A stretch of 44,271 nucleotides of DNA, taken from the NCBI GenBank assembly GCA_001871435.1, contig MNVC01000045.1, positions 1-44,271 on the forward strand, read 5' to 3'. This document shows positions 1 through 44,271 of the stretch, in pieces (position 1 is the stretch's first letter; each line of letters starts with the position of its first letter). Below the pieces are notes generated by a model that worked only from the letters and a program-made list of their open reading frames with translations, was not told the DNA's origin and ran no database searches. Both the position numbers and the translations under genes were made by a program. Source of the stretch: Candidatus Magasanikbacteria bacterium CG1_02_32_51. Its GTDB lineage: Bacteria; Patescibacteriota; Patescibacteriia; Magasanikbacterales; UBA922.

Positions 1-756
1 TGAAAACACAAACCAATAAACAGCCCAAAGTATAAAAGGAATACTTAATAGTTGTCCTGTACTAAGTGGGAAGTCAAACAAATTAAATTTTTCCTTGAAA
101 AATTCTAAGATAAATCTAGTAGAAAAATAAAGAAGTAAAAATAAATTAGTGATAAAATATTGTGGAAGATTTTTGTATTTTTTGTAAACAAAATAAATTA
201 TTCCAAAAATGACCAAAGCAGTGAGCGATTCATAAAGTTGACTGGCATGTCTTAAGATCATTTGGCCATTATCAAATTTTGGGAAGTAAATACCCCATGG
301 CATTGTAGTTGGTTTGCCAACAATTTCCGAATTGAAAAAATTTCCCAAGCGAATGAAAGTAGCTAAAAGAGGAATTGGTATAACAAGTAAATCAAAATAT
401 TTTTTGATGTTTGTTTTTTTTATTTTTTGAAAAAGCCAAACTGTGATTAGAATACCAATAGTCATACCATGACTAGCTAGTCCACCGTGGTTGATCATGA
501 TTATTTCAGTAGGGTGTAATAAAAAATAATCTAGATTATAAAATATAATGTGTCCAAGTCGCGCACCAATTAGTCCGCCGATTATTAACCAAATACTAAG
601 GTCATATACTAGATCAAGGGAATATTTTTTTTCTTTGAATAATTTGTGATATATTAAAATGGTTAAGATGATTCCAATTGTCAAAAATAATCCGTACCAA
701 CGAATAGTGATAAAATTGTAATGAAAAATGATTGGATTTAAGTTGTCTATGAACAT
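1..756 (-). CDS. lgt: Prolipoprotein diacylglyceryl transferase (partial, C-terminus off the window)
   Basis: Lgt moves a diacylglyceryl group from phosphatidylglycerol to the lipobox cysteine of prolipoproteins in the cytoplasmic membrane, the first step of lipoprotein maturation. On the minus strand 252 codons are open from an ATG at 756 and reach the window edge without a stop, so only a short tail is missing (family about 260-300 residues). Visible family motifs are IRWYG at residues 18-22, GGLIGARLGH at 60-69, HGGLASHG at 90-97, the Lgt signature RLGNFFNSEIVG at 136-147, HASQLYES at 170-177 and RFILEFFKE at 214-222, separated by hydrophobic helices. There is no Shine-Dalgarno, but a consensus promoter lies about 75 bases upstream. 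Identification is firm; the true C-terminus cannot be seen. Confidence 0.95.
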   Translation of the reverse strand, partial: MFIDNLNPIIFHYNFITIRWYGLFLTIGIILTILIYHKLFKEKKYSLDLVYDLSIWLIIGGLIGARLGHIIFYNLDYFLLHPTEIIMINHGGLASHGMTIGILITVWLFQKIKKTNIKKYFDLLVIPIPLLATFIRLGNFFNSEIVGKPTTMPWGIYFPKFDNGQMILRHASQLYESLTALVIFGIIYFVYKKYKNLPQYFITNLFLLLYFSTRFILEFFKEKFNLFDFPLSTGQLLSIPFILWAVYWFVFS

Positions 757-838
757 ATTTTTTTAAGGTGTTTTAAGATGAATTTATGAGATAAAAAGGT
801 TATAGATAAACATTATTTGTTGATTATAATTTAGTCTG

Positions 839-867
839 ATTATAGATAAAAAGGGTGGTATTGTCAA
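839..867 (-). promoter_or_regulatory. Consensus sigma-70-type promoter for lgt
   Basis: On the minus strand TTGACA (867-862) and TATAAT (844-839) are separated by exactly 17 bases, a perfect consensus. The predicted start near 832 gives lgt a leader of about 75 nt. It is divergent from the promoter of the small acidic gene. Confidence 0.75.
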
Positions 868-895
868 CGTAGAATAATATATCCACAAATAAAAC

Positions 896-924
896 TTGTA
901 ATTATTTCAAAATATTGTTATAGT
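896..924 (+). promoter_or_regulatory. Likely promoter of the small acidic protein gene
   Basis: TTGTAA (896-901) and TATAGT (919-924) with a 17-base spacer, about 30 bases before the ATG at 956. A second TATAAA box at 947-952, immediately before the ATG, could give a leaderless message instead. Confidence 0.5.
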
Positions 925-955
925 CTTTCTTGATTTTACAAATAACTATAAAACT

Positions 956-1225
956 ATGTCATCAGATGAAAATTATCTATTAGTCAAAACAGCATTATTA
1001 AGTCATGTACGAGAACTTTTTGAAGAAATAGAGTCTGAGTTAGCACGTTTTCATGAAGAAAAATTTGCTATGCTTGAAGATGCACTTGAAGGAGCATCTG
1101 ATATTGAAGAGCTACAAGTAGCTTTTTCTCAATGGTTCAATGACCAGGGTGAAGATTTGGATTTGGGCTATGAATTGGAAGAAATTTGGAATAATGCTCT
1201 AGATGATTTAGATGTTGATGTCTAA
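956..1225 (+). CDS. Small acidic protein of unknown function
   Basis: An 89-residue protein I do not recognise. It is very acidic: 26 Asp/Glu against only 4 Lys/Arg. It has no signal peptide, membrane segment or cysteines, and the spacing of Leu, Ile and Phe through residues 8-62 suggests amphipathic helices, so a small helical cytosolic protein is likely. It is a single transcription unit: its own promoter upstream and a clear intrinsic terminator 21 bases after the stop codon. It could be an adaptor or a nucleic-acid-mimicking protein, but nothing in the sequence decides this. Confidence 0.7.
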   Translation: MSSDENYLLVKTALLSHVRELFEEIESELARFHEEKFAMLEDALEGASDIEELQVAFSQWFNDQGEDLDLGYELEEIWNNALDDLDVDV

Positions 1226-1245
1226 TTCTTGAAATAAAACATTTA

Positions 1246-1278
1246 AAGTGGTACTATTTAGGTAGTGTCACTTTTTTT
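1246..1278 (+). terminator. Intrinsic terminator of the small acidic gene
   Basis: An 11-bp stem (AAGTGGTACTA at 1246-1256 with TAGTGTCACTT at 1263-1273, two G-U pairs), a 6-base loop and a T run to 1278. Confidence 0.8.
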
Positions 1279-1282
1279 ATGG

Positions 1283-1316
1283 TATCCTGATGTCGGCGAA
1301 GCACGACGAGGGATCT
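1283..1316 (-). repeat. Degenerate copy of the GTCTACAGATCC...TCAGGATAA intergenic repeat
   Basis: Read on the minus strand this shows the end word TCAGGATA and the partner word AGATCCCTC around a variable, partly self-complementary centre. Better copies lie at 4873-4904 and 10999-11038. All three sit in the gap just before a gene (here the aldolase gene). Confidence 0.4.
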
Positions 1317-1423
1317 TTCCTAAAGTTAAATAGTGAAGAATTATAAATCAAACAAAATAATTATTTACAGCGTAGCAAATTTTTAAGAAAGATATTTCGC
1401 TTCGCTCAATATGAAAAAATATT

Positions 1424-2395
1424 ATGCTCAATTATAAAAAACTAGGGTTTGTAAATACCAAGAAAATGTATACTGAAGCACTCAAAAAAAATTATGCTTT
1501 GCCAGGATACAATTTCAACAATATGGAACAATTGCAAGCTATATTGTCTGCTTGTTTGCAAACACAAAATTCTGTGGTGCTTCAAGTCTCCAAAAAAGCC
1601 TATGAGTATATGGAAGAAAATTTGATTTATCATCTAGTACAAGGTGCTATCGCAACTATGAAAAGTCAAGCCAAGAAAATGAAATTAAAACCAATTGAAG
1701 TAGCTTTACATCTTGATCATGGTGATAGTTATGAACTTTGTGTCTCGGCTATCAAAAATGGTTTTTCTTCGGTAATGATTGATGGTTCTCATTTGTCTTA
1801 TAAAGAAAATATAAAGTTGACAAAAAAAGTTGTAGACTTTGCACACAAATATAATGTGACAGTGGAAGGAGAATTAGGAGTACTTGCTGGAGTAGAGGAT
1901 TATGTCTCAGCTGAGAATCAAGTTTATACTAGACCAGAAGATGTAAAAGATTTTGTGGGCAAGACTGGTGTAGATTCTTTGGCGATTGCTATTGGAACTT
2001 CTCATGGCGCTTACAAATTTAAGCCTGGACAGCAACCAAAAATACGTTTGGATATTTTGCGAGAAATTGAAAAGAAATTGAAAAATTTTCCAATTGTGAT
2101 GCATGGTTCTTCTTCAATACCAAAAGAAGCTGTAAATAAAATAAATAAATACGGTGGAAAGATGGAGCATGCCGTAGGTATTGATCCTAAACAACTTTGT
2201 GAGGCCGTCAAAACGCCAGTCTGTAAAGTTAATATTGATTCTGATAGTAGAATGACTATGACAGCAGGTATTCGTGAATCATTGGCAAAAAATCCAGAGA
2301 ATTTTGATCCTAGGGGTTATATGGGTTTTGCCCGTGAGGCATTAGTAGAGATGTATAAGAAAAAAAATATTGAAGTTTTAGGTTGTGGAAAATAA
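1424..2395 (+). CDS. fba: Class II fructose-bisphosphate aldolase
   Basis: Cleaves fructose 1,6-bisphosphate to dihydroxyacetone phosphate and glyceraldehyde 3-phosphate (and the reverse) with a divalent metal, in the cytosol. The 323-residue length fits the family. Class II marks are visible: YALPGYNFNN near residues 24-33, the zinc-ligand region ALHLDHGDS near 96-104, GFSSVMIDGSHL, VEGELGVLAG with the metal Glu, the phosphate loop AIGTSHGAYK, the second histidine in IVMHGSSSIP, and NIDSDSRMTMT near the C-terminus. It is followed by a terminator and then a TrmB-like regulator with its own promoter. Enolase and phosphoglycerate mutase lie about 30 kb away, giving most of lower glycolysis in this window. 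There is no Shine-Dalgarno before the ATG. Confidence 0.95.
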   Translation: MLNYKKLGFVNTKKMYTEALKKNYALPGYNFNNMEQLQAILSACLQTQNSVVLQVSKKAYEYMEENLIYHLVQGAIATMKSQAKKMKLKPIEVALHLDHGDSYELCVSAIKNGFSSVMIDGSHLSYKENIKLTKKVVDFAHKYNVTVEGELGVLAGVEDYVSAENQVYTRPEDVKDFVGKTGVDSLAIAIGTSHGAYKFKPGQQPKIRLDILREIEKKLKNFPIVMHGSSSIPKEAVNKINKYGGKMEHAVGIDPKQLCEAVKTPVCKVNIDSDSRMTMTAGIRESLAKNPENFDPRGYMGFAREALVEMYKKKNIEVLGCGK

Positions 2396-2426
2396 CTCTT
2401 TTAATTTTTTGACAAAATTTTCATAT

Positions 2427-2453
2427 AAAAAAGACTAAGATTAGTCTTTTTTT
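2427..2453 (+). terminator. Intrinsic terminator after the aldolase gene
   Basis: The stem AAAAAAGACTAA (2427-2438) pairs with TTAGTCTTTTTT, leaving a two-base loop and a T run. Confidence 0.8.
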
Positions 2454-2484
2454 GTTTTTATCCACAAGTATAGTATAAAAAAAG

Positions 2485-2513
2485 TTGACAGTTTTTTAAT
2501 AATAAAATATACT
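2485..2513 (+). promoter_or_regulatory. Promoter of the TrmB-like regulator
   Basis: TTGACA (2485-2490), 17 bases, TATACT (2508-2513). The predicted transcription start near 2520 leaves a leader of only about 9 nt before the ATG at 2529, so the message is close to leaderless. Confidence 0.75.
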
Positions 2514-2528
2514 AATATAAGCAAATAT

Positions 2529-3263
2529 ATGGATATTAATCTTTTCAAAAAAATAGGATTTTCTGACAAATCAGCCAAAGTTTACTTGGTTTTGCTTGGA
2601 CTTGGTCCAAGTTCTATACGTAAATTGTCTGATAGTCTTGATATGAATAGAGGGCAGGTCTATGAAATACTCAAAGAATTGCAAGAAAAAGAGGTAGTAA
2701 AATTTTTTAGAGAAGATACTAAACAGCTTTTTGTAGCTGATGATCCCGAAAGCTTGCGTAAATTGGTGGATAAAAAAGAACATGAACTAAAGATTATCAA
2801 CAAAAGTGTTGATATGGTGATTCCTGAGTTGCAGGCTCTTTATAATTCTGGGGGTAACAGGCCAGTTGCTAAATATTTCAAAGATGATGATATCAAAACA
2901 ATTTTGGAAGATGTTTTGGAGGCATGTGAATCATCTGAAGAAAAAATGTATCGTGTTTATTCGGCAGAAGGTGTGCGTGAACATTTATATGAAGATTTTC
3001 CATCCTTTAGTGATGCACGTATTGCCAAAAATATTACAGTAAAAGTAATTGCTACTGGTAATGGTGGGGAGCTTCGTGGTTTGGACGAAAGAAAATGGCT
3101 CAAACAAGAGAGCAAGACTCCGACCTACATTTTTATCTATCCAGGTAAGACGGCTTATATTTCTTTTGATGCTAAGGATAATTTGGTTGGTGTGATTATT
3201 GAAAATGTTGGGATTTGTGAAACACAGAAGATGATTTTTGATCAGGTTTGGAAGACGTTGTAA
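2529..3263 (+). CDS. TrmB-family transcriptional regulator
   Basis: A 244-residue predicted DNA-binding regulator. Residues 1-75 form a winged helix-turn-helix of TrmB type (FSDKSAKVYLVLLGLG, then SIRKLSDSLDMNRGQVYEIL as the recognition region), followed by a heptad-rich linker near 78-106 that may dimerise. The C-terminal part (about 110-244) resembles the phospholipase-D-like sensor half found in many TrmB relatives. Known TrmB proteins sense sugars and control sugar uptake and glycolysis. Its position directly after fructose-bisphosphate aldolase fits such a role, but the ligand and targets here are not shown by the sequence. It has its own strong promoter. Confidence 0.75.
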   Translation: MDINLFKKIGFSDKSAKVYLVLLGLGPSSIRKLSDSLDMNRGQVYEILKELQEKEVVKFFREDTKQLFVADDPESLRKLVDKKEHELKIINKSVDMVIPELQALYNSGGNRPVAKYFKDDDIKTILEDVLEACESSEEKMYRVYSAEGVREHLYEDFPSFSDARIAKNITVKVIATGNGGELRGLDERKWLKQESKTPTYIFIYPGKTAYISFDAKDNLVGVIIENVGICETQKMIFDQVWKTL

Positions 3264-3322
3264 GGATTTAGATATTTTTATATTTTAGAAAAAGTTTTAT
3301 TAGTTGTTTTCGTCTAATAAAT

Positions 3323-3389
3323 AGAGATAAGGAGATAAAATAGAGATAATAAAAAAATCCTTATCTCTATTTTATCTCCACTTATCTCT
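3323..3389 (+). repeat. Long near-perfect hairpin upstream of the HAD gene
   Basis: The 27-base left arm (3323-3349) pairs with the 29-base right arm (3361-3389), with one two-base bulge and an 11-base A-rich loop. The arms are built from repeats of AGAGATAA and GGAGATAAAATAG. No U run follows, so it is not a simple terminator. It ends 55 bases before the next ATG. Confidence 0.7.
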
Positions 3390-3444
3390 CGTATAAAAAT
3401 AATAAGATATTGTTTTATTTAGAATAAAGTAAAGAAATGCATTT

Positions 3445-4074
3445 ATGTTCATTATTGATTTCGACGACACTCTATTTGATACCCAAGAGTTTAAACAAGC
3501 AATGGTTAAGAGTTTGGAAAGTGTTGGTGTTAGTAGAAAATTGTTTTGGCAGACCTATATTGAAGCTAGAATGTTGGTAGATGGAAGTCTTTCTTATTCT
3601 TTTGAAAGACATGCCAGAATTTTGGAAAAGCAAGGTTTTGATTATAATGAAATTTTAAGAAATTTTAATTTAATAAATATAAAAAATTTTCTTTTTTTAG
3701 ACGCTATTGATTTTTTGGAAAGTTTGAAAAAAATGGATCAAGATTTGTATTTGCTAAGTTTAGGTGATGAATTTTTTCAAAAATTAAAAGTTGGACAATG
3801 TAATATTGAAAAATATTTTAAAAAAGTTTTTTTTCTTAGTAAAAATAAAGAATTAGCGGTTAAAGAAATATTAGATGAGAACAGCGATAGTAATATCTTT
3901 TTTATTAATGATAAAATAGAGGAGAATTTGAAAATAAAAAATGATTTTCCTGAGATTGAAATAATTTTGAGACAAAGCTCAAATATCCCAGATGAGGAAT
4001 ACAAAAGTAGTGGAATTATTTATTTTCAAAATTTAACAGAAATAAAAAAATATGTTACAGATAAACTTAAATAA
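3445..4074 (+). CDS. HAD-superfamily hydrolase (phosphatase-like)
   Basis: A 209-residue haloacid-dehalogenase-fold protein. Motif I is FIIDFDDTLFDT at residues 2-13, with the nucleophile Asp5 and Asp7. Residues 15-100 form a helical cap, motif II is LLSLGDEF near 103-110, and the acidic motif IV is FFINDKIEEN near 151-160. Many family members are small-molecule phosphatases; the substrate cannot be predicted. Its last 23 bases overlap the start of the nucleotidyltransferase gene, so the two are translationally coupled and may act on the same sugar-phosphate route. A large hairpin stands 55 bases upstream. The gene is more AT-rich than its neighbours. Confidence 0.75.
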   Translation: MFIIDFDDTLFDTQEFKQAMVKSLESVGVSRKLFWQTYIEARMLVDGSLSYSFERHARILEKQGFDYNEILRNFNLINIKNFLFLDAIDFLESLKKMDQDLYLLSLGDEFFQKLKVGQCNIEKYFKKVFFLSKNKELAVKEILDENSDSNIFFINDKIEENLKIKNDFPEIEIILRQSSNIPDEEYKSSGIIYFQNLTEIKKYVTDKLK

Positions 4075-4819
4075 AATTGGTGTAATAGTTTTGGCCGCTG
4101 GCAAAGGTACCCGTCTCAATTGTACTGACAGACCAAAAGTCATGCTTGATTTGAATGGTCAACCTATTGTGAAATACGTGATAGACACTTTGCGTAAAGT
4201 TGGTTTTAGTAATGAACAGATTTGTTTGGTGGTCGGCTTCAAAAATGAATTGGTGAAAGAATATTTTGGTGATACTTTTAGATATGCTCTTCAAGAACCA
4301 CAGTTGGGTACTGGACATGCAGTGATGATGGCTGAAAACGTGATGAAAACTAAATTTGAACATATTGTGGTAATCTATGGTGACTCACCATTTATCAGCG
4401 AAGAAACTATCCGAGCGATTGTTAGCAATAATGTTGAAAACAAGACTGCTGTGACAATGACATCAGTATTATCAGAAAATTATGGAGGTAGTAATGCTAG
4501 ATTTTTTGATTTTGGTAGAGTCGTTAGAGATGAAGCTGATAATATTTTGAACATCACCGAGAAAAAAGATTGTACTGAGGAGCAATTAAAAATAAAGGAA
4601 GGTAATGCTGGTTATTATTGTTTTGAAAGCAAGTGGCTTTGGGACAATTTGCCAAAAATAAAAAGTCACAATGTTCAAAGCGAATATTATTTGACCGACT
4701 TGGTGGATATTGCTATTTTTCAAGGTGAAAAAGTTGAGAGTGTGATAATACCTGCAGAGGAAACAATTGGAATAAATACTTCAGAACAATTGGAACAGGC
4801 TAAGAGAAAGTTAAAATAA
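4052..4819 (+). CDS. glmU: GlmU-type uridylyltransferase, N-terminal domain only
   Basis: A 255-residue nucleotidyltransferase, predicted to make UDP-N-acetylglucosamine from UTP and GlcNAc-1-phosphate. It shows the pyrophosphorylase signature LAAGKGTRL at residues 14-22 with the catalytic Lys in DRPKVML, QEPQLGTGHAVM near 87-98, the metal-binding Asp in VIYGDSPF, NAGYYCF, and the GlmU-like ending SEYYLTDLVDIA followed by GINTSEQL. Full bifunctional GlmU is about 450 residues with a C-terminal left-handed beta-helix that acetylates glucosamine-1-phosphate; that half is absent here. It overlaps the HAD gene by 23 bases and lies 95 bases before glmS, which supports the amino-sugar role. A different UTP-sugar transferase specificity is possible. 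Confidence 0.8.
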   Translation: MLQINLNKIGVIVLAAGKGTRLNCTDRPKVMLDLNGQPIVKYVIDTLRKVGFSNEQICLVVGFKNELVKEYFGDTFRYALQEPQLGTGHAVMMAENVMKTKFEHIVVIYGDSPFISEETIRAIVSNNVENKTAVTMTSVLSENYGGSNARFFDFGRVVRDEADNILNITEKKDCTEEQLKIKEGNAGYYCFESKWLWDNLPKIKSHNVQSEYYLTDLVDIAIFQGEKVESVIIPAEETIGINTSEQLEQAKRKLK

Positions 4820-4872
4820 CTAAACTAGTTTATTCATTAAAAAAGAACGTAGCTAAAACAAAAGTTTTCAGA

Positions 4873-4904
4873 GTCTACAGATCCTTCGCTACGCTTCAGG
4901 ATAA
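4873..4904 (+). repeat. GTCTACAGATCC...CAGGATAA intergenic repeat, copy 2
   Basis: Starts GTCTACAGATCC (4873-4884) and ends CAGGATAA (4897-4904) around a short variable centre. It lies directly before glmS. The same flanks around a different centre occur at 10999-11038. Confidence 0.5.
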
Positions 4905-4914
4905 TAAAAATTAT

Positions 4915-6762
4915 ATGTGTGGAATAATCGGTTACATTGGCAAAAAGCAAGCTTTACCAGTCTTGATAAAAGGTTTGCGTCGTTTGGAATACCGTGGTTA
5001 TGATAGTGCTGGTGTGGCCATCTTGGAAACTGACCAAAATAAAACAGTCATAAAAAGAATTAGGGCTGTGGGTAGGATAGACAATTTGGCTGATAAAATA
5101 AAAGATGAAAAATTTGTTGGTCATGTAGGTATTGCTCATACTCGCTGGGCTACACATGGTGGTGTGACCGAAGAAAATGCTCATCCTCATTTTGGTTGTG
5201 ATGATAGATTAGCTATTGTTCATAATGGTATTATAGAAAATTATCGAGAAATAAAAGAAATGTTGGGTAACAGTCATACCTATAAAACCGAAACAGACAC
5301 AGAAATTTTGGCACATTTGATAGAGTCGTATTATCAAGGTGATTTGCGACTGGCTATAGAAAAAGCTTTATCCTTTGTGCGTGGTACTTATGCTCTTGTA
5401 GCTATACATAGTGATCATCCAGATATGGTTGTTGCTGCACGTCTTGGTAGTCCACTTGTAGTTGGTGTAAATTCTGTTGATGATAATGACGAATATTTTG
5501 TGGCTAGTGATGCCTCACCAATTTTGGCTTATACCAAAAAAGTAATTTTCTTGGATGATAATGAAGTTTTGGAAATTAGTAATGGCAAGATGAATACTTT
5601 TAATTTGAAAGATGAAATTGTCCAAAAAAATATAGAAGAAATAGAGTGGGATGAAAGTGAAGCTCAAAAACAAGGTTTTCCACATTTTATGCTTAAAGAA
5701 ATTTTTGATCAGCCAAGAGTTTTTGTGGATGCTATTCGTGGACGTTATGATTTAAAAAATGGTATTTCTTTTCTGGGTGGTCTCAACATGACCGAAGAAG
5801 AAATGCATAGTATTAATAAAATAATACTTATAGCTTGTGGTACAGCTTCTTATGCTGGTATGGTTGGTAAATACGCTTTTGAGCGTTTAGCAGAAATTTC
5901 TACGACTGTAGAAGTCTCTAGTGAATTTCGTTATAGTGATCCAATTGTTGATAACAAAACTTTGGTATTTGTACTTTCACAGTCTGGAGAGACAGCAGAT
6001 ACTTTGGCTGCTTTGCGTGAGGCCAAGCGCAAAGGTGCTTTTGTGCGTGGTATAGTCAATGTAATTGGGTCAAGTATTGCTAGAGAAACAGATGGTGGTA
6101 CTTATATCCACGCTGGTCCAGAGTTGGCTGTTGCTTCTACTAAAGCTTATACCAATACAGTAGCAGTGTTACTTTTGTATGCTCTACAATTTGGACGTTT
6201 GAAAAGAACAAGCTTGGTTACTGGGGAAAGAATGTTAAAAGCTATGCTTGAAATTCCAGAAAAAATGTCTAAAATTTTGGCACAAAGTGATAAAATAAAA
6301 GCCATTGCTCTAAAATACAAAGATTGTAAGAATATGATGTTTATTGGTCGTGGGATAAATTATCCAGTAGCTTTGGAAGGTGCTTTGAAACTAAAAGAGA
6401 TTTCTTATATTCATGCTGATGCTTTTCCTGGTGGGGAATTGAAACATGGCCATATTGCTTTGCTTAGTGAGGATTTTCCAATATTTGCTATTATGACCAA
6501 AGATCAACTTTATGATAAAATGAGAAGTAATGTAGAAGAAATAAAAGCTAGAAAAGCCCCAATTATACTTATTGCTACCGAAGGTGATGAAAGTGCTAAA
6601 AATTTGTCAGAAGATATTATTTTTGTTCCTGAAACTCTGGAATTGTTGGAACCACTTTTGAATAGTGTAGCTTTGCAATTGTTTGCCTACCATACAGCTG
6701 TATTGCTGGGACGTGATGTGGATAGACCACGCAATTTAGCAAAAAGTGTCACTGTTGAGTAG
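4915..6762 (+). CDS. glmS: Glutamine-fructose-6-phosphate aminotransferase (isomerizing)
   Basis: Makes glucosamine 6-phosphate from fructose 6-phosphate and glutamine, the committed step to UDP-GlcNAc and peptidoglycan. The 615-residue length is full. It begins MCGIIGYIG, so removal of Met exposes the nucleophile Cys of the N-terminal glutaminase. RRLEYRGYDSAG, HTRWATHGGVTEENAHPH and the HNGIIENY loop follow. Two SIS sugar-isomerase domains follow: ACGTASYAG, SQSGETADTLAAL and STKAYTNT in the first, IGRGINYPVALEGALKLKE in the second. The C-terminus DRPRNLAKSVTVE is the usual GlmS tail. It sits between the GlmU-like gene and the YvcK/GlmR-like gene. I see no glmS-ribozyme-like leader in the short gap upstream. 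Confidence 0.97.
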   Translation: MCGIIGYIGKKQALPVLIKGLRRLEYRGYDSAGVAILETDQNKTVIKRIRAVGRIDNLADKIKDEKFVGHVGIAHTRWATHGGVTEENAHPHFGCDDRLAIVHNGIIENYREIKEMLGNSHTYKTETDTEILAHLIESYYQGDLRLAIEKALSFVRGTYALVAIHSDHPDMVVAARLGSPLVVGVNSVDDNDEYFVASDASPILAYTKKVIFLDDNEVLEISNGKMNTFNLKDEIVQKNIEEIEWDESEAQKQGFPHFMLKEIFDQPRVFVDAIRGRYDLKNGISFLGGLNMTEEEMHSINKIILIACGTASYAGMVGKYAFERLAEISTTVEVSSEFRYSDPIVDNKTLVFVLSQSGETADTLAALREAKRKGAFVRGIVNVIGSSIARETDGGTYIHAGPELAVASTKAYTNTVAVLLLYALQFGRLKRTSLVTGERMLKAMLEIPEKMSKILAQSDKIKAIALKYKDCKNMMFIGRGINYPVALEGALKLKEISYIHADAFPGGELKHGHIALLSEDFPIFAIMTKDQLYDKMRSNVEEIKARKAPIILIATEGDESAKNLSEDIIFVPETLELLEPLLNSVALQLFAYHTAVLLGRDVDRPRNLAKSVTVE

Positions 6763-6803
6763 TTTTTTTGGAGTTAAAATTTTTAGTAAATAATATGTTA
6801 GTT

Positions 6804-6867
6804 AGTTTATAAAGTTCATAAAGTTTTTATTTAAACTACTTTATAAACTTTAAGAACTTTATAAACT
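6804..6867 (+). repeat. Hairpin upstream of the yvcK-like gene
   Basis: Arms of 22 bases (6804-6825 and 6846-6867) pair with a single mismatch around a 20-base loop; they are made of words such as TTTATAAA and AAGTTC. It ends 16 bases before the ATG at 6884. The right arm recurs with one change before valS at 37507-37528. Confidence 0.65.
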
Positions 6868-6883
6868 TTTAACTGTATGTTTT

Positions 6884-7852
6884 ATGAAAAACATTGTCAC
6901 AATTGGAGGAGGAAATGGGATGTCAACCACAGTAAACGCCTTGAAGAGATTTATTTCTGATATTTCTTTATCTGTGATTGTTGGTATGAGTGATTCAGGT
7001 GGTTCTTCTACTGGCAAACTTAGAAAAGAATTGGGTGTTTTACCTCCTGGAGATATTGTGAGAGCTATTTTGTCTGTTTCAAAATATGATTATTACTTTT
7101 TGAAACAAATTTTTTATAAAAATAGATTTTTTGATTCTGGTAAATTGACTAATCATAATATCGGAAATCTATTTTTAACTTTTACAGCACAATATAGTGA
7201 TTTTATGATAGCAGTGAGAGCTTTTGAACAAGCTCTAGAAGCTGTAGCTAAAGTCTATCCGACTACTCTTGAAAAATGTAATTTAGTCGCAGAGTTGGAA
7301 AATGGAGATATTATTTTTGGTGAAGCAGATATTGACGAACCAAAATATGACAAAAAATTGAAAATAAAAAAAATCTGGTTAGAAAAAGAAAATGAAAAAG
7401 AATCTCCGGTTATTTACTTAGGGGCAAAAGAAGCTCTGAAAAAAGCTGATTATATATTTTTTGGTCCAGGTGATCTTTATACTAGTGTGATTGCTACTAT
7501 TTTACCACAAGGTTTTTCGGAAACTCTAAAAAAATCTAAAGCAAAATTAATTTATGTTTTTGGTAATGCTTTTCATATTGAAGGGGAGACTGGCCCGACG
7601 ACTTTTAGTGAAGCAGTTTTGACTTTGGAAAAATATATTGGCAGAAAATTGGACGCTGTTATTTACAATAATCATGTTTTGAATAATAAAGAAATAGAAA
7701 AATATCTAGAGCGTGGCTGGGGGTTGATAAAATATGATAAAGAAAATTTGCCAGAGCATAATATTGTAGAATGCGATTATGAAAGGGTTGGTGGGGGACT
7801 TTGTCCAGATAAGTTGTCTGTTTCACTCAAAGAAATAATGGATTTAAAATAA
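6884..7852 (+). CDS. yvcK: YvcK/GlmR-family protein (CofD-like fold)
   Basis: A 322-residue member of the YvcK family (often annotated gluconeogenesis factor). In Bacillus subtilis YvcK (GlmR) binds UDP-GlcNAc and stimulates GlmS, steering carbon into cell-wall precursors. Here the glycine-rich loop VTIGGGNGMSTT is at residues 5-16, followed by SVIVGMSDSGGSSTGKLRKE and LPPGDIVRAIL. Further family marks are NHNIGNLFL, YIFFGPGDLYTSVIATILPQG and YVFGNAF. The B. subtilis link to GlmS fits well with the position right after glmS, so a regulatory role in amino-sugar synthesis is a reasonable inference. A large hairpin precedes the gene. The GNAT gene follows after 4 bases and is probably cotranscribed. 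Confidence 0.88.
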   Translation: MKNIVTIGGGNGMSTTVNALKRFISDISLSVIVGMSDSGGSSTGKLRKELGVLPPGDIVRAILSVSKYDYYFLKQIFYKNRFFDSGKLTNHNIGNLFLTFTAQYSDFMIAVRAFEQALEAVAKVYPTTLEKCNLVAELENGDIIFGEADIDEPKYDKKLKIKKIWLEKENEKESPVIYLGAKEALKKADYIFFGPGDLYTSVIATILPQGFSETLKKSKAKLIYVFGNAFHIEGETGPTTFSEAVLTLEKYIGRKLDAVIYNNHVLNNKEIEKYLERGWGLIKYDKENLPEHNIVECDYERVGGGLCPDKLSVSLKEIMDLK

Positions 7853-7856
7853 ATTT

Positions 7857-8189
7857 ATGGAAATACAAAAAAAGGAAATAAATAATGTCAAAGCTCTAAA
7901 ATATTTTGTCGAAAAAGATGGTAAAGAGGTTGGTAGAGCTTATGTTTATATTATTAAAAATGATTTACATGTTGATCCTTATGGACTTTTGGAAGATATT
8001 TTTGTAGATGAATCAGCTAGAGGAGGAGGGTTGGGTACTGAATTATTGAAGCAAGCGATTGCTGGCGCCAAAGAAGCTGGTTGTTACAAATTTGTCTCTA
8101 CCAGTCGTAAGAGTCGTGAAAATATTCATGCTTGGTATAGGAAAAATGGTTTTGAAGAATATGGATTGGAGTTTAGAATTACTTTTTAA
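7857..8189 (+). CDS. GNAT-family N-acetyltransferase
   Basis: A 110-residue, single-domain GNAT. The acetyl-CoA-binding motif A is visible as LLEDIFVDESARGGGLGTELLKQ split around RGGGLG (about residues 55-60), and motif B as the C-terminal NIHAWYRKNGFEEYGLEF. The first strand and helix are short, as in minimal GNATs. The substrate is unknown. It starts 4 bases after the yvcK-like stop. Because the GlmU-like protein lacks its acetyltransferase half, one can ask whether a separate acetyltransferase supplies that step, but GlmU's own domain is of the left-handed beta-helix type and nothing in this sequence shows that substrate. Confidence 0.85.
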   Translation: MEIQKKEINNVKALKYFVEKDGKEVGRAYVYIIKNDLHVDPYGLLEDIFVDESARGGGLGTELLKQAIAGAKEAGCYKFVSTSRKSRENIHAWYRKNGFEEYGLEFRITF

Positions 8190-8190
8190 T

Positions 8191-8262
8191 AGCAGAATAA
8201 GCAAATTAAGCAGAATATGCAGAATAAGCTGTAAGCCTTGTGAGCCTCGTAGCCTTGTAAGC
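8191..8262. repeat. Short degenerate direct repeats
   Basis: GCAGAATA occurs three times (from 8192, 8210 and 8219), followed by two AGCCTTGT words (in 8231-8262). It fills the gap between the GNAT gene and the citrate-cleavage operon; no function is visible. Confidence 0.4.
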
Positions 8263-8332
8263 ACTTTGATTTATTTTGTATCATTTAGAAAATATAAAAT
8301 TTTGAATTATTAAAATTTCAATTTAAATAAGT

Positions 8333-9556
8333 ATGAACCTATACGAATTTGAAGGTCGAGAATTACTCGAGAAACATGGTATTATAATTCCCGTAGGAGA
8401 AGTCGTCAGACGTGGTGATAATATTGCTGATGCTTATAGAAAATTAGGACTTGAAGAGGTTGTAGTGAAAGCACAAGTTTTGTCTGGTAAGCGTGGTAAA
8501 AATAATGGAATTAAATTTTGTAAAAATATTGAAGAAGTAAAAAAAGCAGTAAAAGAAATTTTTGAGATGTCTATTCGTGGACAATATGTTGCTTCTATAC
8601 TTATAACAGAAAAAATAAATATTGCATCAGAAAATTATTTGTCTATTACTTATGATACTAATCGCAAACAACCAGTTCTAATTTTTAGTGAAGATGGTGG
8701 AGTGGATATTGAAGATGTGGTAGAAGATAAAATTGTAAAAATACTTTTAGATATTAGAAAAAATAAATTACCAGAAAATATTTCTTTACCACAAGATATT
8801 TTGGTTGTTGCCGAAAATCTTTGGCAATGTTTTTTGGCAGAAGACACACGTCTGGTGGAAATAAATCCTTTGGTAAAAACTACGGATGGTAAAATCATAG
8901 CGCTTGATGCCAAGATTGCTCTTGATGATGATGCCTTCTATCGTCATTGTATTGAGGCTCAAGATCGGGCTAAAGAAAAAGGCTTAGATTCTGAGACAAT
9001 CACTGATTGGGCAAAATTTGAAACACGTACTATGCTTGGTCGCCCAGCAACAGAGCGTGAAATTGCTGTGCAAGAAATAGACAAAGGAGAAAAATATTAT
9101 CAAGGTACGGCTGGTAAGTACATTGAATTAGATGGGGATATTGCTTTGATTTTAAATGGTGGTGGTGCTAGTATTGCTAATATGGATGCGCTTATTAAAG
9201 TTGGTTTGAAACCAGCCAACTATACAGAATATTCTGGTAATCCTCCACGTGAAAAAGTCTATGCACTGGCCAAAATTGTTTTGTCTAAATCAGGAATAAA
9301 AGGTCTATGGATGTGCGGAGTTGTGGCTAATTTTACCAATGTAGAGGAAACCTTCAAGGGTATTGTGGATGCCTTAGATAAAATCAAACCTGCCTTTCCA
9401 ATAGTCGTGCGTCGGGCTGGACCTCATGACAAAGAAGGAATGAAATTGTTGGCAGATTGTGCTAAAAGAAATAATTTGAATATAAAAATATTTGGGAAAG
9501 AAATAAGTATGAGTGAGACTGCTCAGGTTTTGGCTGATTTAATAAATAAAAATTGA
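8333..9556 (+). CDS. ATP-citrate lyase / citryl-CoA synthetase ATP-grasp subunit (SucC-like)
   Basis: A 407-residue ATP-grasp acyl-CoA ligase subunit, easily mistaken for succinyl-CoA synthetase beta (about 388 residues). The ATP-grasp part shows VVVKAQVLSGKRGKNNGIKF at 43-62 and the metal site EINPL at 176-180. The C-terminal half matches ATP-citrate lyase better than SucC: GGGAS at 276-280, ANYTEYSG at 295-302, ANFTNVEETFKGI at 332-344, RRAGP at 360-364 and KIFGKEISM near 385-393. With the SucD-like and lyase genes downstream it would activate citrate to citryl-CoA using ATP and CoA. The comparison is from memory of family sequences. The next gene starts 1 base after the stop. Confidence 0.82.
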   Translation: MNLYEFEGRELLEKHGIIIPVGEVVRRGDNIADAYRKLGLEEVVVKAQVLSGKRGKNNGIKFCKNIEEVKKAVKEIFEMSIRGQYVASILITEKINIASENYLSITYDTNRKQPVLIFSEDGGVDIEDVVEDKIVKILLDIRKNKLPENISLPQDILVVAENLWQCFLAEDTRLVEINPLVKTTDGKIIALDAKIALDDDAFYRHCIEAQDRAKEKGLDSETITDWAKFETRTMLGRPATEREIAVQEIDKGEKYYQGTAGKYIELDGDIALILNGGGASIANMDALIKVGLKPANYTEYSGNPPREKVYALAKIVLSKSGIKGLWMCGVVANFTNVEETFKGIVDALDKIKPAFPIVVRRAGPHDKEGMKLLADCAKRNNLNIKIFGKEISMSETAQVLADLINKN

Positions 9557-9557
9557 T

Positions 9558-10040
9558 ATGAAAAAAGTTTATATATTTTTAGTATTTAGTTTTTTTGTTT
9601 TGTTTCCATTTTCAAGTATTGCCGTTACTTGCAGAGATAACTATAATGATGATTATTTTTGTGAGAAGCAAGGGTATAATCTAGAGAAAGGAAATGGTTG
9701 TCAACCAAGAATTTGTGTTTTTCCTGATGGTAGTAAATGTTCATCAGATACTTTTTTGCACGGAACTTGTGGTGTTGAGTTTAGAAAACCAACCTCTTGT
9801 GTTGAGAATGGTCATATAGTGCAAGGTTATGAAGTATGCTGTAATGGGAAAAAATTATTAAATTATGGTGCTGGAGAATACTCTGGTTACGCAACTTGTG
9901 AGAGTTTTTTAACATACCCTTATAAAAATTTACCATCAAATACGAGAGTTATTATTTCACAAGCAATTTTTTTTATAGCTTTGTTTAGTGGTTTATTTAT
10001 AATTGGTTTTTTTATAAAAAAATTGTTTAAGAAAAAATAA
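9558..10040 (+). CDS. Cys-rich secreted/membrane-anchored protein inside the citrate-cleavage operon
   Basis: A 160-residue protein I do not recognise. It has an N-terminal signal peptide (KKVYIFLVFSFFVLFPF, residues 2-18, likely cleaved near 22-24) and an outer domain of about 100 residues with ten cysteines, including an adjacent pair in YEVCCNGK. A C-terminal membrane helix at about 133-154 is followed by the basic tail KKLFKKK. This suggests a disulfide-bonded extracytoplasmic domain held by a C-terminal anchor. It is packed between the two ligase subunits with gaps of 1 and 2 bases, so it is cotranscribed with cytosolic enzymes although its topology is extracytoplasmic. Its role is unknown. 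Confidence 0.75.
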   Translation: MKKVYIFLVFSFFVLFPFSSIAVTCRDNYNDDYFCEKQGYNLEKGNGCQPRICVFPDGSKCSSDTFLHGTCGVEFRKPTSCVENGHIVQGYEVCCNGKKLLNYGAGEYSGYATCESFLTYPYKNLPSNTRVIISQAIFFIALFSGLFIIGFFIKKLFKKK

Positions 10041-10042
10041 TT

Positions 10043-10939
10043 ATGTCAATTCTAATCAACAAAAATACCAAAGTCTTAGTCCAAGGTATCACTGGCAACG
10101 AAGGTGAGAAGGCTACAAGAGCTATGCTAGAATATGGCACAAATGTCGTTGGTGGTGTACGTCCAGGTAAAGGTGGAGAAGAAGTGCTCGGTAAACCAGT
10201 CTTCAATACTGTGGCTGAAGCAGTAAAAAAATTTCCAGATATAACTACCACGACTATTTATGTACCACCATTTGCAACTAAAGCAGCAATCATGGAAGCA
10301 GTAGAAGCTGATATTCCTCAAATCAATACTATTGTTGAGCGTATCCCAATTCGTGATACGGCTTATTGTCTAGCTGCGGCACAAGAAAAAAATATTCAAA
10401 TTATCGGGCCAAGTTCACTAGGGCTAATCGCGCCAGGCATTGGTCGGATTGGTGTAGTTGGTGGACCAAAAGAGCAAGCTGATGAAATATTTACTCCAGG
10501 TAGTATTGGGATTATTTCTCGTTCTGGTGGTATGACCAATGAAGTTTCTTGGCAAGTGCGTAAAGCTGGATTAGGACAAAGTACGGCTGTGCATGTGGGT
10601 GGAGATTTACTCATGGGTACAACTTATGTAGATTTGTTAAAACTTTTTGAAAAAGATGAACAGACAGAAGCTGTAATAATTTTTGGTGAGCATGGTGGAA
10701 GCTACGAATTTGAAATAGTAGATTTGATAAAAAATAAACAATATTCTAAACCCTTAGCTATTTACATTGGTGGTAAGTTTGCCAGTACTTTGCCAGAAGG
10801 TATGAATATTGGTCATGCTGGAGCGATTGTGGAGAGGGGTAAAGGAGCTTTGGAGAAATCAGAAGCCCTTAACAAAGTTGGTGTTATGATTGCTGATAGA
10901 TATGAAGATTTAGTAGAACTTATTAATCCATTTGCTTGA
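10043..10939 (+). CDS. ATP-citrate lyase / citryl-CoA synthetase CoA-ligase alpha subunit (SucD-like)
   Basis: A 298-residue CoA-binding ligase subunit. It has the N-terminal Rossmann-type CoA domain (VLVQGITGNEG at 11-21, VGGVRPGKGG) and the phosphohistidine site GHAGAI with His258. The activating Glu loop is GEHGG at 215-219. The signature SRSGGMTNE at 159-167 is like ATP-citrate lyase (SRSGGMSNE); succinyl-CoA synthetase normally has SRSGTLTYE. This favours citrate over succinate as the acid, together with the lyase gene 108 bases downstream. It would carry the phosphoryl group on His258 and form citryl-CoA with the ATP-grasp subunit. Automatic pipelines would probably call it succinyl-CoA ligase alpha. 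Confidence 0.85.
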   Translation: MSILINKNTKVLVQGITGNEGEKATRAMLEYGTNVVGGVRPGKGGEEVLGKPVFNTVAEAVKKFPDITTTTIYVPPFATKAAIMEAVEADIPQINTIVERIPIRDTAYCLAAAQEKNIQIIGPSSLGLIAPGIGRIGVVGGPKEQADEIFTPGSIGIISRSGGMTNEVSWQVRKAGLGQSTAVHVGGDLLMGTTYVDLLKLFEKDEQTEAVIIFGEHGGSYEFEIVDLIKNKQYSKPLAIYIGGKFASTLPEGMNIGHAGAIVERGKGALEKSEALNKVGVMIADRYEDLVELINPFA

Positions 10940-10998
10940 GAGAAGTCGTCAATTACAACACTTCGGTAAAATTATAATTTAATTAAATAGTACGCAGG

Positions 10999-11038
10999 GT
11001 CTACAGATCCCTCCCCGCCGATTCGGCGGGTCAGGATA
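10999..11038 (+). repeat. GTCTACAGATCC...TCAGGATAA intergenic repeat, copy 3
   Basis: Same flanks as at 4873-4904, here around a GC-rich palindrome (CCCGCCG, ATT, CGGCGGG at 11014-11030). It ends 9 bases before the citryl-CoA lyase ATG and interrupts an otherwise tight operon. Confidence 0.55.
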
Positions 11039-11047
11039 AATAATAAT

Positions 11048-11770
11048 ATGAAATTTCAAACAAGAATAACCAAAGTAGAAAATGGACAAGAAATAATTTA
11101 TGGACAAAATTTGGAAAAATTGATGGAGGAAAATACTTTTGCTCAAAATATTTTTTTCCTACTTACTAGCAAATTGCCAAATGAAAAGGCAAGTAAAATG
11201 TTTGAAGCAATATTGAGTTCAATCATTGATCATGGTCCTGCTACAGCTTCAGCCATGATTGCTCGTATTTCAGCTTCTGCCAAAAATTCTTTGCATGCTT
11301 CTGTGGCTGCAGGATTGCTTGGTCTTGGTGAGAGACATGGTGTAGTTATTTCTCAAGCTATGGATTTTTTTTATGAACATGTGGAAGAAAAAGATTTATC
11401 AAGTTTACTTACCAAAATGAAAGAAGAAAAAAAGTATGTATTAGGGTTTGGACATAAATTTTTTATAGACACTGATCCTCGCACTTTGAAACTTTTTTCT
11501 TTAGCAAAGGAAAATGAAATTTTTGGTGTACATTGCGAATTGGCTTTGGCAATAGAAAAAAACTTAAATGAAATATCTTCCAAAAAATTGCCTCTCAATG
11601 CTGATGGGGCCATCGCTGCTATTTTGTGTGATATGAAGTTGGAAAGTAGTATTGGTAATGGAGTTTTTGTTATTGCTCGTGTACCCGGACTTGTTGCTCA
11701 AATTTTGGAAGAAGTGAATAATGATGTAGGGATTAGAAGGTTAGATGATGGTGAAATTGAGTATCTATAA
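11048..11770 (+). CDS. Citryl-CoA lyase (citrate-synthase-fold subunit of split ATP-citrate lyase)
   Basis: A 240-residue citrate-synthase-fold protein, much shorter than citrate synthase (about 430) and close to the C-terminal domain of ATP-citrate lyase. Residues equivalent to the catalytic triad are present: His62 in DHGPATASAM, His136 in LGFGHK and Asp186 in LNADGAIA. The tail GVFVIARVPGLVAQILEE matches the lyase domain (GIFVLGRSMGFIGHYLDQ in animal ACLY, from memory). Predicted reaction: citryl-CoA to acetyl-CoA plus oxaloacetate. The gene order ATP-grasp, CoA-ligase, lyase is the same as the domain order of fused ATP-citrate lyase. A separate lyase plus two-subunit synthetase is known from Hydrogenobacter thermophilus. 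Another 3-hydroxy-acyl-CoA substrate remains possible. Confidence 0.82.
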   Translation: MKFQTRITKVENGQEIIYGQNLEKLMEENTFAQNIFFLLTSKLPNEKASKMFEAILSSIIDHGPATASAMIARISASAKNSLHASVAAGLLGLGERHGVVISQAMDFFYEHVEEKDLSSLLTKMKEEKKYVLGFGHKFFIDTDPRTLKLFSLAKENEIFGVHCELALAIEKNLNEISSKKLPLNADGAIAAILCDMKLESSIGNGVFVIARVPGLVAQILEEVNNDVGIRRLDDGEIEYL

Positions 11771-11792
11771 ATTACAAGATACAAGTAATAAA

Positions 11793-11889
11793 CAAATTTC
11801 AAATCACAAAATCCAAATAACAAATAAAACCATAATGACAAAAATTAAAAATATTTTTTTTTATTAATTTGGATTTGATTTGGAATTTG
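11793..11889 (+). repeat. Imperfect AT-rich inverted repeat upstream of the endoQ-like gene
   Basis: The left arm at 11793-11820 (words CAAATTTC, AAATC, ATCCAAATAA) pairs with the right arm at 11864-11889 (TTAATTTGGATTTGATTTGG...), with small bulges. Further complementarity extends outward to about 11780 and 11920. It occupies almost the whole gap and ends 36 bases before the ATG. Confidence 0.5.
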
Positions 11890-11925
11890 AGCTTTGATAT
11901 TTGTCATTTTTATTAATAACTTGCT

Positions 11926-13188
11926 ATGAAAAAAGTGCTTGATCTTCATATCCATTCCAAATATTCTCGTGCTTGTTCCAAAAGTTTGGAGTTGCCTTTA
12001 ATTGCTAAGACTTGTGAAACAAAGGGAATTGATATTGTTGCCACTTCGGATTTTACACATCCAAAATGGTTTGCACATATGAAAGATAGTTTGGTAGAAG
12101 ATAATGCAGGGATTTATAAATTAAAAGACAATTCTAGTAAAACTAGATTTATTATTGGTACAGAGTTAGCTTCAATTAGAAAACATAAAGACAAAACGCG
12201 TAGAATTCATTTGTTAGTTTTTGCACCAAGTCTAAAAGTTGCAGAAAAATTTAATAATACTTTAGAAAAGAGAGGTTTTAATTTGAAATCAGATGGTCGT
12301 CCAATACTTGGTCTTACTTCCAAAGAAATTTTGGAGTTAATGCTTGAGACTGATGAACGTATGATGATGATTCCGGCGCATGCTTGGACACCATGGTTTG
12401 GTATTTTTGGTTCCAAAGGTGGATATGATTCACTTGAAGATGCTTTTGAAGAATTGACACCGTACGTACGAGCCATAGAGACTGGTCTATCAAGTGATCC
12501 TATTATGAATTGGCGTTTATCAGCTTTGGATAATATTACGCTTATATCTAATTCTGACGCACATAGCAACGCCAAATTAGGTAGAGAAGCAAATGTTTTT
12601 GATTTTAATTCAGAAAAAGATATTACTTATAATGAAATAAAAAGAATTATTGATGTTGGAGATAAAAAAAAGTTTTTACATACTTTAGAATTTTTTCCTG
12701 AAGAAGGGAAGTATCATTATGATGGGCATGCTGTTTGTAATTTTTCTTGTTCGCCAGAAGAAACAAAAAAATATAAAGGACTTTGTCCAAAATGTCATAA
12801 GAAATTAATTATTGGGGTAGAAAATAGAGTTTTTGAATTGTCAGATAGGACTGTAGAAGAAACAATAATTGTTGGTAAAAATAAAATACCTTACAGAAGC
12901 ATTGTTCCTCTAGCAGAAGTTATTGCGGATACTTATAGTTGTGGTGTTGGTACCAAACGTGTATTAGAAACTTATAATAATTTGATAAAAAATATTGGTA
13001 ATGAATTTCTAATTTTATTAGAAGCTAATTTGAAAAAAATTTCTGAAGTTGGTGGTAAAGATATTGCTGTAGCGATTGATCGTGTACGTAATGGAAATAT
13101 CTTTGTGAAGCCAGGATATGATGGAGTGTTTGGTGTAGTAAAAGTTTTTCAAGATAGAGAAGTCGGACAAGAAATTTTGGATTTGTAA
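11926..13188 (+). CDS. Endonuclease Q-like PHP-domain DNA repair protein
   Basis: A 420-residue PHP-domain protein with the layout of endonuclease Q, first characterised in Pyrococcus furiosus, which nicks DNA 5' to deaminated bases and abasic sites. The metal site residues are visible: DLHIHSKYSRA (Asp6, His8, His10), Asp42, IIGTEL (Glu80), RRIHLLVF (His95), PAHAWTPWFGIFG (His152) and SNSDAHS (Asp211, His213). A four-cysteine zinc knuckle follows (Cys271, Cys275, Cys287, Cys290), then a helical C-terminal region. The length is close to that of the archaeal enzyme (about 424). An older annotation for this family is simply PHP-domain hypothetical protein. A convergent terminator separates it from the Lys-rich gene. 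Confidence 0.82.
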   Translation: MKKVLDLHIHSKYSRACSKSLELPLIAKTCETKGIDIVATSDFTHPKWFAHMKDSLVEDNAGIYKLKDNSSKTRFIIGTELASIRKHKDKTRRIHLLVFAPSLKVAEKFNNTLEKRGFNLKSDGRPILGLTSKEILELMLETDERMMMIPAHAWTPWFGIFGSKGGYDSLEDAFEELTPYVRAIETGLSSDPIMNWRLSALDNITLISNSDAHSNAKLGREANVFDFNSEKDITYNEIKRIIDVGDKKKFLHTLEFFPEEGKYHYDGHAVCNFSCSPEETKKYKGLCPKCHKKLIIGVENRVFELSDRTVEETIIVGKNKIPYRSIVPLAEVIADTYSCGVGTKRVLETYNNLIKNIGNEFLILLEANLKKISEVGGKDIAVAIDRVRNGNIFVKPGYDGVFGVVKVFQDREVGQEILDL

Positions 13189-13240
13189 AACAGTGGCTGT
13201 ATAGATTACTGATGATTAAAATAATATTTTAATTAAAACA

Positions 13241-13268
13241 AAAACACTCCCTTACGAGAGTGTTTTTT
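13241..13268. terminator. Bidirectional terminator between the endoQ-like and Lys-rich genes
   Basis: AAAACACTC (13241-13249) pairs with GAGTGTTTT (13258-13266); T-rich tracts follow on both strands, so it can end transcription from either side. Confidence 0.8.
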
Positions 13269-13284
13269 GTATAAGAAAAAAATA

Positions 13285-13395
13285 TTATTTTTTCTTACGT
13301 TTAGCTACTTTTTTCTTAGCAGCTGGTTTACGTTTAGCTACTTTTTTCTTAGCAGCTGGTTTACGTTTAGCTACTGTTTTCTTTTTTGCTGGCAT
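13285..13395 (-). CDS. 36-residue Lys-rich histone-H1-like peptide
   Basis: A tiny basic protein made almost entirely of Lys, Arg, Ala, Pro and Val. It starts MPAKKKTVA and continues with two copies of the 11-residue unit KRKPAAKKKVA, ending KRKKK. The DNA carries the same unit as exact 33-base tandem repeats. This composition is that of histone-H1/HU C-terminal tails and of small nucleic-acid-binding peptides, so nucleoid or RNA binding is the natural inference. Uniquely in this window it has a perfect Shine-Dalgarno (AGGAGGTGA at 13409-13401, 5 bases before the ATG) and a long leader of about 160 nt, suggesting high or regulated translation. A terminator follows. Unlike the H1-like tails fused to other domains, this one stands alone. 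Confidence 0.85.
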   Translation of the reverse strand: MPAKKKTVAKRKPAAKKKVAKRKPAAKKKVAKRKKK

Positions 13396-13400
13396 AAAGT

Positions 13401-13409
13401 TCACCTCCT
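13401..13409 (-). promoter_or_regulatory. Perfect Shine-Dalgarno of the Lys-rich peptide gene
   Basis: AGGAGGTGA on the minus strand, 5 bases before the ATG at 13395. It fixes the start and stands out because nearly every other start here has only A/T-rich sequence upstream. Confidence 0.85.
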
Positions 13410-13410
13410 C

Positions 13411-13558
13411 ACATTTTTAAGTTAATTGATGTTCACTTTGACGTGACCATGGTACACACCAAAATAAATTTGTGTACATCTTTGAAGTTTTTACATGACA
13501 AGCATCGATGAAAAAACTTTTTATATTTTTTGTGAAAAATATATTACGACCTTTGATA
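13411..13558 (-). promoter_or_regulatory. Long structured leader of the Lys-rich peptide gene
   Basis: Between the predicted transcription start (about 13558) and the Shine-Dalgarno lie about 150 nt without a gene. They contain a 12-bp hairpin with one mismatch (arms about 13484-13495 and 13507-13520) and an inverted pair GTACACA / TGTGTAC (about 13452-13477). This could be a regulatory leader; no known riboswitch is recognised. Confidence 0.4.
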
Positions 13559-13564
13559 CTATAT

Positions 13565-13593
13565 AGTATAATTTATTTTTGTATTTTTTGAAA
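13565..13593 (-). promoter_or_regulatory. Likely promoter of the Lys-rich peptide gene
   Basis: Minus strand TTTCAA (13593-13588), 17 bases, TATACT (13570-13565). Confidence 0.5.
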
Positions 13594-13899
13594 TAGGTTT
13601 TTTCAAAAAGCTGTGCATAACTTTTTTTTTATAAAAAATAAAAGATAAAAACATTTTTTTGAAATTAAATAATTATAAATATTTTTATATAGTAAATAAT
13701 ACTTTTTTAGAGAGCATTTTGTTATATTAAGGATATAATTTTATTTTTATTTTATAATTTTTTTGAAACATTGTATTTATTTTTCTTTTTTTTGTAATTT
13801 ATTTTGTCTCTTTAAAAAAACAAAAAAATAGCTTTTCATTTTGGATTTGGTCATAATTATAAAAAAATGATGCACTTATTTATTTTATGTTTACTATAA
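13594..13899. other. Gene-free AT-rich stretch
   Basis: About 300 bases of very AT-rich sequence with long T and A runs between the Lys-rich gene promoter and the HD gene terminator. I see no open frame, RNA gene or clear repeat in it. Confidence 0.6.
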
Positions 13900-13925
13900 A
13901 AAATAAAAACTAGCCAGTTGGCTAG
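13900..13925 (-). terminator. Intrinsic terminator of the HD-domain gene
   Basis: CTAGCCA and TGGCTAG (within 13910-13925) form a 7-bp stem with a two-base loop. On the minus strand it is followed by TTTTTATTTT. Confidence 0.8.
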
Positions 13926-13967
13926 TAGTTTAATAAAATTTATTTTCTTTAACAAAATTATATTTTG

Positions 13968-14711
13968 TTAGTTTGCTACCGCGTAGCTGATATTGTTTAA
14001 TTCAATAATGCTATTTAATCTATTTTCAAGTTGAAGTAAAGTTTTTTCTAACCATTCTTGACCAAAGTTTTCTTTATGCCACAAATAAACTTCTGTATCA
14101 CAAAGCCAATTAATAAAATTTTTGATAGTTTCTTCAATATATACTCTAGCTTCTATAGTTTTCATTTCCAAAATTTTGGTATGGAGACTAAACCAAATTA
14201 AAGTGCGAAATTTTCTTAAATTATTTTTGGATAATTTTGCAAGATGACCAGCTTCATAAAAACGTTGGATATTCAAAACATCCATCATATCAGCATCCTT
14301 TAGAAGGTTTAATACTAGTCTGGTTCTTTGACTAGCAAAAATTTTGGTCATGAATTTGCCTGTAACCATGCCACTACACATAAGTATAACAAATGCTCTG
14401 ATTGCTACACTATTTAACACACGATAACGAATAGCATAAAATAATAAAGCAAAAGCAGAAAGGTTGTCATCAAAAAGTGCCATCCAAATCATGGAAGGTT
14501 TGTTGGATAAGGCACGACTAGCATCATGCCACCAAGCAGCAAGCTCTAGAGAGTCTCTTTCTTTTTGAGAAAGTTTGATATTTTGTGAAATTTTTTTGGT
14601 ATTTTCAACTACTCTTTCTACATGGCGTAAATCATGAAGAGGATCAAAAGAATGACTCATTTGTTTTTGAGCTTCCTCTTTAAGTTTTTTGATACTTTTT
14701 GTAAAAGACAT
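13968..14711 (-). CDS. HD-domain phosphohydrolase-like protein
   Basis: A 247-residue HD-superfamily protein. The metal-binding residues are visible as PLHDLRHVERV (His26, Asp27, His30), AAWWHDAS (His62, Asp63) and LLKDADMMD (Asp139, Asp141), which is the usual H...HD...D order. HD proteins of this size hydrolyse nucleotides or cyclic or polyphosphate nucleotides; the substrate is not predictable. The middle (about 72-125) is hydrophobic and helical but does not look like a clean membrane segment. It is a single-gene unit: a TATAAT-type box lies upstream near 14735-14740 on the minus strand and a terminator follows its stop. Confidence 0.78.
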   Translation of the reverse strand: MSFTKSIKKLKEEAQKQMSHSFDPLHDLRHVERVVENTKKISQNIKLSQKERDSLELAAWWHDASRALSNKPSMIWMALFDDNLSAFALLFYAIRYRVLNSVAIRAFVILMCSGMVTGKFMTKIFASQRTRLVLNLLKDADMMDVLNIQRFYEAGHLAKLSKNNLRKFRTLIWFSLHTKILEMKTIEARVYIEETIKNFINWLCDTEVYLWHKENFGQEWLEKTLLQLENRLNSIIELNNISYAVAN

Positions 14712-14760
14712 ATAAATATTATTGTTATATTTTTATTATAACATTTTTTTGAATAAATTT

Positions 14761-14873
14761 GTAGGCCAGTCCCGATTGAATCGGGAGACCCCAACGTTAT
14801 ACCCCGCCCTTCGCGAAAGGCGGGGCTAACCTCAGCCAGAGGCTAATCAGCCTCTGGCTGAAACTGAGCTACT
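14761..14873 (-). pseudogene. tRNA-Ile-derived copy with its three arms replaced or invaded by palindromes (left copy)
   Basis: Read on the minus strand this follows tRNA-Ile (14905-14978) from GTAGCTCAGTT to CTGGCCTAC. A 30-base perfect hairpin (14832-14861) is inserted in the D loop. A 24-base palindrome (14802-14825) replaces 11 bases of the anticodon arm. A 17-base palindrome (14770-14786) stands exactly where the 17-base T arm should be. The 5' acceptor half is missing. It cannot fold as a working tRNA. Positions 14785-14873 are identical to 15006-15094. Confidence 0.75.
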
Positions 14874-14904
14874 TTATTAAGTTTTATTTTGTTTTTTACT
14901 TTTG

Positions 14905-14978
14905 TAGGCCAGGATGGACTTGAACCATCGACCCCAACGTTATAAGCGTTGTGCTCTAACCAACTGAGCTACTGGCCC
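14905..14978 (-). tRNA. tRNA-Ile, anticodon UAU
   Basis: A 74-nt cloverleaf on the minus strand. The acceptor stem is GGGCCAG with CTGGCCT (first pair G-U) and the discriminator is A; no CCA is encoded. The D arm is GCTC...GAGC, the anticodon arm CAACG / CGTTG around the loop CTTATAA, and the T arm GATGG / CCATC around TTCAAGT. The anticodon reads UAU, which decodes AUA directly. Most bacteria use a CAU anticodon modified to lysidine by TilS for this codon. The gene lies between two damaged copies of itself. Confidence 0.9.
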
Positions 14979-14994
14979 TCTTGTATTTTTTATT

Positions 14995-15098
14995 TTGAAA
15001 CCATCGAGACCCCAACGTTATACCCCGCCCTTCGCGAAAGGCGGGGCTAACCTCAGCCAGAGGCTAATCAGCCTCTGGCTGAAACTGAGCTACTGGCC
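14995..15098 (-). pseudogene. tRNA-Ile-derived copy with inserted palindromes (right copy)
   Basis: It has the same D-loop hairpin (15053-15082) and anticodon-arm palindrome (15023-15046) as the left copy, identical over 15006-15094. It keeps the 5' acceptor half (GGCCAGTAGCTC on the minus strand) but has a decayed T arm and lacks the 3' acceptor half. The two copies are therefore truncated at opposite ends, with the intact tRNA between them. Confidence 0.75.
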
Positions 15099-15124
15099 TT
15101 CTTTTATTAATTTTGAGTTTTTTT

Positions 15125-15150
15125 CGCCCAAGGCGGACCCGCCTTGGGCG
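15125..15150. repeat. GC-rich perfect palindrome
   Basis: A 12-bp stem (CGCCCAAGGCGG / CCGCCTTGGGCG) with a two-base loop, between the right tRNA copy and the rluD promoter. The words GCCCAAGGCGG recur at 17426-17440. Confidence 0.8.
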
Positions 15151-15180
15151 GGGAACCAAGTAGAGTATAGCAGAAAACTC

Positions 15181-15210
15181 TTGTTTTTTCAAGTCTTTTG
15201 GGTTATACTC
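15181..15210 (+). promoter_or_regulatory. Promoter of the pseudouridine synthase gene
   Basis: TTGTTT (15181-15186), 18 bases, TATACT (15205-15210). The expected start near 15217-15220 coincides with the ATG at 15220, which implies a leaderless message and supports that start. Confidence 0.6.
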
Positions 15211-15219
15211 ATGTTACTT

Positions 15220-16194
15220 ATGAAAAATACTAAAAATAGACAAATTTTCCCAGTTCCAGAAGATAAACGTGCTGAGCGTTTAGATGTTTTTTTGGCTGAA
15301 CAGACAGCTATAAGTCGTTCACAAATTCAGAAGATGATTATCTTAGGACAAGTGACTATTGATGGTAGAACTCCAAAAAAAGCTGGAGAAAGGCTTACCT
15401 CAGTCAAAAATGTTGAAGTAATAGATTTGTCAGAAAAATCACAATCTAGTAAAAAAACAAATAAAAAATTACCCAAACTAGAAATATTAGGAGAAACCAA
15501 AGATTATATTGTGGTCAACAAACCAGCTGGAATTCTTGTTCATCCAACTCAAGCAGGTGAAACAAATACTCTTAGTAATATTTTGGTTGATAAATATCCA
15601 GAAATAAAAAAAATAGGGGATAACGAAGTACGACCAGGTATTGTTCATCGTTTGGATAAAGATGCTTCTGGAGTGTTGATTGTGGCTCGTAATCAAAAAA
15701 GTTTTTCTAGTTTAAAAAGACAGTTTCAAGAAAGACAAATAGATAAAGTATATAGTGTTTTGGTTTATGGAGAATTTAACAAAGATTATAACACTATAGA
15801 TTTTGAAATTGACCGAGGTGATGATGGTCGGATGGTATCTAGACCAAAAATAGACAAAATGAAATTAAGAAATATTACCAAAATTCAAGATGGTAAAGAA
15901 GCTTTGACTGAATATTGGGTAGAAAAAAAATACAAAAGATTTACTTTACTAAAGGTTAAAATACATACTGGTAGAACACATCAAATTAGAGTTCATATGT
16001 TTGCCATTGGTCATCCTGTTGTAGGAGATAGACTTTATATCAACAAAAAACTTATCAAAAAAAGTGATCAAGAATTGAATAGATTATTTTTGCATGCTAA
16101 ACATCTTGAATTTACAGATTTGCAAGGTAAGCGTGTTAGTTTTGACAAAAATATTCCAGTTGAATTGAAAAATTATTTAAAAAATTTAGTTTAA
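15220..16194 (+). CDS. rluD: RluD-family 23S rRNA pseudouridine synthase
   Basis: A 324-residue enzyme converting uridines in 23S rRNA to pseudouridine. An S4 RNA-binding domain comes first (AERLDVFLAEQTAISRSQIQ), then the RluA-type catalytic domain. The catalytic Asp lies in VRPGIVHRLDKDASGVLIVA, with YIVVNKPAGILVHPT before it and GRTHQIRVHM and GHPVVGD after it. The frame stays open back to 14995, but that upstream part only reads through the damaged tRNA copy. The ATG at 15220 (or 15211) follows a -10 box directly and begins the family-like sequence. No stop-coupled neighbour; a dispersed inverted repeat separates it from the guanylate kinase gene. Confidence 0.9.
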   Translation: MKNTKNRQIFPVPEDKRAERLDVFLAEQTAISRSQIQKMIILGQVTIDGRTPKKAGERLTSVKNVEVIDLSEKSQSSKKTNKKLPKLEILGETKDYIVVNKPAGILVHPTQAGETNTLSNILVDKYPEIKKIGDNEVRPGIVHRLDKDASGVLIVARNQKSFSSLKRQFQERQIDKVYSVLVYGEFNKDYNTIDFEIDRGDDGRMVSRPKIDKMKLRNITKIQDGKEALTEYWVEKKYKRFTLLKVKIHTGRTHQIRVHMFAIGHPVVGDRLYINKKLIKKSDQELNRLFLHAKHLEFTDLQGKRVSFDKNIPVELKNYLKNLV

Positions 16195-16213
16195 AAATAA
16201 ACCAATTATATTC

Positions 16214-16266
16214 GTCATCCCGAGCGGAATGAATGAACGATAGTGAATGAATGTAGTCGGGATGAC
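16214..16266. repeat. GTCATCCCGA...TCGGGATGAC inverted repeat
   Basis: A perfect 10-bp terminal inverted repeat (16214-16223 with 16257-16266) around a centre containing two GAATGAATG words. It resembles the dispersed GTCATCCCGAGC-type repeats found in many bacteria. Confidence 0.65.
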
Positions 16267-16301
16267 TAATTTAAAAGCTATTCTTCTTTAAAACATTTTT
16301 T

Positions 16302-16892
16302 ATGGAAAAACCATATTCTATTATCATTATTTCTGGACCATCGGGGGTAGGGGAAGATAGTATCATCGAAAAATTATCAGATAGAATTGTTTTAGAAAGA
16401 GTAGTAACAACCACAACTAGGCCAATGCGTCCTGGTGAGACTGAAGGTCATCCATATTTTTTTATTAACAAAGAAGAATTTTTGGAAAAAGTGAAAAGTA
16501 AAAAATTTTTTGAACATGCAGAGGAATACAATGGACATCTCTATGGTGTAACTTTTGATGAATTGAGAAGGGTAGAAAATAGTAAAAAAGTAGGTATTTG
16601 GAAAATAGAATACAAAGGAGTAATCAAAGCCAAGAAATTGATATCAAACATCGTTGCCATATTTATAAATGCCCCATTGGATGTGTTAGAAAGTCGTATT
16701 AGACGTCGTGACAAAGCCGATGATGCCTATGTGGCAGAGAGGATGAAATACACCAAAGAATGGCTAAAATATCGTAATATCTATGACTACGAAGTAGAAA
16801 ATACCGAAGGACGATTGCTTGAATCAGTGGATAAAGTTGAAAGTCTGATTAGAGACCTCTTTCCTCTTGACAAAAAGGGAAAAATTTTGTAA
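16302..16892 (+). CDS. gmk: Guanylate kinase-like protein with altered P-loop
   Basis: A 196-residue protein with the guanylate kinase fold, which phosphorylates GMP to GDP. The GMP-binding region is well kept (VTTTTRPMRPGETEGHPYFF, then FFEHAEEYNGHLYGV) and the lid is ESRIRRRDKADDAYVAERM. The P-loop reads GPSGVGEDS at residues 12-20: Glu18 stands where the ATP-binding lysine of GxxGxGK[ST] is expected, and Asp19 follows. The related PhnN kinases have GKDS here, so only the Lys is lost relative to them. The protein could be a variant kinase or one with altered nucleotide binding. It precedes rplS by 84 bases. Confidence 0.82.
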   Translation: MEKPYSIIIISGPSGVGEDSIIEKLSDRIVLERVVTTTTRPMRPGETEGHPYFFINKEEFLEKVKSKKFFEHAEEYNGHLYGVTFDELRRVENSKKVGIWKIEYKGVIKAKKLISNIVAIFINAPLDVLESRIRRRDKADDAYVAERMKYTKEWLKYRNIYDYEVENTEGRLLESVDKVESLIRDLFPLDKKGKIL

Positions 16893-16935
16893 AATGTCTC
16901 TGCAATTCAAATTTAGATTATTATAAATTCTGTAT

Positions 16936-16956
16936 GTTGGAGTAAATACTACCAAC
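16936..16956 (+). promoter_or_regulatory. Small leader hairpin before rplS
   Basis: GTTGG and AGTA pair with TACT and CCAAC, with a one-base bulge, 20 bases before the ATG. It could be an autoregulatory ribosomal-protein leader, but it is small and the evidence is weak. Confidence 0.3.
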
Positions 16957-16976
16957 CTCTCATAAAATAAAATAAT

Positions 16977-17378
16977 ATGTCCAAAGAAATCAAAGACATC
17001 CGAGATGAAATCAAGTCAGGAATGATTGTCAGAGTTCATCAAAAAATAAAGGAAACAAATGCTAAAGGAGAAGAAAAAGAGCGTATTCAAATTTATGAAG
17101 GAATGGTAATTGCTGTCAAACATGGCAAAGAATCTGGTGCTACCATGACTGTTCGTAAAGTATCTGATGGCATTGGTGTAGAAAAGATTTACCCTGTCTT
17201 TTCCCCAGTTATTGACAAGATTGAGCTAGTTCGTCAAATGAAAGTAACACAATCTCGTCCATATTTCTTACGAACTTACAAGAAAAAATTGAAAGAAGTA
17301 AAACAAGAAAATGGCAAAGAAGTAAAAAAAGAAAAAATTGTAGCTAAAAAGGAAGAAACAAAAGTTGAAGCTAAATAA
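16977..17378 (+). CDS. rplS: Ribosomal protein bL19
   Basis: A 133-residue large-subunit ribosomal protein that sits at the 30S-50S interface. The core (residues 1-100) shows the family pattern: IKSGMIVRVHQKIKE, RIQIYEGMVIAVKHG, TMTVRKVSDGIGVEKIYPVFSPVIDKIELV and the ending RPYFLR. After residue 105 there is a 28-residue Lys/Glu-rich tail, longer than in typical bL19 (about 115 residues). Such charged tails occur on several Patescibacteria ribosomal proteins. A clear intrinsic terminator follows 14 bases after the stop. Confidence 0.95.
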   Translation: MSKEIKDIRDEIKSGMIVRVHQKIKETNAKGEEKERIQIYEGMVIAVKHGKESGATMTVRKVSDGIGVEKIYPVFSPVIDKIELVRQMKVTQSRPYFLRTYKKKLKEVKQENGKEVKKEKIVAKKEETKVEAK

Positions 17379-17391
17379 TTTTGAAAAATTT

Positions 17392-17418
17392 AAAACCACT
17401 CTTCAAGAGTGGTTTTTT
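17392..17418 (+). terminator. Intrinsic terminator of rplS
   Basis: AAACCACTCT (17393-17402) pairs with AGAGTGGTTT (17406-17415) over a 3-base loop, followed by a T run. An A-rich flank on the other side may let it also end the minus-strand gene at 17523. Confidence 0.9.
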
Positions 17419-17425
17419 GTTTGAA

Positions 17426-17440
17426 TCCGCCCAAGGCGGA
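17426..17440. repeat. GC-rich palindrome TCCGCC-CAA-GGCGGA
   Basis: A perfect 6-bp stem just after the rplS terminator, sharing its core words with the palindrome at 15125-15150. Confidence 0.6.
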
Positions 17441-17515
17441 CAAGGTTTAATTCTTCATAGCTTCAGCCAGAGGACTGATCAGCCTTGGGCACAATGCTGT
17501 GAGGTAATTCATTAA
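17440..17515 (+). repeat. ACAAGGTTTAATT...TTCATTAA repeat, copy with an inserted palindrome remnant
   Basis: Shares its ends with 26955-26998. Here the loop of the element's own stem (CTTCATAGC with GCTGTGAGG, G-U pairs) holds an extra segment of about 28 bases. That segment resembles the D-loop hairpin of the tRNA-Ile copies (CAGCCAGAGG...CTGATCAGCC). Confidence 0.5.
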
Positions 17516-17522
17516 TTAAAAT

Positions 17523-17804
17523 TTATTTTTGTTCTGCAAGACAAATATGGACTTCAACCCAACCACGATAAGAGTAGGGTGTGCCACCAATTTTTTGGCA
17601 CTCAGCTTCGTCAGTAATTCCTTCGTAGATTTTTACCATATATTGTTCTCGTGGATTAGGACAATAATCGCCACAGGCAAAATGATCAACTATTGGAGGT
17701 TTTTGTATTTCAATTATTTTTGGATTTTGTTTTTTAGGTAAAAATACAAAAATTAAGATAGTTATAATTATTAAACTAATTGTCAAAAAGATTATTTTTT
17801 TCAT
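17523..17804 (-). CDS. Small membrane-anchored or secreted protein of unknown function
   Basis: A 93-residue protein I do not recognise. It begins with a hydrophobic helix (IIFLTISLIIITILIFVFL, residues 4-22) that is a signal peptide or N-terminal anchor. The outer domain of about 65 residues has four cysteines: CGDYC with Pro-rich flanks, one in EAECQK and one in VHICLAE. The pattern PNPREQYMVKIYEGITDEAEC looks like a compact disulfide-bonded domain. It is alone on the minus strand, convergent with rplS. A DsbA-like oxidoreductase encoded at 23515-24240 could oxidise it. Confidence 0.7.
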   Translation of the reverse strand: MKKIIFLTISLIIITILIFVFLPKKQNPKIIEIQKPPIVDHFACGDYCPNPREQYMVKIYEGITDEAECQKIGGTPYSYRGWVEVHICLAEQK

Positions 17805-17863
17805 GAGTTTATTTTATTTATATATCTAATCTTAACACTCTAAAAAACTATTTGCAACTTTTT

Positions 17864-17890
17864 AAAACAGAACTTTTCAGCTCTGTTTTT
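17864..17890. terminator. Terminator-like hairpin
   Basis: AAAACAGA (17864-17871) pairs with TCTGTTTT (17882-17889), and T-rich sequence follows on the plus strand. It may end the minus-strand uvrA operon or read-through from the plus strand; the direction is uncertain. Confidence 0.5.
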
Positions 17891-17971
17891 GTTTATTATA
17901 TCATAGAAAAAATTGAAAGAAATAATTCAAATACAATGTCTTTACTTTTTATAACTAAAAAGTAACAAAAA

Positions 17972-18063
17972 GTTTTGAAGGGGAAAGAACTCGCGTTTTC
18001 TCGTGTAGGTAAGGTCAAAATTCATCTAGCGACGCACGCTCAAACAGCTTTCCCCCTCAAAAT
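17972..18063. repeat. Structured 92-base element of higher GC content
   Basis: A 16-base stem (17972-17987 with 18048-18063, one mismatch, one G-T) encloses about 60 bases richer in GC than its surroundings, including CGACGCACGCTC. I have an impression of similar sequence in other genomes but cannot verify it. It could be a dispersed repeat or a small RNA. Confidence 0.4.
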
Positions 18064-18247
18064 CCCCGGAGTTATTTGATTTTATTTTTTATTTTCACGT
18101 TTTTAGTGCTATAAAGATAAAAAATCATGAAAAATAGGGATTTTCACGATTATTATTTAGTAAAGTGCGTTTTTTGTTCATTACTTTCTAATTATTAGGA
18201 ATTTTTAGATGTTTGAGTTGTTGCATTTTTTGCAATAATTCAAAACT

Positions 18248-19090
18248 TTATGACAAAGTTTTTTTTGTTTTTTTGTTAGCTAAAAAATTTTCACCAGTTA
18301 CTATAGATTTACCAGTTTTTTGTTCCAAAGCTCTGCGAGCATCTTTGGCTATTTTGCCACCTTTTTTGGCAGGCACTTTGTTTTGTTCTAATCCTTCTGC
18401 CTTGGTATGATCAGCAATTTGACGAGTAGATAATTCTGCTAGAGCTGTGAAAATCAACTCGGCTTCAGTCATGTGATCTCGTAGATTTTGAGTTTTGAGT
18501 CCTTTCAAATTTTTGTGATCTTTCACTGACAATTCTGACCACTCTTGATGAATAATATTGGTTAGTATGGCAAACTCGTCGCCTTTTTTTACACCATGAT
18601 CACTCCAATAGTCAGTCAACTTGTTTCTGGTTTCTTGCCTCATCATTCTTTGTTGGATCCATTTGGTGCTTCTACCTTGTTTTTGCCAATATTCACGTGA
18701 ACGGTTGAGAGCTTTTTCTGGATCTATCATTTCTTGCATCCTTTCATAACCAACTTTGGCGAGCCAAAGTTTGATTGGTTCGGCTTTTTTGCTAGGTATA
18801 GATTGAATTAGCCTCAACAAAGTTTCGACATCAGCGACGTCTGTCTCTCTCATTTTGCTGTCTTGAGCTACTATTTTCAACCGGTGACAATTTGTCACCA
18901 CTTCACTTCCTTCTTGTTTCAGACGTTCAGATAGTTTATTCCAATATTTTCTGGCAGTTTGATAATCAAATTGTTCAGTGAGAATAGCTACAATATCCAC
19001 AACTGAAAAATACCATATTTCTTTTTTTTCATCATAAATACGACGGACTTTGAAATTTTCAAAGATAGACAAGGAAGTTTTATTTTTCAT
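18248..19090 (-). CDS. BRO-N / DinD-like protein (phage antirepressor family)
   Basis: A 280-residue protein. The N-terminal 110 residues resemble the BRO/antirepressor DNA-binding domain (VRRIYDEKKEIWYFSVVDIV, ending in the ETLLRLIQSIPSKKAEPIKLWLA segment). The C-terminal part resembles DNA-damage-inducible protein D: NLRDHMTEAELIFTALAELS, TRQIADHTKAEGLEQNK, GGKIAKDARRALEQKTGKS and IVTGENF. The role of DinD in Escherichia coli is linked to the SOS response and RecA; BRO domains come from phages. It begins 13 bases after the uvrA stop on the same strand, so it is the last gene of that operon. A damage-related role is inferred. There are no other phage genes nearby. Confidence 0.78.
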   Translation of the reverse strand: MKNKTSLSIFENFKVRRIYDEKKEIWYFSVVDIVAILTEQFDYQTARKYWNKLSERLKQEGSEVVTNCHRLKIVAQDSKMRETDVADVETLLRLIQSIPSKKAEPIKLWLAKVGYERMQEMIDPEKALNRSREYWQKQGRSTKWIQQRMMRQETRNKLTDYWSDHGVKKGDEFAILTNIIHQEWSELSVKDHKNLKGLKTQNLRDHMTEAELIFTALAELSTRQIADHTKAEGLEQNKVPAKKGGKIAKDARRALEQKTGKSIVTGENFLANKKTKKTLS

Positions 19091-19103
19091 ATATTTTTTA
19101 ATT

Positions 19104-21932
19104 CTACAAAATATTCTTCAAATACTTTCCAGTCCAACTTCTTTTCACTTTTATTACATCATTGACTACACCTTGTGCTACAACTTCGCCACCTTCTTTG
19201 CCACCCTCAGGGCCTAAATCAATAATCCAATCACTAGATTTGATAATGTCTAGATTGTGTTCAATAATAAGTACAGTATTGCCTTTGTCCACTAGTTGAT
19301 TCAAGACATGTAAAAGTTTTTTGATATCTTCAAAATGTAGACCAGTACTTGGTTCATCAAGAATATAAAGAGTCTTGCCAGTTGAGCGACGAGAAAGCTC
19401 AGTAGATAGTTTGATACGTTGGGCCTCACCACCGGAGAGAGTGGTGGCTGGCTGACCAAGTTGTAAATAACCTAGTCCGACATTGCGGAGGATTTGCAAT
19501 TTCTCAGCAATGTTTTTGTTGTGCATGAAGAATTTGTAGGATTCCTCTACAGTCATATTGAGAATTTCAGCAATGTTTTTTTCTTTGTAGTGAATTTCAA
19601 GAACGTCTTTGGTATATCTGGTGCCATGACATTCATTACACTCTACATAAACATCATTCAAAAAATGCATAGGAATAGTGACATAGCCTTCGCCACCACA
19701 AGCTTCACAGCGTCCATCACCCTTCACATTGAAACTAAAAGTACCAGCACTATAGCTAAACATTTTTGACTCTGGTAGTTCAGAAAACAAATCGCGGATG
19801 AGAGTAAATATTCCCGTATAAGTAGCAGGATTACTACGAGGAGTACGACCAATGGGAGTTTGGTCAATAGTAATAACTTTGTCAATATTACTTAGCCCTT
19901 TGATAGCTTTGTGTAGACCTGGTTCATCTTTGGCACGATAAAATCTTTTGGATAATTCTTTACTCAAAATATCAAGAATAAGTGTAGATTTGCCAGAGCC
20001 AGAGACACCAGTAATACTAACCAGTTTGCCAAGAGGAATTTTTACTTCAATATTTTTCAAATTGTTGGCTTTGGCTCCTTGAATAATTATTTCTTTGCCA
20101 TTGCCTTGGCGAGGTTTTTTGGGAATATCTATTTTTTCTTTTTTGCTCAAATAGCGTCCAGTCATAGATTTACCATCTTTTTTGACTTGAGCTGGTGTAC
20201 CACAAGCCATTATTTCACCACCATATTCACCAGCACCAGGACCAATATCAATGAGATAATCAGCGGCTTCCATAATAGCTCGATCATGCTCAACTACGAT
20301 TACAGTATTACCAGAGTCGCGCAAAGATTTCAGAGTTTCAATCAGTTTATCATTGTCTTTTGGATGTAGACCAATAGAAGGTTCATCAAGAATATAGATG
20401 ATGCCAGATAATCCTGCTGATAGTTGAGTAGAAAGACGGACTCTTTGAGATTCACCACCAGATAGTGTACTGACTGAACGATCAAGAGTAATGTAACTAA
20501 GACCAACTTTGTTGATGTGGTCTAGTCTGCGTTTGATTTCTTTGGCAATAGAAGTAGCTACTTCTTGTTCTTTGATATCTAATTTTTTTAGAATGTCAGA
20601 TTTTTTATTTTCAATACTAGTAAAGAAAGCTAGAGCTTCACTAATACTCATTTCCACAATATCTGAAATACTAAGATCAACAATTTTAACATAAAGACTT
20701 GCTTCTTTCAGTCTTTTCTTGTTGCAAACTGAACAAGATTTTTCGTGCATGTAAGCTTCAATTTCTTTTTTGACATATTCAGATTTACTAGTCAAATATT
20801 TGTTGGTAAGATTTGGTATGACACCCTCGTAAATGGTTTTCTTGCCGTTGAGATCATATTCTTGACCATCTGTGCCATACAAAAGTATAGACATTATTTT
20901 TTGAGATAGTTGTTCAACAGGAGTATCTATTGAAAATTCGTGAGTCTCAGCTACTTTGGTGATCAGTTCTTGGTAGTGTGTTTGATTACCAACTAATCTA
21001 GTCCATGGTTGGACTGCACCTTCAGCAAGCGTGAGTTTTGGGTTTGGTATGACAAGATCAGCATCTACCTCTAGAGTTTTGCCAAGACCAGTACAGCGTG
21101 GACAAGCACCATAAGGACTATTGAAACTGAAAGTGCGTGGTTCAACAGCTTTGAAGGTGCCAGCACATTGGCTACACATTGGTATTTCTGAATAGCTGAT
21201 TGTTTCATCTTTGTCTCCATCGTATAATTTTGCAAAACCATTGGAATAATCAAGAGCCTTTTCAATATGAGCAGACAAATCACTAGCTGGAATCTCACTT
21301 AGTTTGTCAATCAAAATATCTATGTCATAGAGATAAATAGGGTTGAATTTGAAATTACTTAGATTTTTTATTTGAACTTTGACGCCATTAATCAACAAAT
21401 TACTATAGCCAGTCTTTTCTATTTTTATTTTCAAATTTTTCAAATTTATTTTTTGTTGACGGATGACAGGGGAGAGAAGTAACAGGGCTGGATTTTTTTT
21501 CTTTTGTTTACGAATTTCTTCAATAATTCTGCCTTTATTGAAAAAGTCCACAGGGATGTGGCACTTCGGACACCATTGTTTGCCAATGCGCGCGAAAAGT
21601 AACCTCAAGTAATCATAGATTTCGGTAGTAGTGCCGACAGTAGATCTAGGATTTTTGGCAAAGTTTCTTTGGTTGATGGCGATAGTAGGGGACAAACCTT
21701 GGATCTCGTCAACATCTGGTTTGTCTTGCATATCCATAAATTGTCTGGCATAAGCATTGAGACTCTCAGCGTAGCGACGTTGACCCTCGGCATAAATAGT
21801 ATCAAAAGCCAGAGAGGACTTTCCTGATCCGGAAAGTCCGGTGATGATTGTGAGTTTGTTTTTTGGTATTTCAACTGATACATTTTTCAAGTTGTGGACT
21901 CGGGCGTTGATAACTTTTATTTTGTCTGGCAT
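19104..21932 (-). CDS. uvrA: Excinuclease ABC subunit A
   Basis: The damage-scanning ATPase of nucleotide excision repair, 942 residues as expected. It contains two ABC ATPase modules. The first Walker A is [20 protein letters not shown] near residue 32, with signature [15 protein letters not shown] and Walker [14 protein letters not shown]. The second has [31 protein letters not shown] and [13 protein letters not shown]. Two zinc modules are visible (CSVCNKKRL and [16 protein letters not shown]...CNECHGTRY), as well as [21 protein letters not shown]. It lies 40 bases after the pilin-like gene and 13 before the BRO/DinD-like gene, in one minus-strand run. No UvrB or UvrC gene is in the window. 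Confidence 0.98.
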
Positions 21933-21972
21933 ATTTGTTTTAGTTTTGTTTATGGCGTTAGTTTCTATTTAC

Positions 21973-23508
21973 TTATTTTGGTGGGGAATAGCCAAATTTT
22001 GCATAACATCTGGTAAAGTCAGATAGATTATCCACATCACATATCTTGTCTATATCAATATGAAAATAAATACCTTTTTTTAGTTCCTCAGCTTTTATCA
22101 AGTATTTGTCTATAATATTTTTTGAGAGGACTTGAGCTGCTGGTTTTGCATATGGTTTTAGAGCAATGTTAAGGGCTGGGCTTAAGAAAAAATCAGTCAT
22201 AGAAATACCCGTACCAGTGGAGATAAAAAGATCATCCTCTAGATCATCCCCATCATCAGCTAGATCTATTGCTTGTCCTGTTGCCCTATCAATACCAAAA
22301 TAATGTTCATCATTATTGAAAGATCCTTCTTCGTTGATAGAGAGAAAAAGTACAAAACCTTTGATTTCGCCGTCTCCACTACAGTAGTTATGGTTTATTT
22401 TTGATGGTGGTATAATTGAGAAAAACTCTTGAATTAGTTTGTCACTATTTATGTAGATTTCTTCGCTAGGATCTTTGGTGTCTATACTTAAATCTTCAAG
22501 TTTACCATTTTTACATACAGCTTTTATGTCTATATCATTTTTACCATCATCCGTTAGCCATTTCCATTCCCATCCTTCACCAAATACAGTACTTAAAATA
22601 ATGGCTAAAGTATTTTTTTGAACGAAGTTGTCTGTAACAGATGAAGAATAGACAATACCAGCTATATTGGCAGTATTACAGGCTTTACTACTAGCTATTG
22701 GTTTTTGGTAGCAAACTTGTCCATCACTTAGACACGAATTTCCTCCACAAGTCTGTCCACCAGTTTTATTCACATAATAATCATTGCCACAGATTGAAGT
22801 TTTGTCGGCTGTAGTACTATCGGGAATAAAAAATTTTGCACTTGCCAAATCTGTGGGTGGAGTTGTTGCAGATTGATTTTTTGCCAAAGCTATCATGGTA
22901 ACTTTTTTGGGACCTTGATCCAAACTTTCACAATTTACTGGAGCAATACCACTAGTATTGATAGCCCAGATACTTGGTAACCTAAGCTCTACCAGATAAG
23001 GATTGATAGTCTTGAGGATTGTAAAAGACAATGCCATGAGTACTAGTCCAGTGATGGCTCCGTAGATTTTTTTCTTGGCTTGGCCGACTGTATCAGAATT
23101 GCCACCAGAAAAAATATACATGACACCGGCGACGATGATGACCATCACGGCAATTACTGAACCGATTATGAAAGCGTATTGATAAATGAATTTTATGAAT
23201 TCACCAATATTACTAAATTTTGTTCTGCCACCAAAAGATATAGAAGTAACAGTCTCTCCGGCCGGTAAACAAAAACCAATATTTCTACCAGTGAAATCTT
23301 TACCATCAGCTCCTGTTTTACAAGCCTCTTTGGCATCCATATGTAGGTCGGCGCTATAGAATCCACCAATGGCATCAACAGAGCCAAAAGTTTCTCTGAA
23401 TTTTTTACAGTCCTCTTCCAGCCAACATCTTTGGTCTAATGCTGCAAAGCTTGTTTTTGGGATTAACAAAAAAATTAATACTAAAGTGAGAAATATTTTT
23501 TTCTGCAT
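21973..23508 (-). CDS. Secreted VirB2/pilin-like membrane protein with large Cys-rich domain
   Basis: A 511-residue protein. A signal peptide occupies residues 1-22 (cleavage near SFA-A). A Cys-containing segment follows, then two membrane helices at about 110-134 and 148-168 joined by a short polar loop ([14 protein letters not shown]). This paired-helix layout is like VirB2/TrbC pilins and is common in Patescibacteria. The remaining 330 residues are soluble and Cys-rich ([28 protein letters not shown] and others), with no domain I can name. The DsbA-like gene starts immediately upstream (6-base gap), which suggests that it folds this protein. Part of a surface or secretion structure is the best inference. 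Confidence 0.7.
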
Positions 23509-23514
23509 AGTATT

Positions 23515-24240
23515 TTATTTGTTTAAATTTTTGATAATTAATTTGTCCCATTCATCGGCAGTAATATTACCTTCAACAATTTCACCATTTATAATATAGG
23601 TAGGAGTACCACGCAAACCAATACTTACAGCATCTGTCAGATCGCGTTCAATATTGTCAACATATTTTTGACTCTTGACACAAAGGTCAAATTTGTTTAT
23701 ATCAAGTCCAATATTTGTGCCATAGTTATAGAGAGAGTCAGTATCTAGTTTTTTGGCAGTAAAAATCTGATCATAATATTCCCAAAATTTGTTTTGTTCG
23801 TTGGCACAAGTCCCTGCAATAGCTGCTAGTGTAGCGTTGGGGTGGATTTCTGTAAGAGGTAAATTTTTGAAGACAACCTGAACAACTGGTTTGTATTTTT
23901 CTAAAACGTGGGCAAAAATAGGATAACTTGCTTGGCAATATGGACACTCAAAATCTATAAAAGCCATAATAGTTATTTTGGCGTCTTTGGCCCCTATTGT
24001 TGGATTGTATTTTTGGAGTAGTTTGCTATAGTCACTTATATTTTGTGGTGCATTTTTGTCTATAGCTGTACTAAAATTTGGTTCATATTTTTTGGTTATT
24101 TTTTGGATATCATTGTTATTTCCATATTTGAATTGGATAGAATAATAGATAAAAAATCCCAAAAATATTATAAAAATCAAGCCAATAATAATACCTAATG
24201 ATATAAATAAATACTTCCAAAATTTTGATTGTTTAGGCAT
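23515..24240 (-). CDS. DsbA-family thiol oxidoreductase, membrane-anchored
   Basis: A 241-residue thioredoxin-fold protein. One N-terminal membrane helix (about residues 10-35) anchors it with the catalytic domain outside. The redox motif is CPYC at 99-102 in AFIDFECPYCQASYP, and the cis-proline loop is LRGTPTYIINGEIV near 213-226, with the inserted helical domain between (residues about 120-205). These are the marks of DsbA/DsbG-like proteins that form or isomerise disulfides in exported proteins. It is the first gene of a minus-strand operon and its stop is 6 bases before the Cys-rich pilin-like gene, its likely client. Promoter boxes lie directly upstream. Confidence 0.9.
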   Translation of the reverse strand: MPKQSKFWKYLFISLGIIIGLIFIIFLGFFIYYSIQFKYGNNNDIQKITKKYEPNFSTAIDKNAPQNISDYSKLLQKYNPTIGAKDAKITIMAFIDFECPYCQASYPIFAHVLEKYKPVVQVVFKNLPLTEIHPNATLAAIAGTCANEQNKFWEYYDQIFTAKKLDTDSLYNYGTNIGLDINKFDLCVKSQKYVDNIERDLTDAVSIGLRGTPTYIINGEIVEGNITADEWDKLIIKNLNK

Positions 24241-24268
24241 ATTTTGTGTGTAAATAAATGGTGCTTAT

Positions 24269-24295
24269 ATTATAACATATTTTTGCTTTTGTCAA
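24269..24295 (-). promoter_or_regulatory. Promoter of the dsbA-pilin-uvrA-dinD-like operon
   Basis: Minus strand TTGACA (24295-24290) and TATAAT (24274-24269). Both boxes are perfect but the spacer is only 15 bases. Confidence 0.55.
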
Positions 24296-24429
24296 CAGTG
24301 CCGCAACACACTATATCACCTAATCACATTTCATAAAAAAATAAATTTTGATTAGCAGCTTTCCGCTCTATGATGGACAGCTACGAGGTTGAACTATCTT
24401 TGAACAAAATGTTTTATTTTACTAAAATG

Positions 24430-24476
24430 GTAGGGACAGGTCTCCACCCTAGGCGGACAAGTCGACCTGTCCCTAC
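24430..24476. repeat. GTAGGGACAGGTC...GACCTGTCCCTAC inverted repeat
   Basis: A perfect 13-bp inverted repeat around a 21-base centre that contains CCTAGGCGGACAAG. It is GC-rich in an AT-rich gap and looks like a small dispersed palindromic element. Confidence 0.75.
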
Positions 24477-24564
24477 GAACATGGTAGTATTATTTCAAAA
24501 TTCTTTTTCTTTTGACTCTATTATTGACAAAAAGCCTTAGTTCTGTTAGGATTAGTTCACTTGA

Positions 24565-24592
24565 TTGCTTTTTATTATTGTTGTTGTATAAT
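24565..24592 (+). promoter_or_regulatory. Promoter of secG
   Basis: TTGCTT (24565-24570), 16 bases, TATAAT (24587-24592), giving a short leader before the ATG at 24615. Confidence 0.6.
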
Positions 24593-24614
24593 ATAGTTAG
24601 TCTCTAAAAAAACT

Positions 24615-24833
24615 ATGCTCAAACAAATTTTACAAATAATCCAAATTATTTTAGCTATTGTACTTATAATTGTAGTACTTTTGCAACAAAAAGGTACTGG
24701 TCTAGGCTCAGCTTTTGGTGGTTCTGGAACTATTCATACTACTAGACGTGGCATTGACAAAGTACTTTATCAAATAACCATCGTTGTTTCTGTATTATTT
24801 TTTCTTTTAGCTATTGTAAATTTACTTTTCTAA
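24615..24833 (+). CDS. secG: Preprotein translocase subunit SecG
   Basis: A 72-residue protein with two membrane helices (about residues 4-24 and 51-71) joined by a Gly-rich loop with QQKGTGLGSAFGGSGT, the SecG signature. SecG joins SecY and SecE in the export channel. The sequence HTTRRGIDKVLYQITIV at the second helix also fits the family. It has its own promoter; the peptide-binding protein gene follows after 78 bases and may be cotranscribed. Confidence 0.92.
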   Translation: MLKQILQIIQIILAIVLIIVVLLQQKGTGLGSAFGGSGTIHTTRRGIDKVLYQITIVVSVLFFLLAIVNLLF

Positions 24834-24911
24834 TTTTGTCGTCGTAGTCTAAATATACAAATTTTTAGTTTTTATTTTTTTCTTCTCTAATCTTGTAGTA
24901 ATTTTTTTTCT

Positions 24912-26927
24912 GTGTTTTCTTTTTTCAAAAAAACGTGGCAGATAATAGTAAAAAATCTGAAACGTAATCACAATTCTGATCGTCTTGAAAAAGATGATTT
25001 GACACTTATGAAGAAAATGCGTAAAAGCAACTTTCTTTCTATACGTCAGTTTTTTAATATAAACAAAGTTTTGTCAGGCTCTGAAAAATTGGTTTTTTTC
25101 TCAGCATTGATTATGTTGTTAGTTAGTGTTGTATGGTGTCTCAATGTCTTGTCAAATAGATATGGTGTAGAAGTACCAAAAGTTGGTGGAGACTATGTTG
25201 AAGGTGTTTTGGGATCGCCACAACTTATCAATCCACTTTTTTCTAGTCTCAATGAAGTAGATCAAGATTTGGTAAATATGATTTATACTGGTCTCATGCG
25301 TTATGACAAAAATCGTAATTTAGTTCCAGATTTGGCTAGTAGCTATGATATAAGTGCTGACAAAAAAGAATATACTTTCAAATTACGTCAAGGAGTATTT
25401 TGGCACGATAGTCAAAAATTTACTGTTGACGATGTTATTTTTACTTTTGATACCATTCAAGATAGCTTAGTTGGTTCTCCTTTCAAAGTAAGTTTTGACA
25501 ATATTAAAATAGAAAAAATAGATGATGATACTATCAAATTTATATTAAATGAAGCCTTTCCATCATTTTTGTCTACTTTAACTATAGGAATTTTACCACA
25601 GCATATTTGGTCAGGAGTTTCTCCAGACAAAATAAAGTTAGCACAACGTAATTTGCAACCAATCGGTACTGGACCTTTTATGTTTAGTAAACTTATCAAA
25701 AATTCTAGTGGGGTTATCAACAAAGTTACTTTAAGTCGTTTTGTAGATTTTTATAGACAGCCTGCTTATCTAAAAACTTTTTCTTTTGTTTTTTACAATG
25801 ACTATGATGGTCCTGATGGTCTAGTAACTGCACTTCGTGAACAAAAAATAGATGGTATGAGTTTTGTACCTTTTGAATATAGAGATAAAGTAACACGTAA
25901 ACATATTGATTTGCATACTTTGAAATTACCTCAATATACAGCTTTGTTTTATAATATGAACAAAGATGTTTTGGGAGAACAAGAGGTACGTTTGGCATTG
26001 TCTGAAGCAATTGATAAAACAAGGATTGTCAATGATGTTTTGAACAATGAAGCTCAACTTATTAATGGTCCTATTTTGGAAGGTTTCCCAGGATTTGATT
26101 CAAATTTGTCAGGTGTCAATTTTTCTGTAGATGAAGCTAACAAATTATTAGATAAATATTATCCTCGTATTTCTACCGAAGATTACCATACATTGTTGGT
26201 AAATAATCAAGTTTTAGCTTTTAAAGAACAAACAAAAATAACGAGTACTACTATTGAATCTATTACAAATACAAGTACAGTTTTAGATGTGACAAATACC
26301 ACCAATCTAGATGAAATAAAAAAACAAATTGTGGATCAAGTAAACAATAGTTTGGATGAAGCACAATTATTTTATCGTTATACTGATAAAAATGATAAAT
26401 CAAAAATTGTGGAATTGAATCTTGTAACCTCAGCTAATCTTGAATATACTAAAATAGCTCAACTTATTTCTGGTTATTTGCAAGATGTTGGTATAAAAGT
26501 AAATGTAAAGTTAGTGGATTCTAATGATTTTGTTAGACAAGTTTTGAAGACTCATGATTATGATATTTTACTTTATGGTGTTATTGTGGGAAGTGATCCT
26601 GATCAATATCCATTTTGGCATTCTTCTCAGATAAATTATCCTGGTCTCAATTTTTCTGGCTATGCAAAGAGAAGTGTTGACGATTTGCTTGATAAAATTA
26701 GAAGTACCAAAGATAATAATGAATTAGCAACAGAATATAGTGATTTGCAAAAAACTATTTTGGCAGATGTCCCAGCAATCTTTCTTTTTGTACCGACTTA
26801 TACTTATGCTTTATCAGACAGTATTCATAATTTTGATGTGGAGCGTATTGCTCATCCAGCAGATAGATTAGTAAATGTAGCTGAGTGGTATATAAAGAAT
26901 AAAAAAATCTGGAAATTTCAAAGATAA
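24912..26927 (+). CDS. ABC-type peptide-binding protein, membrane-anchored (SBP_bac_5)
   Basis: A 671-residue extracellular solute-binding protein of the OppA/DppA family, which binds peptides for an ABC importer. A basic cytoplasmic N-terminus of about 55 residues is followed by one membrane helix (about 59-80). The binding domain then begins GGDYVEGVLGSPQLINPLF. Family marks include MIYTGLMRYDKNRNLVPDLA, YTFKLRQGVFWHDSQKFTVDDVIFTFDTI and LDKYYP. It lacks a lipobox, so the helix replaces a lipid anchor. The start is a GTG at 24912; an internal ATG (residue 32) would remove half of the basic leader. No permease genes are in the window. Confidence 0.85.
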   Translation: MFSFFKKTWQIIVKNLKRNHNSDRLEKDDLTLMKKMRKSNFLSIRQFFNINKVLSGSEKLVFFSALIMLLVSVVWCLNVLSNRYGVEVPKVGGDYVEGVLGSPQLINPLFSSLNEVDQDLVNMIYTGLMRYDKNRNLVPDLASSYDISADKKEYTFKLRQGVFWHDSQKFTVDDVIFTFDTIQDSLVGSPFKVSFDNIKIEKIDDDTIKFILNEAFPSFLSTLTIGILPQHIWSGVSPDKIKLAQRNLQPIGTGPFMFSKLIKNSSGVINKVTLSRFVDFYRQPAYLKTFSFVFYNDYDGPDGLVTALREQKIDGMSFVPFEYRDKVTRKHIDLHTLKLPQYTALFYNMNKDVLGEQEVRLALSEAIDKTRIVNDVLNNEAQLINGPILEGFPGFDSNLSGVNFSVDEANKLLDKYYPRISTEDYHTLLVNNQVLAFKEQTKITSTTIESITNTSTVLDVTNTTNLDEIKKQIVDQVNNSLDEAQLFYRYTDKNDKSKIVELNLVTSANLEYTKIAQLISGYLQDVGIKVNVKLVDSNDFVRQVLKTHDYDILLYGVIVGSDPDQYPFWHSSQINYPGLNFSGYAKRSVDDLLDKIRSTKDNNELATEYSDLQKTILADVPAIFLFVPTYTYALSDSIHNFDVERIAHPADRLVNVAEWYIKNKKIWKFQR

Positions 26928-26954
26928 TTTTCTTATTTAATCTACCAAAAACAA

Positions 26955-26998
26955 ACAAGGTTTAATTTCTCGCATTTTGTTGCGAGGTAGTTCATTAA
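26955..26998 (+). repeat. ACAAGGTTTAATT...TTCATTAA repeat, short copy
   Basis: A 44-base element with its own stem CTCGCA / TGCGAG. The longer copy at 17440-17515 has the same ends but carries an insertion in the loop. Confidence 0.55.
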
Positions 26999-27040
26999 AA
27001 AATAGAGTACAGATTGGACGAATTTTTTCATTTTTGATTT

Positions 27041-27058
27041 CTACCTGCCGGCAGGTAG
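27041..27058. repeat. Perfect palindrome CTACCTGCCGGCAGGTAG
   Basis: An 18-base perfect palindrome, GC-rich in AT-rich surroundings. A related CTGCC-GACA-GGCAG hairpin lies at 29260-29275. Confidence 0.8.
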
Positions 27059-27076
27059 GCGTTAAATCTGTATTCT

Positions 27077-27116
27077 ATAAACAGACAATTTTTTGTCTGA
27101 TAGTTTATATTTTTTT
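27077..27116 (+). terminator. Intrinsic terminator of the peptide-binding protein gene
   Basis: CAGACAA (27082-27088) pairs with TTGTCTG (27093-27099), extended by outer ATAAA/TTTAT pairing, followed by a T run at 27109-27116. Confidence 0.6.
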
Positions 27117-27150
27117 ATTATACAAAAAGTTCATATATTTTTTTGTGTAG

Positions 27151-27178
27151 TTTACTTCAAAAAATAAAATCTTATAAT
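27151..27178 (+). promoter_or_regulatory. Likely promoter of the RNase J gene
   Basis: TTTACT (27151-27156), 16 bases, TATAAT (27173-27178). The leader would be about 90 nt, long for this window. Confidence 0.5.
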
Positions 27179-27273
27179 TGTTGCTAGATTTTATCTATCA
27201 ACATTTTTGTGAAATTTTTCAATCATTTGAAAGGCTTCCAATTTAATTTATTTATTAATTCTTTTTAATTTTT

Positions 27274-29166
27274 ATGATTAGAAAAAATACTTCTACTTAT
27301 GGTAGAAGACCTTCCCCTGTTAGTACTGGAGAAGTAAAACAAAATGTTGAAAACAACAGAACTTTTGGCTCTCGCAGTCAAAGTAGCTCATCTATTACTG
27401 CTAATAGTGGCAGTATGCATAAGCGCAAAAATATTCAGTCTGTTAGATATAATAGTAGGCCTAAACCTATGGTTACTCTAAAGAGTATTCCTATGGCAAA
27501 TTCAAAAAATTTGCGTATTATCCCTATTGGTGGTTGTGAAGAAGTTGGTCGCAATATGACCGTCTTTGAATACGACGGAGATATTGTAATTATAGATATG
27601 GGTATACAGTTTCCAGAAGAAGATATGCCAGGTATTGATTATATTATTCCTAATACCAAATATTTGGAAGACAAACTAAAAAATATTCGTGGTGTAGTCT
27701 TTACTCATGGTCATCTTGATCATATTGGAGCAGCTCCAATATTGCTTGAAAAGCTTGGTAATCCTATAATTGTTGGCAAAGATCTGACACTTGCTCTTAT
27801 CAAACACAAGCAAGATGATTATAAGAAAGATACTGCCAAAAAACTTCGAACAATTCGTGTCAACGGTTTGACAGATGTCATCAAACTTGGTAAGTTTACT
27901 GTCAAATTTTTTCAAGTGGAGCATTCTATCATGGACGCTGTAGGTATAATTTTGGAAACTCCAAATGGTACTATTATTCATCCAGGTGATTGGACTTTGG
28001 CTCGTGATATAAATGGTGTAACTCATATCAATTATGATGAACTAAGTAAACTACCAAAACCAACGGTGTTGATGTTGGAGAGTCTTGGAGCTCTAAATGA
28101 TAAGCGTCATGGTATTTACGAAGAAATTTATAAAAATCTTTCCAATATTTTGGAGAATTCTCCTGGTAGAATAGTAATTGGTACTTTTTCTTCTCAGTTA
28201 GAACGTGTTCGTTGGGTATTAGAATGTGCTGAAAAAATAGGTAAAAAAGTTGCTCTTGATGGTTATAGTATGAAGATGAATGTCAAAGTTGCTCAAGAAC
28301 TTGGTTATATCAAATCGGCCAAAAATGTTTTGATAGATATCAAAGATACTAGAAATTATCCTGACAACAAAGTAGTGGTGGTTTGTACTGGAGCACAAGG
28401 TGAAAAGAATGCTGTACTGATGCGTATCGTTAGTAAACAACATAGATTTATCCAATTGAAAAAAACTGATACGGTAGTTTTTTCATCATCTATTATTCCG
28501 GGTAATGAAAGAAGTATTCAACGTTTGAAAGATAATCTTTATCGTCAATGTGACAATGTAATTCATGGTCAAATAATGGATGTCCATGTTAGTGGTCATG
28601 CCACTCGTGAAGATATTTTGACCATGCTTGATCAAATCAAACCAACATATTTCATACCAGTTTACGCTAATTATTATTTCCTTCGTGAGGCTGAACAATT
28701 GGCTCTCAAAAATGGTTTTCCAAAAGAAAATATTTTTGTACCAGACAATGGTAGTATAATAGAAGTAAACAAACAAACAGCCATAATGTTGGATAAAAAA
28801 GTACCAAGTGATTATGTGTTTGTTGACGGTCTAGGAGTGAGTGACAACCAAAATATTGTTTTGCGTGATAGACAAGTTTTGGCAGGTGATGGTATGCTTG
28901 TAGTTATTGCGACAATTGATTCCAAGACTGGCGCTTTAATTCAAAATCCAGATATTATTTCTCGCGGTTTTGTTTTCTTGAAAGACAACAAAGATTTGAT
29001 AGAAGATATCAGACAAAAAGTAAAACAATTAGTCATCAAATCTGATCCACTTACTTGGACTGATAGTAATCAAATTCGTAATGATATTCGTGACAAAATA
29101 GGACAATTCGTGTTGAGTAAAACAGAGAAACGTCCAATGATTTTGCCAGTGATTATTGATGTTTAA
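27274..29166 (+). CDS. rnj: Ribonuclease J
   Basis: A 630-residue metallo-beta-lactamase/beta-CASP ribonuclease with endo- and 5'-exonuclease activity in mRNA decay and rRNA maturation. The zinc motif is VFTHGHLDHIGA (His145, His147, Asp149, His150), with EHSIMDAVG and IIHPGDWT contributing further ligands. The beta-CASP part shows IVIGTFSSQLERV, VVVCTGAQGE and HVSGHATREDI, and the C-terminal domain begins around residue 525. The first 78 residues form a low-complexity Ser/Arg/Asn-rich extension absent from Bacillus RNase J (about 555 residues). The last 29 bases of the gene are duplicated 75 bases downstream around a palindromic insert. Confidence 0.95.
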   Translation: MIRKNTSTYGRRPSPVSTGEVKQNVENNRTFGSRSQSSSSITANSGSMHKRKNIQSVRYNSRPKPMVTLKSIPMANSKNLRIIPIGGCEEVGRNMTVFEYDGDIVIIDMGIQFPEEDMPGIDYIIPNTKYLEDKLKNIRGVVFTHGHLDHIGAAPILLEKLGNPIIVGKDLTLALIKHKQDDYKKDTAKKLRTIRVNGLTDVIKLGKFTVKFFQVEHSIMDAVGIILETPNGTIIHPGDWTLARDINGVTHINYDELSKLPKPTVLMLESLGALNDKRHGIYEEIYKNLSNILENSPGRIVIGTFSSQLERVRWVLECAEKIGKKVALDGYSMKMNVKVAQELGYIKSAKNVLIDIKDTRNYPDNKVVVVCTGAQGEKNAVLMRIVSKQHRFIQLKKTDTVVFSSSIIPGNERSIQRLKDNLYRQCDNVIHGQIMDVHVSGHATREDILTMLDQIKPTYFIPVYANYYFLREAEQLALKNGFPKENIFVPDNGSIIEVNKQTAIMLDKKVPSDYVFVDGLGVSDNQNIVLRDRQVLAGDGMLVVIATIDSKTGALIQNPDIISRGFVFLKDNKDLIEDIRQKVKQLVIKSDPLTWTDSNQIRNDIRDKIGQFVLSKTEKRPMILPVIIDV

Positions 29167-29241
29167 GTCCGACTTGTCCGCCGTAGCTCTATGAAATAAG
29201 AGCGAAGGTGGGTGATTTTGCCAGTGATTATTGATGTCTAA
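29138..29241 (+). repeat. 29-base direct repeat at the 3' end of the RNase J gene flanking a small insert
   Basis: 29138-29166 (the last codons and stop) and 29213-29241 differ at one position. The 46 bases between them (29167-29212) fold as CCGCC...GGTGG plus GCTCT...AGAGC. This looks like a palindromic element inserted with duplication of its target. Confidence 0.6.
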
Positions 29242-29259
29242 ACATTGATAACACACCTG

Positions 29260-29275
29260 ACTGCCGACAGGCAGT
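29260..29275. repeat. Small palindrome ACTGCC-GACA-GGCAGT
   Basis: A 6-bp stem with a 4-base loop, related in core sequence to 27041-27058. Confidence 0.5.
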
Positions 29276-29310
29276 GATTAGGAAAGGATTGTGTACTGAA
29301 TATTAAAAAC

Positions 29311-29339
29311 AAAAATCGTCTTTAAGAAGACGATTTTTT
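29311..29339. terminator. Bidirectional terminator between the RNase J and DUF6624 genes
   Basis: ATCGTCTT (29315-29322) pairs with AAGACGAT (29327-29334), with A and T runs on each side. It overlaps the stop codon and last Ser codons of the minus-strand gene. Confidence 0.8.
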
Positions 29340-29864
29340 GTTATTTATTTTCCATGTTTCATACATTTCCCTCATTGTTTCAGCATATTCTTCAAAAGGT
29401 TCCATACTCATTTCAGCTCGACGGTTATTTAGATTTTCTGGTTCAAATATTTCTTCCGGACCATATGTTTCATCTTTAGCTATTACAAATTGGGTGCCAT
29501 ATAATTGTGGTTGGTTTTCTGCTACCAGAATTCTATCTTCAAGATAAGCTATGTCTTCTTGTAGTACTTCATTTGTAGGTTCTTTTTTCATTGATTCTAA
29601 ACAATATTTTTGGAATTCAATATCTTGATCGGCGTGTTGTACTAATAACCAAGCATAGTGTGCAGACTGTTCTCCAACTTTAGATTTTGTCGGCCAGCCA
29701 ATTCTTTCAATAATAGATTTTAGTTTTACTGTGTTTTCTTGGTCTATTTTTATGGTAATTTCTGGGTTGTTATTTTTTCTAGCAGTTTGATCAATATCAA
29801 ACATTTTTTTTATATCATCAGATGCACTTGCTAATTCTCTTGGGTCAAAATTTTCTTGGTTCAT
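29322..29864 (-). CDS. DUF6624-like protein
   Basis: A 180-residue cytosolic protein. It matches my memory of the DUF6624 pattern: LKSIIERIGWPTKSKVGEQ, then SAHYAWLLVQHADQDIEFQK, IAYLEDRILVAENQPQLYG and TQFV, in that order (residues about 49-128). The biochemical role of this family is not known to me. Conserved Trp, His and Asp in WPT, QHAD and YLEDR may line a site. It is a lone minus-strand gene whose stop codon is part of the convergent terminator. Confidence 0.75.
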   Translation of the reverse strand: MNQENFDPRELASASDDIKKMFDIDQTARKNNNPEITIKIDQENTVKLKSIIERIGWPTKSKVGEQSAHYAWLLVQHADQDIEFQKYCLESMKKEPTNEVLQEDIAYLEDRILVAENQPQLYGTQFVIAKDETYGPEEIFEPENLNNRRAEMSMEPFEEYAETMREMYETWKINNKKSSS

Positions 29865-29928
29865 ATTTTTTTAAAATAATTATTAAATATATTTTACTCC
29901 AAGATATACACAGTTTCAAGTCTTGATT

Positions 29929-29958
29929 TTGTACAACATTTTATTTTTGTGTTATACT
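29929..29958 (+). promoter_or_regulatory. Likely promoter of the SIMPL gene
   Basis: TTGTAC (29929-29934), 18 bases, TATACT (29953-29958), about 30 bases before the ATG at 29990. Confidence 0.55.
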
Positions 29959-29989
29959 ATAATTAATTAATAATTTTAATTAAAAAAAT

Positions 29990-30904
29990 ATGTCTGTCAA
30001 AAAATCTGTTTCTACTACAACAAATAGAAATACAACAAATAGTATACCTGACATGTCTACAATGACTTCTGTATCAGAAGAAAAACATGGTTGTTGTCAG
30101 AGCCATGGACAATTTGGTATAGGACATCACGGTAATTGTCAAAGTTCTCATTTTGGTCACAAATTAATGAAAACTTTTTTTGGTATTTTGTTGGTTTACT
30201 TAATAATTTTGGTTGGTTCTCTTATTCGTAATGAAATCAAAAAGTATGATTTTATTGGAAAAGCACCTGTCAATGTCAGTGACCGTCAATTAAATATTTC
30301 AGCTGAAGGCAAAGTGGAAGTAAAGCCAAATGTTAGTAAAATTATTGTAGGTAATAGTCTTAGAGAGGCTACTTCAGGGGAAGCTAGCGCAAAAAATAAT
30401 AAACTTATTTCAGATTTTGTAACTCAGGTAAAAGCTTTGGGTATTCCTGATACAGACATCAAAACTGAATCTCAAAGTATGTATCCTGAATATACTTATA
30501 AGGACGATGGCACAAAAGAGCTTATTGGTTACAATATAACCCAAAATGTAACTGTAAAAGTTAGAAATGATGTTGAAAAAGCTAGTCAAGTTGTTACTCT
30601 TGCTGGAAAAGTTGGTTTGAATACTATTGGTGGAGTAGAATCTATTTTAGATGATGCAGAAATTTATTTGGAAGAAGCTCGTCAACAAGCTGTCAAAAAA
30701 GTTCAAATAAAAGCTATGAAATTGGCTAATGTATTGGGTATAAGTTTGGATGGTGTTGTTTCTTATAGTGAATATATACCAGATTCTTTTCCTATGTATG
30801 AAAAGTCAATGGCTATGGGCTCTGATATGGGTGGTGGTTCTACCATTGAACCAGGAACAACAGATGTAAAAATTAATGTAAATATCACTTATAAGATAAG
30901 ATAA
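29990..30904 (+). CDS. SIMPL (DUF541) domain protein with His/Cys-rich N-terminus
   Basis: A 304-residue protein. Residues 33-57 hold six His and three Cys (HGCC, GHHGNC, HFGH), a likely metal-binding patch. A membrane helix follows at about 62-79. The rest (about 92-304) is a SIMPL/DUF541 domain: LNISAEGKVEVKPNVSKI, an amphipathic helix SGEASAKNNKLISDFV, the IKTESQSMYPEY strand, GYNITQNVTVKVRN and a final VKINVNITYKIR. SIMPL proteins are mostly exported, with roles in stress or the envelope that are poorly defined. With the helix as a signal anchor, the metal-like patch would face the cytosol. A strong terminator follows. Confidence 0.82.
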   Translation: MSVKKSVSTTTNRNTTNSIPDMSTMTSVSEEKHGCCQSHGQFGIGHHGNCQSSHFGHKLMKTFFGILLVYLIILVGSLIRNEIKKYDFIGKAPVNVSDRQLNISAEGKVEVKPNVSKIIVGNSLREATSGEASAKNNKLISDFVTQVKALGIPDTDIKTESQSMYPEYTYKDDGTKELIGYNITQNVTVKVRNDVEKASQVVTLAGKVGLNTIGGVESILDDAEIYLEEARQQAVKKVQIKAMKLANVLGISLDGVVSYSEYIPDSFPMYEKSMAMGSDMGGGSTIEPGTTDVKINVNITYKIR

Positions 30905-30916
30905 ATTATCAAATTC

Positions 30917-30948
30917 AAAAACAGCCTTTCCTAAAGGCTGTTTTTTTT
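30917..30948 (+). terminator. Intrinsic terminator of the SIMPL gene
   Basis: AAAACAGCCTTT pairs with AAAGGCTGTTTT over a 3-base loop, then a run of T to 30948. Confidence 0.9.
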
Positions 30949-30988
30949 GTATAATGTATAAAGGCTAGAAAGTATATAAAATCTCTTG

Positions 30989-31065
30989 GGATACGAAATA
31001 CGAAAGGTACGAAATTATGAAAAATCTGTGGTTCGTATTTTCGTAAATTTTCGTATTTCGTATCC
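30989..31065 (+). repeat. GGATACGAAATACGAAA inverted-repeat element upstream of eno
   Basis: Perfect 17-bp terminal arms (30989-31005 with 31049-31065) around a centre that also contains internally complementary TACGAAA/TTCGTA words. A sister copy with the same arms but a different centre lies before pyrD at 43153-43228. It ends 33 bases before the eno ATG. Confidence 0.85.
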
Positions 31066-31098
31066 TCCTATATTTTTACTAATTTATAAAATCATACT

Positions 31099-32355
31099 AT
31101 GAAAGACACAGACATAAGAAAGATTGTTTCTAGGGAAATATTGGATTCACGTGGCAACCCAACTTTGGAAACAAAAGTTTATTTGGTAGGTGGAGCTATT
31201 GGCAAAGCTGCTGTACCATCTGGTGCTTCTACTGGAACTCATGAAGCTTTGGAGCTGCGTGACAATGCCAAACGTTTTGGTGGTAAAGGTGTCTTGAAAG
31301 CTATAAAAAATGTAAATACAATTATTGCTAAAGAATTGTTAGATAAAGATGTTTTGGATCAAAAAAATATTGATAAATTAATGATAAATTTGGATGGTAC
31401 TAATAACAAAAGAAAGCTTGGTGCTAATGCTATTTTGTCAGTGTCTCTAGCTTGTGCTCGAGCTGGTGCCAAGTCCAAAAAGATGCCTTTGTACAAATAT
31501 ATTCGTAGTGTTTATTCTTTGCCAGAAAAAAATTGGCGTATGCCAGTTGCTTCTATGAATATTTTGAATGGTGGACGACACGCAGACAACAAGCTTAGTT
31601 GTCAGGAATTTATGATTATACCAATACACAAGAAATTTGCTGAACGTGTGCGTATGGGTTCACAAATTTTTCATTCTCTCAAAGCAATTTTGAATGACAA
31701 AGGTTACACAACTTCGGTCGGTGATGAAGGTGGTTTTGCACCAGATTTGCTCAACAATGAAAGAGCAATACAGCTTATTATCAAGGCTATTCAAGTTTCT
31801 GGTTTTGAACCTGGCAAAAATGTTTATCTGGGTTTTGATATTGCTGCTTCAGAATTTTATCGTAAAGGAAAATATTATTTTACTAGTCCTTCTCAAGCTT
31901 CAAGTGCTGATAAAATGATTAGAATTTTTGAATCTTGGATAAGACGTTATCCTATACTTTTTCTTGAAGATCCATTAGCTGAAGATGATTGGGAAAATTG
32001 GGCTATTATTACCAAACATTTGGGTAAGAAAGTTACTTTGGTTGGAGATGATTTGTTTGTGACCAATGTCAAACGCATCCAAAAAGGAATTGATGAAAAA
32101 GTTGCCAATGCTGTACTTATTAAACTAAATCAAATTGGTACTTTGTCAGAAACTATTGATGCTATTTATCTAGCCAAAAAGAATGGTTACAAAGTAGCTA
32201 TTTCACATCGTTCTGGAGAAACAGCTGATACTTTTATAGCTGATCTTGCTGTGGCTGTTAATTCTGAATTCATTAAGACTGGCTCCATGAGTCGTTCTGA
32301 GAGAATTGAAAAGTATAATAGATTGATGGAGATTGAGGATGAAGTTTTGAAATAG
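31099..32355 (+). CDS. eno: Enolase
   Basis: Interconverts 2-phosphoglycerate and phosphoenolpyruvate in glycolysis. 418 residues, normal length. Motifs visible: RGNPTLETKVYL, the mobile loop PSGASTGTHEALELRD, ILNGGRHADN, GDEGGFAPDL, the metal ligands in YLGFDIAASEF, LEDPLAEDDWENW and VGDDLFVTN, LIKLNQIGTLSET with the catalytic Lys, and SHRSGETADTFIADLAVA. A TATAAA box at 31085-31090 just before the ATG suggests a nearly leaderless message. A long inverted repeat lies just upstream. The two phosphoglycerate mutase-like genes follow, so the three form a lower-glycolysis group. Confidence 0.97.
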   Translation: MKDTDIRKIVSREILDSRGNPTLETKVYLVGGAIGKAAVPSGASTGTHEALELRDNAKRFGGKGVLKAIKNVNTIIAKELLDKDVLDQKNIDKLMINLDGTNNKRKLGANAILSVSLACARAGAKSKKMPLYKYIRSVYSLPEKNWRMPVASMNILNGGRHADNKLSCQEFMIIPIHKKFAERVRMGSQIFHSLKAILNDKGYTTSVGDEGGFAPDLLNNERAIQLIIKAIQVSGFEPGKNVYLGFDIAASEFYRKGKYYFTSPSQASSADKMIRIFESWIRRYPILFLEDPLAEDDWENWAIITKHLGKKVTLVGDDLFVTNVKRIQKGIDEKVANAVLIKLNQIGTLSETIDAIYLAKKNGYKVAISHRSGETADTFIADLAVAVNSEFIKTGSMSRSERIEKYNRLMEIEDEVLK

Positions 32356-32729
32356 TTTAAATGTACGTATATTAGGATTTTTCTAGCTGTAGTATTCTCA
32401 AAACAAATACGGCATAATCTCTATTTGTTGTAATAGAGAAAAGGATTTATTTATTTCCCTCCTTAAATGGGTAAGTAATATCGTCATCCTGTCCGTCATT
32501 CTGAACTTGTTTCAGAATCTTTATTACAAAAAACGTCTTTATACAGAAAAGACCCTGAACTAAATTCAGGGTGACGGACAATATGACGGACGGCATGACG
32601 CTTTTTAGGAGGATAAAATAATTTAAATTTTGTAATTGATAAATTCGCTATGTCGCATTTGACACTGGAAAGAACGCTAACTTGTTTTTTGCTCTAATAA
32701 ATGCTAAAATTAGTCGATATAAATAAACT
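32356..32729. other. Gene-free region between eno and gpmI
   Basis: 374 bases. It contains an 8-bp hairpin (TCTCTATT / AATAGAGA, 32418-32439), a compound inverted repeat (32482-32600), and a TATAAA box at 32718-32723 directly before the gpmI ATG. No open frame is seen. Confidence 0.6.
32482..32600. repeat. Compound inverted repeat CGTCAT...ATGACG
   Basis: Nested inverted words: CGTCAT with ATGACG at the ends, GTCCGTCA with two copies of TGACGGAC, plus inner hairpins TTCTGAAC/GTTTCAGAA and CCCTGAA/TTCAGGG. It resembles the widespread GTCATTCTGAAC-type dispersed repeats, here apparently in two nested units. Confidence 0.65.
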
Positions 32730-34313
32730 ATGTTATCAAAACTAAACGAGAAAAAAAAAGAAATTGTTGAAGATCACAAACCAACAGTTTTGATGATTTT
32801 GGATGGGTTTGGTCTTGCTGATCCAAAAAATACAGGTAATGCTATTACTCCCAATACTGCACCAAATATTTTTTCTTATCTAAAAAAATATTCTAATACA
32901 GAATTAAAAGCTTGTGGTATGGATGTTGGACTTTTTCCCAATCAAGAAGGTAATTCAGAAGCTGGACATTTGAATATTGGTGCGGGTAGAGTAATAGAAC
33001 AAGATTTGGTGAGAATTTCTCATGCTATCAAAGATGGAACATTTTTTAAAAATGATTCTTTTCGTCATGTTCTTTTCCATGCTAAGAAATATAATAGTGC
33101 TGTGCATCTTATGGGACTTTTGACTGACGGACAAAGTGCTCACGCTAATTCTAAACATATTTATGCATTATTAGAATTTTTTCGTAAACAAAATCAGAAA
33201 GAAGTTTATTTACATTTATTTACTGATGGTCGTGATTCTTCACAACACGGAGCTGTCAATTTTTTGCTTGATTTACGTAAAAATATGAAGAATGGTGAGA
33301 AAATTGCTACCGTTATTGGTCGTTTTTATGCTATGGATCGAAACAAGATGTGGACAAGAACTCAGCAGGCATATGAAGCTGTGGTTTGTGGTATAGGTAT
33401 GAAAGCTAATAGTGCTGAAGATGCAATTTCTCAAGCCTATAATAGAGATGAAACTGATGAATATATTTTGCCAACAGTTATTATGGAAGGCGGAAAGCCA
33501 GTAGCCACTATTGAAGATAATGATGTTATTTTCTTTTTTAATGCTAGAAGTGATAGAGCTAGACAAATTACCAAAGCTTTTGTTCAAAAAGATTTCCAAA
33601 AGATGAATCAAGGAGCTTTTAAAAGAAAAAAAATACCAAAAAACAATAGGTTTGTGGCTATGACTGATTTTGGTCCAGATTTGCCAGGTATTTTCACTGC
33701 TTTCCCAAGTCCTGACTTCAAAAATTGTTTAGCCAAAGCTATCGGCGAAAATTATGAACAACTGTATATTTCAGAAACAGAAAAATATGCTCATATAACT
33801 TATTTTATAAATGGTGGATATTCTGAATCAATTAATGGAGAAAAAAGACAAATGATAAAATCAGGAGCACATTATTCTTATGCTGATAAGCCAGAAATGC
33901 ATTGTAAAGAAATTACTGATACAGTTTTGGGTTATTTAGAAAAACATACTTACAATTTTGTGACTATCAATTTTCCCAATGCGGACATGGTAGGGCATAC
34001 CGGAAATTTTGAAGCAACCAAAAAAGCAGTTACTATTATGGATAGTCAAATAAAAAGATTGGTAGATTATGTTTTGAACAAAGACGGACAGATTTTTATT
34101 ACTGCTGACCATGGTAATGCCGAAAGGATGTTTGATGAAAAAACTGGAGAAATTATGACTTCTCACACTACAAATCCTGTGCCTTTTATTTTTATAAGTA
34201 AAGATAAAAAACAAAAAATGAAATCTGGTCGTCTAGCTGATGTGGCTCCAACTATTTTGAAAGTTTTGAATATTGAAAAACCAGAGGAAATGACAGGGCA
34301 TTCATTAATTTAG
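32730..34313 (+). CDS. gpmI: 2,3-bisphosphoglycerate-independent phosphoglycerate mutase (catalytically complete)
   Basis: Interconverts 3- and 2-phosphoglycerate through a phosphoserine intermediate and two manganese ions. 527 residues. All metal and catalytic residues of the alkaline-phosphatase-like fold can be placed: Asp25 (MILDGFG), Ser76 (GNSEAGHLNIGAGR), Asp419 and His423 (DMVGHTG), Asp460 and His461 (ADHGNAE) and His479 (TSHTTN). Substrate-binding residues also appear: His138, Arg168 in DGRD, Arg198, Arg273 and Arg276 in NARSDRARQ, and Lys352 in SETEKYAH. The extra N-terminal 15 residues are charged. It is followed after 127 bases by a paralogue lacking several of these residues. Confidence 0.96.
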   Translation: MLSKLNEKKKEIVEDHKPTVLMILDGFGLADPKNTGNAITPNTAPNIFSYLKKYSNTELKACGMDVGLFPNQEGNSEAGHLNIGAGRVIEQDLVRISHAIKDGTFFKNDSFRHVLFHAKKYNSAVHLMGLLTDGQSAHANSKHIYALLEFFRKQNQKEVYLHLFTDGRDSSQHGAVNFLLDLRKNMKNGEKIATVIGRFYAMDRNKMWTRTQQAYEAVVCGIGMKANSAEDAISQAYNRDETDEYILPTVIMEGGKPVATIEDNDVIFFFNARSDRARQITKAFVQKDFQKMNQGAFKRKKIPKNNRFVAMTDFGPDLPGIFTAFPSPDFKNCLAKAIGENYEQLYISETEKYAHITYFINGGYSESINGEKRQMIKSGAHYSYADKPEMHCKEITDTVLGYLEKHTYNFVTINFPNADMVGHTGNFEATKKAVTIMDSQIKRLVDYVLNKDGQIFITADHGNAERMFDEKTGEIMTSHTTNPVPFIFISKDKKQKMKSGRLADVAPTILKVLNIEKPEEMTGHSLI

Positions 34314-34316
34314 GAA

Positions 34317-34440
34317 TTTTAAATTTTGAATTTTAAAACAATTTTCAATGTATCAATTTTGAAATTTGTATATTTTTTATAATTTGAAATTTAATCATTC
34401 CTAAATTGTTTGAAAATTTAAAATTTCTAAATTTAAAATT
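34317..34440 (+). repeat. Imperfect AT-rich inverted repeat filling the gpmI-paralogue gap
   Basis: Arms at about 34315-34350 and 34400-34440 are built from AATTTTAAATTT and ACAATTTT words and are largely complementary. The right arm runs directly into the ATG of the second gene. Low complexity makes exact pairing uncertain. Confidence 0.4.
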
Positions 34441-36018
34441 ATGACAAATCGTCCAAAACCGGCAGTACTCCTTACTCTTAGTGGTTGGGGATTAGCGCCA
34501 AATACTCCAGGTAATGCTATTGCTAAAGCACATACGCCAAATTTTGATAGATTCATAGAAGAATATCCTGTGATGAGTCTTGGTGCTGCTGGTCCAGATG
34601 TTGGTTTGATAGGTGTAGGTGCTAGTAATTCTCGTATTGGACATTTGAATATAGGAGCTGGTAGAATTTACAAAAAAATTTTACCAAGAATAAATCAAGC
34701 TATCAAAGATGGTAGTTTTTTTGAAAATAGAGCTTTTTTGTCAGCTTGTCAACATGTAGAACAAAACAATTCTACTTTACATATTATTAGTTTGTTTGGC
34801 AACCAAATTCACAATGCCAATGACGAACATTTTTTTGCGTTGTTACAAATAGCCAAAAAAAATAACATTAAAAATGTTTTAGTCCACGCTATTTTGGATG
34901 GTGAAGATGATATTTATAATAATGCTATAGAACATATCAAGAAAATAGAAGAAAGGATGTCAGAGATTGGTATTGGCAAAATTGTTTCTTTGTCTGGCCG
35001 TTATTATACATTAGACAATGGTCGTCATTGGGATAGAACACAAATTGTCTACAAAACTATAGTCAAAGCAGAGACCAATTATGTTTTTCCTGATACACAT
35101 AGTGCTATTCAGGCTTCTTATGATAAAAAAGTTTTTGATACAGAATTTGTACCGGCTATCATAGGTGTTAGACAAGGTGAACAAATTATAAAAAATAATG
35201 ATGCAATCATTTTTGCTATTTTTGGATCTAGTCTTTGTAGACAACTTACTAAAGCTTTTGTGCTTCCAGCCTTTGCCAAATTTGAACGTGATTATTTGAA
35301 AAATTTATTTTTTGTGACTATGACTGATTATGAAAAAGAAATACCAATTGAGGTAGCCTTTGCAAATACTTTTATATATAATTCTTTGGGAGAAATATTG
35401 AATAAAGAAGGTTTGTCACAAATTAGAATTGCTGAAACAGAAAAATATACTTGTGTAACTACATTTTTCAATGGTATGTATGATCAAAAATTTGATAATG
35501 ATGAATGGAAAATGGTTCCTTCAAAAAAAGTAGCTTTTTATAATGAAGAACCAGAAATGTCTGCTAATAAAATTACTAGTGAAGTAATAAAAGCAATCAA
35601 GTCTGAAAAATATGATTTTATTTTGGCTAATTTTGCCAATGCTGACGCTGTATCACGTACTGGAGATATACAAGCTACAATCAAGGCTTGTGAAATTATA
35701 GACAAAAGTATTGGTAAAATAGCCGATTATGTTTTGGCTGAAGATGGAGTACTTTTTATTATTGCTGATCATGGTAATGCAGAACAAGTTTTGAATATAC
35801 AAACAGAAAGTATTGATAAAACTTCAAGTACCAACAATGTACCATTTTTGATTATTCAAGAAAGTTTGTTTGGAGTTTCTGGTAGAGTAGGTGATTCGCC
35901 AAATCAAGATTTGAGTTTATTACCAAAGTCTGGTGTTTTGGCTGATGTGGCTCCGACGATTTTGAAAGTTTTGGGAATTGAAAAACCAGATGAGATGACG
36001 GGGAAGAGCTTGCTTTAA
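34441..36018 (+). CDS. Phosphoglycerate mutase-like protein, predicted inactive paralogue
   Basis: 525 residues, aligning end to end with the upstream gpmI product, with the fold-defining words kept (GHLNIGAGR, GRYYTLDNGRHWDRTQ, AETEKY, ADHGNAE, ADVAPTILKVLGIEKP). Key residues are lost: metal Asp to Ser14 (LTLSGWG), GNSEAGH to SNSRIGH (Ser64 kept), DGRD to DGED, Arg273 and Arg276 equivalents to Gly262 and Leu265, metal His of DMVGHTG to Arg406 (DAVSRTG), and metal His of TSHTTN to Ser463 (TSSTNN). It also gains about 18 residues near 476-498. The frame is fully open, so it looks like a maintained pseudoenzyme, perhaps structural or regulatory, rather than a decaying gene. Confidence 0.85.
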   Translation: MTNRPKPAVLLTLSGWGLAPNTPGNAIAKAHTPNFDRFIEEYPVMSLGAAGPDVGLIGVGASNSRIGHLNIGAGRIYKKILPRINQAIKDGSFFENRAFLSACQHVEQNNSTLHIISLFGNQIHNANDEHFFALLQIAKKNNIKNVLVHAILDGEDDIYNNAIEHIKKIEERMSEIGIGKIVSLSGRYYTLDNGRHWDRTQIVYKTIVKAETNYVFPDTHSAIQASYDKKVFDTEFVPAIIGVRQGEQIIKNNDAIIFAIFGSSLCRQLTKAFVLPAFAKFERDYLKNLFFVTMTDYEKEIPIEVAFANTFIYNSLGEILNKEGLSQIRIAETEKYTCVTTFFNGMYDQKFDNDEWKMVPSKKVAFYNEEPEMSANKITSEVIKAIKSEKYDFILANFANADAVSRTGDIQATIKACEIIDKSIGKIADYVLAEDGVLFIIADHGNAEQVLNIQTESIDKTSSTNNVPFLIIQESLFGVSGRVGDSPNQDLSLLPKSGVLADVAPTILKVLGIEKPDEMTGKSLL

Positions 36019-36090
36019 ACTCATACCTCGTATCACATACCACATAACAAAGTTGATATGTGTTTTTTGTACAAAAATATATTTTAGATT

Positions 36091-36123
36091 AAAAAATAGA
36101 CTAAATACAGTAGTCTATTTTTT
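36091..36123. terminator. Bidirectional terminator between the mutase paralogue and the DHH gene
   Basis: AAAAAATAGACTA (36091-36103) pairs with TAGTCTATTTTTT (36111-36123) over a 7-base loop. The TAG stop codon of the minus-strand DHH gene lies inside the stem. Confidence 0.85.
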
Positions 36124-37257
36124 AATTTCTTGTTTGATATGCTTCACTATTTCTTCTTCCACTTCAGTCAAACTTTTTCCTGTGATATTGAATTTAGTTT
36201 CATTTTCGTCACCTTCAGCTGAATATTTTTTCATCATCTCTGTAGCGTGTTGTTGTGGTAAGATGCGTAAGGTTCCAGAAATATTTTGGTTGTTTTCTAG
36301 ATCTTCATTTAAGAGCAAAATAAATTGAGCAGATGGTGAAGTGCTGATTAATTCATCAATAATATTATTAAGATCTGTTTTTTTGGCTCCACTTCTTACA
36401 AAATCATCACGAGTAATGGTAGACCAAACAAAATTAGTTTCTTTGTCTTCTTTTAGATGACTTAATACTGCACCCCAGATTTTGAAAGTGGCAATAGATT
36501 TTGTTTGATAAAGATTTTTGATGATAAAACTTCTGTCAGCACCAAGGTCAACTAATTTACTAGCCACTTGTAAAGTTTGTGGTCTTACTTTGTTTTTTTT
36601 GAAACTATTGGTACCAGCAATAATACCAGTTAACAATGCTTGAGCAATGTGGCGATTGATCAATTCTTCTTTGCTTTTTTGTAATAAATCAAAAATAATT
36701 TCAGCACTAGTACTGGCTGGCAAATCTATAATATTGATTTGGCCATAGTGTTCATTGTTGGCTTGGTGGTCAATATTTATTATAGGTTTGCTATAAAAGA
36801 AGTTTTCATGGTCAGTATATATTTCACCCAAAGAATTCAAATCTGGAGTATCTATAGTAATGATCAGATCGTATTTGAAGTCACTTTGACTAGTAGTAAT
36901 GTTTTCTCTGTTAATATAACCATTTTTTGGTGTGACAAAAATACGTAATTTATTATCCTTTGTATCATAACTAAGTTCAGAAATACCAGTTTTGGCAATA
37001 TCTATATTTATAACAAAATTATTTAAACCTTCAAAACTATTTTTTATTTTTTGGGATTGTTTAAGGAAAGTATATTCACTGGGTAAAACAAAATTAGCGC
37101 AGACTATATCTACACGTTTTTCCATTTGCTCCAAAAAGAGTTTAAGCGCCAAAGCGCTACCGATAGCATCACCGTCAAAATGTTTTTTGAAAGTAATTAA
37201 GATGTTTTTTTTGTCTTCTATCGTTTTGTCAAATTGTTCTATTTTACCGAGTGCCAT
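36115..37257 (-). CDS. DHH-family phosphoesterase-like protein with altered active site
   Basis: A 380-residue protein with the DHH/DHHA1 layout of NrnA-type phosphodiesterases that degrade short oligoribonucleotides or pAp. Motif I reads FKKHFDGDAIGSALAL (Asp28, Asp30), motif II LIITIDTPD (Asp136), motif III NIDHQANNEHYG (Asp163, His164), followed by TGIIAGTNSF and the DHHA1-like C-terminus ending in SGTLRIL...E. Against the usual HxxxDGD, DHH and TDT motifs, the first His is Lys24, the second His of DHH is Gln165 and the Asp of TDT is Gly215. Activity is therefore doubtful. The length exceeds the usual 320 because of inserts near 85-130. It is convergent with the mutase paralogue. Confidence 0.78.
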   Translation of the reverse strand: MALGKIEQFDKTIEDKKNILITFKKHFDGDAIGSALALKLFLEQMEKRVDIVCANFVLPSEYTFLKQSQKIKNSFEGLNNFVINIDIAKTGISELSYDTKDNKLRIFVTPKNGYINRENITTSQSDFKYDLIITIDTPDLNSLGEIYTDHENFFYSKPIINIDHQANNEHYGQINIIDLPASTSAEIIFDLLQKSKEELINRHIAQALLTGIIAGTNSFKKNKVRPQTLQVASKLVDLGADRSFIIKNLYQTKSIATFKIWGAVLSHLKEDKETNFVWSTITRDDFVRSGAKKTDLNNIIDELISTSPSAQFILLLNEDLENNQNISGTLRILPQQHATEMMKKYSAEGDENETKFNITGKSLTEVEEEIVKHIKQEIKK

Positions 37258-37506
37258 ATTTGCGTATTGTTACAAACAAATATCTAGTTGCTAAATATCT
37301 GATTGTAACACCTTTTTTGTACCTTTGACTATAAAAGGGCAATAGGAGATTATATATCAAAAGTAATATTGTGTCAATAGAGCCTAATAAGCCTAGTAAT
37401 GTATTTTTTGGATATTATTTAGCTAATTTTAGGCTTTTTCTTGCATTTTCTGGGTAATTATAGTATTATTATATAATTGGTTTGACTTTTAACTTTATAA
37501 CTTTAT

Positions 37507-37528
37507 AACTTTAAGGACTTTATAAACT
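37507..37528 (+). repeat. 22-base word shared with the yvcK leader hairpin
   Basis: Identical at 21 of 22 positions to the right arm of the 6804-6867 hairpin, again just before a start codon (ATG at 37536). The left arm is missing here; instead CTTTATAA words are repeated upstream. Confidence 0.5.
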
Positions 37529-37535
37529 ATTGTGT

Positions 37536-40214
37536 ATGGAAAAGGCTTACGAACCAAAAATATACGAAGATGATATTTATAAACTTTGGGAGGAAAGTGG
37601 GTTTTTTAATCCTGACAATTTGTCTGGTGAGCCATACGCTATTATGATGCCACCTCCAAATGTAACGGGTGTTCTTCATCTCGGACATGCTTTGGAAAAT
37701 AGTCTTATGGACATTATGGCTAGATATCAGCGTATGCAAGGTAAAAAGGTATTACTTTTGCCTGGTACAGATCATGCCGCTGTGGCCACACAAGCTAGAG
37801 TAGAAAAAAATTTAGTGGAAGCGGGCATGAAAAATCCACGTGAAGAATTGGGAAGGGAAGGACTGTTGAAAAAAATTAGGGAATATTCAGAACAATCAAA
37901 AGCCACAATTCTTAAACAAATTAGAAAAATGGGAACCAGTGCTGATTGGAGTCGTTTGGCCTATACTTTTGATGAAGAGAGAAGTAAAGCTGTAAATACT
38001 ACTTTTGTAAAAATGTATAATGATGGGCTTATTTATCGTGGGTTTAAAGTAGTAAATTGGTCAGTAAAAGGTCAGTCTACTTGTAGTGATGATGAATTAG
38101 TCTATATTGATAGAGAGGCAAAATTGTATACTTTTAAATATTCTAAAGATTTTCCAATTACTATTGCCACTACTCGTCCAGAGACAAAATTGGGTGATAC
38201 AGCTGTGGCTGTAAATCCAAATGACAAACGTTACAAAAAATTTATTGGTAAAGTATTTCCTGTGAATTTTTGTGGTGTAGATTTGAAATTAAAAATAATT
38301 GCTGATGAGCATGTAGAGATGGAATTTGGTACAGGTGCTCTTGGTGTTACTCCAGCTCACAGTGGAGTAGACTTTGAAATGTATGAAAAGAAAAAAGTTG
38401 AAGGTGATCCTATTGAATTGATTCAGGTGATTGATGAAAAAGGAAAGATGACTTTGCAAACTGGTAAAGAATTTGTAGATAAAACTGTTTTGGAGGCTCG
38501 TGATTTGGTGGTAGAAAAATTAAGAGCTGAAGGTCTCATGGAAAAAGAAGAAGAAATTGAACAGAACGTAGGAACATCGGATAGATTTGGTGATGTAGTA
38601 GAAGCTATACCAATGACCCAATGGTTTATTGATGTAAACAAAGAAATTCCTGGTAGAGGTAAGAGTCTGAAGGCTCTTATGAAAGAAGCTGTTTCAAGTG
38701 GTTTGGATAATGATAAAAATAAAAAAGTAACTATTACTCCTGATAATTTTGTAAATATTTATTTTAATTGGATAGACAATCTACGTGACTGGTGTATTAG
38801 TCGTCAAATTTGGTGGGGGCATCAGATTCCGGTGTGGTATAGAAAAGTCGAAAGTCGAAAGTCGAAAGTCGAAAGTATTGAAGATATATATGTTGGAGTT
38901 GAAGAACCAAAAGATATTGAAAATTGGACACAGGATTCAGATACTTTAGACACTTGGTTTTCTTCTGGACTTTGGACTTTTTCAACTTTAGGTTGGCCAA
39001 ATGATACAGCTGATTTCAAAACTTTTCATCCTACAAATTGGATGCAAATGGGTCATGAAATTTTGTTTTTTTGGATGGCTCGTATGATTTTGTTTTCCGG
39101 TTATTTATTTGATGGTATACCTTTTAAAGATGTTTATATTCATGGAATTTTGCGTGACAAAGATGGCAAGAAATTTTCCAAATCATCTGGTAATGGTATT
39201 GATCCATTAGATATAATAGAAAACTACGGTACAGATGCTTTGCGTTGGAGTGTACTTTCTGGTATTACTCCTGGTAATGATTCTAGATTTTATACAGAAA
39301 AAGTTGAAGGGTCTAGAAATCTAGTAAACAAATTATGGAACGTTGCGCGTTTTATTGAGATGACTATTGTAGAAGCTGGAGGAAAATTAGTTAGAGAGTG
39401 CAAAATGCCCAAAGCTAAAACTCTAGCTGATACTTGGATTTTGTCACGTTTAAATAAAATAATCAAAGATGTAGTAGATAATATTGACAATTATCAATTT
39501 TCTCAAGCAGCTGAAGTTTTGCGCGACTTCACTTGGAATGATTTGGCTGATTGGTATTTGGAAATTGCCAAGATTGAAACTGACAAATCAGAAGTATTAA
39601 ACTATATTTTGAATACTGTTTTGAAACTTTGGCATCCATTTATGCCATTTGTGACTGAAGCTATTTGGTCATCCTACGCTAAAACTTCAGATGATAAACA
39701 AGAATTATTGATGGTGGAAAAATTTCCGGAAGTAAATGTGGAGTGGCAAGAAGTAATAGATTTTTCAATGTTACAAAATATCATTATCAACATCCGCTCA
39801 GTTCGTGGTGATTACAAGATTGATCCAGCCAAAAAAATAAATGTGACAATTTCAGCAGGAGACAAAAAAGAATTGCTGGAAGAAAATGCTGAAATAATAA
39901 AAAGATTGGCACGTCTGGAGAATTTACAAATAAACCAATCAGCTAATAAGCCTAATGATTCTGTTTCTTTTGTGGAGGGTGGTGTAGAAGTTTTTGTAGA
40001 ATTATCAGGTGTAGTAGATTTTGCCAAAGAAAAAGAAAAGTTAGGAAAAGAAATAGAACAATTAACTAAATATATTTCTGGTCTAGAGGGTAAACTAAAT
40101 AATCCAGGCTTTGTAAGTAGTGCTCCAGAGAGTATAATTAATCAAGAAAAAGAAAAGTTGATTGAAGCACAAGAAAAGTTGGAAAAAACTAACAAACAAT
40201 TTCAAGCAATTTAA
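37536..40214 (+). CDS. valS: Valine-tRNA ligase
   Basis: Class I aminoacyl-tRNA synthetase charging tRNA-Val, 892 residues. The ATG at 37536 (MEKAYEPK) is a better start than the in-frame TTG two codons earlier. Motifs: MPPPNVTGVLHLGHAL (HIGH type), the editing domain with TIATTRPETKLGDTAVAV and TGALGVTPAHSGVDFE, RQIWWGHQIPVWY, LDTWFSSGLWTFSTLGWP, and KFSKSSGNGIDP (KMSKS type). A C-terminal coiled coil (about 830-890) is typical of ValRS. Between WWGHQIPVWY and the DTWFSSG segment a run KVESRKSKVES is encoded by four tandem copies of GTCGAAA. tyrS follows after 12 bases. Confidence 0.97.
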   Translation: MEKAYEPKIYEDDIYKLWEESGFFNPDNLSGEPYAIMMPPPNVTGVLHLGHALENSLMDIMARYQRMQGKKVLLLPGTDHAAVATQARVEKNLVEAGMKNPREELGREGLLKKIREYSEQSKATILKQIRKMGTSADWSRLAYTFDEERSKAVNTTFVKMYNDGLIYRGFKVVNWSVKGQSTCSDDELVYIDREAKLYTFKYSKDFPITIATTRPETKLGDTAVAVNPNDKRYKKFIGKVFPVNFCGVDLKLKIIADEHVEMEFGTGALGVTPAHSGVDFEMYEKKKVEGDPIELIQVIDEKGKMTLQTGKEFVDKTVLEARDLVVEKLRAEGLMEKEEEIEQNVGTSDRFGDVVEAIPMTQWFIDVNKEIPGRGKSLKALMKEAVSSGLDNDKNKKVTITPDNFVNIYFNWIDNLRDWCISRQIWWGHQIPVWYRKVESRKSKVESIEDIYVGVEEPKDIENWTQDSDTLDTWFSSGLWTFSTLGWPNDTADFKTFHPTNWMQMGHEILFFWMARMILFSGYLFDGIPFKDVYIHGILRDKDGKKFSKSSGNGIDPLDIIENYGTDALRWSVLSGITPGNDSRFYTEKVEGSRNLVNKLWNVARFIEMTIVEAGGKLVRECKMPKAKTLADTWILSRLNKIIKDVVDNIDNYQFSQAAEVLRDFTWNDLADWYLEIAKIETDKSEVLNYILNTVLKLWHPFMPFVTEAIWSSYAKTSDDKQELLMVEKFPEVNVEWQEVIDFSMLQNIIINIRSVRGDYKIDPAKKINVTISAGDKKELLEENAEIIKRLARLENLQINQSANKPNDSVSFVEGGVEVFVELSGVVDFAKEKEKLGKEIEQLTKYISGLEGKLNNPGFVSSAPESIINQEKEKLIEAQEKLEKTNKQFQAI
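38847..38874 (+). repeat. Four tandem GTCGAAA heptamers inside valS
   Basis: Exact 7-base units at 38847, 38854, 38861 and 38868. Since 7 is not a multiple of 3, the coded residues shift with each unit, and gain or loss of one unit would break the frame. Confidence 0.9.
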
Positions 40215-40226
40215 TTAGCAAATTAT

Positions 40227-41420
40227 ATGAAAATAATTACTGACGAAAATAGAATTCAAGAACTTCTTACACGTGGTGTGGAAAATATTTATCCCAAGCG
40301 TGAATTTTTAGAGAGTAAATTGAAATTGGGTGAAAGACTTACTCTTTATACTGGTTATGATCCTACAGCATCTACTCTTCATATTGGCCATGGTATTACC
40401 ATGTTGAAATTGAGAGAGTTTCAAGAATTAGGACATAAAGTAATTATGCTGATTGGAGATTTTACTGGCATGATTGGAGATCCTAGTGACAAAGGTTCTG
40501 CTAGACAAAAGTTGACTCGCGAACAAGTTTTGGAAAATTGTAAGATGTATCAAAAACAAGCTAGTACTGTTTTGGATTTTGAAGGCGAAAATCCAGTAGA
40601 AGTCAGATACAATAGTGAATGGTTCCTAAAAATGAATTTTGCGGACGTGCTTGATCTTACATCTCACTTTACAGTCCAAAGAATGCTTGAACGTGATATG
40701 TTTGAAAAACGTATAAAAGAAGAAAAACCAATTTATGTACACGAATTTTTATATCCTGTTATGCAAGGTTACGATAGCGTGGTTATGGATGTAGATGGTG
40801 AAATTGGTGGTAATGATCAGACTTTTAATATGTTGGCTGGTAGAACTTTGATGAAAGACATGAAAAATAAAGAAAAATTTGTGATTGCAGGTAAGCTTCT
40901 AGTTGATAATAATGGTAAAAAAATGGGTAAGACTGAAGGTAACATGATTGCTTTGAATGATGCACCAGAAGATGTTTTTGGTAAGGTTATGAGTTGGACT
41001 GATAGTATGATTATTAGTGGCTTTGAAATTTGTACGAGAATTCCTATGAAAGATATTGAAAAAATCAAAAAAGATTTAGATGGTGGTGTTAATCCTCGAG
41101 ATGCTAAACTTAAATTAGCTTTTGAAATCACTAAAACTTTCTTAGGAGAAGAAGCAGCCAAACAAGGTCAAACTCACTTTGAAAAAGTCATCCAAAGTAA
41201 AGACAAACCAGATGAGATTGCTGAATTGAAACCACAAAGTTACAATATTATTGAAGTGTTAGTTGAGTCAGGGCTTTGTTCTGGTAAGAGTGACGCTCGT
41301 CGGGCGATTGAGCAGGGTGGTGTCAAAGTAAATGATAAAAAAGTTTCTGATTTTGATTTTGAAACAAAATCAGAAGACGTTATTCAAAAAGGTAAAAGAT
41401 TTTTTGTTAAAGTGAAATAA
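40227..41420 (+). CDS. tyrS: Tyrosine-tRNA ligase
   Basis: Class I synthetase charging tRNA-Tyr, 397 residues. YTGYDPTASTLHIGHGITML carries the HIGH motif, followed by LIGDFTGMIGDPSDKGSARQKLT. VMQGYDSVVMDVDGEIGGNDQ forms the tyrosine pocket, KKMGKTEGNMI is the KMSKS-type loop, and a C-terminal S4 RNA-binding domain ends the protein (EVLVESGLCSGKSDARRAIEQGGVKVN). It lies 12 bases after valS and 3 bases before argS, so the three synthetases form one operon. Confidence 0.97.
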   Translation: MKIITDENRIQELLTRGVENIYPKREFLESKLKLGERLTLYTGYDPTASTLHIGHGITMLKLREFQELGHKVIMLIGDFTGMIGDPSDKGSARQKLTREQVLENCKMYQKQASTVLDFEGENPVEVRYNSEWFLKMNFADVLDLTSHFTVQRMLERDMFEKRIKEEKPIYVHEFLYPVMQGYDSVVMDVDGEIGGNDQTFNMLAGRTLMKDMKNKEKFVIAGKLLVDNNGKKMGKTEGNMIALNDAPEDVFGKVMSWTDSMIISGFEICTRIPMKDIEKIKKDLDGGVNPRDAKLKLAFEITKTFLGEEAAKQGQTHFEKVIQSKDKPDEIAELKPQSYNIIEVLVESGLCSGKSDARRAIEQGGVKVNDKKVSDFDFETKSEDVIQKGKRFFVKVK

Positions 41421-41423
41421 TCT

Positions 41424-43139
41424 ATGTTGTCAAAAATAAAAAAAGAAATTTTGAAACTTCTTGATTTGAAAGAAGCTAATTTTTCTATGCCACCAACATC
41501 CGAGATGGGGGATATTTGTTTTCCAACATTTGAAGAGGCAAAAAAACGCGGTGCCAATCCAGGTGGTGTTGCCAAAGAATTGGCTAATAATTTCAAAGCT
41601 CAAATTTCAAATTTCAAATTGATTGACAAAGTAGAATCTTTTGGTCCTTATGTAAATTTTTTCTTGAATACTGCTGAATTATCAAAATTAGTTTTGGAAA
41701 ATATTGATGAAAATTTTGGTAATAATAATATTGGAAAGGGTAAAAAAGTTTTGATTGAATATCCATCTCAAAATACCCACAAAGAATTTCATATCGGGCA
41801 TTTTCGTAATGTCTGTATTGGCAATACTATTCTACAAGTTTATAGGGCTAGTGGTTATAACATCACACCAATGAATTATGTCAATGATTTTGGTCGTCAT
41901 GTTGTAAAGTGTTTGTGGGGAATTATGAATAGTTCTTTATTAGGAATACAGAGTTTAGAGATTGAAACTGCAGAAAATAAGCAGAAAATACTTGGGGAAA
42001 TTTATGCCAAAGCTAGTAATTATTTGAAAGAACATGACAAAGAATATGATGAAGAATTGGATGATTTACAAAAAAAGTTGGAGAGTGGTGAAGAAGAAAT
42101 TACAAAATTATTTTTGGAAACAAGAAAATGGAGTATTGATGGTTTTGTTGAATTGATGCAAGAAATGAAAGTAGAACATGATTCTATTATTTATGAAAGT
42201 GAAGTCAAAGCTCAAGGGCAAGAATTGGTAGATGAACTTTTGAGCAAGAAAATTGCTGAAGTAGGGGAAGGTGGAGCGATTATTGTAGATTTGAATAAGT
42301 ACAAGCTTGATATTGCATTACTTAGAAAAAGTACTGGAGGAGGAGTGTATATGACCAGTGATTTAGCTTTGTCAGAAGAAAAGTTCCAGCGTTACGATGT
42401 AGAAGAAAGTATCAATATTACTGGTAGTGAACAAGACTTTTATTTCAAGCAACTTTTCAAAGTTTTGGAGTTGAATGGGTTTCACAAAAAAATGACTCAC
42501 ATTGGTTATGGTCTTATCAATACTTCAAACGGTGGCAAAATGTCTTCTCGGGCTGGCAACGTGATTCTTTATGAAGATTTGCGTGATAAGATTTTTGAAC
42601 ATTTAGAAAAAGAAACCAGATCTAGACACGAAGATTGGAGTGAGGAAAAAGTAAGAGAGACATCTTATATTTTGACTATGGCAGTGCTCAAGTTCACTAT
42701 GCAAAAGCACGAAGCTAACAAAGTGGTAACTTTTGATTTTGAAGAAGCTGTTAGTTTTGATGGTTTTAGCGCACCATATATTTTATATACTGTAGCTCGT
42801 ATCAATAGTCTGAAGAGAAAATTTGTTCAAGAAAATTTTGCATTGGTAGAAAAAGATTTTGCTTTGTTTACAGAAGACGAGGTAAAAAATTTAGTTTTGA
42901 AAATATCTGATTTTCCAGAAGTCGTGATTAAATCATTAGAAAATTATAATTCCTCAATTATTGCTAAATATTGTTTTGACTTGGCCAAAATATACAATGA
43001 TTTTTATAATAAGCATAGTGTATTAAATGCTGAAAATGAAGAACTGGTGAAGGTGAGATTATATTTGAGTATAAAAGTTTTTGAAGTTTTGACAAAGGCT
43101 TTGGGATTGCTTACAATAGATGTGGTTTCAGAGATGTAG
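41424..43139 (+). CDS. argS: Arginine-tRNA ligase
   Basis: Class I synthetase charging tRNA-Arg, 571 residues. The N-terminal additional domain (about 1-90) contains MGDICFPTFEEAKKRGANPGG, as in ArgRS tRNA recognition. IEYPSQNTHKEFHIGHFRN holds the HIGH motif, YVNDFGRHV follows, GGKMSSRAGNVILYEDL is the KMSKS-equivalent loop, and the C-terminal DALR-type anticodon domain starts near SAPYILYTVARINSL. It starts 3 bases after tyrS. The gap to pyrD is almost filled by a long inverted repeat. Confidence 0.97.
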   Translation: MLSKIKKEILKLLDLKEANFSMPPTSEMGDICFPTFEEAKKRGANPGGVAKELANNFKAQISNFKLIDKVESFGPYVNFFLNTAELSKLVLENIDENFGNNNIGKGKKVLIEYPSQNTHKEFHIGHFRNVCIGNTILQVYRASGYNITPMNYVNDFGRHVVKCLWGIMNSSLLGIQSLEIETAENKQKILGEIYAKASNYLKEHDKEYDEELDDLQKKLESGEEEITKLFLETRKWSIDGFVELMQEMKVEHDSIIYESEVKAQGQELVDELLSKKIAEVGEGGAIIVDLNKYKLDIALLRKSTGGGVYMTSDLALSEEKFQRYDVEESINITGSEQDFYFKQLFKVLELNGFHKKMTHIGYGLINTSNGGKMSSRAGNVILYEDLRDKIFEHLEKETRSRHEDWSEEKVRETSYILTMAVLKFTMQKHEANKVVTFDFEEAVSFDGFSAPYILYTVARINSLKRKFVQENFALVEKDFALFTEDEVKNLVLKISDFPEVVIKSLENYNSSIIAKYCFDLAKIYNDFYNKHSVLNAENEELVKVRLYLSIKVFEVLTKALGLLTIDVVSEM

Positions 43140-43152
43140 ATTACATATTATA

Positions 43153-43228
43153 GGATACGAAATACGAAAAGTACGTAATTACGAAAGTTTCGTAGTTCGT
43201 ACTTTTGTAAATTTCGTATTTCGTATCC
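43153..43228 (+). repeat. GGATACGAAATACGAAA inverted-repeat element upstream of pyrD
   Basis: Perfect 17-bp arms (43153-43169 with 43212-43228), identical to the arms before eno at 30989-31065, with a different but related centre. It ends 21 bases before the pyrD ATG. Confidence 0.85.
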
Positions 43229-43237
43229 TTTTACATT

Positions 43238-43243
43238 TATAAT
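43238..43243 (+). promoter_or_regulatory. -10 box of pyrD
   Basis: TATAAT six bases before the ATG at 43250, which implies an essentially leaderless transcript. No clear -35 box; that position falls within the repeat arm. Confidence 0.5.
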
Positions 43244-43249
43244 ATTATT

Positions 43250-44271
43250 ATGTTGTACAAAAAGATTATTCGTCCTATATTATTCAAAACTGACCCTGAA
43301 AGGGTACATCATTTTGTTATTAGATTATTGGGTGCAATTAGCGTTTTGCGCCCTTTTTTTTACTTAATAAAAAAGTTTTTATTTGTTGAAGATTCGCGTC
43401 TGCATGTCCAAATTGGTAATTTACACTTGAAAAATCCAATTGGTTTGTCTGCTGGTTTTGACAAAGATATTATAGCTCCATTGGCTTATTCAATGCTTGG
43501 TTTTGGGTTTGCTGAGTTAGGGTCTATTACCAATTCAGCTCAACCAGGCAATCCCAAACCAAGATTATGGCGTATTCCTGATGACAAAGGTCTAATTGTC
43601 TATTATGGTTTATCAAGTTGTGGAAGTCTAGAAGCATCCAGAAGAATCAAGAAAAAATTACAAAAACGCGATATTCCTTATGGTGTAAGTATTGCTGTTA
43701 CTACAGGACTAAAGGAAAATGAAATGACTGATGATTATATACGATCTTTTTTAGATTTGTATGAGTTTGCTGATTATATAACCCTCAATGTTAGTTGTCC
43801 TAATGTAGTCAAGTGTGATGTCTTTGCTCAGGTTTCTTTTATAGAAGAACTTTTGCAGAAAATTATGAATATTGTCAAAGAAAGAAAAATCGGCATAGAT
43901 ATTTTTATAAAAATTGGTCCAGATATGTCTTATACAGATTTGGATAAAATAATAGATTTGTGTGTGGAGTACAAAATTACTGGCATTGTCGCCACAAATT
44001 TGGGAAAAGATAGAACTTGGATGAAAAAGTTAAAATCTTCAGAAGAAAAATTGGATCATCCAGGTGGAATTTCTGGCAAACATTTGCAAGATAGAAGTAA
44101 CAAAATAATTAGTCATATTCGTGAACGTGCTCACGATAAACTAAAAATCATTGGTGTTGGTGGAATTTTTACAGCAGAAGATGTTTATGATAAGATGAAA
44201 GCAGGCGCTGACGCTGTGCAAATGATTACTGGTTTTATTTACGGTGGGCCTTTGACTATTAGAAAGATTAA
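43250..44271 (+). CDS. pyrD: Dihydroorotate dehydrogenase, class 2-like (partial, C-terminus off the window)
   Basis: Oxidises dihydroorotate to orotate in pyrimidine synthesis; class 2 enzymes pass electrons to membrane quinones. 340 codons are open to the window edge, nearly the full length (about 340-360). The N-terminal helix KIIRPILFKTDPERVHHF is the class 2 membrane-binding type. Then come NPIGLSAGFDKD (FMN site), ELGSITNSAQPGNPKPRLWRI, LNVSCPN with the class 2 catalytic Ser182, IKIGPDMS, GGISGKHLQDRSNKII, and GVGGIFTAEDVYDKMKAGAD for the FMN phosphate. The usual substrate Asn motif RxGFNNxG reads YYGLSSCGS here, a departure worth noting. No other pyrimidine genes are in view. Confidence 0.92.
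   Translation, partial: MLYKKIIRPILFKTDPERVHHFVIRLLGAISVLRPFFYLIKKFLFVEDSRLHVQIGNLHLKNPIGLSAGFDKDIIAPLAYSMLGFGFAELGSITNSAQPGNPKPRLWRIPDDKGLIVYYGLSSCGSLEASRRIKKKLQKRDIPYGVSIAVTTGLKENEMTDDYIRSFLDLYEFADYITLNVSCPNVVKCDVFAQVSFIEELLQKIMNIVKERKIGIDIFIKIGPDMSYTDLDKIIDLCVEYKITGIVATNLGKDRTWMKKLKSSEEKLDHPGGISGKHLQDRSNKIISHIRERAHDKLKIIGVGGIFTAEDVYDKMKAGADAVQMITGFIYGGPLTIRKI

Follow-up and report, generated by a model that had tools for sequence, protein, structure and literature searches.

Gene content of the locus

We analysed a window of 44,271 nucleotides (contig MNVC01000045.1, forward strand) from Candidatus Magasanikbacteria bacterium CG1_02_32_51. It contains a UDP-GlcNAc operon with the gene order FBA-HAD-GlmU(N)-GlmS-YvcK-GNAT-ccsA-ccsB-ccl-PHP, in which ccsA-ccsB-ccl lie near the 3' end. 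The genes of this region are as follows, with the evidence in brackets:

1424-2395, + strand: class II fructose-bisphosphate aldolase, opening the conserved gene row (NCBIfam; same place in relatives)
2529-3263, + strand: TrmB-type sugar-responsive transcription regulator (Pfam TrmB, 1.6e-12)
3445-4074, + strand: HAD-family phosphatase-like operon gene (NCBIfam HAD-IA; neighbour conserved in relatives)
4052-4819, + strand: isolated GlmU N-terminal (UDP-GlcNAc pyrophosphorylase) domain lacking the hexapeptide acetyltransferase half (GlmU model matches limited to positions 2-236 of 447)
4915-6762, + strand: GlmS, glutamine-fructose-6-phosphate transaminase (TIGR01135, 750 bits, above cut-off)
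6884-7852, + strand: YvcK/CofD-like UDP-GlcNAc-binding protein (TIGR01826, above cut-off)
7857-8189, + strand: small GNAT acetyltransferase, candidate glucosamine-6-phosphate N-acetyltransferase, GNA1-like (Pfam Acetyltransf_7; family profile)
8333-9556, + strand: ccsA, predicted citryl-CoA synthetase large subunit, ATP-grasp and citrate-binding domain, 407 aa (domains, PDB match, residues, tree, fold)
9558-10040, + strand: unrelated membrane or secreted protein, outside the enzyme (weak DUF333 match; not conserved in relatives)
10043-10939, + strand: ccsB, predicted citryl-CoA synthetase small subunit with the phospho-histidine motif GHAGAI, 298 aa (domains, motif, tree)
11048-11770, + strand: ccl, predicted stand-alone citryl-CoA lyase, citrate-synthase fold, 240 aa (NCBIfam; best PDB match)
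11926-13188, + strand: PHP-domain protein of family TIGR00375, conserved final gene of the row with no assigned role (family match; relatives)

A sequence-only reading had reported a clustered three-gene set within 8333-11770. All three genes are present there on the + strand, but the fourth gene between ccsA and ccsB had been missed. Its product has 160 aa, hydrophobic ends and many Cys residues; in relatives this slot holds other genes or none, and we rejected it as a fourth enzyme subunit because it is not conserved. Inside the operon, predicted terminators were not above those of shuffled sequence and promoters were above only weakly.

The cluster is neither isolated nor rare. We found 219 relatives, spread over CPR bacteria, DPANN archaea and a small number of other organisms. 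Chance clustering is excluded, since most of some 100 relatives, drawn from two domains of life, have ccsA-ccsB-ccl in this order.

Identity of the probable citrate enzyme

Pfam domains bear out the ATP-grasp subunit, CoA-ligase alpha subunit and citrate-synthase-fold lyase proposed in the sequence-only reading: CcsA combines ATP-grasp_2 with Citrate_bind (8e-30), CcsB contains CoA_binding, Ligase_CoA and Succ_CoA_lig, and Ccl matches the C-terminal domain of Citrate_synt (1e-34). The locus therefore encodes an ATP-grasp large subunit with a citrate-binding domain, a separate CoA-ligase small subunit and a separate lyase. The Hydrogenobacter enzymes, already named as the precedent, are the best PDB sequence matches of CcsA (6hxq_B) and Ccl (6hxp_A); 6hxq_B also ranked first in the fold search with CcsA (Z 35.8), sharing that rank with a SucC model. 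Ccl scores above the cut-off of the NCBIfam citryl-CoA lyase model NF004869 (237 bits against 212).

The words quoted earlier are all found in the named subunits, SRSGGMTNE in CcsB and ANYTEYSG and ANFTNVEETFKGI in CcsA. CcsA also has the citrate loop ANFTN, with RRxGP conserved alongside it; Asn333, Thr335, Arg360 and Arg361 are invariant in 28 sequences, and the predicted citrate-contacting residues are as in ATP-citrate lyase (ACL). In CcsB, GHAGAI occupies residues 257-262 and His258 is invariant in 10 diverse relatives. The lyase residues His62, His136 and Asp186 had been correctly picked out: the latter two are invariant in 28 relatives, and His62 is replaced by Asn in a few. In both ligase-subunit trees succinyl-CoA synthetase (SCS) formed its own clade (support 99 and 100) with CcsA and CcsB outside, and in the lyase tree Ccl fell outside citrate synthase, so that the placement named as a refutation was not found. 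All three proteins group with the characterised H. thermophilus proteins, with weakly supported inner order. Judging from these sequence features, CcsA/CcsB and Ccl are very probably a citryl-CoA synthetase and a separate citryl-CoA lyase that split citrate to acetyl-CoA and oxaloacetate.

Two other identities were weighed. It is highly improbable that the genes encode a plain SCS together with a citrate synthase fragment. As the sequence-only reading expected of annotation pipelines, the best NCBIfam names of both ligase subunits are succinate-CoA ligase, but their scores (248 of 370 and 292 of 336 bits) are below cut-off, the SCS clade is separate in both trees, and Ccl passes its own cut-off and has no equivalent of the large N-terminal region of citrate synthase. 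SCS and citrate synthase were rejected on these scores and trees. SucC/SucD share the fold and phospho-histidine mechanism with CcsA/CcsB, but SCS has the word SRSGTLTYE, and the ANFTN/RRxGP citrate residues are missing from it. It is also improbable, though to a lesser degree, that the ligase and lyase act on a different acid, for instance 2-methylcitrate or citramalate: ligase subunits of this superfamily accept many acids, the CcsB sequence closely resembles SucD, and divergent short sets exist (L070, L071), but the citrate-loop residues match those of ACL, the best matches are citrate enzymes, and one relative sits in a citrate gene row.

The H. thermophilus CcsA/CcsB and citryl-CoA lyase (PDB 6hxq, 6hxp) are likewise three separate polypeptides, although CcsB is shorter here (298 versus 353 aa) and the citrate loop is ANFTN, as in ACL, instead of ANNTR. 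Those enzymes function in the reductive TCA cycle for carbon fixation; in contrast, no such cycle was found in the Magasanikbacteria genome, where the genes lie in an amino-sugar operon. Two-subunit ACL (Chlorobium, Methanothrix and the Patescibacteria loci L073-L083) shares the overall reaction, domain order and citrate-loop words, but most of L073-L083 encode lyase and CoA-ligase subunit as one fused protein (about 590-610 aa), and these loci form a separate long branch in the trees, whereas the Magasanikbacteria genes are separate. The sequence-only reading of a split ACL is supported, with the refinement that the set is very probably a citryl-CoA synthetase plus lyase and not a divided form of the fused ACL, an enzyme present in its own right in other Patescibacteria.

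ACL has been reported in Patescibacteria, as a two-subunit enzyme in a gracilibacterium (PMC6851277), as aclAB in metagenome-assembled genomes (MAGs) (PMC9671151) and in Saccharimonadia (PMC12577380). A citryl-CoA synthetase and lyase, probably of the same family as the present cluster, receive a passing mention with carbon fixation in a few hydrothermal DPANN MAGs, with no role, operon or CPR distribution given in the part of that paper concerned (PMC8091004). In the open-licence papers searched, the literature on this cluster in CPR comes down to the ACL reports and this DPANN mention, and an earlier description elsewhere is possible.

Candidate acetyl-CoA sources in the genome and its relatives

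The Magasanikbacteria genome (837 kb, 91% complete) was searched as a reassembled set of its sequence stretches; the source organism is a tiny, host-dependent bacterium. Aconitase, citrate synthase, pyruvate oxidoreductase (POR), PDH, PFL, PTA/AckA, Acs and Kbl were not recognised in it. Since no other acetyl-CoA-making enzyme was recognised, the cluster is the only recognised acetyl-CoA source in this genome. Malic enzyme is encoded elsewhere in it. The check for citrate uptake suggested by the sequence-only reading recognised no importer, either with E. coli CitT and a CitMHS relative as queries or in a Pfam scan of ten genes, six of them candidate transporters, among which no tricarboxylate family was seen.

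We then surveyed 59 related genomes, 22 with and 37 without the cluster. Aconitase, PFL and PTA were each found in 0/59. CitMHS was present in 8/22 cluster-bearing versus 3/37 other genomes, which is only suggestive (p=0.013). In these genomes the operon houses ccsA-ccsB-ccl, a KorABC 2-oxoacid oxidoreductase or Tdh-Kbl, singly or combined, and the three unrelated modules occupy different positions within it. In 21 of 22 genomes the cluster lies no more than 8 kb from glmS; Kbl (8/8) and the three-gene Kor (16/16) are always in this operon. The best NCBIfam name of KorABC is a 2-ketoisovalerate subunit, below cut-off. Any route is present in 44/47 glmS-positive versus 1/12 glmS-negative genomes (p=1.5e-8). 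The cluster tends not to co-occur with the other routes (p=3e-5); both patterns survive reduction to one genome per genus. Three glmS-positive genomes (G012, G031 and G038) have none of the four routes.

Among more distant relatives, CPR clades have ccsA next to glmS, to an archaeal-type GlmU or to a hexapeptide acetyltransferase, and DPANN relatives and several other CPR clades have no amino-sugar neighbours. One Diapherotrites relative has PEP carboxylase-aconitase-isocitrate dehydrogenase-ccsA-ccsB-ccl in a single row, with malic enzyme alongside.

Proposed role in amino-sugar synthesis

We consider the best overall reading, with a probability of about two in three, to be that CcsA-CcsB-Ccl supplies citrate-derived acetyl-CoA for amino-sugar N-acetylation. 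CcsA-CcsB would use ATP to phosphorylate the CcsB histidine, and this phosphate would pass to citrate bound in CcsA to give citryl-CoA, which the separate Ccl would cleave to acetyl-CoA and oxaloacetate. The small GNAT, whose gene lies immediately upstream of ccsA, would use the acetyl group to N-acetylate glucosamine phosphate, and oxaloacetate would probably be handled by the malic enzyme. Providing this acetyl group would be the main task of the cluster, and we propose this as the reason for its place in the UDP-GlcNAc operon. In the family profile of the GNAT, yeast and other GNA1 structures are among the best matches, second to an uncharacterised GNAT. The only match to a hexapeptide GlmU acetyltransferase elsewhere in the genome (C30:16608-17693) was rejected, as it resembles long RmlA by sequence and not GlmU.

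Citrate as the probable substrate is backed by the Diapherotrites row, and the cleavage direction by the lack of recognised aconitase, PFL and PTA in relatives and of other acetyl-CoA enzymes in the genome. Proximity to glmS, the shared operon modules, the glmS-route correlation and the neighbours in distant CPR clades point to amino sugars as the sink. On the other hand, the Diapherotrites row looks built for making citrate and sequence cannot give direction, the GNAT is only GNA1-like, the DPANN relatives lack the amino-sugar link, and 9% of the genome is missing. The lack of a recognised citrate importer in this genome, the below-cut-off name of KorABC and the three glmS-positive genomes with no route also count against the reading.

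Two other roles seem unlikely. The less improbable is that citrate is cleaved to acetyl-CoA for general use (acetylation of proteins or tRNA, energy, polysaccharide) and that the operon position is inherited gene order. This order is conserved within one family, whose genomes are therefore not independent, and the clades lacking amino-sugar neighbours fit the idea; against it, three unrelated modules stand at different points in this one operon, the link recurs in unrelated CPR clades, where it involves different acetyltransferases, and the glmS correlation persists with one genome per genus. Somewhat less probable still is the reverse direction, in which acetyl-CoA and oxaloacetate would give citrate and ATP for substrate-level phosphorylation, citrate export or a partial TCA branch. 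The reactions are reversible in principle and the Diapherotrites row fits citrate synthesis there, but the Magasanikbacteria genome has no recognised acetyl-CoA-making enzyme to feed it, no aconitase was found in the 59 relatives, and the cluster tends to be absent, not present, where other acetyl-CoA-making routes occur.

What is new here is the genomic context, a cluster inside the UDP-GlcNAc operon where relatives carry other, likely acetyl-CoA-making enzymes. We slightly favour the broader view that this Patescibacteria operon carries an exchangeable acetyl-CoA supply (from citrate, from 2-oxoacids by KorABC with ferredoxin, or from threonine by Tdh-Kbl), chiefly for cell-wall amino sugars. 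Citryl-CoA synthetase/lyase would then be a peptidoglycan accessory fed by host or environmental citrate, in cells without a TCA cycle or pyruvate dehydrogenase. In the open-licence literature searched, we found no explanation of where CPR bacteria, with near-absent central metabolism, obtain acetyl-CoA for amino-sugar synthesis. The operon pattern would be a concrete answer and predicts the external carbon source of each lineage (citrate, a 2-oxoacid such as pyruvate, or threonine), thereby suggesting media and host associations to use in cultivation. Annotation is corrected as well, since the two ligase subunits will probably be labelled succinyl-CoA synthetase and mistaken for TCA-cycle remnants. 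Widely distributed in CPR and DPANN, the enzyme family covers sequence space lying between succinyl-CoA synthetase, citryl-CoA synthetase and ATP-citrate lyase, a sampling that bears on the origin of citrate synthase.

Identity of the three enzymes

The sequence-only reading had described a cluster of two ligase subunit genes and one lyase gene at 8333-11770, and this was borne out: the coordinates were right, the genes lie on a single strand, and their domain content agrees with that description.

8333-9556, + strand: ccsA, assigned as citryl-CoA synthetase large subunit
9558-10040, + strand: 160-aa protein, Cys-rich and membrane-anchored
10043-10939, + strand: ccsB, assigned as citryl-CoA synthetase small subunit
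11048-11770, + strand: ccl, assigned as stand-alone citryl-CoA lyase

The intervening gene (9558-10040) is not conserved, this spot being occupied by other genes or none in relatives. Both ligase subunits received the NCBIfam name succinate-CoA ligase at scores under the cut-off (248/370 and 292/336 bits), and Ccl scored above the citryl-CoA lyase cut-off (237 vs 212 bits). The nearest solved structures of CcsA and Ccl were the H. thermophilus citryl-CoA synthetase large subunit (6hxq_B, 7e-63) and citryl-CoA lyase (6hxp_A, 2.6e-50); for CcsB, alpha chains of succinyl-CoA synthetase (SCS) came nearest, with 6hxq_A just after them. CcsA retains the ANFTN loop typical of ATP-citrate lyase (ACL) and RRxGP, CcsB retains SRSGGMTNE and GHAGAI, and Ccl retains His136 and Asp186, with His62 also found in the window protein. 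For the predicted CcsA model (mean pLDDT 91.6) the top fold match was 6hxq_B, at Z 35.8 over 381 residues with an rmsd of 5.8; a SucC model tied with it at 35.4, and thus the families are not separable by fold alone. In the trees, SCS formed a clade of its own (support 99 and 100 for large and small subunits, respectively), as did ACL, whose branch is long; the window proteins clustered with sequences from CPR, DPANN and H. thermophilus in an inner order of weak support. A citryl-CoA synthetase plus lyase is a well-supported identity, and an enzyme of a kind already known.

Relatives in CPR, DPANN and other lineages

Scanning named genomes gave 219 confirmed relatives, in which the order ccsA-ccsB-ccl is conserved almost throughout. 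The best 80 comprise CPR (Magasanik-, Davies-, Curtiss-, Uhrbacteria and others), DPANN (Diapherotrites, Woese-, Micr- and Nanohaloarchaeota), a small number of Acidobacteriota and a single Heimdallarchaeota bin, with bin contamination possible. Other Patescibacteria have a two-subunit ACL, its lyase mostly fused. Short, divergent ligase-ligase-lyase sets on long branches (L070 in G224; L071 in G041, a genome without glmS) encode CcsA-like proteins (271-313 aa) whose ATP-grasp region is truncated, and Ccl-like proteins of 191-221 aa; they perhaps represent a system for another substrate or a degenerate one.

In a Diapherotrites archaeon (L150:488-9460), PEP carboxylase, aconitase, isocitrate dehydrogenase, ccsA, ccsB and ccl stand in one row with a convergent malic enzyme gene, whose product shares 59% identity with that of the window's genome. 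This row argues for citrate as the probable substrate and suggests citrate synthesis in that archaeon, apparently a citrate branch with the citryl-CoA pair in place of citrate synthase. Candidate citrate importers adjoin ccl elsewhere: a CitMHS-family transporter with a CBS protein directly after it in Magasanikbacteria (L055:2584-4374), and a TctA-family transporter in a Woesearchaeota genome (L178:7194-8384).

Metabolic setting

The genome (837,160 bases, 48 contigs, 91.4% complete; the window is contig C19) has malic enzyme and PEP synthase. Searches with E. coli proteins, which may overlook distant homologues (family searches are stronger), found in it no second citrate synthase or SCS, and no aconitase, isocitrate dehydrogenase, PDH, PFOR, Acs, AckA, Pta, malate dehydrogenase, PEP carboxykinase or PEP carboxylase. 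None of the 59 related genomes yielded an aconitase, PFL or PTA. Malic enzyme was commoner with the cluster (16/22 cluster genomes vs 1/13 KorABC-only genomes, p=3e-4). Citrate cleavage is the likely direction in this genome.

Other genes were observed as well. Contig C36 (7548-11696; L118) encodes a 1382-aa type V-A CRISPR effector (PADLOC Cas12a models, E=0), and two proton-antiporter-type membrane subunits close together on C14 (33548-38633; L132, L133) suggest an ion pump, either complex I-like or linked to a hydrogenase. At 21973-24240 the window also encodes a type IV secretion system pilin domain, in a gene adjacent to one for a DsbA/thioredoxin-like protein akin to a selenolipoprotein family. 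At 18248-19090 lies a BRO-N domain protein; viruses and mobile elements often carry this domain.

The UDP-GlcNAc operon and its proposed acetyl-CoA routes

The window gene row reads FBA, TrmB regulator, HAD, GlmU N-half, GlmS, YvcK, small GNAT, ccsA, the extra gene, ccsB, ccl and PHP. Relatives lacking the cluster have KorABC (2-oxoacid oxidoreductase) between GlmU and GlmS and/or Tdh-Kbl in the same row; a small number combine KorABC with the cluster. All eight Kbl genes above the family cut-off were located in the row, as were 21 of 22 ccsA genes (the remaining one is on a 4.5-kb contig) and 16/16 short-alpha KorABC sets (13 share a contig with glmS, three sit at contig ends beside GlmU/HAD). 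Acetyl-CoA would be the shared product of Kbl, Ccl and KorABC, the last counted only if pyruvate-type, its substrate being putative.

Full-length glmS was present in 47 of the 59 genomes, and at least one of the cluster, KorABC, a separate POR or Kbl occurred in 44/47 genomes with glmS vs 1/12 without (p=1.5e-8). Where glmS was present, the cluster tended not to co-occur with the other routes (cluster only 16, other only 22, both 6, neither 3; p=2.7e-5). At one genome per genus the median p was 2e-5 for glmS vs any route and 2e-4 for avoidance. All these tests correct for descent only in part at most. In unrelated CPR clades ccsA directly adjoins glmS (L067-L069, L168) or shares a single row with glmS and yvcK (L195); it also adjoins an archaeal-type bifunctional GlmU in Daviesbacteria and kin (10 loci) and a hexapeptide acetyltransferase at two loci (L148, L149).

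Amino-sugar acetylation is the best-supported candidate for the main purpose of the cluster (probability about 0.6-0.65). The apparent novelty, for which no description was found in the searchable literature, is a citryl-CoA enzyme wired into the UDP-GlcNAc operon, where it would be one of several interchangeable modules for acetyl-CoA supply.
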